NCBI GenBank assembly: GCA_027486755.1
Contig: JAIXOM010000043.1
Coordinates: forward strand, 1-64,000
Direction of reading: 5' to 3'
Length of the DNA stretch: 64,000 nt
Source of the DNA: Comamonadaceae bacterium
GTDB lineage: Bacteria; Pseudomonadota; Gammaproteobacteria; Burkholderiales; Burkholderiaceae_C
Shown here: positions 1 to 64,000 of the stretch, one piece after another
Layout of the letters: every line of letters begins with the position of its first letter
How positions within the stretch are numbered: the first letter of the stretch is position 1
Notes under the pieces: model-generated
What the model was told of the DNA's origin: nothing
Seen by the model: the letters and a program-made list of their open reading frames with translations, nothing else
Database searches by the model: none
Position numbers and translations under genes: made by a program

Positions 1-55
1 GCCTCGGACCGACCTGTCCGACGGCGTCACACAAAGAGCCTAGGGATGGCACGCC

Positions 56-123
56 CGGGGGCTCAGGGGCCGGGCCTCATACTGCGGGGGTACACAGAAA
101 TCGGCCCGGCCCCTGAGCCCCCG
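56..123. repeat. 21-bp perfect inverted repeat with 26-nt loop (stem-loop)
   Basis: CGGGGGCTCAGGGGCCGGGCC (56-76) is exactly reverse-complementary to GGCCCGGCCCCTGAGCCCCCG (103-123). No adjacent T-tract. Confidence 0.85.
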
Positions 124-229
124 AGCGTGCGGCAAGCATGGGCTGGAATTCAAAGAGGGCATACCCCTCCTACGCGGCCAACCAGCGCTTCAAGCCAACG
201 AGCCCAAAGAGGCCAAAGAGCAGCTCAGC

Positions 230-1201
230 TCAATCGAGCTGTATCCCCATCTTCTTGATCAGCGGTCCCCAGCGGTTGTTTTCAGAGACGATGTAACTGG
301 CCAGATCTTGCGCGCTGGAGGTCTGGGCGATGAAGCCCAGTTCGTTGAACTTGCGTTGGGTGGGCGCTGCCATCACCGCCGTCATGACGGCACGGTTCAG
401 ACGCGCTACCACCGCCTCGGGCACCTTGGCCGGTGCTACCACTGCGAACCAGGTGAAAGCCACCAGCCTGGGATAGCCGATTTCCACAAAGGTCGGGACA
501 TCGGGCGCCACGGGTGAGCGCACATCGTCGAAGTTGGCCAGGATCTTGATCTTGCCGTCCCGGTGCAGCGGTACCAGTGTGGCCATGGCGTCGACCAGAG
601 CATCGACGTGACCACCGACCAAATCGACCAGGGCCGGCGCAGTGCCCTTGTAAGGCACTTCGGTCATGTCTATGCCCAGGGTCTGGTTCATCAGCACATT
701 GACCAGCTGCGAGTTGGCGCCCGAGCCGGCTGAGCCGTAATTCATCTTCTTGCCTTGGGTCAGGGCGTACTGCCGGAACTCGGCAATGTTGTTGACCGGC
801 AGTGACTTGCGCACCGCTACGCCCAGAGGCACCTTGACGGCCATCGCAATCGGCGCGAAATCTTCAATCTTGTAGGGCAGCTTTTTGTACAAGTGCGGGT
901 TGGTGCACAAGGTGGTGGTGGTCACCATCAGCAAGGTATGGCCGTCGGGCGGTGCTGCGGCCACATGCTGGGCGCCCAGGATGGTGCTGGCGCCCGGGCG
1001 GTTTTCTATGACCACGTTGACGCCCAGCGATGCTTGCATTTGCTCGGCCAAGACGCGTGAGGCCACGTCGGTTGGCCCGCCGGCCGCATACGGCACCACC
1101 AGCGTAACCGGCTTGCTTGGAAAGCTCTGGGCGTGAACAGCCGGGACGGCCAGCGCGCATGCGCTCAAGCCACGGGTGAGAAAGTGACGACGTGTAGACA
1201 T
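230..1201 (-). CDS. Bug/TctC-family tripartite tricarboxylate transporter substrate-binding protein
   Basis: MSTRRHFLTRGLSACALAVPAVHAQSFPSKPVTLVVPYAAGGPTDVASR...; typical Bug family with signal peptide. Start moved to the internal Met at 1201. Confidence 0.9.
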   Translation of the reverse strand: MSTRRHFLTRGLSACALAVPAVHAQSFPSKPVTLVVPYAAGGPTDVASRVLAEQMQASLGVNVVIENRPGASTILGAQHVAAAPPDGHTLLMVTTTTLCTNPHLYKKLPYKIEDFAPIAMAVKVPLGVAVRKSLPVNNIAEFRQYALTQGKKMNYGSAGSGANSQLVNVLMNQTLGIDMTEVPYKGTAPALVDLVGGHVDALVDAMATLVPLHRDGKIKILANFDDVRSPVAPDVPTFVEIGYPRLVAFTWFAVVAPAKVPEAVVARLNRAVMTAVMAAPTQRKFNELGFIAQTSSAQDLASYIVSENNRWGPLIKKMGIQLD

Positions 1202-1252
1202 GCGAATAACTCCTGGTGATGAAAACAAGGGATGGTTTGCTGATGGATCCAT

Positions 1253-2326
1253 TCAGCTGGGCGGTAATGCACCGAGCAGCCCTTGTACCTGCCCAGGCAG
1301 CCTGTAAAACCGGGCGGCGCTGCGGCCGAAGAGGTCGGCCTTTTCGTTGGCGCTCGCGCCTGCAGCCATCCGCTTAAAGGCGTTCCACAGCACCGCGTAG
1401 GAAAACATGCCTTTGTCGACCGGGAAGTTGCTCTCGAACATGCAGCGCTGCACGCCAAAGGCCTCGATGCAGGTCTGCACATGCGGCAACCACAGACGGG
1501 CCAGCTCCTGCGAGTCTGGCGGCTGGACCTGCTCATGAAAACGTGCGCCGCAGATCACCATGCCCATGCCACCGAGCTTGACGCTGACGTTCGGGCAGCG
1601 GGCCAGTTCCTCAATATCACGCCGCCAAGTCACAAACGTTTCCTGCTCGCGGCCCACATAGGGGCCGACGCCGATGATGCAGCCGAAATGGTCGAGCACG
1701 ATGGGCAGATCGGGCAGGGCCCGAGCGACTTCGGTGAGTTCGGCAATCTGGCTGTGATAGAGCATGGCGTCGTAGCTCATGCCAGCGCGCGCCACGGCGC
1801 GCAGGCCGGCGCGGTAGCGCGCATCGGCCAGCAACTGCGCCGGCGCTGGCCGCAGCACAATGCCGTCCGGAAAATGCGGATCGCGTCCCACGCTGTGGCG
1901 CACGCCTCGAAAGCGTTGCGGCGAGGCGCTCTGGTGCGCCTCAAGCACCTCTTCGACCGCCTCGCCCAGCAGCATGTCGGCGAAGCCGACGATGCCCGCG
2001 CACAAGAAGGGCGCGGGCTCCGGCTGACCCTGTGCGGCCACGATCTGCTCAATGTGCTCGGTCTCGCCCACGCAGCGCAAATGCTCGGGGCCACTGTCGC
2101 GGTAGGCATGGTGGGCCTGCACCAGCACGGTGGCCACCACCTTGTGGCCGCTGCACACATCGCCGCGCAGCTCAGGCAGTCCGTAGGGGTGGCCGTCATG
2201 GGCCCAAATATGGTGGTGGGGATCGACGATGGGCAGATCGGGCTCGAGGATGTCCTCCTGTACGCGAACCAGCCAGTCGGGCCTAGGAGGCGGGTAGCTC
2301 AGCTTGCCGGTCACGTCCAGAGCCAT
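1253..2326 (-). CDS. amidohydrolase family (amidohydrolase_2, TIM-barrel metal-dependent hydrolase)
   Basis: IVDPHHHIW N-terminal metal motif; VLDHFG and FESNFPVDK C-terminal motifs. Confidence 0.85.
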   Translation of the reverse strand: MALDVTGKLSYPPPRPDWLVRVQEDILEPDLPIVDPHHHIWAHDGHPYGLPELRGDVCSGHKVVATVLVQAHHAYRDSGPEHLRCVGETEHIEQIVAAQGQPEPAPFLCAGIVGFADMLLGEAVEEVLEAHQSASPQRFRGVRHSVGRDPHFPDGIVLRPAPAQLLADARYRAGLRAVARAGMSYDAMLYHSQIAELTEVARALPDLPIVLDHFGCIIGVGPYVGREQETFVTWRRDIEELARCPNVSVKLGGMGMVICGARFHEQVQPPDSQELARLWLPHVQTCIEAFGVQRCMFESNFPVDKGMFSYAVLWNAFKRMAAGASANEKADLFGRSAARFYRLPGQVQGLLGALPPS

Positions 2327-2368
2327 GGGAGTCCTTGAGTAGGGGCTGGCCGTGCGGTATGCCCGGGC

Positions 2369-3163
2369 TCAGCGGTCTTGCAGTTGGGGCTGCCGCCCTT
2401 CCAGAAAGGCGCGCACGCCCTCGGCGCTGTCGGCTTTGGCTACCAGCTGGGCGGACATGGCCTGGGCATCCAGGTAGGCCTGCATCCAGCCCTTGCCCTC
2501 CAGGGCGACGCAAGCGGCTTTGCGAGCCCGCAGGGCAGGCAGGCTTTTGCTGGCAATCTGCGCAGCCAGCTCCAGCGCCCGGGGCATGACCTGCTCGGGC
2601 TCGACCACCGCGTTGAAAAAGCCTGTGGACTCGAGCTCGCCGGCGCTGAACTTGCGGCCGGTGTAGAGCATCTCTCTGACCTTGGCCTCGGGCATTTTGA
2701 GCAGGGCCATCAGGCCGGCGCCGCCGGCGACCAGCCCATAGTCGATTTCCGGGCAGGCGAACATGGCCTTGTTCGAGGCAATGCGCAGATCGCACAGGCC
2801 GGCCAGGATGAAGCCTATGCCGATGGCATGGCCATTGATGGCGGCGATCACCGGCCTGTCGAGTTGGTAGAAGCCAGGCAGGCGTTCGTTGATGAAGGCA
2901 TAGCGCTCCTTGCGCTTGGCCGTGTCCATGCCTACAAAATCCTTGAGGTCGGCGCCGCCGCACCAGGCGCGGCTGCTGTCGGGCGCGCTCAGGATGAGCA
3001 CGCGGATGTGGCTGCTTTGCTGCACATGCTCGACCAGGCGGCCTATGTCTTCATAGACCGACAGCGAGACGCTGTTGACCGGCGGTCGGGAGAACACCAC
3101 CGTGCCCACCCCCTGCTCAGACACGCTCAGGTGCAGGCTGCCTATTTGTTCGGAATCGCTCAT
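2369..3163 (-). CDS. enoyl-CoA hydratase/isomerase family protein
   Basis: Crotonase fold motifs CGGADLKDF and AINGHAIGIGFILAGLCDLRIAS. Confidence 0.88.
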   Translation of the reverse strand: MSDSEQIGSLHLSVSEQGVGTVVFSRPPVNSVSLSVYEDIGRLVEHVQQSSHIRVLILSAPDSSRAWCGGADLKDFVGMDTAKRKERYAFINERLPGFYQLDRPVIAAINGHAIGIGFILAGLCDLRIASNKAMFACPEIDYGLVAGGAGLMALLKMPEAKVREMLYTGRKFSAGELESTGFFNAVVEPEQVMPRALELAAQIASKSLPALRARKAACVALEGKGWMQAYLDAQAMSAQLVAKADSAEGVRAFLEGRQPQLQDR

Positions 3164-3194
3164 GGTGGGATCAATGGTCGGATCAGCGGTCAGA

Positions 3195-4217
3195 TCAGTG
3201 GTGGGTGAGCACCACCCGGCCGGCAGCGCTGCCTTGGGCCAGCAGGCTGTGGGCTTCGGCAGCTTGCTCGATCGGCAGGCTGTGGGCGATGCGTGGTTTG
3301 ATCTGCCCGCGTGCCACCAAATCGATCACCCGCTGGAGGTCGGCCACCAGCGCATGGCCACTGCCCACAATTTCGACCTCGCGCAAGATGGGGATGGCCG
3401 GGTTGAGCTGTACATTGCCGGGCTGCACATTGCCCACCATCACCAGCCGGGCGCCGGCGCTCAGGCTGCGCAAACTGGCGGCAAAAGTGGGGGCGCCTGC
3501 GATTTCAATCACCGCGTCGACGCCGCGGCCCTCGGTGATGTCGCGTGCGCTCTTGTGAAAGTCGCTGCCGCTCAGCACATGGTCGGCGCCGGCATTTTTG
3601 AGCAGCTCGCTCTTGTGCTCGGAGCTGGTAATGGCCAGCACCCGGTAGCCCATGAGCTTGGCCAGCTCCACCGTGTGTATGCCCACGCCGCCGGTGGCGG
3701 CGGTGATCAGCACGGTGTCACCCGGCTGCAGCCGGGCCCGCCCGAGGGCGTGAAAGCCGGTGCCGACGGCGCAGCTGAGGATGGCGCCGGTACTCAGATC
3801 GATGGAATCGGGAAGACGTACGGCGTTGCGCGGGCTGGCGATGACGAACTGGCCGTAGCCGCCCGAGATGTCTTCGCCATAAAAACCGGGCCCGTTGCGG
3901 CACAGGTTGTCGCGGCCGGCACGGCAGGTCGGACAGGTGCCGCAGGAGATGCGCTGGGTCAAGGCCACCCGGTCGCCGGGCGCAAATTGTTGGATCAGGG
4001 GGCCGACTTCCTCAACCACGCCAGAGATCTCATGGCCCATCACGCAGGGCAGGCGGGTGCCCGGGAAATGGCCCTGGCGGTTGAGCAGATCGTGCCCACA
4101 GACGCCGCAGGCATGGGTACGCACCAGCATCTGGTCGGCCAGATAGCTGGGTGTGGGTACCTCGGCCTGGTGCAGCACCTCGGGCCCGCCGAATCGCGTG
4201 AACAGTCCAGCCTTCAT
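3195..4217 (-). CDS. zinc-dependent alcohol dehydrogenase (MDR family)
   Basis: CGVCGHDL, GHEISGVVEEVG, CGTCPTCRAGRDNLC structural Zn motif, ITAATGGVGIHTVELAK Rossmann motif. Confidence 0.9.
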   Translation of the reverse strand: MKAGLFTRFGGPEVLHQAEVPTPSYLADQMLVRTHACGVCGHDLLNRQGHFPGTRLPCVMGHEISGVVEEVGPLIQQFAPGDRVALTQRISCGTCPTCRAGRDNLCRNGPGFYGEDISGGYGQFVIASPRNAVRLPDSIDLSTGAILSCAVGTGFHALGRARLQPGDTVLITAATGGVGIHTVELAKLMGYRVLAITSSEHKSELLKNAGADHVLSGSDFHKSARDITEGRGVDAVIEIAGAPTFAASLRSLSAGARLVMVGNVQPGNVQLNPAIPILREVEIVGSGHALVADLQRVIDLVARGQIKPRIAHSLPIEQAAEAHSLLAQGSAAGRVVLTHH

Positions 4218-4218
4218 C

Positions 4219-5019
4219 TCATGCTTCTCCCCAGGGCAGCCAGTGCTCGGCGGTGCCCGCCATCACGCTTTGCAACTGCTCGGCGCTCAGAAAGGGCAGG
4301 TGCTCGGTGAACATGGCAATGGCCTGTGGGTAGCTGCAGGCCATGCGGGTCAGGTCGGTGCCCCACATGGCTCGATCGGCGCCAAAGGCCTGAACTACCC
4401 GCTCGATATGGCCGTGCATGTCACGGTAGGGGAAGGGTTCGCTGGAATGGGCGGGCAGGGAGGACACCTTGACTGCCACATTGGTCAGATGGGCCAATTG
4501 CAGCACGCTGCTGACCTCGCGCTCAACCGCCTCGGCCTTGTCCATCACAAACAGATTGATGTGGTCGACGATGAAGCGGATGCGCGAAAAGCGCTGGGCC
4601 AATTCGCCGATGGTCGCTGCCCGCTTGGGCGCCCACATCATCACCGGCAGGGCCAGCTCGTTGGCCAGAGGCCAGAACCAGTCGGCGGTGCCGTCGTCGA
4701 GCCAGGACACCTCGCGGTAGGGCGGAAAGGTCAGCCGCGCGCCGATGAAGCCGCTGCTGGCCCACTGCGTCACGATGTCGCGGCTGGCCTGCTTGTCCAG
4801 GGTCAGCAGGGCCAGGGCCTTAAAGCGCTCGGGCCATTTTTTCGCGGCCTGCACGCACAGCTCATTGGCGCCGCTGTGGCCGGGGACCAGGTAGGTGCGC
4901 GAGACGCCGCAGGCATCCATCTGCGCAATGATTTCTTCGGCCGACATCGCCTGCTGCAGCATCTTGCTGGCAGCGGCCTGGTCGGTCCACAAATGAATTT
5001 GGCTGTCAATCAGGCGCAT
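4219..5019 (-). CDS. amidohydrolase family protein (amidohydrolase_2)
   Basis: MRLIDSQIHLW N-terminus; FIVDHINLF; MWGTDLTRM C-terminal motif. Confidence 0.82.
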   Translation of the reverse strand: MRLIDSQIHLWTDQAAASKMLQQAMSAEEIIAQMDACGVSRTYLVPGHSGANELCVQAAKKWPERFKALALLTLDKQASRDIVTQWASSGFIGARLTFPPYREVSWLDDGTADWFWPLANELALPVMMWAPKRAATIGELAQRFSRIRFIVDHINLFVMDKAEAVEREVSSVLQLAHLTNVAVKVSSLPAHSSEPFPYRDMHGHIERVVQAFGADRAMWGTDLTRMACSYPQAIAMFTEHLPFLSAEQLQSVMAGTAEHWLPWGEA

Positions 5020-5025
5020 GGTGCT

Positions 5026-6135
5026 TCAGGCCGGCAGGCTTGCGTCCAGCAAGCTGGCGGCCACCCGCTCGCGGTGCCAGCTGGCGTCGCCGAAGGCGTG
5101 CTCCAGGTATTTGCCGCGGCGCATGAACCAGTGGACGTCGAAAGCATGGGTAAAGCCAACGCCGCCATGAATCTGCAGCGCTTCGTTGCAGACCAGGCGG
5201 CACATATCGCTGCTGGCAGCCTTGGCCATGGAGACGGCCACCGGCACGCTGCTGTCCTCGTCGGCCAGGGCCCAGGCCGCGTGGTAGGCGCAGGAGCGAG
5301 CGCCTTCGAGGGCGACCAGCATGTCGGCAAACTTGTGCTTGATGGCCTGGAAGGCGCCGATGGGCTGGCCAAACTGGCTGCGCTGCTTGGCATAGTCCAG
5401 GGCCAGGTCCATGGCCGCAGTAGCTACACCGACCATCTGCAAGCTGGCGGCCAGAGCGCTGACATGGAGCAGGCGCTCGACCGCCTGCGTGCCGCCGGCC
5501 AATGGCTGCGCGGGCGTGGCCGCAAAGCTGACCTTGCACAGTCCGCTGTGATCGTCGATCGAGTGGTGCGGCGCAATCGTGAGGCCAGCCGCGCCGACTT
5601 CGCAGACAAATAAGCCGGCCTGTCCCTCGCTGCCGCGGGCCGACACCAGCAGGTGGGTGGCCGACGCGGCGGCGGGCACCAGCATTTTTTGGCCATTGAT
5701 TTGCCAGCCTTGGCCTTGCGGACGGGCCTGCACTTGCAGCCAGCTGGGGTCGCGGTCGGCTTCGTGCTGGGCCCAGCTCCAGCGCGCTTGGCCACTGGCC
5801 AGAGCCGGTAGCCACTGCGCCGCTTGCTCGGCGCTGGCTTGGCGGACCAGGGTGTCGCTGACCACCATGGTCTGAATCAGCGGAGCGGGCAGCAGGGCGC
5901 GGCCCATGTCTTCCCAGAGCAGGGCCGCATCGAGCAGGCCCAGGCCGGTGCCTTCATGGGCCTCGGGCACCAACAGGCTGGGCAGGCCGAGCTCGCACAG
6001 GCCCTGCCAGAGCTGCGCATCAAAGGCGCCGCCGCTGGCGCGCACCTGGGCCGGGCCAGCCTGGTCGTCCAGGAAGCGGCGCACGCTGTCGCGCAGCATG
6101 TATTGGTCGGAGTTGAAGTCGAAATCCATGGTCAA
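5026..6135 (-). CDS. acyl-CoA dehydrogenase (subunit 2-like)
   Basis: MDFDFNSDQYMLRDSVRRFLDDQ...; RSQFGQPIGAFQAIKHKFADM; QIHGGVGFTHAFDVHWFMRR. Confidence 0.88.
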   Translation of the reverse strand: MTMDFDFNSDQYMLRDSVRRFLDDQAGPAQVRASGGAFDAQLWQGLCELGLPSLLVPEAHEGTGLGLLDAALLWEDMGRALLPAPLIQTMVVSDTLVRQASAEQAAQWLPALASGQARWSWAQHEADRDPSWLQVQARPQGQGWQINGQKMLVPAAASATHLLVSARGSEGQAGLFVCEVGAAGLTIAPHHSIDDHSGLCKVSFAATPAQPLAGGTQAVERLLHVSALAASLQMVGVATAAMDLALDYAKQRSQFGQPIGAFQAIKHKFADMLVALEGARSCAYHAAWALADEDSSVPVAVSMAKAASSDMCRLVCNEALQIHGGVGFTHAFDVHWFMRRGKYLEHAFGDASWHRERVAASLLDASLPA

Positions 6136-6143
6136 TGCTTTGC

Positions 6144-7334
6144 TTATTTGGGCAGGCCCAGCACCCGCTCGGCCACCAGGTTGCGCTGGATCTCCGAGGT
6201 GCCCGAGTAGATGGTCATGGCGCGCGAGGCCAGGAAGCGGTGCGAGAAATGCCCTTGCGCGGGCGCTTGCGCATCAGCGGCCGACAGCACGCCGGCCGAG
6301 CCACCGACTTCCATCGCGATTTCGGTCAGCCGCTGGTACATATGGCTCCAGTAGAGCTTGGTGAACGATGATTCGACACCCAGTTCATCGCCACGGGCCA
6401 GCCGGGTCAAGCCGCGCAAGCCGTTGAGGCGCATGGTTTCGAGCTCGATGTGCGCGGCGGCCAGCTTCTGGCGCATCACCGGGTCCTGGCTGACGGGCTT
6501 GCCACCGCTTTGGACGCTCTTGGCCAGGGCCAGCAGGCGTTCGAATTCTCGCACAAAGCGCACCTGGCGGGGCAGGGCCTCTTCGGGGCCGCGCTCGAAA
6601 GCCAGGGTGGTCATGGCGATGCGCCAGCCCTGGTTGAGCTCGCCCACCAAATTGGCCACCGGTACCCGGACCTCGTCAAAAAAAACCTCATTGAATTCGG
6701 TCTCGCCGGTGATCTGTACCAGCGGGCGTATGGTGATGCCGGGGCTGCGCATGTCCAGCAGCAAAAAGCTCAAGCCCTTGTGCTTGAGCGCGTCGGGGTC
6801 GGTGCGTACCAGCATGAAGCACCAGTTGGAGTACTGGGCAAAGCTGGTCCAAATTTTCTGGCCGGTGACCACAAAGTCGTCGCCCTCGCGCACCGCTTTG
6901 CAACGCACCGAGGCCAGGTCTGAACCCGAGCCCGGCTCGGAAAAGCCCTGACACCAGACTTCCTCGCCGCGCAGGATGGGCGGCAGGAAGCGCTCCTTTT
7001 GCGCCGCGCTGCCGTGGGTCATCAGGGTTGGGCCGGTGAGGTTGCGGCCGATGATGTTCATGCCATCGGGCGCATCGGCGCGCGCCATCTCCTCCAGGAA
7101 GATGGCGTTTTCAATTGGGCTGGCGCCGCGGCCGCCGTATTGTTTGGGCCAGGTGATGCCCGACCAGCCGCCCTGGTAGAGCTTTTTCTCCCACTGCAGG
7201 CGAAAGGCGGCGCGTTCATCTTCGCCTTGGGGCTCAAACACCGTCTTGCCCCAGCCGGCGGGCAAATTGGCTTGGAGCCACTGGCGGATTTCAGATCGGA
7301 AGGCCTGCTGTTCGGGAGAGTCTTTGAGGTTCAT
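6144..7334 (-). CDS. acyl-CoA dehydrogenase
   Basis: WCQGFSEPGSGSDLASVRCKA; GQKIWTSFAQ; YSGTSEIQRNLVAERVLGLPK. Confidence 0.92.
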   Translation of the reverse strand: MNLKDSPEQQAFRSEIRQWLQANLPAGWGKTVFEPQGEDERAAFRLQWEKKLYQGGWSGITWPKQYGGRGASPIENAIFLEEMARADAPDGMNIIGRNLTGPTLMTHGSAAQKERFLPPILRGEEVWCQGFSEPGSGSDLASVRCKAVREGDDFVVTGQKIWTSFAQYSNWCFMLVRTDPDALKHKGLSFLLLDMRSPGITIRPLVQITGETEFNEVFFDEVRVPVANLVGELNQGWRIAMTTLAFERGPEEALPRQVRFVREFERLLALAKSVQSGGKPVSQDPVMRQKLAAAHIELETMRLNGLRGLTRLARGDELGVESSFTKLYWSHMYQRLTEIAMEVGGSAGVLSAADAQAPAQGHFSHRFLASRAMTIYSGTSEIQRNLVAERVLGLPK

Positions 7335-7346
7335 AAGGGGCGCGTG

Positions 7347-8138
7347 TTATTTCCCGCTGAATCGCGCAGGTCGCTTTTCCCGGAAGGCTTGCACGCCCTC
7401 GCGGTGGTCATCGGTCGATAGGGTGACGGCCAAGGCATAGGCCTCGAACTCGGCCAGCTGTTCTAGGCTGGCGTTGGGCGCCATATTGAGCAAGGTCTTG
7501 GTCAGCCCAATGGCTGCGGTCGGTCCTTGCGCCAGTTCTAGCGCAAGTTTGCGCGCTGTGCTCAAGAGCTCTTCAGCCGCTACCACTTCATGCACCAGGC
7601 CCATGGCCAAAGCCTCCTGGGCCGTGAGCATTCGCCCGGTCAGGCACAGGTCCTTGGCTCGGCCCAGCCCGACCAGCCGGCTCAAGAGGTAGAGGCCACC
7701 GGTATCGGGCACCAGGCCAACCTTGATGAAGGCCTGGCTCATCTTGGCCTCTTGCGCCGCAATCACAAAGTCGGCGGCCAGCGCCAGGTTCATGCCCGAG
7801 CCGACGGCCGCGCCGTTGACTGCAGCGATCACCGGCTTTTCCAGCCGCACCAGGGGCATGAATACCTCATGGAGCATGCGCCGCAGCTTGTTGCGATCGA
7901 TCAGCGGCGAGGACTCGAAGGCCTGCGCCATCTCGCCCATGTCGCCGCCAGCGCAAAAAGCGCGGCCGGCGCCGGTGAGCACCACCGCGCGCACCTGGGT
8001 ATCGCGCGCGAGCTCGCCTATCAATTGGGCGAGCTCGCTTTGCATGCCGCTGCTAAAGGCGTTGAGCCTGTCGGCACGGTTGAGGGTGACCGTGGCGACG
8101 GACTCGCTGATATCGAGCAGCAGCGTTTGATAGCCCAT
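7347..8138 (-). CDS. enoyl-CoA hydratase/isomerase
   Basis: FCAGGDMGEMAQ; AAVNGAAVGSGMNLALAADFVIA; C-terminal EGVQAFREKRPARFSGK. Confidence 0.92.
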   Translation of the reverse strand: MGYQTLLLDISESVATVTLNRADRLNAFSSGMQSELAQLIGELARDTQVRAVVLTGAGRAFCAGGDMGEMAQAFESSPLIDRNKLRRMLHEVFMPLVRLEKPVIAAVNGAAVGSGMNLALAADFVIAAQEAKMSQAFIKVGLVPDTGGLYLLSRLVGLGRAKDLCLTGRMLTAQEALAMGLVHEVVAAEELLSTARKLALELAQGPTAAIGLTKTLLNMAPNASLEQLAEFEAYALAVTLSTDDHREGVQAFREKRPARFSGK

Positions 8139-8159
8139 GGTGTGCTTGGGGTGGCAGGT

Positions 8160-9329
8160 TTAGCGGGTAATGATGGAGCTGCGCATCAACACCTGAGCGT
8201 CCTTGATCTCATTGATGTTGATGACCACCTCGGACTGGTTGGTGCCGCTGAACTTGTAGGTTTGCAGCACGCCCTTGTACTCCAGGTTGTGCAGGGTGTC
8301 GCGCACTTTGGTCGAATCGATGGAGCCGGCTTTCTTCATGGCTTCGAACACCACCATAGCGCTGTCGTAACCGGTGGTCTCAAAGGGCAGGGGCTTGCGC
8401 TTGTTGGCCTGCTCGAACTGTGCCGAGAAGGCGCGCAGCTCCGGCGTGTCCGAGGTGGTCGAGCCCGTGGCCACAAACACGCCTTCGACGTTCCTGCCGG
8501 CGCTCTTGATGAAGGTCGGCGAGGACCAGATGGTCGAGGGGCTCAGGAAGATCGACCGCAGGCGGTTTTCCCGGTACTGCTTGATCATGGAGACGCCGTC
8601 TTCGATGAAGGCCGCGCCCATCACCGCGTCGGGGTTGGCAGCCCGCACCTTGGTCAGCAGGCTGGAGAAGTCCGTCGAGCCGGTGTCGAAGTATTCCTCG
8701 ACCACCACCTTGGCGCCCAGGCTGGTGGCACGTGCGACGATGGCCTTGCCCGAGGCGCGGCCCCAGTCGTCATTGCGACCCAGGTAGGCGATGGTCTTGA
8801 CGCCCTTTTCCTTGACCAGGAAGTCGACCGAGGGGTTGACGTTGTTGATCGAGGTCAGGGTGGTGCGAAAGCTGTAGCTCAGCTCGGGCGAGATCACTGC
8901 GGGCGCCGAGGCCACGAAGCTCATGGCCAAGGTTTTGTTTTTCTCCAGCGTGGGCAGCACCGCCAGCGTGGTGGTGCTGGCCGGGGTGGTGAAGACCACC
9001 GAGACTTTTTCTGCGGTCACCAGGCGTTCGGCCGCGGCCACTGCGCGCTCGACCTTGGATTCGTCGTCAATATTGACCAGCTGCAAGGTATAGGTATCGC
9101 TGCCGACCTTCAGGCCGCCGGCTGCATTGACCTGCTTGACCGCGTATTCGAGACCGACCACGCCTTCCTTGCCGATGGAGGCGTTGGGCCCGGTCAGCGA
9201 GAGGATGGATCCGACCTTGAGCACCTTGGCCCCCTGGGCTTGGGCCATGGGAGCGGACAGGCACAGGGCCAGGGCGGCGCCGGCCACGGCCAGACGTCGG
9301 CTTACTTTGACGGGATTGAAAGTGCGCAT
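8160..9329 (-). CDS. branched-chain amino acid-type ABC transporter substrate-binding protein
   Basis: Signal peptide, then VLKVGSILSLTGPNASIGKEGVVGLEYAVKQVNAAGG (LivK-like periplasmic binding protein). Confidence 0.9.
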   Translation of the reverse strand: MRTFNPVKVSRRLAVAGAALALCLSAPMAQAQGAKVLKVGSILSLTGPNASIGKEGVVGLEYAVKQVNAAGGLKVGSDTYTLQLVNIDDESKVERAVAAAERLVTAEKVSVVFTTPASTTTLAVLPTLEKNKTLAMSFVASAPAVISPELSYSFRTTLTSINNVNPSVDFLVKEKGVKTIAYLGRNDDWGRASGKAIVARATSLGAKVVVEEYFDTGSTDFSSLLTKVRAANPDAVMGAAFIEDGVSMIKQYRENRLRSIFLSPSTIWSSPTFIKSAGRNVEGVFVATGSTTSDTPELRAFSAQFEQANKRKPLPFETTGYDSAMVVFEAMKKAGSIDSTKVRDTLHNLEYKGVLQTYKFSGTNQSEVVININEIKDAQVLMRSSIITR

Positions 9330-9344
9330 GAGGTGGGTCTCCTT

Positions 9345-10904
9345 TTAGTGAGTTGGCTTGCTGAGAAACTGGCGCAGTTCGCGCCTGAGAATTTTTCCGG
9401 TGGGCCCCTTGGGCAGCTCGGGCAGGATGGCGACCGCGTCGGGCACCTTGAAGTAAGCCAGATCGACCTTGCAGTGGGCCAGCAGCGCCGCGCTGTCGGT
9501 GTGGGCGCCCGGCTTGAGCGCCACAAAGGCGGTCGGCACCTCGCCCAGCGATTCGTCAGGCCGTGCGACCACCGCAGCTTCGGCCACTGCCGGGTGGCGG
9601 TACAGGGCCTCTTCAATGTCGGCCGGGTAGATGTTCTGGCCGCCGCGAATGATCAGGTCCTTCTTGCGGTCGACGATGGTGTAGTAGCCATCGCTGTCGC
9701 GGGTGCCCAGGTCACCGGTGCGCAGCCAGCCGCGCACCAGGGCTTCGCCGCTGGCCTCAGGCATCTTGTAGTAGCCCTTCATCACGCAGGGGCCTTTGAC
9801 GCAGATCTCGCCCACGGTGCCGTCGGGCACGCTCTGGCAAGCCTCATCCCAGATGGCCATCTCGATGCCGGGCAGCGGCAGGCCTATGGACTTGGCCCGG
9901 ATGAGCTCGCCATCAGGCCCGGCTTTGACTTCATGGGTGGCCACGATGGCGGTGGCCTCGGTCAGGCCGTAGCCGGTGAGCACTCGCGCCTGTGGGCCTA
10001 TGCGTTCATGCAGGCGCGCCAGCAGCGGCGCAGGCACAGGCGCTGCGCCCACGCAAAAACGCCGCAGGCTGCTCAGGTCGTAGTTTTCCACCTCGGGGTG
10101 GTAGAGCACCCGCTGCAGCATGGTGGGCACCGCCGGGAAAAAAGTGCAGCGGTATTGCGCAATGGCCTGCATGCAGGCCAGGGGGTCAAAGCGCGGCAGC
10201 ATCACCATCGTGGCGGCCAGGCTGATGCTGGCATTGATGCATTGGTTCAGGGCGAAGGTGTTGTAAAGCGGCAGCGGACACAGCAGCACATCGTCATGGC
10301 TGAGCAGCAGCCACGAGGGCGAGGCGTCGTAGTTGGCCTCGAGATTCCCCACCGTCAGCATCACCCCCTTGGCCTTGCCGGTGGTGGCGCTGGTGTAGAG
10401 CATCATCGGCACCGCATCGGCGCTCAGGTCCTCTGGCGGCGGCGCTTGCTCGGCACTGCCCAGCAGATCCTCGGCTGGCTTGAGCAGCGCTTGTTGGGCC
10501 TCTTCGATCGGGCCGAAAACCCGGATCTGGCGCAGCGTGGGGCAGCGCGCCTTGATGTCGGGCTTCAGACGCTGCGCAAATTCGCTGTCGAGCACCAAGT
10601 GGTCGGCTTCGCAGACCGACAGCGCATGCTCAATCTCATGGCCTTGGTAGAACACATTGAGCGGCAAGATGGTGCCACCCAGAATAAATACCGCATACTG
10701 CAGCGCGATGAAATCGGGCCGGCTGGCCAGCATCAGGCCGAGCTTGTCGCCGCGCTCAAAGCCCGAGCGTTTGAGCCCCGCCGCATAGCTTTGGCTGCGC
10801 GCCAGCAGGTCGGCGAAGGTCCAGGCCTGGCCCTCGAAAATCACCGCCGCCTTGCTGCCGTGCTGGCTGGCTGCTCGGTACAGGGCGTCGGCCCGATTGC
10901 TCAT
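9345..10904 (-). CDS. AMP-dependent acyl-CoA synthetase/ligase
   Basis: MLYTSATTGKAKGV; TGYGLTEATAIV; GWLRTGDLGTRDSDGYYTIVDRKKDLIIRGGQNIYPADIE; GPTGKILRREL. Confidence 0.94.
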   Translation of the reverse strand: MSNRADALYRAASQHGSKAAVIFEGQAWTFADLLARSQSYAAGLKRSGFERGDKLGLMLASRPDFIALQYAVFILGGTILPLNVFYQGHEIEHALSVCEADHLVLDSEFAQRLKPDIKARCPTLRQIRVFGPIEEAQQALLKPAEDLLGSAEQAPPPEDLSADAVPMMLYTSATTGKAKGVMLTVGNLEANYDASPSWLLLSHDDVLLCPLPLYNTFALNQCINASISLAATMVMLPRFDPLACMQAIAQYRCTFFPAVPTMLQRVLYHPEVENYDLSSLRRFCVGAAPVPAPLLARLHERIGPQARVLTGYGLTEATAIVATHEVKAGPDGELIRAKSIGLPLPGIEMAIWDEACQSVPDGTVGEICVKGPCVMKGYYKMPEASGEALVRGWLRTGDLGTRDSDGYYTIVDRKKDLIIRGGQNIYPADIEEALYRHPAVAEAAVVARPDESLGEVPTAFVALKPGAHTDSAALLAHCKVDLAYFKVPDAVAILPELPKGPTGKILRRELRQFLSKPTH

Positions 10905-11614
10905 GTGCTTGCCTCTCCCAGGTACATATCCCGTACCGCCATGTCATTGAGTAACTCTTGGCCGCTGCCCTGGCGCACCACCTGGCCTGTGGCCATCACA
11001 TAGCCGCGGTGGGCCAGCTTGAGGGCCATGCGGGCGTTTTGCTCGACCAGCAAGATGGTGGTGCCGTCCTGGTTGAGCGAGCGGATGATGCGCCCGAGTT
11101 GCTGAACGATGGTCGGTGCCAGGCCGAGCGAGGGCTCGTCGAGCAGCAGCAGCCGCGGCCGGCTCATCAGCGCCCGGCCTAGGGCCAGCATTTGCTGCTG
11201 TCCGCCGCTGAGCAGGCCGCCGTTTTGCGACAGCTTTTCGCGCAGGATGGGAAAGAGCTCGAGCACGCGTTCCAGGTCTTGCCGCATGTGAGCGGTGTCA
11301 CGCCGGTAGTAGGCGCCGAGGTCGAGGTTTTCTCGCACCGTCAACTCCGGAAACACATGGCGGCCTTCGGGCACCAGGGCCACGCCCCGGCGAATCATCT
11401 CGGGCGAAGAGTCGCGGGTGACGTCCTGCCCCGCAAGCTCAATGCGGCCCGCCGTGGGCCGCAGCACGCCGCAGATGGTGCGCAGCAAGGTGGACTTGCC
11501 CGCTCCGTTGGCGCCGATGATGGTGACGATTTCGCCCTGCGCCACCGAGACGCTGACGCCATGCAGCGCCTCGACCGCGCCGTAGCTGACCTTGAGACCC
11601 TGGACTTCAAGCAT
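10901..11614 (-). CDS. livF: branched-chain-type ABC transporter ATP-binding protein
   Basis: [65 protein letters not shown]. Start at internal Met. Confidence 0.92.
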   Translation of the reverse strand: MLEVQGLKVSYGAVEALHGVSVSVAQGEIVTIIGANGAGKSTLLRTICGVLRPTAGRIELAGQDVTRDSSPEMIRRGVALVPEGRHVFPELTVRENLDLGAYYRRDTAHMRQDLERVLELFPILREKLSQNGGLLSGGQQQMLALGRALMSRPRLLLLDEPSLGLAPTIVQQLGRIIRSLNQDGTTILLVEQNARMALKLAHRGYVMATGQVVRQGSGQELLNDMAVRDMYLGEAST

Positions 11615-12401
11615 CGTCCTCGACCCCCAGATAGGCCTGGATGACGCGCTCGTGCGCGCGCACCTCCTGCGGCGTTCCCTCGGCGATCTTGCTGCCCTGG
11701 TCGAGCACCACGATGCGGTCGCAGATGCGCATGACCGAAGGTACATCGTGCTCGACCAGCACCACGGTGATGCCAGCATCGCGGATGCGCCTGACCATAT
11801 TGGCCGCCCGCTGCGTCTCGGTGGTGTTCATCCCGGCAAAGGGCTCGTCGAGCAGCAGCAACTGCGGCTTGAGCGCCAGGGCGATGGCGATGCCCAGCAG
11901 GCTCTGGTGGGCATAGGACAGTGAGCCTGCGGTCTCCTCGGCCAGTTCGGCCAGACCGGTCCAGGCCAGCACCTCTTGGCTGCGCTGGCGGGCCTGCTCT
12001 TGCACCGCACGGGCTTGGGCGCCACCCAGCCAGTCGGCCCAAAGGCCCAGCGGCTGCAAGGCCATGGCGCCCACTTCCACATTGGCTGCCACGCTCAGCT
12101 TGGGAAAGACCCGCGCGCCCTGAAAGGTGCGGGCAATCCCGCAGGCGGCGATTTGATCGGGCCGCAGGCCGGTGAGTAACTGGCCCTGGAGCCTGACGCT
12201 GCCCGCATTGCTGGGAAAGCGCCCGGAGATCAGGTTGAAGGTCGTGGTCTTACCGGCGCCGTTGGGCCCTATCAGTCCAACGATCTCGCCGCGCTGGACT
12301 TGAAAGGACACCTCATTGACCGCAACCACCCCGTGAAAGCGCCGGGTCAGGCCCTGAACCTCCAGGAAGGGCGCGCCTTTGTCGGTGATGCGCTCAGTCA
12401 T
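11607..12401 (-). CDS. livG: branched-chain-type ABC transporter ATP-binding protein
   Basis: [58 protein letters not shown]. Confidence 0.92.
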
Positions 12402-13353
12402 GCTGGGTCTCCTTGCGCGCCGCACCCCGACCACTGAGGCGGCGCAGCAGCGGCAGCAAGCCGCCGATCAGGCCGCCTGGCAGGAACAAGGTGACCACGA
12501 TCAGCAGCACGCCCATCATGATGGGGCGCATCTCGCGGGCAAAGCTGAGTAGCTCAGGCACGTAGATCAGGAAGATGGCGCCCAGCAGCGGGCCGGCCAG
12601 CGTGCCTATGCCGCCGACGATGACCATCACCACCATGTCGACCGAGGCAAAGATGGAAAACTGATTGGGCGCCAGCACCGTTAGGAAGGGGCCCATCAGC
12701 AAGCCGCCTAGGCCGGCGATGAATGCGCTGATGCACAGCGCGATCAGCTTGTGCCGGCTCAGGCCCACGCCGACAAATTCAGCCAGGGTTTCGTCCTCGC
12801 GCATGGCCACGAACATGCGGCCGGTGCGCGAACGCACCAGCGCGATCAGCGCCAGGGTGGACAGGGCCAGCACCAGCAGCACCAGGTAGAAAAAACTCAG
12901 CTTGGTGTCAAAGGCCAGGCCCAGCACCGGTTCTGGCGGGGTGATCTGCCGCAGGCCCACAGGCCCTCCGGTCACGTCCTGCCAGTTGGCCAGGATCAAG
13001 CGCACGATTTCGCCAAAGGCCAGCATGACCAGCACAAAAAACGGCCCACGCAAGCGCATGGTGATGGACCCCACCGCAGCGGCGCACAGCACCACGACAG
13101 CCAGAGCCACCGGTGCGGCGGCCCAAAAGCTCCAGCCCAGCTTGAGGCGCAGCAGGGTCGAGACATAGGCGGCGATGCCCACAAAGGCGGCTTGACCGAA
13201 ATTGATTTCGCCGGCATAGCCCAGCAGCAAGCCCATGCTCAAAGCCAAAATGCTCCACAGCAGGGTCAGGGTCAGCAGATAGATTTGGTAGTCGCTGAGC
13301 ACTGGCGCGAGCAGGCCCAGCAGCAACAAGCCGATAAGGACGGTGCGGCTCAT
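12394..13353 (-). CDS. livM: branched-chain-type ABC transporter permease
   Basis: Hydrophobic; GYAGEINFGQAAFVGIAAYVS; MVVMVIVGGIGTLAGPLLGAIFL. Confidence 0.9.
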   Translation of the reverse strand: MSRTVLIGLLLLGLLAPVLSDYQIYLLTLTLLWSILALSMGLLLGYAGEINFGQAAFVGIAAYVSTLLRLKLGWSFWAAAPVALAVVVLCAAAVGSITMRLRGPFFVLVMLAFGEIVRLILANWQDVTGGPVGLRQITPPEPVLGLAFDTKLSFFYLVLLVLALSTLALIALVRSRTGRMFVAMREDETLAEFVGVGLSRHKLIALCISAFIAGLGGLLMGPFLTVLAPNQFSIFASVDMVVMVIVGGIGTLAGPLLGAIFLIYVPELLSFAREMRPIMMGVLLIVVTLFLPGGLIGGLLPLLRRLSGRGAARKETQHD

Positions 13354-14207
13354 GTGCTGCGTACCCCCAGCAAGCCTGTCGGCCGCCACAGCAGCACGGC
13401 GAGCATGATCAGGAAAGTGAATACATCCTTGAAGGCATTGCTGATGTAGGCGCCCACCAGGGTCTCGGTCAGTCCGATGACCAGGCCGCCAACGATGGCG
13501 CCGGGCACACTACCGAGTCCGCCGAAGATGACGATCACAAAGGCCTTGAGCAGTGGCGAGCCGCCCATGCTCGGTTCGGTGGCATAGAGCGCCCCGATCA
13601 GCGAGCCGGCCACGCAGGCCATGGCGCCGGAGACGGCAAAGGCAAAGCTGATGACCCGGTCCACATTGAGCCCGATGGTTTCGGCGCCAAAGCGGTTTTG
13701 CGCCACTGCCCGCAGGGCTCGGCCTATGCGCGCCTTGTAGAGCAGGGCGTACAGCCCGGTGACCATGATCAGCAGGAAAGCGACGGCCAACAGCCTTTGG
13801 TGGGTGATGAGGATATCGCCGAACTCCAGCGCTCCGTCCAGCCCGGTTTCCATCTGGCGCGGTGCGGTGCCCCAGATCAGGATGGCCACTTCCCGCAGCA
13901 CATAAAGCATGCCGGTGGTCACCAACAGGGCTTGCAGGTCGGTGCCGCGCATCACCGGCCGTATGGCCAGCAGGTAGGCGGCCACGCTGAGCAGGGCGGT
14001 CATGCCCATGGCCAGCGGCAGCGCAATGAAAAAGTCCACACCCGTGATGGTCATGGTGGTGAGCGTCAGGAAGGCACCGAGCATCAGAAACTCGCCGTAG
14101 GCGAAGTTGACCACCCGGGCCACGCCGAAGATCAAGGTAAAGCCCAAGGCCGACAGGGCGTAGATGCTTCCCAGGACGAGCCCGTTGATCAGTTGCTGAG
14201 CCAGCAT
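13350..14207 (-). CDS. livH: branched-chain-type ABC transporter permease
   Basis: LINGLVLGSIYALSALGFTLIFGVARVVNFAYGEFLMLGAF; VIFGGLGSVPGAIVGGLVIG. Confidence 0.92.
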   Translation of the reverse strand: MLAQQLINGLVLGSIYALSALGFTLIFGVARVVNFAYGEFLMLGAFLTLTTMTITGVDFFIALPLAMGMTALLSVAAYLLAIRPVMRGTDLQALLVTTGMLYVLREVAILIWGTAPRQMETGLDGALEFGDILITHQRLLAVAFLLIMVTGLYALLYKARIGRALRAVAQNRFGAETIGLNVDRVISFAFAVSGAMACVAGSLIGALYATEPSMGGSPLLKAFVIVIFGGLGSVPGAIVGGLVIGLTETLVGAYISNAFKDVFTFLIMLAVLLWRPTGLLGVRST

Positions 14208-14250
14208 GCGGAGGGTGGTTTCATGGTCGGACAGGGTAGCGGGTCATTTG

Positions 14251-14278
14251 AATAACCCGAAAACTTATCGGATTATGA
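14251..14278 (-). promoter_or_regulatory. candidate TetR operator copy 1 (25-bp imperfect palindrome) upstream of livH
   Basis: aATAACCCGAAAACTTATCGGATTATga; arms ATAACCCGA / TCGGATTAT (8/9 pairing). 25 of 28 positions match the copy at 15182-15209. Confidence 0.75.
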
Positions 14279-14299
14279 TCATCGACCTTAGCTTGTCAA
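14272..14299 (-). promoter_or_regulatory. predicted sigma70 promoter for the livH-led operon
   Basis: Minus strand: TTGACA (14299-14294), 16-nt spacer, CATAAT (14277-14272). The -10 lies inside operator copy 1. Confidence 0.7.
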
Positions 14300-14354
14300 T
14301 GGGGCTGATCGGGGTGGGTGGGTCTGCATGGCGCCTGGGTTACAAAGGCCTTGC

Positions 14355-15071
14355 TCAGGCTTGGACAGGTGCGAGTGGTACGCCGTCAAAGAAGCGCCGC
14401 TCCAGGGTTACGAATGACACGTCCGCGACATCGTGTAAACCCTTGCTCGCCAACTCGGACAAAAGTCCTGCAGCCAGCGCCTGCTCCAACTCGCTGAGGC
14501 TGTCAAAGCGCAAAATCTGAATCAGCGCCCAATCGAGATCGGCAGTAGTTACTGCCCCCGGCAGGCGAAAGCTGCCCGGCAGCACCTGGTTGATCTCCCA
14601 GCCCCTGATGAGTCGCACGGCCTGCTGCGGGCCACCCGAGCGCGCCGCCAGCCAGGCCCGGGCCCTTGTTTCTGCGCGGGCTGTGTCGGGTCGCTGGGGC
14701 GACACCAGCCAGAGCTTGATGGGCGCTTTCCCCTCCTGAATGACGGTTTCGCGCGCCGTCATCGATACCGTGCCGCCGAAGTCAATGAAGCGCGCTTCGT
14801 CCGGGCGTATGCGCTGCTGGTAGATCGCCGTGGTGGCAAATTCATCTTCATTGTCTGCAGGCAGCCAGAACTCGGCCACCCCAGCCCAGGTCGGCGGCAG
14901 GCCCTGCGGGCCCACCGGCAGCCATTGGTTCTGGATATAGCGCAGCCTGTATTGCAGATAGCCTGGCGACTGGCTCACCAGCGGTCCGTGGACTTCACGC
15001 CAATAGCGCTCGAACTGTTCACGGTTGAGGTCCTTATGGGGCTGGAGCAGGGCGATTTTTTTCAGAGACAT
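14355..15071 (-). CDS. EthD-like domain protein
   Basis: MSLKKIALLQPHKDLNREQFERYWREVHGPLVSQSPGYLQYRLR; EthD-type N-terminus. Confidence 0.7.
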   Translation of the reverse strand: MSLKKIALLQPHKDLNREQFERYWREVHGPLVSQSPGYLQYRLRYIQNQWLPVGPQGLPPTWAGVAEFWLPADNEDEFATTAIYQQRIRPDEARFIDFGGTVSMTARETVIQEGKAPIKLWLVSPQRPDTARAETRARAWLAARSGGPQQAVRLIRGWEINQVLPGSFRLPGAVTTADLDWALIQILRFDSLSELEQALAAGLLSELASKGLHDVADVSFVTLERRFFDGVPLAPVQA

Positions 15072-15160
15072 GGTCGGCAAGATCGTGGGTGGTGAATGCC
15101 AGTCTGAGGCCTGGACGAATTTTCCTTATGCGCGTTTCCCCGCGGTTTTTATCGGATCGA

Positions 15161-15188
15161 TTGACAAACACGCCGTCTTGTTCATAAT
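15161..15188 (+). promoter_or_regulatory. predicted sigma70 promoter for the thiolase-like/TetR operon
   Basis: TTGACA (15161-15166), 16-nt spacer, CATAAT (15183-15188); same geometry as the livH promoter. Confidence 0.7.
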
Positions 15189-15209
15189 CCGATAAATTTT
15201 CAGATTATT
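15182..15209 (+). promoter_or_regulatory. candidate TetR operator copy 2
   Basis: tcATAATCCGATAAATTTTCAGATTATt; arms ATAATCCGA / TCAGATTAT around TAAATTT. Overlaps the predicted -10. Confidence 0.75.
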
Positions 15210-15225
15210 GCGAAGGACCGTCGCG

Positions 15226-16362
15226 ATGAGTTTTCAAGGCAGTCAGCCGGTGGCGATCGTCGCTACCGCGCAAACCCAGTGGCGAGCGACTTGGTCGCAG
15301 GCCCAACACATAGACCTGATCGCAGCGGCGGTACAAAACGCGCTCAAGGGCAGCGGACTTGACATCCGTGATGTGGATTTCGTCATCGACAGCGGCAGCG
15401 ATGTGCTTGACGGTCGCAGCATTTCCAACTGCGGCTTCCTGGGCGCCATGGGCGCTCATCACAAAGAGGAGTCGCGGGTCGAGGACGATGGTCTGTGGGC
15501 CGCGCAATACGGCGTGGCCAAGATTGCCAGCGGCTCGGCGCAGGTCGGCCTGATCATTGCCTATTCCAAGCCCTCAGAATCTGACGTCAGCCAGTATTAC
15601 CGCACCATGGCCGACCCCTTCATCCAGCGGCCGGTCGGCCTGGACGAAGAAAGCGCCTGCGGTCTGCAGGCCCAGCGCTACCTGCACGCCCACCAACTGA
15701 CGCCGGCCGATCTGGCCGAGGTGACGGTGGCGGCCTGGCGCAAGGCCAGCAGCAATCCGACGGTTGAGCTCGATCAGGTGCCCTCGGTCAGCCAGGTGCT
15801 GGCCTCGCCCATGGTCGCCTCGCCCTTGACCCAGGCCATGATGGCCAGGCCGGTGGATGGGGCGGTGGTCATGGTGCTGGCCAATGCCAGCGTGGCCCGC
15901 CGGGTTACCACAGCACCGGTCTGGGTCAAGGGCATAGGCGCGGCCATGGACAGCAGTGTTTTTGCCATGCGCGATGCACAGTTCGATGTCTGCCGGCAAG
16001 CGGCTCAAAGAGCCTATGCCCGAGCCGGCCTGAGCGCGGCGCAGATGGATTTGGCAGAAACCAGCGCCACTTCAGCAGCAGCCGAGTTGATGACGCTGGA
16101 GGCCTTGGGCCTGGCCGAGCCGGGCAAGGCCATCGATCTGTTCCGCCAGGGGCGTGACGCCGGCATCAATGCCTCGGGTGGCGCTTTGCCGGCCAACCCC
16201 ATCATGGCCACCGGCCTGGTGCGCCTGAGCGAGGCCGCGCAGGCCCTGTGGGGCCAGCGCGCTAGCAGCGCCAAGAACAGCCGGCGCGCCGTCGTGCATG
16301 CCAGTTCGGGCATCGCCGCCCAGTCCCATTGCGTATTTGTTGTCGAGGTGGAGCGCCCATGA
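15226..16362 (+). CDS. thiolase-fold (SCP-x/Ltp-like) protein
   Basis: MSFQGSQPVAIVATAQTQW...DVDFVIDSGSDVLDGRSISN; C-terminal NASGGALPANPIMATGLVRLSEAAQAL. GAAGGA spacing favours the 15226 ATG. Confidence 0.85.
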   Translation: MSFQGSQPVAIVATAQTQWRATWSQAQHIDLIAAAVQNALKGSGLDIRDVDFVIDSGSDVLDGRSISNCGFLGAMGAHHKEESRVEDDGLWAAQYGVAKIASGSAQVGLIIAYSKPSESDVSQYYRTMADPFIQRPVGLDEESACGLQAQRYLHAHQLTPADLAEVTVAAWRKASSNPTVELDQVPSVSQVLASPMVASPLTQAMMARPVDGAVVMVLANASVARRVTTAPVWVKGIGAAMDSSVFAMRDAQFDVCRQAAQRAYARAGLSAAQMDLAETSATSAAAELMTLEALGLAEPGKAIDLFRQGRDAGINASGGALPANPIMATGLVRLSEAAQALWGQRASSAKNSRRAVVHASSGIAAQSHCVFVVEVERP

Positions 16363-17510
16363 GCCGAGTTGCCATCATCGGGGTCGGTCAGACCCACCAT
16401 CAGCGCCGCCGTGCCGATGTCAATGTGCCCGGTCTGGTGCGCGAGGCGGCCCAGCGGGCCTTGGCCGATGCCAAGCTGGAGATGTCCGACATTGACTCGG
16501 TGGTGGTGGCCAGCGGCCCGGTTCTGTTCGCCGCGGTCAATCAGCCCGAGAAATGGGTGGTCGATGCTTTGGGCGCGCGCGGCAAGCCCGTGGTGCGCAT
16601 CACCAGCGGCGGCGGTACCGGCTTTGCCGGCGCCTTGGGAGGCTACTACCAGGTCGCCGGCGGTCAGGCCGATCGGGTGTTGGTGGTTGCGTACGACAAG
16701 CTCTCTGAAGGCGCCTTGCAGGCCTCGATCTCCAGCCTCTACGACCCCTTTTGGGGCCGCGAGTTTGCGGTCGGCATCATGGGCTTTTCAGCGGCCTATT
16801 GGCGTGCTCGCATGGACAAGCTTGGCCATACCGAAGAAGCGGCAGCTCGGGTGGTGGTCAAGAACCTCAGCAATGCACGCCTGAACCCCTATGCCCATGT
16901 GCGCAAGACGGTCACGGTCGACGATGTGCTCAAGTCGGCCCCCTTGGCCTGGCCGATCAAGCTGCTGGACGTGCCACCGATTTCTGACGGCGCGGCTGCA
17001 GTGGTCCTCACCCGCGAGGACCTGGCCGCTCAGCACACCAACACCCCGGCCTTTATCCGCGGCATCGCCTATTGCGCCGAAGCCGACAACGCGCCGCAGC
17101 GCTCGATGCTGATGTCTGAGCCGCTGGCGCACGCGGCCCGTGTGGTCTACCGGGCCAGCGGCATCACCAACCCGCGGCGTCAGTTCGACGTGGTGGAGTT
17201 GCAGGAGCCTTACAGCTGCTTTGAATTGAGTTACTACGAGAGTCTGGGCCTGTGCCGGCCTGGTGGCGCGGCTGAGCTGATCGCCTCGGGTGCGACCGAG
17301 ATGGGGGGCGATATTCCGGTCAATCCTTCTGGCGGCTGCCAGGGGGCCAACCCCATTGGTGCTGCGGGGCTGATCCGCTTGGTGGAGGCGGCGATGCAAG
17401 TCACTGGACGCGCCGGTGAGCACCAGGTGCCGGGCGCTCGCCTGGCCGCAGCACAGACCGGCGGTGGCTGGGCCAATTTGCGCGGCCTGGCCGTCGTTAG
17501 CGCAGACTGA
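16359..17510 (+). CDS. thiolase-fold (SCP-x/Ltp-like) protein
   Basis: MSRVAIIGVGQTHHQRRRADVNVPGLVREAAQRAL; VVELQEPYSCFELSYYESLGL; VNPSGGCQGANPIGAAGLIRLVEA. ATGA overlap with the upstream gene. Confidence 0.88.
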   Translation: MSRVAIIGVGQTHHQRRRADVNVPGLVREAAQRALADAKLEMSDIDSVVVASGPVLFAAVNQPEKWVVDALGARGKPVVRITSGGGTGFAGALGGYYQVAGGQADRVLVVAYDKLSEGALQASISSLYDPFWGREFAVGIMGFSAAYWRARMDKLGHTEEAAARVVVKNLSNARLNPYAHVRKTVTVDDVLKSAPLAWPIKLLDVPPISDGAAAVVLTREDLAAQHTNTPAFIRGIAYCAEADNAPQRSMLMSEPLAHAARVVYRASGITNPRRQFDVVELQEPYSCFELSYYESLGLCRPGGAAELIASGATEMGGDIPVNPSGGCQGANPIGAAGLIRLVEAAMQVTGRAGEHQVPGARLAAAQTGGGWANLRGLAVVSAD

Positions 17511-17545
17511 CAGTACGCCAGCGAGTACACACAGGAGTTACTGAG

Positions 17546-18475
17546 ATGCATCTGGCCCCCGATACCGTCCCGCTGGACTTGCCGCCGCTGCAAAGCACCA
17601 TCGCACTGCCTTACCGGCTCACACCGGGCAAGGCCACTGGCACCTTTTTGGCCGAATTGGCAGCGCGCCGTATTGTCGGCACGCGCTGCCGGCGCTGCCA
17701 GCGGGTGGAAGTGCCAGCCCAAGACGTCTGCAGCTGCGGCCATGACGAACTGGAGTTCGTCGCGGTGAGCACCGCTGGCACTTTGCAGTCCTATACCCGC
17801 ATGCCTGACAAGACCCTGGGTTTGATACGGCTCGATGGCTGCGATTGCGATTTGCTGCACCGTCTGCATGGCGATCATGAATGGGCGGTCGGGCAAAGGC
17901 TGCAGGCCTGCTGGAGCGACAGCCCGCAGGCGCAGGCCCTCGATCTCCTGGGCTTCGAGCCAGCAGGTCAGGGCGCAGTGGCTGGCCTTGCTCCGGCAGC
18001 CTTTGAGGCCTCACGCGAGCCGCTGGACAGCATGGCCACCGAACTCAAGCTGCACTATCAGCATGCGGCCGGCCCCTATTACGGGCGCCTGTTTGACGAG
18101 ATGCGCACCTCTGGCCGGATCATGGGCATACGCTGCAGCCACTGCCAGAGCACCTTGCTGCCGCCGCGTGAGCTTTGCGATGTTTGCTATGAGCGTACCG
18201 GCACCTGGGCCGATGTGGCCGATACTGGGGTGTTGCAGGCTTTTTCCATCATCCACCTCAAATTTATCGGCCAGCGGCGCGACCCGCCTTATGTTTACGC
18301 CGAGGTCATGCTCGACGGTGCTTCGACCAAGATCATCCACATGCTCGACGGTGTGGATATCGAGGCTGCGCCGGCCCGGCTCAAACCCGGCATGCGGGTC
18401 AAGGCAGTCTGGAAGGCTGAACGCAAGGGCTCGCTGGATGACATCTCGCACTTCGAGTTGATCGACCCGATTTAA
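17546..18475 (+). CDS. tandem DUF35 (Zn-ribbon + OB-fold acyl-CoA associated) protein
   Basis: Two Zn-ribbon modules: CRRCQRVEVPAQDVCSCG and CSHCQSTLLPPRELCDVC, each followed by an OB-fold-like segment. Confidence 0.82.
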   Translation: MHLAPDTVPLDLPPLQSTIALPYRLTPGKATGTFLAELAARRIVGTRCRRCQRVEVPAQDVCSCGHDELEFVAVSTAGTLQSYTRMPDKTLGLIRLDGCDCDLLHRLHGDHEWAVGQRLQACWSDSPQAQALDLLGFEPAGQGAVAGLAPAAFEASREPLDSMATELKLHYQHAAGPYYGRLFDEMRTSGRIMGIRCSHCQSTLLPPRELCDVCYERTGTWADVADTGVLQAFSIIHLKFIGQRRDPPYVYAEVMLDGASTKIIHMLDGVDIEAAPARLKPGMRVKAVWKAERKGSLDDISHFELIDPI

Positions 18476-18490
18476 AACCGGGGCGCTGCA

Positions 18491-19228
18491 TTGGCTGCTT
18501 CAACCGCTTTGCTCGCAACTGGACCCGCGACCAGCAGCCCGGCGCTGCGCTGGGAGCAGGTGGTGCTGCAGGCACTCGAGCGTGGGCGCGCGCAATCGCC
18601 CAAGGCCAAGCAGTCGCGCAGCCGCGACCGCCACGCTGAAATTCTCAGCGCTGCGGTGCGGGTGTTTGCCCGCGACGGCATTGCCCGTGCCCGCATTGCC
18701 GACATCGCCGCCGAGGCGGGAGTGCCGCTGTCATCGGTCTACGACTATTACGACAGCAAGGAAGACATCGCTTATGCGGTGCCGATCGCTCAGACCAGCG
18801 AGTTTGTGGCGGAATTTCATGCCAAAGCGCTCAAGCTGGAGGGGGCCGATGAGCGTCTGTACCTGTTCATGTGGCTGACGGTTGACTTTGCGCGGCGCCA
18901 CCAAGACTGGGCCCGTACCCTCTATCTGGAGGTCTGGCCCAGCGTGATGGTCAACAAGACCCGGGTCAAGGATTCGCTCGACGATTTCGGTCGCATCATG
19001 TACACCCTGATTCAGGACGGCGAGCAGGCCGGCCTTTGGCCGGCCGATCCCAACCGCTACCAGACGGTAACGATTTTTATAGGCAGCCTCAGCCAGATGA
19101 TCATCACCTGGCTGCTCTACAAACGGCCCCGGCAGTTGATGAAGGCCACCGCGCCCTTGGTGCAGCGTTTGATGGGGCTGCTGCAAACCTCGGCCCCCGT
19201 TATTGAGCAGCGCAGGCCTAAAAACTAG
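18491..19228 (+). CDS. TetR-family transcriptional regulator (TTG start)
   Basis: RHAEILSAAVRVFARDGIARARIADIAAEAGVPLSSVYDYYDSKEDI, a canonical TetR HTH. No ATG upstream of the HTH. Confidence 0.9.
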   Translation: MAASTALLATGPATSSPALRWEQVVLQALERGRAQSPKAKQSRSRDRHAEILSAAVRVFARDGIARARIADIAAEAGVPLSSVYDYYDSKEDIAYAVPIAQTSEFVAEFHAKALKLEGADERLYLFMWLTVDFARRHQDWARTLYLEVWPSVMVNKTRVKDSLDDFGRIMYTLIQDGEQAGLWPADPNRYQTVTIFIGSLSQMIITWLLYKRPRQLMKATAPLVQRLMGLLQTSAPVIEQRRPKN

Positions 19229-19327
19229 CCGGCCCGACAGCAGGCCCGGTCCAAGTGAAGAGGGCGTCTTAGTCTGAGCTCTGTTGCAGTCTCGTGGGAG
19301 CTCCGCCCTCGGCGCGATGCGGCCAAA

Positions 19328-20305
19328 TTACATCAGCAGATGCTCGCCGGCGTTGTCACCGCCGAGGATGACGTAATTGACCTTGCGGATGTCCATCAAT
19401 TTTTTGCCCCCGGCATAACTGATGGAGCTTTGCACGTCCTGCTCCATCTCGATCAGGGTGTTGGCCAGCTTGCCTTTGATGGGCTCGAGGATGCGCTTGC
19501 CTTCGACGTGCTTGTACTCGCCCTTGTTAAAGTCAGAAGCCGAGCCGTAGTATTCCTTGAACAGCTCGCCGTCGACTTCGACCGTTTTGCCCGGTGACTC
19601 CTCGTGGCCTGCAAACAGCGAGCCGATCATGACCATCGAGGCGCCAAAGCGCACACTCTTGGCAATGTCGCCATGGCTGCGGATGCCGCCGTCGGCAATG
19701 ATGGGCTTGGTCGCCACTCGGGCGCACCACTTGAGCGCTGAGAGCTGCCAGCCGCCGGTGCCAAAGCCGGTCTTGAGCTTGGTGATGCAGACCTTGCCCG
19801 GGCCCACGCCGACCTTGGTGGCGTCGGCGCCCCAGTTTTCCAGGTCGATCACCGCCTCGGGCGTGGCCACATTGCCAGCAATCACAAAGCTGGCCGGCAG
19901 CTTGTCCTTGATGTAGGCAATCATGTCGTGCACGCTGTCGGCATGGCCGTGGGCGATGTCGATGGTGATGTATTCGGGCACCAGGCCTTGGGCGGCCAGG
20001 GCGTCGACGGTGAGCCGGTCGGGGCCTTTGACGCCCAGGGAGATGGAGGCATAGGCGCCTTGCTCGCGCATGCTGCGCACGAATTGCACATTGTCCAGGT
20101 CGAAACGGTGCATTACGTAGAAGTAACCGTTTTTGGCCAGCCACAGGCAGATCGGCTCGTCGACCACCGTCTTCATATTGGCGGGCACCACCGGCAGGCG
20201 AAATTTACGGCCTCCCAGTTCAACGCCGGCATCGCATTCGGCGCGGCTTTCCACCCGGCATTTGCGGGGCAGCAAGAGGATGTTGTCGTAGTCGAAGATT
20301 TCCAT
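19328..20305 (-). CDS. guaC: GMP reductase
   Basis: [25 protein letters not shown]...[60 protein letters not shown]. Confidence 0.92.
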
Positions 20306-20395
20306 GGTTCCAAGCTCCTGAGGGTCTGTGTGCAACAGTGGGCGCTTGGATTGACCCGGTTTTGGGGCTGCAGTCTCGGTCTGCGAGCTGGCCAC

Positions 20396-20426
20396 AAAAA
20401 ACCGGGCACAAATGCTTGGGCCCGGT
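20396..20426 (-). terminator. Rho-independent-terminator-like hairpin in the guaC upstream region (possible attenuator)
   Basis: Minus strand ACCGGGC-CCAAGCATTTGT-GCCCGGT followed by TTTTT; 7-bp perfect stem with T-run, lying between divergent genes. Confidence 0.6.
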
Positions 20427-20483
20427 GATTGATTGTAATGGCCTTTGCCAGACCACCCCGGCCGGCATTCCTACAATGGATCC

Positions 20484-22895
20484 ATGCAAGCTGGCTCCGA
20501 ATCCCCTCTTCTGAATAATCTCAACGCGGAGCAGCTCGCGGCAGTGAAACTGCCGCCGGAGCATGCGCTGATTCTGGCCGGCGCCGGTTCGGGCAAAACG
20601 CGGGTGCTGACCACCCGCATCGCCTGGCTGCTGCAGACCGCTCAGGTCTGGCCCAGCGGGGTGTTGGCAGTGACTTTTACCAACAAGGCCGCCAAGGAGA
20701 TGCTGGCACGGCTGTCGGCCATGCTGCCGGTCAATGTGCGCGGCATGTGGATAGGCACCTTCCATGGTTTGTGCAACCGCTTCCTGCGTGCGCACTGGCA
20801 GCTGGCGCAGCTGCCCCAGACCTTCCAGATTCTGGACACGCAGGACCAGCTCTCGGCCATCAAGCGGCTTTGCAAGCAATTTAATGTGGACGAGGAGCGC
20901 TTTCCGCCCAAGGAGATGATGTGGTTCATCGCCTCCTGCAAGGAGGACGGGCTGCGCGCCAAGGATGTGCCGGCCCACGATGAACACAGCCGGCGCAAGC
21001 TTGAAATTTACGCGCTCTATGAAGAGCAGTGCCAGCGCGAGGGTGTGGTTGATTTTGGCGAGCTGATGCTGCGCAGCTACGAGCTGCTGCGCGATCATGC
21101 CTCGGTGCGCGAGCATTACCAGCGCCGTTTTAGGCACATCCTGGTCGATGAGTTTCAAGACACCAACAAGCTGCAATACGCCTGGCTCAAGCTGATTTCA
21201 GGTCAGGGCGGCGCGGCCGCCGCAGCCGTGATTGCCGTCGGCGACGACGATCAGAGCATCTACGCCTTCCGTGGCGCTCGGGTGGGCAATATGGCCGACT
21301 TTGTGCGTGAGTTCGGTGTGCGCCATCAGATCAAGCTCGAGCGCAATTACCGCAGCTACGGCAATATCCTGGATTCGGCCAACGCCCTGATCAGCCGCAA
21401 TGCCAACCGCCTGGGCAAGAACCTGCACACCGAGGCCGGGCCGGGCGAGCCGGTGCGGGTGTTCGAGGCCACCAGCGACTTTGCCGAGGCGCAGTGGTTT
21501 GTCGACGAGGTGCGACAGTTGGTGCGCGAAGGCACCGAGCGCCGCGAGATCGCGCTGCTCTACCGCAGCAATGCGCAAAGCCGGGTGATGGAGACCGCCT
21601 TGTTCAACGCCGGCATCCCCTACAGGGTGTATGGCGGTCTGCGCTTTTTTGAGCGGGCGGAGATCAAGCATGCGCTGGCCTATCTGCGCCTGCTCGAGAA
21701 CTGGCATGACGACACCAGCTTTTTGCGGGTGGTCAACTTCCCGCCGCGCGGCATAGGCTCGCGCAGCATCGAGCAGCTGCAGGATGTGGCGCGCCACCGC
21801 GCTTGCTCCCTGCACGACGCTACCGAGGCATTGGGCGGAGCGGCCGGCACCAAGGTCGGTGCTTTTGTGGCCCTGATCGAGGTGATGCGCGAGCAGGTGG
21901 CCGGCTCCACCTTGCGTCAGATCATCGAATGCGTGGTCGAGCACAGCGGCCTGGCTGAGCACTACAAGAGCGAGCGCGAAGGCCAGGACAGGCTGGAAAA
22001 CTTGGCCGAACTGGTCAATGCGGCCGAGTCTTTTGTCAGCATCGAAGGCTTCGGCCGCGATGCGCCCGGTTTGGCCGGAGGCGCTCTGAGCCAGTCGCCG
22101 GTTAGCCAGGGGCTCGATCCTGATGCACTCCCGTGGGACGATGCCCCGCCCTGGGACGTTGGCGCACCGCCGGCCGGCGAGCCGCCGCCCGACCCGTTTG
22201 AGACGGGCGAGACCGCTTCTCCACTGGCCGCGTTTTTAGCCCACGCGGCGCTGGAGGCCGGCGATAACCAGGCCCAGGCCGGCCAGGACGCGGTGCAGAT
22301 GATGACGGTGCATTCGTCCAAGGGCCTGGAATTTGATTGCGTGTTCATCAGCGGCCTGGAGGAGGGCTTGTTCCCGCATGAAAACGCGATGAGCGACCGC
22401 GAAGGGCTGGAGGAAGAGCGCCGCCTGATGTACGTGGCCATCACCCGCGCGCGCAAACGGCTTTACCTCAGCTGCTCGCAGACCCGCATGTTGCACGGCC
22501 AGACCCGCTACAACCTCAAAAGCCGGTTTTTTGAGGAATTGCCCGAGGGCGCGCTCAAATGGATCACGCCCCGCAACAACAGCTACGGCAGCCCCGGCGG
22601 CTTTGGTGAAGAAGCTTCGGGCGGCTCCAGCCGCAGCGACTGGGCCGCACGCATGGTCGCAGGAAGGCGGGGTGACACCGCCTATACGGGCGGCGGTGGT
22701 CCCCTGCCCGAGCGCAAGGAGGCAGACACCCATGGCCTGAAGGTCGGTTTGCAGGTCTTTCATGCCAAGTTTGGCCAGGGCCGGATCAAGATGATCGAAG
22801 GCGCGGGGCTAGACGCACGGGCGCAGATTGACTTTCCCCGCCACGGCATCAAGTGGCTGGCTCTGTCGGTGGCCAAGCTCACCCCGGTGCCTTGA
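20484..22895 (+). CDS. UvrD/Rep-type ATP-dependent DNA helicase
   Basis: LNAEQLAAVKLPPEHALILAGAGSGKTRVLTTRIAWL; VDEFQDTNKLQY; GDDDQSIYAFRGA; TVHSSKGLEFDCVFISGLEEGLFP. Confidence 0.95.
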   Translation: MQAGSESPLLNNLNAEQLAAVKLPPEHALILAGAGSGKTRVLTTRIAWLLQTAQVWPSGVLAVTFTNKAAKEMLARLSAMLPVNVRGMWIGTFHGLCNRFLRAHWQLAQLPQTFQILDTQDQLSAIKRLCKQFNVDEERFPPKEMMWFIASCKEDGLRAKDVPAHDEHSRRKLEIYALYEEQCQREGVVDFGELMLRSYELLRDHASVREHYQRRFRHILVDEFQDTNKLQYAWLKLISGQGGAAAAAVIAVGDDDQSIYAFRGARVGNMADFVREFGVRHQIKLERNYRSYGNILDSANALISRNANRLGKNLHTEAGPGEPVRVFEATSDFAEAQWFVDEVRQLVREGTERREIALLYRSNAQSRVMETALFNAGIPYRVYGGLRFFERAEIKHALAYLRLLENWHDDTSFLRVVNFPPRGIGSRSIEQLQDVARHRACSLHDATEALGGAAGTKVGAFVALIEVMREQVAGSTLRQIIECVVEHSGLAEHYKSEREGQDRLENLAELVNAAESFVSIEGFGRDAPGLAGGALSQSPVSQGLDPDALPWDDAPPWDVGAPPAGEPPPDPFETGETASPLAAFLAHAALEAGDNQAQAGQDAVQMMTVHSSKGLEFDCVFISGLEEGLFPHENAMSDREGLEEERRLMYVAITRARKRLYLSCSQTRMLHGQTRYNLKSRFFEELPEGALKWITPRNNSYGSPGGFGEEASGGSSRSDWAARMVAGRRGDTAYTGGGGPLPERKEADTHGLKVGLQVFHAKFGQGRIKMIEGAGLDARAQIDFPRHGIKWLALSVAKLTPVP

Positions 22896-22934
22896 GCCTG
22901 GGACCGTGCGGCCCCTGGTTATCCGCTCAGCTGC

Positions 22935-23174
22935 TCAAGCCGGCCGGCGCAGCAGCATATTGATGCCGATAGAGCTCAGCACGGTCTCGCCGGGCTGATT
23001 GACGCCCCGAGATTTCAGGTGCACCACCCCGCGATCGGGCTTGGAGCTCGATGCGCGCAGCGCCACCACCTCGGCCTTGGTGTGCAGGGTATCGCCCGGG
23101 CGCACCGGCGCCAGCCAGCCGGGGCTGACGAAGCGATCGCCCCGCGCAGGGTCGTCAAAGTAGCGGTGCTCCAA
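22935..23174 (-). pseudogene. truncated MaoC-like dehydratase (C-terminal part only)
   Basis: WLAPVRPGDTLHTKAEVVALRASSSKPDRGVVHLKSRGVNQPGETVLSSIGINMLLRRP matches the C-terminal half of MaoC-like dehydratases. The hydratase N-terminal half is absent. Confidence 0.65.
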
Positions 23175-23197
23175 GGGGCACTGTGGGCAATGCGGAC

Positions 23198-24013
23198 TCA
23201 GGCGATTTCGTCGACCCGAGGTAGGTCGGGTGGATGCAGGTCGGCCGGCGGCAGTTGCTCAAAGCTGTCGCGGAAGGTGCCATAGATGGAACTGAAGAAC
23301 ATGGCCGCCAGCACCAGCGATAGCGGCAGCATGACCGCAGCGGCCACGCCCGGGCTGCCCAGGGCCCGGGTGCTCAGCGCCACCAGCAGGCCGGCGCAGA
23401 TCAGCAGTGCCATCCAGCCCAGGGCATAGACCAGGAAGGCGCCTTTGTTTTTCCAGCAAGCCAGGGCGCTGAAAAACAGACTCTTGACCGGCTGCACCTC
23501 GTGCCAGTGCACCAGTGCCGGCGCGTGCCAGAACAGCATGGACATCGGCGCGTAGAGCAGGGCGGCCACCCACATCGCCAGCTGGAAGTCCGGATCGCTG
23601 ACCAATTCCTCGTCGATGCGACCGCCAAACAGATAGAGCTCGGCAAACCCGCCGCCATCGCACAAGGCCGACAGGCCCAGCACCGCCAGGAAGCACAGGG
23701 TGTAGAGGCCGCCGAGCACCAGCATGGCCCGCGCCCGCTGGCGACCGGCCCGAAAGGCGGTGATCAGGATGGTAGGCATCGGAAACTTGCCCTGCTCGGC
23801 CTGCTGCGAGGCGGCCATCAGGCCCAAAGTGGCGGCAGGCAGCATGACCAAGGCCAGCAGCGAGCCGATCAGCGGAATCAGGCTGGCCACCGACAGCACC
23901 GCCATGAACATGAAAAACAGGCCTGACATGGCCAGCGGCTGGCGAAAGAACAGGCGTATGCCTTGCTTGATCCAGCGCAGGCCGGTCTTGGCGGGAAGGA
24001 GGTTGAGTTTCAT
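23198..24013 (-). CDS. BPSS1780-family membrane protein
   Basis: MKLNLLPAKTGLRWIKQGIRLFFRQPLAMSGLFFMFMAVLS; multi-TM. Confidence 0.8.
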   Translation of the reverse strand: MKLNLLPAKTGLRWIKQGIRLFFRQPLAMSGLFFMFMAVLSVASLIPLIGSLLALVMLPAATLGLMAASQQAEQGKFPMPTILITAFRAGRQRARAMLVLGGLYTLCFLAVLGLSALCDGGGFAELYLFGGRIDEELVSDPDFQLAMWVAALLYAPMSMLFWHAPALVHWHEVQPVKSLFFSALACWKNKGAFLVYALGWMALLICAGLLVALSTRALGSPGVAAAVMLPLSLVLAAMFFSSIYGTFRDSFEQLPPADLHPPDLPRVDEIA

Positions 24014-25035
24014 CAGACAGGTATGGCCACCAGGTCCAGCGGCAGAGGTCTTTCGACACAATGGCGCAGCACCCGTTCAAAATGTTCAGGGTCATGGGCT
24101 TTGAGCACCGCTGCTTGGCGCGGCAGGTGCAAATCCCACAGGCGTGATGTCCAAAAACGCAGCGCACCGGCGCGCTGCATGGCTGGCAGCAGGCGGCGCT
24201 CTTGTGCGCTCAAGGGGCGTACCGCATGGTAGGCGGCCACCATGGCGCTGGCGCGATCGGTGTCGCGCTCGCCGGTGTTCAGGTGTATGCACCAGTCATT
24301 CATGCACACCGCCAAGTCGAACAGCCAGCTGTCGCAGCCCGCGAAGTAAAAATCAAAAAAGCCGCACAGGCGTGCCTCCTGACCCTGGCCCTCGAACATC
24401 ACGTTGTCGCGAAACAGGTCGGCGTGTATGGGCCCGCGCGGCAGGCTTTGGAAGGCACTGCTGGCCGCCAGCTGGTTTTGAAAGGCCAGCTCGCTCAAAA
24501 TCAGCGCCCGCTGGGCATTGCTGAGGAAAGGCAGCACCACCGGTACCGTCTCGTTCCACCAGGCCAGGCCGCGCAGATTGGGCTGGCGCATTTCGAAATC
24601 GCGCCCAGCCAGGTGCATGCGAGCCAACATGGCACCCACCTCGGCGCAGTGGTGCGCGGTGGGGGCAAGCTCGCTTTTGCCGGGCAGGCGGTTGACCACC
24701 GCGGCCGGCTTGTCCTTGAGGCGGTGCAAGATGTCGCCGCCGCTGAGTCGCTCGTTCTTTCCCTTGCCCTGGATCAGCACTGGGCTGGCCTGCGGGTCAG
24801 GCACCGGGATGCCTCGGCCGGCCAGGTGCTTCATCAGGTGCAGGTAAAAGGGCAGCTGCTCAAAGCTCAGTCGCTCGAACAGGGTCAGCACCCAGCGGCC
24901 TTGCTCGGTGTCGGCAAAGTAGTTGGTGTTCTCGATGCCGCCCGCGCAGCCCTCGAACTCTTGCAGCTCACCGAGCCCCAGACTGAGCAGGAAGTCGGCA
25001 GCCTCGTCGAAAGAGACCTCGGTAAAAACAGCCAT
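24013..25035 (-). CDS. thrB: homoserine kinase (type II, APH-like)
   Basis: MAVFTEVSFDEAADFLLSLGLGELQEFEGCAGGIENTNYFADTEQGRWVLTLFERLSFEQLPFYLHLMKHLA; PIHADLFRDNVMF; GFFDFYFAGCDSWLFDLAVCMNDW. Confidence 0.93.
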   Translation of the reverse strand: MAVFTEVSFDEAADFLLSLGLGELQEFEGCAGGIENTNYFADTEQGRWVLTLFERLSFEQLPFYLHLMKHLAGRGIPVPDPQASPVLIQGKGKNERLSGGDILHRLKDKPAAVVNRLPGKSELAPTAHHCAEVGAMLARMHLAGRDFEMRQPNLRGLAWWNETVPVVLPFLSNAQRALILSELAFQNQLAASSAFQSLPRGPIHADLFRDNVMFEGQGQEARLCGFFDFYFAGCDSWLFDLAVCMNDWCIHLNTGERDTDRASAMVAAYHAVRPLSAQERRLLPAMQRAGALRFWTSRLWDLHLPRQAAVLKAHDPEHFERVLRHCVERPLPLDLVAIPV

Positions 25036-25056
25036 GCGTGGTGGGTCGGGTAGGGC

Positions 25057-25374
25057 TCAGAAACGCAGGAAATTCCAGGTGCGGGCGCCGCCCTGACCCG
25101 GCGCACCTCGGGTGTCGGCTGGCTTGACCTCATAGGCCGGCAGTTCGCCCTTGGGCTGAACCACGATGCTCTGGGTCTGACCGCCCACCCGCAACTCGTC
25201 GATCCGGCTGCCGCCGTCCTCGGTACGGATACGCTCTATGGTCTGGTTGCTGCGGCCCGGTTCGAGCGCCGGGTCCAAGGGCCGGCTCGGCGCAGGGCTG
25301 GTTTGGGCCCAAGCGCCGGAGGCCGCAAGCAGGGCCAGGCTGCTCAGCATGGCGTTGAGGCGGTGTTTAGGCAT
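25057..25374 (-). CDS. DUF2782-type small periplasmic protein
   Basis: 105 aa; MPKHRLNAMLSSLALLAASGAWAQ signal peptide, then RTEDGGSRIDELRVGGQTQSIVVQPKGELPAYEV. Located upstream of thrB and divergent from polA. Confidence 0.75.
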   Translation of the reverse strand: MPKHRLNAMLSSLALLAASGAWAQTSPAPSRPLDPALEPGRSNQTIERIRTEDGGSRIDELRVGGQTQSIVVQPKGELPAYEVKPADTRGAPGQGGARTWNFLRF

Positions 25375-25482
25375 GTCCACATTGTAGGTCGGCCCCTTTG
25401 CGCCCCGCTGCGCCAGGGGATGCGCTGGCCACGGCGCGGCTCCGGTGGCCTCGCCGTCAGCGGCTTGCCTGACAATGCGCTC

Positions 25483-28233
25483 ATGAGTCAGAAAACCCTG
25501 CTGCTGGTCGACGGATCCAGCTACCTCTACCGCGCTTTTCATGCCATGCCCGATTTGCGGGCAGTGCCGGGCGATCCGGCCAGCCCGGCCACCGGGGCCA
25601 TCCGCGGCATGATCAACATGATGCAAAAGCTGCGCAAGGACGTGCGGGCCGACTATGCCGCCTGCGTGTTCGACGCCAAGGGCCCGACCTTTCGCGATGC
25701 GATCTACCCGGCCTACAAGGCCCAGCGCGCGCCCATGCCCGATGACTTGCGCAGCCAGATTGAGCCTATCCATGAACTGATCCGGCTCATGGGTTGGAAG
25801 GTGCTGGATGTACCGGGGGTCGAGGCTGACGATGTGATCGGCACCCTGGCCAGCCTGGCCGCCGCCCAGGGCGTGGAGGTGACCGTCTCCAGCGGCGACA
25901 AGGACTTGTCGCAGCTGGTCAATTCGCACATCACCATCATCGACACGATGAATGACAAGCGCCGCGATGTGGCCGGCGTGCAGGCTGAATTTGGCGTGCC
26001 GCCCGAACGCATGGTGGATTTTCAGGCCCTGGTCGGCGATGCAGTGGACAACGTGCCGGGTGTGCCCAAGGTGGGGCCCAAGACAGCGGCCAAGTGGCTG
26101 CAGGAATACGGCACGCTCGATGCGCTGATCGAGCGCGCCCAGGAGATCAAGGGCGTTGCCGGCGAAAACCTGCGCGCCAGCCTGAATTGGCTGCCCACCG
26201 GGCGCGAGCTTCTAAGCATCAAGACGGACTGCGACCTCAGCGGCCATGTGCAGGGTCTGCCGGATCTGGCTGACCTGCATCTGGCTGAGCAGCAAGGTCC
26301 GGCCTTGCTGGATTTTTATGAGCGCTATGGCTTCAAGACCCTGGCTCGCTCCATGCAGGGGCAGGCGCCTGCTGCCATGGAAGACGCCGCTCCGCCGACT
26401 TCTGGCGAGTTGTTCAGCCGGCCTGCCTTGGACCTGCAGTACGAGACCGTGCTCAGCTGGCCGGCCTTGGAGGCCCTGGTCGAGCGTTTGCAGGCGGCCC
26501 CTCTGGTGGCCCTGGATACTGAGACCGACTCCCTGGTCGAGATGCGGGCGCGCATTGTCGGGCTGAGCTTTAGCCTGGGCCCGGGCCAGGCGGCTTATCT
26601 GCCGCTGGCCCATGACTACCCGGGCGCGCCCGATCAGCTGCCGCTTGAGCGGGTGCTCGAGCGCCTGCGGCCCTGGCTGGAGGATGCGGGCCGGGCCAAG
26701 CTGGGCCAGCACATCAAGTACGACCGCCATGTGTTTGCCAACCACGGCATCGAGGTGCGAGGCTACCGCCATGACACCATGCTGCAAAGCTATGTACTCG
26801 AAGCGCACAAGCCGCATGGCTTGAGCAGCTTGGCCGAACGCCACGTCGGCCGTCGCGGCATCAGCTATGAGGACCTGTGCGGCAAGGGCGCCAACCAGAT
26901 CAAGTTTGGTCAGGTCGAGATTGCCAAGGCGGCTGAGTACTCCTGCGAGGACGCCGACCAGTGTTTCGATGTGCACCGGGTGCTCTGGCCGCAGATCGAG
27001 GCCGACGCGCAGCTGCGCTTCATCTACGAGCTGGAAATTGCCTCCAGCGAGGCGCTGTTTCACATCGAGCGCCACGGCGTTCTGATTGATGCGCCCATGC
27101 TGGCGCGCCAGAGCGCTGAGCTGGGCCTGCGCATCGTGGCGCTGGAGCAGCAGGCCTATGAGTTGGCGGGCCAGCCCTTTAACCTGGCCAGCCCCAAGCA
27201 GATTGGAGAGATTTTCTTTGGCAAGCTGGGCCTGCCGGTGGTCAAGAAAACCGCCACTGGGGCGCCCAGCACCGACGAGGAGGTGCTGGAAAAGCTGGCC
27301 GAAGACTATCCGCTGCCGGCCAAGATTTTGGAGCACCGCAGCCTGTCCAAGCTCAAGGGCACTTACACCGACAAGCTCGGCGCCATGGCCGATCCGCACA
27401 CCGGCCGGGTCCATACCCACTATGCCCAGGCGGTGGCGGTGACTGGGCGCCTCTCAAGCAATGACCCGAACCTGCAGAACATCCCGATCCGCACGCCCGA
27501 AGGGCGGCGCGTGCGCGAAGCCTTTGTCCCCCCGCCAGGCTGGCTGATCGCCAGCGCCGACTACTCGCAGATCGAGCTGCGCATCATGGCCCACATCAGC
27601 GAAGACCCGGCTTTGCTGGCCGCCTTCAGCCAGGGACTGGACGTGCACAAAGCCACCGCTGCCGAGGTGTTTGGCGTGAGCCTGGAGCAGGTCAGCAGCG
27701 AGCAGCGCCGCTATGCCAAGGTGATCAACTTTGGCTTGATCTACGGCATGAGCAGCTTTGGCCTGGCCAAAAACCTGGGTATAGAAACCAAGGCGGCTGC
27801 GGCCTACATCGACCGCTACTTTCAGCGCTATCCGGGCGTCAAACGCTATATGGACGAAACCCGGCTGATGGCCAAGAGCCAGGGCTATGTGCAGACGGTC
27901 TTTGGGCGGCGCCTGTATCTGCCTGAGATCAATTCGCCCAACGGCCCCCGGCGTGCCGGCGCAGAGCGGGCGGCCATCAATGCGCCCATGCAGGGCACCG
28001 CCGCCGACCTGATCAAGATGAGCATGGTGCAGGTTTTGCAGGCCATCGCCGCGCAGCAGCGCCAGTGCCGCATCATCATGCAGGTGCATGACGAACTGGT
28101 GCTGGAGCTGCCCGAGTCTGAAAAAGACTGGGTGCGCAGCGAGCTTCCCCGACTGATGGCTGGTGTGGCCCAGTTGCGGGTGCCGCTGCTGGCCGAGGTC
28201 GGGTTTGGGCCTAACTGGGAACAGGCGCACTGA
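25483..28233 (+). CDS. polA: DNA polymerase I
   Basis: MSQKTLLLVDGSSYLYRAFHAMPDL; proofreading-domain DTET intact; SADYSQIELRIMAHIS; KVINFGLIYGMSSFGLA; QVHDELVLE. Confidence 0.97.
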   Translation: MSQKTLLLVDGSSYLYRAFHAMPDLRAVPGDPASPATGAIRGMINMMQKLRKDVRADYAACVFDAKGPTFRDAIYPAYKAQRAPMPDDLRSQIEPIHELIRLMGWKVLDVPGVEADDVIGTLASLAAAQGVEVTVSSGDKDLSQLVNSHITIIDTMNDKRRDVAGVQAEFGVPPERMVDFQALVGDAVDNVPGVPKVGPKTAAKWLQEYGTLDALIERAQEIKGVAGENLRASLNWLPTGRELLSIKTDCDLSGHVQGLPDLADLHLAEQQGPALLDFYERYGFKTLARSMQGQAPAAMEDAAPPTSGELFSRPALDLQYETVLSWPALEALVERLQAAPLVALDTETDSLVEMRARIVGLSFSLGPGQAAYLPLAHDYPGAPDQLPLERVLERLRPWLEDAGRAKLGQHIKYDRHVFANHGIEVRGYRHDTMLQSYVLEAHKPHGLSSLAERHVGRRGISYEDLCGKGANQIKFGQVEIAKAAEYSCEDADQCFDVHRVLWPQIEADAQLRFIYELEIASSEALFHIERHGVLIDAPMLARQSAELGLRIVALEQQAYELAGQPFNLASPKQIGEIFFGKLGLPVVKKTATGAPSTDEEVLEKLAEDYPLPAKILEHRSLSKLKGTYTDKLGAMADPHTGRVHTHYAQAVAVTGRLSSNDPNLQNIPIRTPEGRRVREAFVPPPGWLIASADYSQIELRIMAHISEDPALLAAFSQGLDVHKATAAEVFGVSLEQVSSEQRRYAKVINFGLIYGMSSFGLAKNLGIETKAAAAYIDRYFQRYPGVKRYMDETRLMAKSQGYVQTVFGRRLYLPEINSPNGPRRAGAERAAINAPMQGTAADLIKMSMVQVLQAIAAQQRQCRIIMQVHDELVLELPESEKDWVRSELPRLMAGVAQLRVPLLAEVGFGPNWEQAH

Positions 28234-28341
28234 GCTTGAAGCACTCGGGGCGCAGGCTGAGCCAATAACCCTGCGCCGCAGTCGGGGCAGCTTCTTTCTA
28301 TGATTCGTCCAACCCTTCACAACTTTTCAGGAGACTACCCC

Positions 28342-29250
28342 ATGATGAACCAAGATTTGCTGGCCGACAGCCAGGCTTTGCTCGACAGCCCCGCAGACGC
28401 AGCGCCAGCTTCGCGCCGCACCGCCCTCAAGGCGGCTCTCGGCGTGGGCTATGCCGCAGCGGCCATGCCCATCATGGCGCAGACCGCCATCAAAACGCCG
28501 GCCGACGGTCTGCGCACCGGTGAAATCAGCTTTGAAGTGGCCGGGTTCAAGGTGCCGGCCTATTTCGCCGCGCCCGCGGGCAAGACCGACCTGCCAGTGA
28601 TTTTGGTGATCCATGAGATTTTTGGCGTGCATGAGTACATCGCCGATACCGCCCGCCGACTGGCCCGGGCGGGCTTTATGGCTGTGGCGCCTGAGCTCTT
28701 TGCCCGCCAGGGCGACCCGAGCAGCTACGGCGAAATCGCCAAGCTGCAGTCCGAGTTGGTCAGCAAGGTGGCCGATGCCCAGGTCATGGCCGACCTTGAT
28801 GGAGCGGTCAAATGGGCCTCGGCCAACGGCGGCAGCGCGCAGAAGGTGGGCATCACCGGCTTTTGCTGGGGTGGCCGCATCACCTGGCTGTATGCCCAGC
28901 AGCGTCCGGTTAAAGCGGGTGTGGCCTGGTACGGACGTCTGGTGGGTGCCAGCACGCCGATGACGCCCAGCCATCCGGTGCAAGGTGCGGCCAATATGCA
29001 AGGGCCGGTGCTCGGCCTGTATGGCGGCGCCGACACGGGCATTCCGGTGGCCACCGTCGATCAGATGAAGCAGGCGCTGGCCGAGGCGGCGGGCAAAGGT
29101 AACCGGGCTGCGCAGCAATCGAGCTTTGTGGTCTACCCGGATGCGCCGCACGCCTTCCACGCCGACTACCGCCCCAGCTACCGCAAAGAGCCGGCTGAGG
29201 ACGGCTTTCGCCGGGCGGTGGAGTGGTTCCGTAGCCACGGCTTGAGCTGA
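28342..29250 (+). CDS. dienelactone hydrolase family protein with Tat-like leader
   Basis: SRRTALKAALGVGYAAAAMPIMAQ leader; VILVIHEIFGVHEYIADTARRLA; GITGFCWGGRITW (active-site Cys). Confidence 0.9.
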   Translation: MMNQDLLADSQALLDSPADAAPASRRTALKAALGVGYAAAAMPIMAQTAIKTPADGLRTGEISFEVAGFKVPAYFAAPAGKTDLPVILVIHEIFGVHEYIADTARRLARAGFMAVAPELFARQGDPSSYGEIAKLQSELVSKVADAQVMADLDGAVKWASANGGSAQKVGITGFCWGGRITWLYAQQRPVKAGVAWYGRLVGASTPMTPSHPVQGAANMQGPVLGLYGGADTGIPVATVDQMKQALAEAAGKGNRAAQQSSFVVYPDAPHAFHADYRPSYRKEPAEDGFRRAVEWFRSHGLS

Positions 29251-29405
29251 GCGGCGCGCCCTCGTCAGGGGGGGTCTTTGAGATTGGGATAATCGGGCTG
29301 CGGGTCTGGCCTTGACGTGGCCATGGCTTCGCAGTCCCGGGGGGCAGCGTAGCTGGCGCTCGGGCCTGGCCCTGGGCCCGACCGACGACCTGATTGCCTC
29401 TTTTT

Positions 29406-30269
29406 ATGATCCTGACCGCCATCCTCCTGGCCACCCTGGCTGCCGGCATCGGCAGCGTTTGGCTTGCGGCCCTGCTGAGCTTTGGCCTGCTTGCGCGCTA
29501 CACCCAGCACATGCTCAGCATGGCCGCTGGCGCCTTGCTCGCGACCTCCTTCATGCTGCTGCTGCCCGAGGCCTTCGAGTCCGAAGTTTCTCCGCAGCGC
29601 CTTTTCACCACCGTTCTGCTTTCGCTGGTTTTCTTTTTCCTGCTCGATAAGGCCGAGCTCTGGCACCATGGCCATGAGCATGGCAAGTCCGCGCATGACG
29701 AGCCGGGGGCGCACGGCGGGAAGGGCGAGGAGGGCGGGGGCCTCCACGGGCACCATCATGCGCCTCACCATGGGCATAGTCACGGGCATGATCATGGCAA
29801 GGACCTCAGGTCCGGCGGCTGGGCGGTGCTGGCCGGCGACAGCCTGCACTGCTTTGCCGACGGTGTGCTGATTGCCTCGGCCTTTATGGCCGACATGCGG
29901 CTGGGTGTGCTGGCGGCTCTGGCGGTGTTGATGCACGAAGTCCCCCATCACATGGGCGACCTGACGGTGGTGCGCGCCAGCAGCGACAACCGGCGGGCGG
30001 CCCTGATCAAGGTGTCGATGGCCGGCTCGGTCACAGCCCTGGGCGGCTTGGTTGGCTACTTTCTGGTCGAGCAACTGCGTGAGCAACTGCCTTACTTTCT
30101 GGTGGTAGCCGCCAGCAGCTTCATGTATGTGGCTCTGGCCGACCTGATTCCCCAGCTGCAAAAACGCCTGAGCATGCGCCAGACCGGCGCCCAGCTCTTC
30201 TGGCTGGGCCTGGGCCTGGGCCTGGTCAGCCTGGCGACGCAAATCGCGCACAGCGGACACGGCCACTGA
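29406..30269 (+). CDS. ZIP-family divalent metal transporter
   Basis: MILTAILLATLAAGIGSVWLAALLSF; His-rich loop HGHHHAPHHGHSHGHDHG; DSLHCFADGVLIASAFM; HEVPHHMGDL. Confidence 0.92.
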   Translation: MILTAILLATLAAGIGSVWLAALLSFGLLARYTQHMLSMAAGALLATSFMLLLPEAFESEVSPQRLFTTVLLSLVFFFLLDKAELWHHGHEHGKSAHDEPGAHGGKGEEGGGLHGHHHAPHHGHSHGHDHGKDLRSGGWAVLAGDSLHCFADGVLIASAFMADMRLGVLAALAVLMHEVPHHMGDLTVVRASSDNRRAALIKVSMAGSVTALGGLVGYFLVEQLREQLPYFLVVAASSFMYVALADLIPQLQKRLSMRQTGAQLFWLGLGLGLVSLATQIAHSGHGH

Positions 30270-30459
30270 GCTTGCTGGCGCGGTGCCGGCCGACACCGCG
30301 ACGCGAAGGCCACCCCCCATAGGGCTGCTGCCTGCGCCCGATCATGGCTGCAGGTGGCGCAGGCGATCTGATGACTTGGGCTTCGCCGGCCGATGAGGTC
30401 GGTCCCCGGGCAGTTCGTCCCTAGCGCCTTTCTTCGTTCGATGATGGAAAGGATGCCCC

Positions 30460-31083
30460 ATGAAACACACAAACTACCACCGTGCCAGCTTGGCTTTGAC
30501 CAGCTTGGTATTGGCTCTGCAGGCGCAGCCTGTATTGGCGCAGGGTGAAATCACACCTTCGCCGTCGATGCGGCCGGACACCAGCGTCAGCAGCAGCGGT
30601 CTGAGCGCGGTCGATCGTACTTTCCTCTTGCGGGCCTCGGCCGACGAGCTGTTCGAGCTGGAAATGAGCCGCTTGGCAGCGGAAAAGTCTACCGCTCCCG
30701 ACCTGCAAGCCTATGCCAAAAAGCTGGTCGAGCAGCATCTGGCGGTGCAGCAGGAACTTGCTGGCTTGGCCCAATCCAAGGGCTTGACTTTGCCCAATAC
30801 CCTGAGTGCGGCTCGGCAACGCGAGATCATGAGCTTGCAAAGCCTGTCGGGCGATGACTTCGATCGCCAGTACTTTCAATCGGTGGGACTGCGGGCGCAC
30901 CGACAGAACATCAGTCTCTTCAGCGATGCCAGCCTGCGGTCGCAGGACCCGGATGTGCGGGCCTGGGCCAACAAAATGCTACCGGCGCAGGAGCAACATC
31001 TGTCGGATGCCCGGGCTCTGCCATCGGCCGGCAGACTCACTTACACCCCCTTCGACTCGTCGGCACCGCAGACGGGGATGTAA
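30460..31083 (+). CDS. DUF4142 domain-containing protein
   Basis: Signal peptide; FLLRASADELFELEMSRLAAEKSTAPDLQAYAKKLVEQHLAVQQELAGLA. Confidence 0.85.
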   Translation: MKHTNYHRASLALTSLVLALQAQPVLAQGEITPSPSMRPDTSVSSSGLSAVDRTFLLRASADELFELEMSRLAAEKSTAPDLQAYAKKLVEQHLAVQQELAGLAQSKGLTLPNTLSAARQREIMSLQSLSGDDFDRQYFQSVGLRAHRQNISLFSDASLRSQDPDVRAWANKMLPAQEQHLSDARALPSAGRLTYTPFDSSAPQTGM

Positions 31084-31117
31084 GGGCCAGCGGAGCGTTG
31101 CTGGTGGTGCGACGTTT

Positions 31118-31984
31118 TTAGCCGCGCGCCACCGGCCGGGCCGGGTCGCTGCACCACTGGCTCCAGCTGCCTGCAAACAGGCCGGCGCGCCCGAGGCCGG
31201 CGATTTCCATGGCCAGCAGGTTGGCGGTGGCGGTCACGCCGCTGCCGCACTGGTGAACCACGGTAGCCGGGTCGCGCCCGCCCAGCAGGCTCAGGAATTC
31301 CTGGCGCAGCTCTTCCGGCGCCCGGAAGCGACCTTGGGCGTCCATATTGAGGTTGTAGGGCCGGTTCAGTGCGCCGGGGATGTGGCCGGCCACCGGGTCC
31401 AGGGGCTCGACCTCACCGCGGTAGCGGGGCTCGGCACGGGCGTCGACCACCGTTTGTTGACTTTGGTGCAGTTCACGCTCGACCTGCTCAACGGTTACCA
31501 GCGTCGCCAGCGGCGAATTGAGCGCAAAAGTGCCTGGTAAGGGCCGATGGCCGGGCCCGCTTTCAAGTGCGCCGCCAATAGCCTGCCAGGCGGCCAAGCC
31601 GCCGTCGAGCACCGCCACCGCCTCATGGCCGCACCACTTGAGCATCCACCACAGGCGGCCGCAGAAGCTGCTGCCTTGTCGGTCATAGACCACCACTTGC
31701 ATGCCGGCATTCAGGCCCATGCTGGCCAGCCACTGCGCAAAGCGCTGGCGGTCCGGCAGGGGATGGCGGCCACCGCTGGCCGGTGCTGGCTCGGCGGCGC
31801 TGCGCTTGTCGCTCAGGTCGGTGTCGAGGTCGGCGTAACTTGCGCCTGGCAAGTGCTCGGCCGCGTATTGCTGTCGGCCCAGGCCGGGCTTCATCAGGTC
31901 GAAGCTGCAGTCAAAAATCTTCAGGGCTGCGCCTTGCTGCAGCAGGCTCTGAAGTTGCTCGGCGGTGATCAAGGGGGTGTGCAT
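31118..31984 (-). CDS. sulfurtransferase (two-domain rhodanese)
   Basis: MHTPLITAEQLQSLLQQGAALKIFDCSFDL; HLPGASYADLDTDLS; VHQCGSGVTATANLLAMEIAGL (active-site Cys). Confidence 0.92.
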   Translation of the reverse strand: MHTPLITAEQLQSLLQQGAALKIFDCSFDLMKPGLGRQQYAAEHLPGASYADLDTDLSDKRSAAEPAPASGGRHPLPDRQRFAQWLASMGLNAGMQVVVYDRQGSSFCGRLWWMLKWCGHEAVAVLDGGLAAWQAIGGALESGPGHRPLPGTFALNSPLATLVTVEQVERELHQSQQTVVDARAEPRYRGEVEPLDPVAGHIPGALNRPYNLNMDAQGRFRAPEELRQEFLSLLGGRDPATVVHQCGSGVTATANLLAMEIAGLGRAGLFAGSWSQWCSDPARPVARG

Positions 31985-31994
31985 GGTGTGTGTC

Positions 31995-32927
31995 TCAGGA
32001 GTTCTGGGCGGGTGCGCCGGGCACAGTGCGCTCGCGCAGGATGGTCGCAAGGATGCCGCTGGCGGTGATGATCGCCATGCCCAGCCAGGCGATCAGGGCA
32101 ATCTCGTCGCCGAACAACAGCAGGCTGTAGAGGGCGCCGAACACGATACCACTGTACTGGAGGTTGGCCACCAGCAGGGTGGCGCCTTGGCTGTAGGCGC
32201 GGGTCATGCACCACTGACCCAGGGTGGCCAGAGCGCCCATGGGGAGCAACCACAGGCCTGCCTGCCAGTCCCAGACCGAGATGCCGCCCACCGCCATGCT
32301 CAGCGCGCCGCAGCCGGTGCAAGCCAGTGCGAAGTAAAACACGGTGCGCTCGGCCGGCTCGCCCAGGCGCCCCAGCGTCGTCACCTGTAGGTAGGCCATG
32401 GCCGAGACCAGGCCCGACATCAGGCCGACGAGACCGGCGAACAACTGGTTTTGCTCCAATGTCGGCCGCAGGATCATCACCACGCCTGCGAAGCTGGCCA
32501 GAACTGCCAGCATCAATGGGCCCTGTTGAGCACTTGGCTGGCCCAGGCGAAGGCCCAGCAACAACTGCCCTCCGATCAGGAAAGCGCCGATCCAGATGCT
32601 GCTCATGTAGTTGAGCGTCATCGCGGTGGCCAGGGGCAGGGCGGCAATGGCGTAGTACCAGGCGCCCAGTGAGACCACGCCGCTGACGCTGCGCCAGGCA
32701 TGGGCTGCGGGCACTGGGGTGCGCCATTCGATCCGGCCCGCGCGCAATGCCGCACCCATGATGAGGGCGCTGATCAGCCCCCGGTAGAACACCAACTCGC
32801 CGGCCTGGAAATGGGCGCTGGCGTATTTGACGCACACGCCCATGGTGGCAAAGGCCAGGGAACCCAGCAGCATCCACAGGGCCGCCCGCCGCTGCTGGGC
32901 CTGCGCGGGTAGGAGCAGTGGGCTCAA
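31995..32927 (-). CDS. EamA/DMT-family transporter (TTG start overlapping upstream TGA)
   Basis: LWMLLGSLAFATMGVCVKYASAHFQAGELVFYRGLISALIMG; two EamA repeats. The TTG at 32927-32925 overlaps the TGA of the upstream gene. Confidence 0.85.
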   Translation of the reverse strand: MSPLLLPAQAQQRRAALWMLLGSLAFATMGVCVKYASAHFQAGELVFYRGLISALIMGAALRAGRIEWRTPVPAAHAWRSVSGVVSLGAWYYAIAALPLATAMTLNYMSSIWIGAFLIGGQLLLGLRLGQPSAQQGPLMLAVLASFAGVVMILRPTLEQNQLFAGLVGLMSGLVSAMAYLQVTTLGRLGEPAERTVFYFALACTGCGALSMAVGGISVWDWQAGLWLLPMGALATLGQWCMTRAYSQGATLLVANLQYSGIVFGALYSLLLFGDEIALIAWLGMAIITASGILATILRERTVPGAPAQNS

Positions 32928-34042
32928 ATGCTCTGGGTGGTTTTGGTAGCGCCCATTTCCCGCCGGTACCACTCGTGAAAGTGCTGCATACCGTCTTCCA
33001 TGGGGCTTTGATAGGGGCCGAACTCGTCGTCGCCGCGCTGCAGCAGGGCCAGTCGGCCAGCGTCCATGCGTTGGGCGATCTCGTCGTCTTCGACGCAGGT
33101 TTCTCTGTAGGCGGCCTGCTGAGCCTCGACGAATTCGCGTTCGAAGGCGCAGATTTCTTCGGGGTAGTAGAACTCGATCAGGTTGAGCGTCTTGTTGGGC
33201 CCTTGCGGGTGCAGGCTGCTGACCACCAGCACATGCGGATACCACTCCACCATGATGTGGGGGTAGTAGGTCAGCCAGATCGCGCCGTACTTGGGCGGCT
33301 CGCCTTTGCGGTATTGCAGCACCACATCGTGCCATTTTTTGTAGACGTCGGTGCCGGGTTTGCCCAGCTTATCGGACACGCCTACCGTCTGTACCGAGTA
33401 ATTGCGGCCCATCTGCCAGCGCAGGTCGTCGCAGGTGACGAAGTTGCCCAGACCGGGGTGGAAGGGCCCGACGTGGTAGTCCTCCAGGTAGACCTCGATG
33501 AAGGTCTTCCAGTTGTAGTTGCATTCGTGCAACTGAACCCGGTCGAGCTGAAAGCCGGTGAAGTCCAGGTCACTCAAGGCGCCCATGCCGGCCAGATCGC
33601 CGGCGATGTCGCGGCCGGTGTCCTCGAAGATCAGGCCGTTCCACGCGGTGGTTTTGTAGCGGTTGAGGTTCAGGCAGGGGTCGGTCTGAAAATGCGGTGC
33701 GCCGATCAACTCGCCGGCGGTGTTGTAGGTCCAGCGGTGCAGCGGGCAGACGATATTGCTGCCCGTGTTGCCGCGCCCCTTGAGCATCACCGCCTGGCGG
33801 TGGCGGCAGACGTTGGAGATCAATTCGATGCCGCTGGCGTTGCGCACCAGGGCCCGTCCTTCGGCTTCCTGGGGCAGGGCGTAAAAGTCGCCCACCTCGG
33901 GCACAGCCAGGGTATGACCGAGGTACTTCGGGCCGCGGGCGAACAGCTTTTGTTGCTCGCGCTCGTAGAGGGCCGGGTCGAAATAGCTGCTCACCGGCAG
34001 CTGGCTGGTCGCTTGCAGCAGTCGAAGGCTCAGATCGGACAT
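32924..34042 (-). CDS. Rieske-type aromatic ring-hydroxylating oxygenase alpha subunit
   Basis: CRHRQAVMLKGRGNTGSNIVCPLHRWTYNTAGEL (Rieske CxH...CxxH); NWKTFIEVYLEDYHVGPFHPGL (mononuclear Fe site). Confidence 0.93.
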   Translation of the reverse strand: MSDLSLRLLQATSQLPVSSYFDPALYEREQQKLFARGPKYLGHTLAVPEVGDFYALPQEAEGRALVRNASGIELISNVCRHRQAVMLKGRGNTGSNIVCPLHRWTYNTAGELIGAPHFQTDPCLNLNRYKTTAWNGLIFEDTGRDIAGDLAGMGALSDLDFTGFQLDRVQLHECNYNWKTFIEVYLEDYHVGPFHPGLGNFVTCDDLRWQMGRNYSVQTVGVSDKLGKPGTDVYKKWHDVVLQYRKGEPPKYGAIWLTYYPHIMVEWYPHVLVVSSLHPQGPNKTLNLIEFYYPEEICAFEREFVEAQQAAYRETCVEDDEIAQRMDAGRLALLQRGDDEFGPYQSPMEDGMQHFHEWYRREMGATKTTQSI

Positions 34043-34256
34043 GGTGGAGGGCTGTAAAGCCGGCAAAGGCCATCGGGAGCTGCGCTGTGCCCCAAGGGCG
34101 CGCGCAGCCAACTCTCATCTTTCGGCGGGGCCTAGCCCGCCCAAGAGGGCCAAAGATTGTACCCCCGAGGGTCCTCAGGTCCAGTTTGGCGGGGGCCTTG
34201 GGGGCGGAAGGGTGTCGCCCGCGGAACGATTTGACACATTGCTGTGTCAGGCGCCC

Positions 34257-34284
34257 TTGGCAGCAAATCTGCAGAGCCTAGAAT
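34257..34284 (+). promoter_or_regulatory. predicted sigma70 promoter of xseB-ispA-dxs
   Basis: TTGGCA (34257-34262), 16-nt spacer, TAGAAT (34279-34284); 31 nt upstream of the xseB start. Confidence 0.55.
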
Positions 34285-34315
34285 GGTCGAGTCCTTAACT
34301 CAGGTGAAGAGCCCG

Positions 34316-34564
34316 ATGGCCATGCCAGAACCCAGTGATTCGAGTCCGTCCTTGCCTGTAGCGGCTGATTTCGAGTCGGCCATGCGTGAACTCGAGCAAT
34401 TGGTGGCCCGCCTCGAGGGCGGCCAATTGGCCTTGGACCAGTTGCTGGGCAGCTACCAACGGGGCACCGAGTTGCTGAGTTTTTGCCGGGGCAAACTCAA
34501 TGCTGTTGAAAACCAGATCAAGGTGCTTGAAGGCGGTGAGCTCAAGCCCTGGTCGGCTGCGTGA
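34316..34564 (+). CDS. xseB: exodeoxyribonuclease VII small subunit
   Basis: [59 protein letters not shown]. Confidence 0.95.
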
Positions 34565-34576
34565 GGGGAGTCCAAG

Positions 34577-35518
34577 TTGATACAAGCCCAAGCAAAGGCA
34601 GTCCAGGCGTGCGAGCCCTCAGCGGCCGGTTTTGACCTGGATTCCTGGATGACCGAGCAGTTGGCCGCGGTGGAGGCGGCCTTGGGGGCTTGGGTGGCGC
34701 CGGTGGGCAGCACACCGCCTAGCCTGGCCGAGCCCATGCGCTATGCGGTGCTCGACGGCGGCAAGCGGCTTCGTCCTCTCTTGGTGCTGGCGGCCAGCCA
34801 GGCGGTGTCGGGCGAGCCTGAAGCGGCCATGCGTGCGGCCTGCGCGGTCGAGCTTATTCATGCCTATTCCTTGGTGCACGATGACATGCCCTGCATGGAC
34901 AACGATGTCCTGCGCCGGGGCAAGCCCACGGTGCATGTGCGTTACGGCCAGGCCAGTGCCATGCTGGCAGGCGACGCGCTGCAGGCTTTGGCCTTTGAGC
35001 TGCTGACTCCCGAGGGCGGCTTGGTACCTATGGCGATGCAGGCCAGCCTGTGCCGCATGCTGGCGCGGGCCGCTGGCGGGCAGGGCATGGCCGGCGGCCA
35101 GGCCATCGATCTGGCCAGCGTCGGGCTGGCCATCAGCTCCGAGCAACTGCACGAGATGCACAAGCTCAAGACGGGGGCCTTGTTGCTGGCCAGTGTGATG
35201 ATGGGCGCGGCCTGCGGCTCGCCGAGTGCGCAGGCGCAGGCTGCCCTGAGCGACTACGGCGCGGCCATGGGCTTGGCCTTCCAGGTGGTTGACGACATTT
35301 TGGATGTGACCGCTGATTCGCAGACGCTGGGCAAGACGGCCGGCAAGGATGCCGCCCAGGACAAGCCGACCTTCGTCTCACTCATGGGTTTGCAGGCCTC
35401 GCGCAATTACGCGCAGGAGCTGCTGTCACAGGCCCAAGCGAGCTTGCGTCACAGTCAGCTGCCAGACACCAGAGCCCTGTGGGCGCTGGCCGATAAATTG
35501 GTTCACCGCGCGTTTTGA
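34577..35518 (+). CDS. ispA: (2E,6E)-farnesyl diphosphate synthase / polyprenyl synthetase (TTG start)
   Basis: GGKRLRPLLVLAASQAV; LIHAYSLVHDDMPCMDNDVLRRGKPTVHV; FQVVDDILDVTADSQTLGKTAGKDAAQDKPTFV. Confidence 0.96.
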   Translation: MIQAQAKAVQACEPSAAGFDLDSWMTEQLAAVEAALGAWVAPVGSTPPSLAEPMRYAVLDGGKRLRPLLVLAASQAVSGEPEAAMRAACAVELIHAYSLVHDDMPCMDNDVLRRGKPTVHVRYGQASAMLAGDALQALAFELLTPEGGLVPMAMQASLCRMLARAAGGQGMAGGQAIDLASVGLAISSEQLHEMHKLKTGALLLASVMMGAACGSPSAQAQAALSDYGAAMGLAFQVVDDILDVTADSQTLGKTAGKDAAQDKPTFVSLMGLQASRNYAQELLSQAQASLRHSQLPDTRALWALADKLVHRAF

Positions 35519-35557
35519 CGCGGCTTAGTCTTTCAAACGCATCTCAAGGAGCAGACC

Positions 35558-37441
35558 ATGCATCCCTTGCTTGAAACCATCAACAGCCCGGCTGATCTGC
35601 GTCGGCTCAAGCGCGCCGAATTGGGCCCGCTGGCCAAGGAACTCCGGTCTTGTTTGCTGCAAAGCGTCTCGCGCACCGGCGGCCATCTGAGCTCCAACCT
35701 GGGCACGGTCGAGCTCACGGTGGCTCTGCACTACGTCTTCAACACGCCCGAGGACAGGCTGGTCTGGGACGTGGGCCACCAGACCTATCCGCACAAAATC
35801 CTGACCGGCCGGCGCGAGCGCATGCCCACGCTGCGCCAGTTCGGTGGCCTGTCTGGCTTTCCGCGCCGCGACGAAAGCGAGTACGACACTTTCGGCACCG
35901 CGCATTCGTCGACCTCGATTTCGGCCGCCTTGGGCATGGCCATGGCGGCCAAGCAAAAGGGCGAGCAGCGCCACTCGGTGGCCATCATTGGTGATGGCGC
36001 CATGACCGCCGGCATGGCTTTTGAGGCGCTGAACAACGCCGGCGTGACCGACTGCCGCCTGCTGGTGATCCTCAACGACAACGACATGAGCATCAGCCCG
36101 CCGGTGGGCGCGCTCAATCGCTACCTGGCGCAGCTCATGAGTGGCCAGTTTTACGCCGCTGCCAAGAGCGTGGGCAAGCAGGTGCTCAAGAATGCGCCGC
36201 CGCTGTTTGAACTGGCCAAGCGCCTGGAAGCCCATGCCAAGGGCATGGTGGTGCCGGCCACGCTGTTTGAGGCCTTCGGTTTCAACTACATCGGCCCGAT
36301 CGATGGGCACGACCTTGACTCGCTGATCCCCACGCTGGAAAACATCAAGCACCTCAAAGGCCCGCAGTTCCTGCATGTGGTGACCAAGAAAGGTCAGGGC
36401 TACCAACTGGCCGAGGCCGATCCGATTGCCTATCACGGCCCGGGTAAGTTTGACCCGGCTGTGGGCCTGACCAAGCCGGCCACCGCGCCCAAGCAGACCT
36501 TCACCCAGGTTTTTGGCCGTTGGCTGTGCGACATGGCCGAGCAGGACAAGCGTCTGGTGGGCATCACGCCGGCCATGCGCGAGGGCTCGGGCATGGTGGA
36601 GTTTCACCAGCGCTTCCCCGAGCGCTACCATGACGTGGGCATTGCCGAGCAGCATGCGGTGACTTTTGCCGCCGGCATGGCCTGCGAGGGTCTCAAGCCG
36701 GTGGTGGCGATTTACTCGACCTTCCTGCAGCGCGGCTACGACCAGCTGATCCATGACGTGGCCCTGCAAAACCTGCCGGTGGTGTTTGCGCTGGACCGGG
36801 CCGGCCTGGTGGGCGCCGACGGTGCCACCCATGCTGGTAACTACGACATTCCCTACATCCGCTGCATTCCCAATATGGCGCTGGCCTGCCCGGCCGACGA
36901 AAAGGAATGCCGGCAGTTGCTCAGCAGCGCTTTCGAGCAGAACCACCCGGTAGCGGTGCGCTATCCGCGTGGCGCCGGCGCTGGCGTGGCCACCGAGCCG
37001 GGTTTGCAGGCTCTGCCCTACGGCAAGGGCGAAATCCGCCTGCAGGGCCGGGGTGTGGCGATCCTGGCCTTCGGCACCTTGCTCTACCCGGCCCTGGAAG
37101 CGGCGCGCAAGCTGGGCATCACGGTGGTCAATATGCGCTGGGCCAAGCCGCTCGATGCCGAACTGCTGATGCAGGTGGCCAGCGCGCACGAGGCCCTTGT
37201 GACGGTGGAAGAGGGCGCGGTGATGGGGGGCGCGGGCAGCGCGGTGAGCGAGGCGCTGGCGCAGGCCGGCATCAGCCTGCCGCTGTTGCACCTGGGTCTG
37301 CGTGACGAATTCATCGAGCATGGCGATCCTGCCCTGCTGCTGGCCCGCCAGGGGCTTGATGCGGCTGGCATCGAGGCTTCGGTGCGCGAGCGCTTTGCGC
37401 CTGTGCTGGCCGCCAAGGCCAGCCTCAAGTCGGTGGCCTGA
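35558..37441 (+). CDS. dxs: 1-deoxy-D-xylulose-5-phosphate synthase
   Basis: [86 protein letters not shown]. Confidence 0.98.
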
Positions 37442-37499
37442 GATGACCCGCGCGCCGCTGGCCAGGCTGTGGCCTGGGCCGCGCTGGGGCTGATACGGC

Positions 37500-38771
37500 A
37501 TGACGAGCTTTGCGGGCCGAGCGCCCTTGCCGGCCTTGAGCGATACCCGGCAATGGCTGGCTACGCCGCTGGTGCGCCACGCTGGCCGGGAGGTGCTTTC
37601 GCTGGCACTGATGGACGCGCGCAATCACACCCTGCGGCTGATGGAGGTGTTCGAGCAGGCTCAGGGCTGGTCGGATGTGCCCTCGGCGCAGTGCCCCTCG
37701 GTGACCGGCTTGCTTGGCCGCATCGCCTGGTTTCAGGAGCGCTGGATTTTGCGCAATCTGCAGCGCCATTTGGGCGCTCGGTGCGAACCTGACGCTCCCC
37801 GACTCGCGCCGCTGCAACCGGAGGCTGACGCTTGGTGGGAAGACCCGAACGAGCCGGCGATGCTCAGCGGGCGGCCCGGCCTGGCCGACTTGCGGGCCGA
37901 TCTGTTGCAGATTCTGGAGTCCACCCTGGACCTGCTGGCCTTGGCGCCCGAGACCGACGAGGGCCTGTACTTTTTCCGCCTGGCCTTGCACCATGAAGAC
38001 CTGCAGGGCGAGCGCCTGCTGCAGTGCATGCAGGCTGCGGGGCTGCGACTTGCCCGCGATGGAGTGCAGGCCTTGACCCCGCGCGCCTTTGCGCCGCGCG
38101 AACCGCTGCTGCTGCCGGCCACCCGGGCCCGCCTGGGCAGCGAGGGGCCGGGTTTCGCTTTTGACAATGAGCAGCCTGCCCACAGCCTGTCGGTGCCTGA
38201 ATTCGAAATCGACGCCCAAGCGGTCAGCTGGGGCCAATTCGTGGAGTTCGTCGACGATGGGGGCTATGACCGCCAGGACCTGTGGCTGCCCGCGGGCTGG
38301 GCCTGGCTGCAGGCCTTGGCGCAGGGCGAGGGCCGCCGCGGACCGCGCTATGTGGAGCAATTGGGCGCGGCCAGTGGCGCTGTCACCCAGGTTCGATTCG
38401 GCCAAGCCACGCGTCAGGCAGCGGGGCAGCCGGTGATGCACCTGAGCTGGTGGGAGGCCGATGCCTGGTGCCGTTGGGCCGGTCGGCGGCTGCCCTTTGA
38501 GTCCGAATGGGAAGTGGCCGCACTCAATGCGAGTGGGCGCGGCTTTACCTGGGGCGATGTGTGGGAATGGACCACCAGCAGTTTTTTTCCCTATGAGGGT
38601 TTTGTCAGCGGCCCGGACGCCGCCTATTCGCAAAGTGGCTTTGGCCGCACCAAGGTACTGCGTGGCGGTTCGCGGGCGAGCGCAGCGCGGCTGAAGTCGC
38701 CGCGCTTTAGGAACTTTGCGCCGCCTGAGGCCGACGCGCTGTTTTGCGGCTTTCGATCCTGCGCCTTGTGA
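37500..38771 (+). CDS. SenA/EgtB-like protein (DinB-like + FGE-sulfatase domains)
   Basis: N-terminal DinB-like region (IAWFQERWILRNLQRHLG...LALHHEDLQGE) and C-terminal FGE-sulfatase motifs (PVMHLSWWEADAWCRWAGRRLPFESEWEVAA; VLRGGSRA; GFRSC). Confidence 0.8.
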   Translation: MTSFAGRAPLPALSDTRQWLATPLVRHAGREVLSLALMDARNHTLRLMEVFEQAQGWSDVPSAQCPSVTGLLGRIAWFQERWILRNLQRHLGARCEPDAPRLAPLQPEADAWWEDPNEPAMLSGRPGLADLRADLLQILESTLDLLALAPETDEGLYFFRLALHHEDLQGERLLQCMQAAGLRLARDGVQALTPRAFAPREPLLLPATRARLGSEGPGFAFDNEQPAHSLSVPEFEIDAQAVSWGQFVEFVDDGGYDRQDLWLPAGWAWLQALAQGEGRRGPRYVEQLGAASGAVTQVRFGQATRQAAGQPVMHLSWWEADAWCRWAGRRLPFESEWEVAALNASGRGFTWGDVWEWTTSSFFPYEGFVSGPDAAYSQSGFGRTKVLRGGSRASAARLKSPRFRNFAPPEADALFCGFRSCAL

Positions 38772-38824
38772 CGCACCGCTAGACTCTCGGTCCCGGTCGG
38801 CTGTATCCGCGCCGGTGTTGAACC

Positions 38825-39580
38825 ATGAATACCCTCTACGACAGCGTGCTGGCCGCCCTGGGCCTGATGGCAGCGTTCGATCCGCAGCTGGTATCGATCG
38901 CGCTGCGTTCGCTGGCCGTCAGCGGCTTGGCCTGCCTGCTGGCTTGTCTGATCGGTCTGCCGCTGGGCGGCTTGCTGGCGGTGCTGCGGTTTTCGGGGCG
39001 CGGTGCGGTGCTGGCCTGCCTCAATACCTTGTTGGCCTTGCCCTCGGTGGTGGTCGGGCTGCTGGTCTACCTGCTGCTGTCACGCTCCGGCCCGTTGGGC
39101 TTTCTGGGCTGGTTGTTCTCCTTTCAGGCCATGGTGCTCGCGCAGACCGTGTTGGTGCTTCCGGTGGTGGTGGCGCTGACGCGCCAGTTGGTCGAAGACG
39201 CCGATGCCGATCATGGCGAGGCCCTACGCTCCATGGGCGCCGGCCCTTTTGGGCGTGGTCTGATCCTGCTGTGGGACGAGCGCCATGCGCTGGCCACGGT
39301 CGTGTTGACCAGCTTCGGCCGTGCGATCTCTGAGGTCGGGGCGGTGATGGTAGTGGGCGGCAATATTGAGGGGTTTACCCGCGTCATGACCACCGCCATC
39401 GCGCTCGAAACCAGCAAGGGCGACCTGCCGCTGGCGCTGGCCCTGGGCTTGGTGCTGCTGATGGTGGTGCTCGTGCTCAATGTGCTGCTCGGTGTGCTGG
39501 CACGTTGGCGCCGCCGCCTTGGTGGACGGGCGTCGTCGTCTGCCGATCCCCATGCTTGGGCCCAGGCAGGCCCTAGATGA
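38825..39580 (+). CDS. ABC transporter permease, tungstate/molybdate TupB-like
   Basis: LLALPSVVVGLLVYLLLSRSGPLGFLGWLFS; FGRAISEVGAVMVVGGNIEGFTRVMTTAIALETSKGDLPLALALG. Confidence 0.85.
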   Translation: MNTLYDSVLAALGLMAAFDPQLVSIALRSLAVSGLACLLACLIGLPLGGLLAVLRFSGRGAVLACLNTLLALPSVVVGLLVYLLLSRSGPLGFLGWLFSFQAMVLAQTVLVLPVVVALTRQLVEDADADHGEALRSMGAGPFGRGLILLWDERHALATVVLTSFGRAISEVGAVMVVGGNIEGFTRVMTTAIALETSKGDLPLALALGLVLLMVVLVLNVLLGVLARWRRRLGGRASSSADPHAWAQAGPR

Positions 39581-40266
39581 GTCCGATGCTGTTTGAGTTG
39601 GACCAAGTCGGTGTGCGTTTCGGCGCGGCCTGGGCGCTGCGCGATTGCACGCTGCGCATTGAGGCGGGCGAGTCCGTCGCCCTGGTGGGCGGCAACGGAA
39701 GCGGCAAGAGCACCTTGCTGCGCTGCCTGCACGGCTTGCAAGAGGTCAGCGCCGGGCGCATGGCGCGCGCACCGGTGCCCCAGGCGATGGTGTTTCAGCG
39801 CCCCTTTGTGCTGCGCAGCAGCGCGCGCAGCAATATTGCGCTGGCGCTGTGGCTGCGCGGTGTGCCCTGGCGCCAGGGCCTCGAGCGAGCCGCTGCCGCC
39901 CTTGAGCGGGTGGGTCTGGCCCAGCAGGCCAGGTGCAACGCGCGCACGCTTTCGGGCGGCCAGCAGCAGCGCCTGGCGCTGGCACGCGCCTGGGCGCTGC
40001 AGGCGCAGGTGCTGCTGCTCGACGAGCCCACCGCTGCCCTGGATCCGGCCGGCAAGCGCGAGGTTGAACACTTGATGGCTCAGTTCGCCCAAGCCGGCAT
40101 GACGCTGATTTTTGCCAGTCACAATCTCGGCCAGGTTAAGCGCTTGGCCGATCGGGTGCTCTACCTCGAAGATGGCCGCTTGCAGGTCGATTGGCCTGCG
40201 CAGCGTTTTTTCAGCGATCGGCTGCCCGATGGGGCGGCAGCTTTTCTCAAAGGGGAGTCGGTTTGA
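39577..40266 (+). CDS. ABC transporter ATP-binding protein, TupC-like
   Basis: GGNGSGKSTLLRCLHGL; ARTLSGGQQQRLALARAWALQAQVLLLDEPTAALDP; ATGA overlap with the permease. Confidence 0.87.
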   Translation: MSPMLFELDQVGVRFGAAWALRDCTLRIEAGESVALVGGNGSGKSTLLRCLHGLQEVSAGRMARAPVPQAMVFQRPFVLRSSARSNIALALWLRGVPWRQGLERAAAALERVGLAQQARCNARTLSGGQQQRLALARAWALQAQVLLLDEPTAALDPAGKREVEHLMAQFAQAGMTLIFASHNLGQVKRLADRVLYLEDGRLQVDWPAQRFFSDRLPDGAAAFLKGESV

Positions 40267-41090
40267 AACGCTTGTGGTGGGCTTTTGTGTGCGCCTGGAT
40301 CGCGCTGCCAGCGGCGCTGGCTCAGGTTCCGGCCATCGTGCTGGCCTCGACCACCTCGACCGAGCAGTCCGGTTTGTTCGCCCATCTTTTGCCCCAGTTC
40401 CAGCGGGCCACGGGCATTACGGTCAAGGTGGTGGCGGTGGGCTCAGGCCAGGCCATTGACATGGCCCGTCGGGGCGACGCCGATGTGCTGCTGGCCCATG
40501 ATCCGCCGGCCGAAGAGCGGCTGGTGGCCGAGGGCTTTGCGCTGCGGCGCATGCCGGTGATGTACAACGACTTCGTGCTGATTGGGCCGGCGGCCGACCC
40601 GGCACGCGCGCGCGGCGGCGATATCGTGCAGGCCTTGCGGCAGGTTCGCGATCAGCGCGCCCTGTTCGTCTCGCGCGGCGACCGCAGCGGCACCCATGCG
40701 GCCGAGCTGCGTTTTTGGCAGCAGGCCCAGGTCGACGTCGCTGCGCTGGCCGCCTACAGGGCCTGCGGCTGCGGCATGGGTCCGGCGCTCAACATGGCCG
40801 CCAGCTTGGACGCTTACACACTGGCCGATCGCGGCACCTGGCTGGCTTTTGGCAACCGAGCCGCTCTGGCCCTGCTGGTCGAGGGCGACCGGCGTTTGTT
40901 CAATCCCTACGGGGTGATGGCGGTCAATCCGGCGAAGCACCCGCATGTCAAGCATGCGCAGGCGCAGCAGTTTGTCGACTGGATGACCGGGGCGGCCGGT
41001 CAGGCTGCGATCGCTGCTTTTCGCATTGGCGGGCAGCCCCTGTTTTTTCCGAACGCGACCCCCGTCCCCAAGGTCTCTAAAAGCCCCTGA
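40263..41090 (+). CDS. substrate-binding protein, tungstate/molybdate TupA-like (TTG start)
   Basis: IVLASTTSTEQSGLFAHLLPQFQRATGITVKVVAVGSGQAIDMARRGDADVLLAHDPPAEE; VMYNDFVLIGP. TTGA overlap with upstream stop. Confidence 0.87.
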   Translation: MKRLWWAFVCAWIALPAALAQVPAIVLASTTSTEQSGLFAHLLPQFQRATGITVKVVAVGSGQAIDMARRGDADVLLAHDPPAEERLVAEGFALRRMPVMYNDFVLIGPAADPARARGGDIVQALRQVRDQRALFVSRGDRSGTHAAELRFWQQAQVDVAALAAYRACGCGMGPALNMAASLDAYTLADRGTWLAFGNRAALALLVEGDRRLFNPYGVMAVNPAKHPHVKHAQAQQFVDWMTGAAGQAAIAAFRIGGQPLFFPNATPVPKVSKSP

Positions 41091-41161
41091 GCAATCGGCT
41101 GATTCTCGTTATCCCCCCCTCAAGCCGGGGTTGGTGGCGGTGCTTCTAAAATCGGTGCTCC

Positions 41162-41506
41162 ATGACGCTTGCTCGCTTGTTCGAACGCCTCAAAGGCTTG
41201 GCCCTGTGCCTGAGCCTGTTGGCTTTGTGCTCGGCGCTCATGGCGCCGGCATCGGCGCTGGCACAGGAGGCAGGGTCGGGCAAGTGGTCGGGGCTGTGCG
41301 CCGCCGCAGTGCCCGACTCGCACGGCCAAGCCGACGACGACCACTGCGGCTTGTGCCTGCTGCCCGCTCTGGCCTTGCCGGGGCTCGATCGCACACCGGC
41401 CCCGCTTGCCGATTCAGCGGCCGATCCGCAGCGCTTGCCCCGCTCGCTGCGGCCGGTGCAGCAGTCGGCGCGGCCTTCGATTCGCGGCCCGCCCCACACG
41501 CTCTGA
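41162..41506 (+). CDS. DUF2946-like small protein
   Basis: Signal peptide and DDDHCGLCLLPALALP CxxC motif; adjacent to YcnI and PCuAC genes. Confidence 0.6.
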   Translation: MTLARLFERLKGLALCLSLLALCSALMAPASALAQEAGSGKWSGLCAAAVPDSHGQADDDHCGLCLLPALALPGLDRTPAPLADSAADPQRLPRSLRPVQQSARPSIRGPPHTL

Positions 41507-41628
41507 AGCGCTCGCCCGGCTTGCCTCGCGCCGGCGTTTGAACTTGACTCGTGTGTGATCGGGCGCTGTTCGCCCGCTCGCGTTGATTCCTGGGCCGACA
41601 CACCGGCCTTCCTTCTGAGAGCTTACCC

Positions 41629-42171
41629 ATGAAATTTGTTTTTTCCCCCTTGCTGGCGCTTGCCTTGTTGGGTGCGCCAACAGCCTTTGCACACATCACC
41701 TTGGAGCATCAGACCGCTCACGCGGGCAGCTATTACAAAGCCAACTTCAAGGTCGGTCATGGCTGCGGCTCCTCGCCGATCCGGCAAATCGTGGTGCAGA
41801 TCCCGGTCGGTGTGCAAGGCGCCAAGCCCATGCCCAAGCCGGGCTGGGACCTGCTGATCGAACGGGCCCCATTGGCCCAGCCCTATACGGATCACGGTCG
41901 TCGGGTCACCGAGGATGTGGTGCGCATCAGCTGGAGCGCCAAAACGCCAGCCGATCATTTGCTCAACGAGCACTACGACGAATTCGCGCTGCACGCCAAG
42001 TTGCCGGCTCAGCCTGGCCCGCTTTACTGGTCCGTCAGTCAGATTTGTGTGGACGGCCGCATCGATTGGACCGAACTCCCCGCCGCCGGACGGACCTTGC
42101 GCCAACTCAAGACTCCGGCCGCCTTGCTCGACTTGCTGCCCGCTGGGGGTGGCGCAAGCCACGCCCATTGA
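41629..42171 (+). CDS. YcnI/DUF1775 family copper-associated protein
   Basis: AHITLEHQTAHAGSYYKANFKVGHGCGSSPIRQIVVQIPVGVQGAKPMPKPGWDL. Confidence 0.9.
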   Translation: MKFVFSPLLALALLGAPTAFAHITLEHQTAHAGSYYKANFKVGHGCGSSPIRQIVVQIPVGVQGAKPMPKPGWDLLIERAPLAQPYTDHGRRVTEDVVRISWSAKTPADHLLNEHYDEFALHAKLPAQPGPLYWSVSQICVDGRIDWTELPAAGRTLRQLKTPAALLDLLPAGGGASHAH

Positions 42172-42200
42172 TTGAACCGAATTTTTACGGGAGTATTTTG

Positions 42201-42698
42201 ATGACTGTTTTTAAAGTGAAGATGGTAATGCTTGCCGCTGGGGCCCTGGTGGCTTTGAATGCCATGGCGCAAGCGCCTGCCGTGAAGATCGATACGCCCT
42301 GGGCCCGCGCCACCGTGCCGGGTCAAAAAGGCACGGGCGCCTTTATGACGCTGACGGCCCAGCAGAGCCTGCGCTTGGTGGGCGTGGCCTCGCCGGTGGC
42401 CGGCGTGGCCGAAATCCATGAAATGAAGATGGAGGGCGATGTGATGCGCATGCGGGCCATCGCAGCCCTTGACCTGCCCGCCGGCAAGAGCGTTGCCCTG
42501 CGCCCGGGTGGCTACCACCTGATGCTCATGGACCTCAAGCAGCCCCTGGTCAAAGATACGCAGGTTCCGGTGACGCTGCGCTTTGCCGACGCCCAGGGCA
42601 ATACCAGTGAGATGCAACTGAGTCTGCCGATCGCCCTGACTGCTCCGGCCGGTGCCCCCAAGGCAGCGGCCGGGCATGGAGCCCACAAGCACCACTGA
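42201..42698 (+). CDS. periplasmic copper chaperone PCu(A)C
   Basis: VKIDTPWARATVPGQKGTGAFMTLTAQ; VAEIHEMKMEGDVMRMR; LRPGGYHLMLMDLKQPL; C-terminal HGAHKHH. Confidence 0.92.
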   Translation: MTVFKVKMVMLAAGALVALNAMAQAPAVKIDTPWARATVPGQKGTGAFMTLTAQQSLRLVGVASPVAGVAEIHEMKMEGDVMRMRAIAALDLPAGKSVALRPGGYHLMLMDLKQPLVKDTQVPVTLRFADAQGNTSEMQLSLPIALTAPAGAPKAAAGHGAHKHH

Positions 42699-42799
42699 CG
42701 CGGCTGACGGGCCCGCAGCACCCGGGCCCTGATCGGTTCAGTCTCTTATGATCTTCGAATGCAGGGGTTTTTCATCCTCGGCACTCAAAGAAGGGGTGC

Positions 42800-43729
42800 A
42801 TGTTCATGTCTGGTTTTCGAGCGTTGTTTGTCCCGGTGCTGGCCTGCGTGGTCCTTGGGACCGGCTCAGCCGCGACTGCCCAAGCCTGGAGGGATGCGCC
42901 GGCCTATGACAAAAAGCACGCCGCCAATGTCCTTGACCGCAGCGTGTTTTTCCTTCCCCTTTTCGGATCGGTCTACCGAGCAAAGTTCGAGGTCATGCTC
43001 AAGGAACTTCCTGGGCTGCGAGGCATCGTGATTCACAACCACGGCTGCGGTGGTCAGTGGGGGTGGGAGACGCATGTGTCGCAGTTTTTCTATCGGGAGG
43101 GATTTGCGGTGGTCACCCCCGAATTTGTCAGCCGAGAAGGCAACAAGACCGGCTGCCCGGGTGGAACGGCCGAGGAGTCTTTAAGGCGGGGAGGGGAGCG
43201 GTTTCGTGAGGGGATCTATACCGCGCGCAATCCAGCCAGGCTGTCGGCGCGCGGCGATGAAATCGAAATCGTGATCAAGTGGCTCAAGGAGCATTCCACG
43301 CTGCCCATCATCTTGAGCGGGCACTCAGAAGGTTGCCGCACGGTTTATGCCTGGAGTCGATCGGAAGATCAGGTCAAAGGCGGCGTGTGTCATAAGCAGA
43401 GCCTGAACGCCAGCTACGAGCACCTGTGGAGATGGGACACCCGGCTGCCCATGTGGTCTTCCAACGAGGACGAAGACCCCTGGGCGCAGGGCACCAAGGC
43501 CAACCCGGCGGTCGGATTTGAGCGAAAGTTTCTGGACCGCCCTGAAAATCTGACCTCCTACCGGTTTGCGGGCAACAGCCACGACCCCCTGATTCGGCCA
43601 GACGAAGTGGCGAGCTTGAGATCTTGGCTCAGAAAATACTTCCCGGCTGACCCGGCCAGACCCGCCTCGCCCATGGTCTATGAAGACAAGTTGCCACTGC
43701 TTCAAGAACAGCTTCGAAAAAGCCGCTAG
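42800..43729 (+). CDS. secreted alpha/beta-hydrolase-like protein
   Basis: Signal peptide; GIVIHNHGCGGQWGWE; IILSGHSEGCRTVYA nucleophile elbow (GHSEG). Confidence 0.6.
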   Translation: MFMSGFRALFVPVLACVVLGTGSAATAQAWRDAPAYDKKHAANVLDRSVFFLPLFGSVYRAKFEVMLKELPGLRGIVIHNHGCGGQWGWETHVSQFFYREGFAVVTPEFVSREGNKTGCPGGTAEESLRRGGERFREGIYTARNPARLSARGDEIEIVIKWLKEHSTLPIILSGHSEGCRTVYAWSRSEDQVKGGVCHKQSLNASYEHLWRWDTRLPMWSSNEDEDPWAQGTKANPAVGFERKFLDRPENLTSYRFAGNSHDPLIRPDEVASLRSWLRKYFPADPARPASPMVYEDKLPLLQEQLRKSR

Positions 43730-43857
43730 GTAAGGTCTGCAACACCGCGTCAGCTTGAGCCTGGCGTGAATTCGGTTTCTGCCCACGCCGCGCTAGGGTT
43801 TGTCCTCGGTCATTCCGCCCGGCCATCTCCAACAATAGGTTTAGAGTCGACGGTTCG

Positions 43858-43889
43858 AGCAGCGCTAAGCGCGCTGCTGAGCTTTTTTT
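43858..43889 (+). terminator. Rho-independent-terminator-like hairpin immediately upstream of coxS-like gene
   Basis: AGCAGCGC-TAAGC-GCGCTGCT followed by GAGCTTTTTTT; 8-bp perfect stem with a T7 run. Confidence 0.65.
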
Positions 43890-43914
43890 GAGGCAGGACA
43901 GGAGAGTACACCCC

Positions 43915-44388
43915 ATGCAAATAGAACTTAAGGTCAACGGCAAGAGCCAGCAGGCCGACATCCCAGCGCACACTCTGTTGGTTCAACTTTTGCGCGAAAA
44001 GCTGTTGCTGACCGGCACCCATGTCGGCTGTGACACCGCCCAGTGCGGCGCCTGTACCGTCATGATGAATGGCAATGCGGTCAAATCCTGCAATGTGCTG
44101 GCCGCGCAGGCCCAGGGCGCTGAGATCACCACCATCGAAGGCTTGGCCGCGGCCGACGGCGCTATGCACCCGATGCAGGCGGCCTTCAAGGATTGCCATG
44201 GCCTGCAGTGCGGCTTTTGCACCACGGGGATGGTCATGAGCGCGGTCGACCTGTGCAACAAACACCCCGGCGCCAGCGAAGGCGAGATCCGCGAATTGCT
44301 CGAGGGCAATATCTGCCGCTGCACCGGCTACCAGAACATCGTCAAGGCGGTCCAGCAGGGCGGCCAGGCCATGAAGGCTGCGGCCTGA
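43915..44388 (+). CDS. (2Fe-2S) small subunit of molybdenum hydroxylase (CoxS-like)
   Basis: [16 protein letters not shown] and [10 protein letters not shown]...[13 protein letters not shown] cluster motifs. Confidence 0.94.
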
Positions 44389-44458
44389 GCTTTGCTTGTT
44401 TTCGGGCCCCTGACATCGCGCAGGCCGGTCCGAAACCCTTAATTTTTGGAGTACAGAC

Positions 44459-46834
44459 ATGGGTGCATCTGATTTCACCAAGTTGCCGCACATCGGCGAG
44501 TCGCTCAAGCGCAAGGAAGACTACCGTTACCTGACCGGCGGCGGTCAGTACACCGACGACATCACCCTGGCGGCCCAGTGCCACGCGGTGTTTGTGCGCT
44601 CGCCTCATGCGCATGCCCTCGTCAAGTCGATCAATACCGCCGCCGCCAAGGCTGCGCCGGGTGTCCTTGAGGTTTATACCGGCGAGCATGTGGCGGCTGA
44701 CAAGATTGGCGGTCTGCCTTGCGGCTGGCTGATCACTGACACCGACGGGCAACCCATGAAGGAGCCGCCGCATCCCATCTTGGCCCAGGGCAAGGTGCGC
44801 TATGTGGGCGACCATGTGGCCATGGTGGTGGCGCAGACGCAGGAGCAGGCCAAGAATGCGGCCGAGTTGGTGGAGGTCGACTACGAGGTGCTCGGCAGCG
44901 CGGTGCGGGTGACCGATGCAGCCAAGGCACCAGCGCTGCACGAGCAGGCGCCCAACAACCATTGCTACAAGTGGGCCATCGGTGACAAGGCCCAGGTCGA
45001 TGCTGCTTTTGCCACTGCGGCGCACATCACCAAGCTCGATCTGGTCAACAACCGCCTGATTCCCAATGCCATGGAGCCGCGCGCGGCCATCGGTAGCTAC
45101 AGCCGCGCCAACGATGAGTACACCCTGTACGTTTCCAATCAAAACCCGCACGTTGAGCGTCTCTTGATGACCGCCTTTGTGATGGGCCTGCCCGAGCACA
45201 AGGTCAGGGTGATTGCGCCTGATGTGGGCGGTGGCTTTGGCTCCAAGATCTATCTCTACGCCGAAGACGTCTGCCTGACCTGGGCGGCCAAAAAGCTCAA
45301 CCGCAACATCAAGTGGACCGCCGAGCGCAGCGAGTCTTTTGTGAGCGACGCCCACGGCCGTGACCATGTCAGCCACGCCGAGATGGCGATGGACAAGGAC
45401 GGCAAATTCCTCGCCCTGCGGGTGCATACCGATGCGAACATGGGCGCTTACTTGTCGACCTTCGCCACCGCAGTGCCGACCATCCTGTACGCCACCTTGC
45501 TGGCCGGCCAGTACGCCACGCCGCAGGTTTACGTCGAGGTCGATGCCTGGTTCACCAACACCGCGCCGGTCGATGCCTATCGCGGCGCCGGTCGCCCCGA
45601 GGCCACCTATCTTCTCGAGCGCCTGGTCACCCGGGCAGCCTGGGAAATGGGTCTGGGCCAGGATGAAATCCGCCACCGCAACATGATCACCAGCTTCCCT
45701 TACCAGACGCCGGTGGCCCTGCAGTACGACACCGGTGACTTTCCGGCCCTGCTCAAGCGCAGCAACGAGCTGGCTGAAGTGTCCGACTTTGCCCAGCGCA
45801 AGGCGGCCTCTGAAGCCAAAGGCCTGCTGCGCGGCATCGGTTATTCGTCCTACATTGAGGCTTGCGGCATTGCGCCTTCCAACATTGCCGGCGCTCTGGG
45901 CGCGCGGGCGGGCCTGTTTGAATGCGGCGAGATCCGCGTGCATCCCACCGGCAGCGTGACCGTCTTTACCGGTTCGCACAGCCATGGCCAGGGCCATGAG
46001 ACCACCTTCGCGCAGGTGGTGGCCGCTCGCCTGGGCATATCGCCCGATCAAGTCGATGTGGTGCACGGCGATACCGGCCGGGTGCCCTTCGGCATGGGTA
46101 CCTATGGCTCGCGCTCCTTGGCAGTCGGTGGCACCGCCATCATGAAGGCGCTCGACAAAATCGAGGCCAAGGCCAAGAAGATCGCTGCCCACCTGATGGA
46201 GGCCAGCGACGCCGACATCGACTTTGTCGGTGGCGAGTTTGTGGTGCGCGGCACCGACAAGAAAATCCCCTTCGGTCAGGTGGCGCTGACCGCCTATGTC
46301 CCGCACAACTACCCGCTCGACAAGCTAGAGCCTGGCCTGAACGAGACCGCCTTCTACGACCCGACCAACTTCACCTTCCCGGCCGGCACTTACATTTGCG
46401 AAGTCGAGATTGATCCGGCCACCGGCGTGGTGCGTCTGGACCGTTTCACTGCGGTCGACGATTTTGGCAATATCATCAACCCCATGATTGTGGAAGGACA
46501 GGTGCACGGCGGGCTGGCTCAGGGCATAGGGCAAGCCCTGCTCGAAAACTGCATTTACGACCCCGAGTCGGGCCAGTTGCTGACCGGCTCCTTCATGGAT
46601 TACGCCATGCCGCGTGCAGGCGATATGCCCCATTTCAAGCTCGACACCCTGACCACGCCTTGCACGCATAATCCATTGGGGGCCAAGGGCTGCGGTGAGG
46701 CGGGCGCCATCGGCTCGCCGCCGGCGGTCATGAATGCGGTGCTCGATGCCCTGCGCCCCCTGGGCGTCAAGGATCTGGACATGCCGGCCACGCCCGCCCG
46801 GGTCTGGCAAGCGATTGCCGAAGCCAAACACTGA
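44459..46834 (+). CDS. molybdopterin-binding large subunit, xanthine dehydrogenase family (form II CoxL-like)
   Basis: [20 protein letters not shown] (AYRGAGR form II signature); [25 protein letters not shown]. Confidence 0.94.
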
Positions 46835-46861
46835 ACGCGACAAGATCAGGAGAAAACCAAG

Positions 46862-47656
46862 ATGTATCCCTTTACCCTCGAACGCCCGACCTCCACCGCC
46901 GACGCGGTCAAGCTGGCCACCGCCGGTGGCCGTCCCCTGGCCGGTGGGCAGACTCTGCTGGCCTCCATGAAGCTGCGCCTGACCAGTGCCGACCAATTGG
47001 TCGACCTGGCTGGCATCAATGACCTGACCGGCATCTGCCGTGATGGTGACGCCCTGGTCATCGGCGCCATGACCCGGCATGCCGACGTGGCCAGCAATGC
47101 CGATGTCAAAGCCCTGATTCCGGCCCTGGCCGATCTGGCCGGCAACATCGGCGACCGTCAGGTGCGTGCCATGGGTACCCTGGGCGGTTCAGTGGCCAAC
47201 AACGACCCCGCTGCCTGCTACCCCAGCGCGGTGCTGGCTCTGGGCGCGACCATCCACACCAACACCCGCAAGATCGCCGCTGACGACTACTTCAAAGGCA
47301 TGTTCAGCACCGCTCTCCAGGACGGCGAGTTGATTACCGCTATCAGCTTTCCCATCCCCAAGCGGGCGGCTTATATGAAGTTCAAGCAGTCGGCCTCGCG
47401 CTTTGCCATGGTCGGCGTGTTCCTGGCCCAGTTCCCCAATGGGGTGCGGGTGGCTGTGACCGGTGCGTCCAGCGACGGCGTCTTCCGCCACGCCGGCTTG
47501 GAGCAGGCCCTGTCAGCCAACTTCACGCCGCAGGCAGCCGCTGGCGTCAAGATTGACGCCAGCGGGCTCAATCAAGACATCCACGGCACGGCCGCCTACC
47601 GGGCCAACCTGATCAGCGTGCAGACTCAGCGCGCTGTGACCAAGGCGCTGGGCTGA
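46862..47656 (+). CDS. FAD-binding medium subunit (CoxM-like)
   Basis: AGGRPLAGGQTLLASMKLRLTSADQLVDLAGI; GNIGDRQVRAMGTLGGSVANNDPAACYPSAVLAL. Confidence 0.94.
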   Translation: MYPFTLERPTSTADAVKLATAGGRPLAGGQTLLASMKLRLTSADQLVDLAGINDLTGICRDGDALVIGAMTRHADVASNADVKALIPALADLAGNIGDRQVRAMGTLGGSVANNDPAACYPSAVLALGATIHTNTRKIAADDYFKGMFSTALQDGELITAISFPIPKRAAYMKFKQSASRFAMVGVFLAQFPNGVRVAVTGASSDGVFRHAGLEQALSANFTPQAAAGVKIDASGLNQDIHGTAAYRANLISVQTQRAVTKALG

Positions 47657-47688
47657 GCATCGGCGGCTCGCGCCGCTGATTCCTGAAG

Positions 47689-47712
47689 AACGCCCCCTGA
47701 GTGGGGCGTTTT
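47689..47712 (+). terminator. Rho-independent terminator of the coxSLM-like operon
   Basis: AACGCCCC-CTGAGT-GGGGCGTT-TT; 8-bp perfect stem just after the operon. Confidence 0.75.
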
Positions 47713-47767
47713 ACATTCGGCGGCCTTGTTCGCGCAGGCGGACATGGGCGTCCTCAAGTCTGTGCCC

Positions 47768-48814
47768 TCAGGTGCAGTTGGCTGCCAGCTGCCGGGTCAG
47801 CAGGGTGGCCGAGATCTCTCGGCAGCCACTCACATTCTGGCCGGCCCACAGGGGTGAAAAATCGCCACTGCCCTGGCTCTCGGCCTTGCTGCGCAAGGCG
47901 CTGAGCGCTGCCGTGGCCAGCGGAAAGGGCGGGGCGAGCGGGCTCATCGGTCCGAGCTCGCGCATCGGGCGATTGACGATGCCGCGCGCAGGGCGTCCGC
48001 TGTAGACATTGGTCAGCGCGCTCAGGCGGGCAGCCGGGCTCTGTAGGGCCTGCCTGTGGACCGCGCTGGTGCCGGCTTCCGGGCACAGCAGGTAGGTGGT
48101 GCCGATTTGCACCGCTGCCGCACCCAGGCTCAGCGCGGCAGCCACGGTTTGTGCATCAGCGATACCGCCCGCAGCGATCACCGGGACTTTGACGGCCTTG
48201 ACGATCTGCGGCAACAGGGCAAAGGTGCCCATCTGGCTGTGCAGGTTGTCGGTGAGAAACATGCCACGGTGGCCCCCGGCCTCTAGGCCTTGCGCGATGA
48301 TGGCATCGACCCCGCGCTCTTGCAGCCACTGGGCCTCTTCGACCGTGGTGGCTGAGGACAATACCCTCGCGCCCCAGCGCCGCACTCGCTCGAGCAGCTC
48401 GGGCGCAGGCAGCCCGAAATGAAAGCTCACCACCGGTGGCTTGAAGGCCTCCAGGGCCGAGGCCGCCTCAGCATCAAAAGGCTTGCGGCTGGGCCCTGCA
48501 CCCGGGTTTGGCGGATCGATGCCCAGTTCGGCATGGTAGGGGGCAAGCGCTTGTCGCCAGAGGGCCTGCGCATCATCGCAGGGCGGGGGCTGGGTGTGGC
48601 AGAAGAAGTTGACGTTATAGGGTCGGTCGGTGGCCGCCTGTATGGCCTTGAGTTCCTGCCTTATGGCGTCCAGTCCCAACATCGCACAGGGCAGCGAACC
48701 CAGCGCGCCGGCCCTGCAGACAGCAATCGCGAGCGCGCTGCCTTGTGCCCCGGCCATGGGAGCCTGGATGATGGGCAGTTCCAGCCCCAGCATGTCTTGC
48801 AGTGCGGTCGGCAT
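47768..48814 (-). CDS. nitronate monooxygenase / 2-nitropropane dioxygenase-like flavin oxidoreductase
   Basis: MPTALQDMLGLELPIIQAPMAGAQGSALAIAVCRAGALGSL; VPVIAAGGIADAQTVAAALSLGAAAVQIGTTYL. Confidence 0.9.
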   Translation of the reverse strand: MPTALQDMLGLELPIIQAPMAGAQGSALAIAVCRAGALGSLPCAMLGLDAIRQELKAIQAATDRPYNVNFFCHTQPPPCDDAQALWRQALAPYHAELGIDPPNPGAGPSRKPFDAEAASALEAFKPPVVSFHFGLPAPELLERVRRWGARVLSSATTVEEAQWLQERGVDAIIAQGLEAGGHRGMFLTDNLHSQMGTFALLPQIVKAVKVPVIAAGGIADAQTVAAALSLGAAAVQIGTTYLLCPEAGTSAVHRQALQSPAARLSALTNVYSGRPARGIVNRPMRELGPMSPLAPPFPLATAALSALRSKAESQGSGDFSPLWAGQNVSGCREISATLLTRQLAANCT

Positions 48815-48879
48815 GGCGGGGGAGTAACCGATTTGCCGCTGGTACCCGTCGTCTCAACCGCGCTGGTGCTCAGGCCTGC

Positions 48880-50085
48880 TCAAACCCTAGCCAGCCCCAA
48901 CAGGTGGGCCACGTCTTTGAAGAAGATGCGTACATGGGCCATGGGCTTTTTGCGGGTGAGCTTCTTGTTCATGTAGGACTCAAAGGTCAGGGTCTGCACG
49001 TCTTTGTCCTCGCAGATCTTGACGAAGCGCTCGCGGCGGCGGTCGCTGGTGTACCAGAACCACTGCATCATGCCCAGCACCCAGAACACGGTACCGTGCT
49101 CTTTCATGAAGCGTTTGCGGGCAAGTTTGAGGGCGGCCCCCTGACCGGTGGCCAGCATCTCGTGCGCAGCTTCAGCGGCCAGTTGGCCGCCGAGCATGGC
49201 GTAGTAAATACCTTCGCCTGAAGCTGGGGCCACCACCCCGGCGGCGTCGCCGGCCAGCACCACATCGCGGCCGTTGTCCCAGCGGGGCAGGGGCTTGAGC
49301 GGCAGCGGTGCGCCTTCACGGCGCAGCGTTTCAGCCCTGTCGAGACCGCTCATGCGGCGCAGCAAGGCGGTGGCACCCTTGAGTGAAAAGCCCTTGTCGG
49401 CGCTGCCCGTGCCTATGCTCAGCGTATCGCCGTGCGGGAACACCCAGCCATAAAAATCGGGCGAGACTTGGCGCTGGTAGAACACATCGCAGCGGGTGGC
49501 GTCGTAGCCGGCTGGTTTGTACTCGGGCGCGCGCACGATCTCGTGGTAAGCGAAGACGAATTTGCCTTTGTCCGCGCCTGGAACTTCCTGCTTAGCCACC
49601 TCGGAATTGGCACCGTCGGCGCCGATGATGCAGCGGGCACGCACCGTCTCTGGCGTGCCCTCGCCCTTGGTCTGGGCCGGGCGTGCCAGGTAGTGGACCA
49701 CCGCAGTGCCGTCAGGTTCGCGGCTGATGTGCGAGAAAGTGCCGGTGCGACGCTCGGCACCGGCGCTGGCTGCGCGCTGGCGCAGCCATTCGTCGAATTC
49801 GTCGCGATTGACCATGCCGACAAAGCCGTTGTCGATCGGAATGTCGACCCTGTGGTTGGACGGCGCGATCATGCGGGCGCATTTGGCCTTGGCCACCAGC
49901 AGCTCATCGGGGATGTCGAAGTCGCGAATCAGGCGCGGCGGGATGGCTCCGCCGCAGGGCTTGATGCGGCCGGCGCGGTCGAGCAGCAGCACGCGGTGGC
50001 CGCGCCGTGCCAGCTCTTGCGCGGCGGTAGCACCGGCGGGGCCGCCGCCAATGATCATCGCCTCGTAGATGTCCTGGGAGTTCAT
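48880..50085 (-). CDS. bchP: geranylgeranyl diphosphate/geranylgeranyl-bacteriochlorophyll reductase
   Basis: YEAMIIGGGPAGATAAQELARRGHRVLLLDRAGRIKPCGGAIPPRLIRDFDIPDELLVAKAKCARMIAPSNHRVDI; GDAAGVVAPASGEGIYYAMLGG. Confidence 0.95.
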   Translation of the reverse strand: MNSQDIYEAMIIGGGPAGATAAQELARRGHRVLLLDRAGRIKPCGGAIPPRLIRDFDIPDELLVAKAKCARMIAPSNHRVDIPIDNGFVGMVNRDEFDEWLRQRAASAGAERRTGTFSHISREPDGTAVVHYLARPAQTKGEGTPETVRARCIIGADGANSEVAKQEVPGADKGKFVFAYHEIVRAPEYKPAGYDATRCDVFYQRQVSPDFYGWVFPHGDTLSIGTGSADKGFSLKGATALLRRMSGLDRAETLRREGAPLPLKPLPRWDNGRDVVLAGDAAGVVAPASGEGIYYAMLGGQLAAEAAHEMLATGQGAALKLARKRFMKEHGTVFWVLGMMQWFWYTSDRRRERFVKICEDKDVQTLTFESYMNKKLTRKKPMAHVRIFFKDVAHLLGLARV

Positions 50086-50118
50086 GGGCTGCCTTTCAGT
50101 GTTGTCGGTGTTAAGGGT

Positions 50119-51492
50119 TTAAGTTTCGTGGGCCACTTGCAGCGCCGCTGCTCGAGGCGCTGGCGCCGGGTCGCGACTGCTGTGGCCGGCTGGGCTGACC
50201 CGGATCTTCCAGGCCAGGGCGGCAGAGACCAAGAACATCAGGCCCTCTAGGGCAAAAACGCTGCTGTAGGCCGAGCCGTCTGAGGTCATCAGCCAGTGGG
50301 CAATGTCGCTGGCCACCGTGCCCAGCAGGCCGCCAATGCCGAAGGCCAGGGCCTGGGCCGCGCCCCACAGGCCCATGCGTACGCCTTCGCGGCCGCCTTG
50401 ACCCTGTCCGGCCATGCGCATCATGGAGCCGATGGCGCCGATTGAAAACGCGCCGTTGGCCACGCCCAGCAAGAATACATTGGCTTTGAGCGGCCAGCCC
50501 GGCCCAACCAGGCCAGCCAGGGCGAGTGCGGCCATGGCCAGCGCCGATGCGACGCAACCGCCCACGGTCCAGGCCCGCAGTGAGCCTATGCGCGCGGCCC
50601 AGGCCTTACCGGCGTTGCGCGCCGCCAGCAAGCCAGCACCGGCCACCATCAGCATGCCCAGCAAAACGCCGCCGTGTTGCACGCCCGACAGCTTGGTCGA
50701 GGAGCCCGGCGTGTAGCCAAACACGCTGCCGGCAAAGGGTTCGAGGATCAGGTCCTGCGCGCTGAAGGCGAGCATGGAGACGAAAACAAAAATGGTGAAG
50801 CGCCGCGCAGCCGGCTCGCGCCAGACCTGGTCGAGCGCCTGCCGAAAGCCCACTTTGGCGTCGTTCGCAGCGGTGCGGCTTGTTGGAGCGGCAGGCTCGC
50901 GTTCGATGCCCAGCACCGCTGCGATGGTGATCAGCACCGTCAGGCCGCAGATGCTGGCAGCCACCTGCAGCAGTCGTTCGGGCGAATAAGGATCGAGCCA
51001 GTGACCGGCCAGGCCGGCGGTCAGGGCAAAGCCGGCGATCATCATGATCCAGACCAGTGTGGCTGCCGGGCCGCGCCGTTGGTCGGGCACTGACTTGGCC
51101 AGTGTCACCAGCACGTTGGTGCCGCAGGCGCTGACGCCGGTGCCAATCAGCACAAAGCCCAGCACGGCTAGGCTCAGGCCGGCCGCTCGGTCTGTCTGCG
51201 CCCAAACGGTACCCAGTGTGGCGGTCATACCGCCCAGGGCCAACACCACCATGCCACCGATGATCCAGGGGGTGCGGCGTCCGCCCGTGTCCGAACCATG
51301 GCCCATGCGCGGGCGGGAAATTTGTACCAAGTAATGCAGAGCCACCATCAGGCCGGGCAGCACCGCCGCTAGGCCGAGCTCGACCACCATCACCCGGTTG
51401 AGCGTAGATGTGCATAGCACCACCACCGCGCCCATACAGGCCTGCACCAGGCCCAGCCTGGCCACGCCGGTCCAACCGATGTCCTGTGTCAT
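50119..51492 (-). CDS. BCD/PucC-family MFS transporter (Bch2/LhaA-like)
   Basis: LVQACMGAVVVLCTSTLNRVMVVELGLAAVLPGLMVALHYLVQISRPRMGHGSDTGGRRTPWIIGGM; between bchG and bchP. Confidence 0.92.
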   Translation of the reverse strand: MTQDIGWTGVARLGLVQACMGAVVVLCTSTLNRVMVVELGLAAVLPGLMVALHYLVQISRPRMGHGSDTGGRRTPWIIGGMVVLALGGMTATLGTVWAQTDRAAGLSLAVLGFVLIGTGVSACGTNVLVTLAKSVPDQRRGPAATLVWIMMIAGFALTAGLAGHWLDPYSPERLLQVAASICGLTVLITIAAVLGIEREPAAPTSRTAANDAKVGFRQALDQVWREPAARRFTIFVFVSMLAFSAQDLILEPFAGSVFGYTPGSSTKLSGVQHGGVLLGMLMVAGAGLLAARNAGKAWAARIGSLRAWTVGGCVASALAMAALALAGLVGPGWPLKANVFLLGVANGAFSIGAIGSMMRMAGQGQGGREGVRMGLWGAAQALAFGIGGLLGTVASDIAHWLMTSDGSAYSSVFALEGLMFLVSAALAWKIRVSPAGHSSRDPAPAPRAAALQVAHET

Positions 51493-52373
51493 GCTGTGCC
51501 TCCCAAGCCGCGCAGTGCGAAGGCGCTGACCATCATGCCTGCGACAAACAGCGGTACGCCAAAGCCGCTGTACCACAAGGCCTTGGCGATGGGCTCGCGC
51601 AAGAAGCGGCGCATCATCAAGGCCTGCGCCGCCAGCAGGCCCGCCACCGCCAAGGCATGGCCTTCCTGCTGCCAACTGATCAGCAGGGCAATCACCGCCA
51701 CTTGGGGCAGGGCCATGAACCAGCAGGCGACCTGGGCGGCGCGATCGACCCCCAGTTGGACCGGCAGCGAGCGCACGCCCATCTGCTTGTCGCCCTCGAT
51801 GGCCTTGAAATCATTGAGCGTCATGATGCCGTGGGTGCTGGCGCTGTAGAGCGCAGCCAGGATCAGCGACTGTCCGCCCGGCATGGCACCGCCGGCCATG
51901 ACCGCCGCGCCGGTGATCCAGGCAATGCCCTCGTAGCTGATGCCGCAGGCCGCATTGCCCCACCAGCCGTTTTCCTTCAGGCGCAGTGGCGGCGCGCTAT
52001 AGGCCCAGGCCAGCAGCAGGCCCAGCACGGCCGCGCCAAAGCCCCAGGGGCCCAGAGCCGTAGCCACCAACAGCGACACCCCGGTCCAGGCGATGGCAAG
52101 GTACAGGCCCCAGCGGCCGGGTATGCGCCCGGAGGGTATGGGCCGATGCGGTTCGTTGATCGCATCGACGTGACGGTCAAACCAGTCGTTGACCGCCTGA
52201 CTGGTCGCGCAAACCAGCGGCCCGGCCAGCGCAACTCCGATCAGGGCCAGGCCCCAGCGTCCGTCCATGGGCAGGCCCGATGCCACCACGCCGCAGGCGA
52301 AGGCCCACATGGGGGGAAACCAGGTGATGGGCTTGAACAGTTCGGTGACTGCAGAAAGGGCAGGGCGCGCCAT
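51489..52373 (-). CDS. bchG: chlorophyll/bacteriochlorophyll a synthase
   Basis: LFKPITWFPPMWAFACGVVASG; CATSQAVNDWFDRHVDAINEPHRPIPSGRIPGRWGLY (prenyltransferase motif); IEGDKQMGVRSLPVQLG. Confidence 0.96.
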   Translation of the reverse strand: MARPALSAVTELFKPITWFPPMWAFACGVVASGLPMDGRWGLALIGVALAGPLVCATSQAVNDWFDRHVDAINEPHRPIPSGRIPGRWGLYLAIAWTGVSLLVATALGPWGFGAAVLGLLLAWAYSAPPLRLKENGWWGNAACGISYEGIAWITGAAVMAGGAMPGGQSLILAALYSASTHGIMTLNDFKAIEGDKQMGVRSLPVQLGVDRAAQVACWFMALPQVAVIALLISWQQEGHALAVAGLLAAQALMMRRFLREPIAKALWYSGFGVPLFVAGMMVSAFALRGLGGTA

Positions 52374-52379
52374 GCACCT

Positions 52380-52408
52380 TTTGTAACCTGGACACAAGTA
52401 GTTGTCAA
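52380..52408 (-). promoter_or_regulatory. predicted sigma70 promoter of bchG
   Basis: Minus strand TTGACA (52408-52403), 17-nt spacer, TACAAA (52385-52380). The -35 lies in the PpsR palindrome. Confidence 0.55.
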
Positions 52409-52420
52409 CCAGAGTTGACA
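52403..52420 (-). promoter_or_regulatory. PpsR/CrtJ-type operator upstream of bchG
   Basis: TGTCAACCAGAGTTGACA = TGT-N12-ACA with extended palindrome TGTCAA...TTGACA; 30 nt from the bchG start; ppsR is encoded nearby. Confidence 0.85.
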
Positions 52421-52587
52421 CATGGCGGGTTTTCCCGGGTGTCAGGGTCTTGGTTTATGCGCCTTGCTCTTTGGGCCTCGAGCGCAGACAAAGGTGTAGG
52501 GTTGGCGCCCTCGTAGGCTCAGGAAGCAGCCCTTGTTTCATGACTGCGAGGATCGGATTGCGCTTGGCGTGAGTGGGTGTGTTGCAT

Positions 52588-53424
52588 TCAGTCGACTGCG
52601 CTGCGATCCGAGCGCAGCCAGGTGTAGGTCAGGCCCAGCCCCAGGGATGCGCCCATGGTTTTTTTGACCAAGGGGCTGTTTTCGTTGGCGGCGCCGGCCA
52701 CGCTGTCGATGCGGCCAAAGCCAAAGATACGCCAGTCGCGCGACAGCTGGTGCCCCACGGACGCGTTCAGCCGCCAGGCCACCAGGCCGCCTTGCGCCTC
52801 GTAGCTCGGGCGGCTGGGCAAGGCGTATTGGGGGGCTACCCCGTAGAAGGTTTGGGCCAGGCCTTTGTCGGCCACGATGGCGCCCACGCTGGTGGAGTAA
52901 AACCACCCTGCGCTGGCCCGGCCTTGATACACCAGCCTGGGTTCGAAGGCCATACCGCGATGGGCGGCCCCGTCGCTCAGGTCAAACACGCCGCGTAGCG
53001 GCAGCTCCACACGCCAGCCTGCGCCGGCTTGGTCTTGCCCCAGCTTCCATTTCACGCGGGGGCCAAATTCAATCAGCGTGCCCAGCTTGGGCATACCTTG
53101 GCGCTCGTCTATTTCATCAGAGCGTGCCCCGAAGGAGCCGGCCACGCCAATGTCAAGCTCCATGCGCTCAGTTTTGATGGCGCGCAGGCCCGCCGTGTCT
53201 CGGTCGGCGCGCAAGATCTCGCCACGGTACACGAAGTAGGGCAGCGCCAGCCCGCGCGAGACTTGGGCGTTGGCGCCCGGGTAGGCCTGCTGGGACACGC
53301 CAAAACCGGCTGCGCCCAGCTCCCACAGGGGCTGCGTTCTTGCGCTCTGAGCCAGGGCGGGCGTGGCCGCCAGGGCGAGCGCTATGCTGGAGATGGTCAG
53401 GCAAGGGATGGGCAATGCGCGCAT
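52588..53424 (-). CDS. MipA/OmpV family outer membrane protein
   Basis: Signal peptide; WELGAAGFGVSQQAYPGANAQVSRGLALPYFVYRGEILRADRDTAGLRA. Confidence 0.88.
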   Translation of the reverse strand: MRALPIPCLTISSIALALAATPALAQSARTQPLWELGAAGFGVSQQAYPGANAQVSRGLALPYFVYRGEILRADRDTAGLRAIKTERMELDIGVAGSFGARSDEIDERQGMPKLGTLIEFGPRVKWKLGQDQAGAGWRVELPLRGVFDLSDGAAHRGMAFEPRLVYQGRASAGWFYSTSVGAIVADKGLAQTFYGVAPQYALPSRPSYEAQGGLVAWRLNASVGHQLSRDWRIFGFGRIDSVAGAANENSPLVKKTMGASLGLGLTYTWLRSDRSAVD

Positions 53425-53546
53425 GGGGAGATCCTTGTGAATGAACAGCTATTTTGCCGATGCGCAGCCCGGCATGGCTCTGAGGGGATAAGGCCATCGA
53501 ACGCGCTTTCCGTGCGTGGAGCGACGGCCGGGCTCAGGACAGGCGC

Positions 53547-55040
53547 TCAGGACAGGCGCGGTGGGGTGTTTCCTGAATCCGCTGCGGCGTCGATGCTGCC
53601 ATCGACCAGGTCGAAGCGGCGCAGCTTGATGTACAGGCTTTGGCGCGACAAGCCCAGCATTTCTGCAGCTGAGGCACGGTTGTCACCGGTCAGCTGCAGC
53701 GCGGCTTCAATGCACAGCTGCTCGATGAGATCGGTGGTCTCGCGCACGATGTCCTTGAGCGGCATGCGACCGACCAGTTCGGTCATCTGGCTGGCGGAAC
53801 GGGGCAATTCGCGCGGCGCGCGAACGTCGGGGCTCAGCCGCCGCCCCATGTCGCGGATGGTAAAGCCCAAGCACTTGTCTGGACCGTTGGTGATGGCCAC
53901 CGCAGAAATCTCAACCTCGGCGGTCGAGCCCAGCTCGCCGCGCATTTGAGTGGCGTACAGCCGCACCGTGCCGTGCTGGCGCAAATTGGTCAGCAGCACG
54001 CGCAGATCGACGCCGGATCGGCCTAGCCAAGCGTCGAGCAGAACGCCCCTGGCCAGGTCGGCATTGCCGAGCTCGGCCAGATCGACAAAGGCTCGGTTGA
54101 CCGTTAGCACCCGTCCATCCAGGTCGGTGACAGCCATTGCGTCGGGTGCCTGCTCCATGACATTGGCCAGCAACTGATGGCCGGTGGGGGCCAGCGGTAC
54201 CGGTGCGGCACCCGCCTGCGTGCACAGCCGCAGCAAAAACTGCAGGGTTTGGTCTTCGCGAAACTGCGAGGCCGAGGCCAGGAATTCCTGCGCGTTCTTC
54301 AGTCGCACCAGCACTGGCTCGGCCCGTCCGGTGCTGCGCAGCCGCTCCAGCATATCGCGCAGCGCGCGCAGGCTTGCGGGCTCGAGCTTGTCGCTCAGGC
54401 TCAGGGTGGCGACGTTGGATTTTTCGCCGAGCAGGTTTTGCGCGGCTGGGTTGATTTCGGTGATCTTGTCGAGCGCGCCGTCGAGAATCAGGACGGGCTC
54501 GCTGGCCAGCTGAAACAGCAGGCGGTAGCGGGTTTCAGCCTGGCGCAGCCGCCAATAGTCGCGTTCCATCGACAGTTGGGCCGTGACCAAGCGCTGCTGC
54601 AGCATCACCTGCGGACGCAGGTCCCGGGCAAAGGCGATGCTGTAGCGAGCAGTGCGCGCCTTGGCGGTACCCGATGGGGCAATTTGAACCACCGAGTAAG
54701 CCAGAGGCAGATCATTGCCGTCGGGCAGGGTGTGGTTGATGTGCCGCCAGGGGCCGGCAGGATCAGCTTTGCCGGGATTGAGCAGGGCTTCTACCTTGGG
54801 CTGGCTTTCGACGGTCACTGTCTCAGACCAGGTTTTGCCGCGCCAGTTTTGGCAGCCTTGGGCGATGAGCTCATCGCCGCTGAAGGCCAGATCGACGATG
54901 ACGCCCTTGGCGTCCACCAGCAGCACCACATCGGCAGAGGCGCTGAGCAACTGCGCCAGGGCTTCAGGCTCCATGCCAGACAGCACCTCGACAGCTTTGT
55001 CCAGGTACCTGTCGGTCAGGAGGTTTTGCTCTGTGGCCAT
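53547..55040 (-). CDS. ppsR: photosynthesis repressor PpsR/CrtJ
   Basis: Multiple PAS domains; C-terminal Fis-type HTH IEQLCIEAALQLTGDNRASAAEMLGLSRQSLYIKLRRFDL; adjacent to ppaA. Confidence 0.93.
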   Translation of the reverse strand: MATEQNLLTDRYLDKAVEVLSGMEPEALAQLLSASADVVLLVDAKGVIVDLAFSGDELIAQGCQNWRGKTWSETVTVESQPKVEALLNPGKADPAGPWRHINHTLPDGNDLPLAYSVVQIAPSGTAKARTARYSIAFARDLRPQVMLQQRLVTAQLSMERDYWRLRQAETRYRLLFQLASEPVLILDGALDKITEINPAAQNLLGEKSNVATLSLSDKLEPASLRALRDMLERLRSTGRAEPVLVRLKNAQEFLASASQFREDQTLQFLLRLCTQAGAAPVPLAPTGHQLLANVMEQAPDAMAVTDLDGRVLTVNRAFVDLAELGNADLARGVLLDAWLGRSGVDLRVLLTNLRQHGTVRLYATQMRGELGSTAEVEISAVAITNGPDKCLGFTIRDMGRRLSPDVRAPRELPRSASQMTELVGRMPLKDIVRETTDLIEQLCIEAALQLTGDNRASAAEMLGLSRQSLYIKLRRFDLVDGSIDAAADSGNTPPRLS

Positions 55041-55091
55041 GGGCGTTCTTTCGTCCTATTCGAGGGATGCGCTGGCAAAGGTCCGCAGGCC

Positions 55092-55973
55092 CTAGGGCTG
55101 CAGGCTGACTCGTTTGAGCAGAGACTGGGCCAGGTCGGGCGCGGTGTCTGCATCCAGCATGACAGCATCGGCGCTGACCTGATCGGCAAGCTTGGGCTCG
55201 AGCATGAAGGCCACACCTCCAACAATCGTCAGAACATGGGGGTTCATGCTGGCGCGCCGGATCTGGTTGATGCAGTCATTGAGTCTGCCGATCTGCGCCA
55301 CATTGCCCAGACTTAGCCCGACCACATCAAACCATTCCCGCTGGACCAGTGCCGATAGCGACCCGGTAGGCTGAATGAAGCTGGTCGATACATCCCAGCC
55401 GGCGCGGTAGAAGAACTCGGCGACCAGCGACAGACCAAAGGTATGCTGATCCCCCGGACTGGGCAGCAGAAGAATCCGCCGCTGTGGCTCGGGCCCCTCG
55501 CTGAGCCGCCCGCCCAGCCCAAAGGCCGCACTGTTGGCCCTGAGCAGTTGCTGCAGCCTTCCCATGGCTACCGTGACTTCCGTGAAGCTGCAGATATCGC
55601 AAGTCCAGTACTCACCGAGTTTGCGCGCCACAGGCGTGAGCAGATCCAGGAAGATGGCTTGCACGGAAGTGCCGCGATGGCGCAGTCCGGCCACCCATTC
55701 ATGCAAAGCGGCGTCTTCGGCATGCAGCACAAGATGGGTCAGTTGATCGACGTCGCCCTCGTTGATGAACGAGGCGGCTGGGCGTGACACGGGCTCGGCC
55801 ATGCCGTGGGCCAGCACCAGCCTCGGGATGATTTCACTGGCGACGGCGCGGGCCAGCAGCACCGTTTTCTCGCCCTCGTGAAGCAGTCCACCCACCGCAC
55901 CAGTTGGCGTAGGTATTTCGGACAGGCTTTCCTGTACCGGTGAAGATTTGTTCTTTTTGCCTATCGAGCCCAT
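55092..55973 (-). CDS. PpaA/AerR-type cobalamin-binding antirepressor
   Basis: HEWVAGLRHRGTSVQAIFLDLLTPVARKLGEYWTCDICSFTEVTVAMGRLQQLLR; DQHTFGL (DxHxxG). AAGGAG-ACCGAG-ATG supports the start at 55973. Confidence 0.88.
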   Translation of the reverse strand: MGSIGKKNKSSPVQESLSEIPTPTGAVGGLLHEGEKTVLLARAVASEIIPRLVLAHGMAEPVSRPAASFINEGDVDQLTHLVLHAEDAALHEWVAGLRHRGTSVQAIFLDLLTPVARKLGEYWTCDICSFTEVTVAMGRLQQLLRANSAAFGLGGRLSEGPEPQRRILLLPSPGDQHTFGLSLVAEFFYRAGWDVSTSFIQPTGSLSALVQREWFDVVGLSLGNVAQIGRLNDCINQIRRASMNPHVLTIVGGVAFMLEPKLADQVSADAVMLDADTAPDLAQSLLKRVSLQP

Positions 55974-56176
55974 CTCGGTCTCCTTGCGCACCCGGTCACT
56001 GCCGCGGACTTGGGCGCATGAGTTCCTGACTGAGGGTCTTCCAGCTTAAGGGATCCAGGGTCTCGCCCAAAAGCATGGTCGGCAGTCGGTGGAACAGTCC
56101 ACAAGCCTGTTTTTACTTGTTAGGGGGAGCCAGGTCAAAGGTTTTTTTGCAAAAACCCGGATTTCCGGCACTTTGT

Positions 56177-56210
56177 TGTCAAAATAAATATACGTCAATT
56201 AAAGTTGACA
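56177..56210 (+). promoter_or_regulatory. two overlapping degenerate PpsR-type sites in the ppaA-bchF divergent region
   Basis: TGTCAAAATAAATATACG (56177-56194; TGT-N12-ACg) and CGTCAATTAAAGTTGACA (56193-56210; cGT-N12-ACA). Confidence 0.6.
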
Positions 56211-56233
56211 CAACAGCCAGACCCGACTAAATT
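56205..56233 (+). promoter_or_regulatory. predicted sigma70 promoter of bchF
   Basis: TTGACA (56205-56210), 17-nt spacer, TAAATT (56228-56233). Confidence 0.5.
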
Positions 56234-56278
56234 GCTGGCATTACGGCAGAAATGACATTCAGAACAAAGAGACAACCC

Positions 56279-58092
<1,814 letters not shown>

Positions 58093-58100
58093 GAGTACTC

Positions 58101-59703
58101 ATGCAATTGACGCTCTGGACTTACGAAGGACCTCCCCACGTGGGCGCCATGCGTGTGGCCACCGCGCTCAAGGACGTGCATTACGTCCTGCACGCGCCTC
58201 AGGGCGACACCTATGCCGACCTGCTGTTCACCATGATCGAGCGCCTGCCGCGCCGCCCACCGGTGACCTACACCACCTTCCAGGCGCGTGACCTGGGTGG
58301 CGACACCGCTGAGTTGTTCAAGACCGCTGCCCGCGAGGCTTTTGAGCGCTTTGCGCCCAAAGCCATGATGGTGGGTGCTTCGTGTACCGCTGAGCTGATC
58401 CAGGATGACCCTGGCGGTCTGGCCAAAGCGCTGGATCTGCCGGTTCCGGTGGTGGCGCTGGAGTTGCCTTCGTACCAACGCAAGGAAAACTGGGGCGCGG
58501 CTGAGACCTTCTATCAAATGGTGCGCCACCTGTCGGCCGCTCCAGCACGGGCGCAGCGCCAGCCTCTGGCCAGCGACAGGCGCCCGAGCTGCAACATCCT
58601 CGGACCGACGGCGCTGGGATTTCGTCACCGCGACGATGTGCATGAAATCCGCAACTTGCTCGAGGAGTTGGGCATTGATGTGCGGGTGGTCGCGCCGCTG
58701 GGCGCCAGCGCCGCTGACCTGGCGCGCTTGCACGAGGCCGATTTCAACGTGGTGCTCTACCCAGAGACCGGCATGAGCGCAGCCCTGTGGCTGCAGCGCC
58801 AGTACCAGCAGCCCTTTACCCGCGTGGTGCCTATCGGCGTCAATGCCACCCAGGACTTTGTCAAGGAAGTCGCTGAGCTGGCCGGCATGGACGCTGTGCC
58901 TGATCTGCGCCAGAACTCGCGCGCCGGCTGGTATTCCCGTTCGGTCGATTCCACCTACCTGACCGGCAAGCGCGTCTTCATTTTTGGTGACGCCAGCCAT
59001 GTGGTGGCCGCCGCCCGTGTGGCTGCGCAGGAGATGGGCTTTACCGTGGTGGGCTTGGGTACCTACAGCCGCGAATTTGCCCGTGAGGTGCGCGATGCGG
59101 CCAAGCGCTACGGCTGTGAGGCCTTGATCACCGACGACTACCTGGAGGTGGAAGAGCGCATTGCCGAGCTGCAGCCTGAGTTGGTGCTGGGCACGCAGAT
59201 GGAGCGCCATATTTCCAAGCGTCTGGGCCTGCCCTGCGCCGTGATCTCCGCACCCATCCATGTGCAGGACTTCCCAGCCCGCTACTCCCCGCAGATGGGC
59301 TTTGAAGGCGCCAATGTGCTGTTTGACACCTGGGTGCATCCCCTCATGATGGGCCTGGAGGAGCACCTGATCGGCATGTTCCGGGGCGACGCAGAATTTC
59401 ACGAGGACGCCGCACCCTCACACCTGGGCCGTGCCGGCATGCCGACCGCAGCCCGCAACCCGGTGCAGTCGCAGGATGAGCCTGCGGCGCAAACCATAGT
59501 TGCCGCCGAGCCTAGCGTGCCACCGGCCGAGCGGGCGCCCGCGCCGAGCGCCGCCGAAGGCGCCGTCATCACCACCTGGGGTGTTGACGCAGAAAAAGAG
59601 CTGAAAAAGATCCCCTTCTTCGTGCGGGGCAAGGCCAAGCGAAATACCGAGCTCTACGCCCGCGAGCGTGGAGTGCCTGTCATCACTGTGGACACACTGT
59701 ACG

Positions 59704-59729
<26 letters not shown>
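58101..59729 (+). CDS. bchB: light-independent protochlorophyllide reductase subunit B
   Basis: [74 protein letters not shown]. Confidence 0.97.

Positions 59730-64000
<4,271 letters not shown>

Follow-up and report, generated by a model that had tools for sequence, protein, structure and literature searches.

Two near-identical palindromes in a 64,000-nucleotide stretch of Comamonadaceae DNA (the window, meaning the whole stretch analysed) are very probably the operators of the TetR-family regulator encoded at 18491-19228 which, judged from sequence, would be an autoregulated repressor acting on two operons at once and relieved by an acyl-CoA of the pathway. A search of the literature found neither the locus nor the operator described; the specific regulon and operator are new, and the mechanism, a TetR repressor circuit, is conventional. 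The palindrome is defined precisely enough to be searched for in whole genomes, as the operator of a so far uncharacterised catabolic module with an SCP2-type thiolase, a double DUF35 protein, an amidohydrolase and two acyl-CoA dehydrogenases. It would reveal which genes belong to one pathway across distant bacteria and narrow the inducer to a pathway intermediate, and a mapped repressor-operator pair could be usable as a biosensor part.

Paired promoters and palindromes in the window

The elements discussed below are as follows.
14272-14299, minus strand: livH promoter, TTGACA-N16-CATAAT (TTGACA 14299-14294, CATAAT 14277-14272)
14252-14276, minus strand: putative operator O1, ATAATCCGATAAGTTTTCGGGTTAT on the minus strand, across the -10 box of the livH-led operon
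15161-15188, plus strand: thiolase operon promoter, TTGACA-N16-CATAAT (TTGACA 15161-15166, CATAAT 15183-15188)
15184-15208, plus strand: putative operator O2, ATAATCCGATAAATTTTCAGATTAT, across the -10 box of the thiolase/DUF35/tetR operon
15149-15157, plus strand: lone half-site TTATCGGAT, directly 5' of the -35 of the thiolase operon promoter

The paired TTGACA-N16 promoters claimed in a preliminary description of this DNA read in the sequence as described, each matching the sigma-70 consensus at 11 of 12 positions. A scan of 14100-15400 yields just these two promoter-like sites, where shuffles would yield 0.4. Its account of the palindromes likewise held: the two copies are identical at 25 of 28 positions, a match that a repeat search widens to 31 nt at 87%, and O1 and O2 are 25-bp palindromes of the type ATAAYCYGA-N7-TCRGRTTAT, with 9-nt arms (8 of 9 paired) around a 7-nt centre. 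Each starts in the -10 box, has 5 nt in common with the -10 hexamer and reaches over the expected start site. Shuffles of the window gave an expectation of 0 for palindromes of this type, and the genome-wide motif search that the preliminary description had proposed returned O1 and O2 as the sole copies with at most three mismatches in 3,996,478 bases. When a looser 21-bp core was searched for across the genome, few weaker places were found besides O1 and O2, about the same number as in the reversed control.

Genes of the two operons

The O2 operon runs on the plus strand and the O1 operon on the minus strand, both listed here in the order of reading.
15226-16362, plus strand: thiolase-like protein (ThlA-like), no Pfam Thiolase_N match, orthologues 50-55% identical
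16329-17510, plus strand: SCP2-type thiolase (Thl)
17546-18475, plus strand: double DUF35 protein (ChsH2-type zinc ribbon plus OB fold)
18491-19228, plus strand: TetR-family regulator, predicted repressor, last gene of the O2 operon
13350-14207, minus strand: livH-type permease, first gene of the O1 operon
12394-13389, minus strand: livM-type permease
11607-12434, minus strand: livG-type ATPase
10901-11779, minus strand: livF-type ATPase
9345-10904, minus strand: AMP-binding acyl-CoA ligase, sphingomonad orthologue in the operator-bearing divergent unit
8160-9329, minus strand: periplasmic substrate-binding protein of the Liv-type transporter
7347-8138, minus strand: enoyl-CoA hydratase ECH_b
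6144-7334, minus strand: acyl-CoA dehydrogenase ACAD_b, 55-62% in related loci
5026-6135, minus strand: acyl-CoA dehydrogenase ACAD_a
4219-5019, minus strand: Amidohydro_2 protein
3195-4217, minus strand: zinc-type alcohol dehydrogenase/quinone reductase
2369-3163, minus strand: enoyl-CoA hydratase ECH_a, 57-69% in related loci
1253-2326, minus strand: Amidohydro_2 protein g1253, orthologue leads a divergent unit with an operator in 17 of the 20 related loci

The minus-strand array also encodes a TctC-type receptor, and the tight spacing of its same-strand genes suggests that the array from livH to g1253 forms one transcript. When the domain content was examined for the pathway substrate, none could be fixed. 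The ThlA-like protein, partnered by the full thiolase and the fused double DUF35 protein, may form a retro-aldolase/thiolase complex. Between the two promoters lies an EthD-domain gene (14355-15080, minus strand), for which no homologue was detected in the sphingomonad loci.

Conservation of the putative operator in related loci

The orthologous thiolase operon was retrieved from 20 genomes. In 17 of these loci, g1253 and the CoA ligase gene are divergent from the ThlA-like/Thl/DUF35 operon, which runs on into ECH_b/ACAD_b/ACAD_a where the contig allows; the loci without g1253 at this place are L145 (the Rhodospirillaceae MAG), L135 and L137. Most of the intergenic regions contain two motif sites. 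One precedes the TTGAC of the ThlA-like promoter by 1-4 nt in every one of the 20 loci, though L135 has only a weak match of 13.7 bits; the TTGAC-type -35 is itself at the same place in all 20, and most have a CATAA-like -10 downstream. The other occupies the leader of the divergent g1253 where that gene is present (weak in L146, at 9.3 bits, and in L141, at 13.9 bits). Across the 18 TetR-linked loci, exact TCCGA-N7-TCGGA was observed 8 times versus 0.3 expected, and ATCCGA arms with at most one mismatch at a spacing of 7 were observed 14 times versus 1.3 expected. Scanning spacings from 0 to 15 in the same loci gave enrichment at 7 alone, with 0-2 at other spacings, and on these counts the conserved core of the putative operator is TCCGA-N7-TCGGA.

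A symmetric weight matrix was trained on sites from 16 of the 20 relatives, without any window sequence. Over the 64 kb its two best sites are the window operators, at 23.4 bits each, and the next site reaches 8.5 bits; base-shuffled locus sequence (1.85 Mb) contained no site of 16 bits or more. The preliminary description had made its reading depend on whether the motif is conserved in front of orthologous loci, and there it is conserved. No alignment was found between relatives and window in the promoter DNA flanking the motif, which therefore constitutes a phylogenetic footprint.

The position of the operator differs between the two groups, being on the -10 in the window and 5' of the -35 in sphingomonad thiolase promoters. 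The third half-site previously noted at 15149-15157 is present, and stands in register with the full operator of the sphingomonad promoters, but it was rejected as a second, independently functional half-site, its partner (left) arm being unrecognisable and the best matrix score in that register -6.2. From its sequence it is probably a degenerate operator, at the position that sphingomonads use just 5' of the -35, and a reasonable supposition is that the operator once lay beside the -35 and later shifted onto the -10 box, with this half-site as a remnant.

Distribution of the regulator and the thiolase

At E <= 1e-20 the TetR was found in 1 of 60 relatives, and among 399 genomes of the order both it and Thl were found only in the window genome. 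Even samples of the order and phylum contained Thl in no other genome, and a plasmid collection contained no TetR homologue. Homologues of the TetR, 41-50% identical, occur in sphingomonads and in one Rhodospirillaceae MAG; all 20 genomes that carry one also have Thl (73-78% identical), and within 301 sphingomonad-family genomes the same 5 hold both. From this distribution the catabolic module looks to be shared horizontally, with the TetR travelling with it. We give an even chance to a wider reading, in which this hitherto undescribed regulon of a TetR and an acyl-CoA, recognisable by TCCGA-N7-TCGGA, is the signature of a mobile catabolic module that sphingomonads, the Rhodospirillaceae MAG and a lineage of Comamonadaceae have in common. 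On this reading the operator would have relocated from beside the -35 to the -10 box, and would have been set ahead of a recently acquired Liv-type transporter operon. In the one close relative (L012/G021, TetR at 89-90%) the contig ends inside the ThlA-like gene, short of the operator, and no other contig carries the promoter. The Thl orthologue of the MAG L134/L154 (G600:C505) has one in-frame TAA, reflecting an assembly error or a pseudogene.

Linkage of the motif to tetR

Each of the 18 sphingomonad/Rhodospirillaceae loci has the palindrome upstream of its tetR homologue, at a distance of 99-241 bp and with scores of 14.0-25.2 bits that 0 of 1000 shuffles per locus reach; as the related loci were chosen via the TetR, this linkage is partly conditioned on the choice, and the relatives are akin to one another, their counts not being independent events. 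The presence of the palindrome before tetR in every locus ties the motif to this regulator and to autoregulation. A palindrome thus stands at target promoters and at the regulator's own gene, as in operators of the TetR family, on sequence evidence only. The autoregulation suggested in the preliminary description is supported: it would be implied by membership of tetR in the O2 operon in the window and by the upstream site in relatives. A second TetR paralogue, at 41-45% to that of the window, is encoded in four Sphingobium-type loci (L018, L019, L022 and L027), each time about 115 bp downstream of a weaker motif copy of its own.

Linkage does not equal binding, however, and the palindromes might be operators of another, unlinked regulator (a TetR or a global one), with the 18491 TetR acting elsewhere. 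The window genome encodes three weaker TetR matches besides its one close TetR of this type, and the paralogue in some Sphingobium loci offers a further candidate. We consider this improbable, given that the motif precedes the tetR homologue at all 18 loci, that in the window genome it is confined to this locus with its single close TetR, and that the TetR and the thiolase show exact co-occurrence. The extended likeness of O1 and O2, and their same phase to the -35, could also come from a promoter fragment that was duplicated recently and is constitutive, the palindrome then having no role of its own. This is highly improbable: the 16-nt spacers of the two promoters differ, and the core palindrome recurs in relatives though the promoter DNA is otherwise unalignable, which argues for selection on the palindrome. 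The second operator copy may itself have arisen by duplication.

The regulator and its nearest known relatives

The N-terminus of the 18491-19228 protein contains a TetR_N helix-turn-helix (PF00440; 45.1 bits, cut-off 24) that is almost unchanged among the 20 TetR homologues, a near-invariance of sequence that fits one operator common to them all. The AlphaFold model (pLDDT 80, pTM 0.77, ten helices) has the predicted all-helical, two-domain TetR fold, with matches to TetR proteins at TMt up to 0.90. The nearest solved folds are those of Bacillus FadR (YsiA; PDB 3whb, 3whc and 5gp9), including its stearoyl-CoA complex (named in the title of 3whc), at TMt 0.83-0.90, followed by KstR2, SaFadR and PfmR; the sequence search likewise points to FadR, which is the best match in both structure and sequence. 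In Bacillus, FadR keeps beta-oxidation operons repressed until acyl-CoA releases it. Identity between the two proteins is about 21%, which says little about the exact ligand, and the window TetR scores 68.6 bits against the NCBIfam FadR equivalog NF053878, far below the cut-off of 200. Its gene set is also unlike that of FadR, combining an SCP2-type thiolase and DUF35 protein with a Liv transporter. On the strength of the model, the window TetR would work like FadR without being filed as FadR.

Other described systems share parts of this arrangement. For example, EdcR of the sphingomonad Caenibius tardaugens is a TetR repressor of a steroid operon with estradiol/estrone as effector, and its palindrome overlaps the -10 of two operon promoters and, in a less conserved form, that of its own gene (PMC8700777). 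The window system is similar in having a predicted TetR repressor in a catabolic cluster and putative operators over the -10 of two operon promoters; by inspection, however, the EdcR operator TnnCnnTACnAnTnGTAnnGnnA is unlike the window operators in core and length (PMC8700777), the latter carrying the TCCGA-N7-TCGGA core rather than an EdcR-type palindrome. For the bile-salt TetR of C. tardaugens, the palindromes ATAGGGCCATTG and GCATGCGGGATGC have been proposed; these were considered as the same motif and rejected, as they bear no resemblance to the window operators (PMC12882949). In actinobacteria, KstR and KstR2 are TetR repressors of acyl-CoA-type steroid catabolism, and the signal that releases them is a CoA ester of the pathway (PMC8700777). 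The fold search with the window TetR also matched KstR2, but the sequence similarity of KstR and KstR2 to it is at the helix-turn-helix level only, and KstR regulons are actinobacterial. Their operator sequences also differ from those of the window.

Proposed mechanism

From the above we infer that the TetR physically binds these sites, that it represses and does not activate, that its ligand is an acyl-CoA, and how far the transcript starting at livH extends. A repressor dimer (or dimer pair) over the -10 box and start region would bar RNA polymerase at both promoters, and the placement of the predicted sites across these elements fits steric repression. Repression would jointly cover the uptake/activation/beta-oxidation operon (livH to g1253) and the thiolase/DUF35 operon, and the position of tetR as last gene of the latter would lead to autoregulation. 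A CoA ester from the pathway's CoA ligase or early beta-oxidation enzymes would then bind the TetR and free the DNA, and this release would induce both operons together. A pathway acyl-CoA is the most likely inducer, with fair confidence, because of the FadR-like predicted fold and the CoA-ester gene content.

The TetR might instead be an activator, or respond to the free substrate rather than a CoA ester. The operator of the sphingomonad thiolase promoter abuts the -35 from upstream, a position that activators also use, and EdcR, a TetR repressor of a steroid operon, answers to the steroid itself (PMC8700777). Both readings are made unlikely by the window sites, which cover the -10 and start region in a steric-block position, and by the nearest folds, which are acyl-CoA-responsive repressors.

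Further motif copies in sphingomonad loci

Strong copies of the motif (24.6-28.5 bits) were also found in L015 at 9511, L017 at 6959, L020 at 7943, L022 at 11899 and L023 at 10438. In L022 and L018 a site adjoins a luciferase-like monooxygenase gene, suggesting that the sphingomonad regulon has further members.
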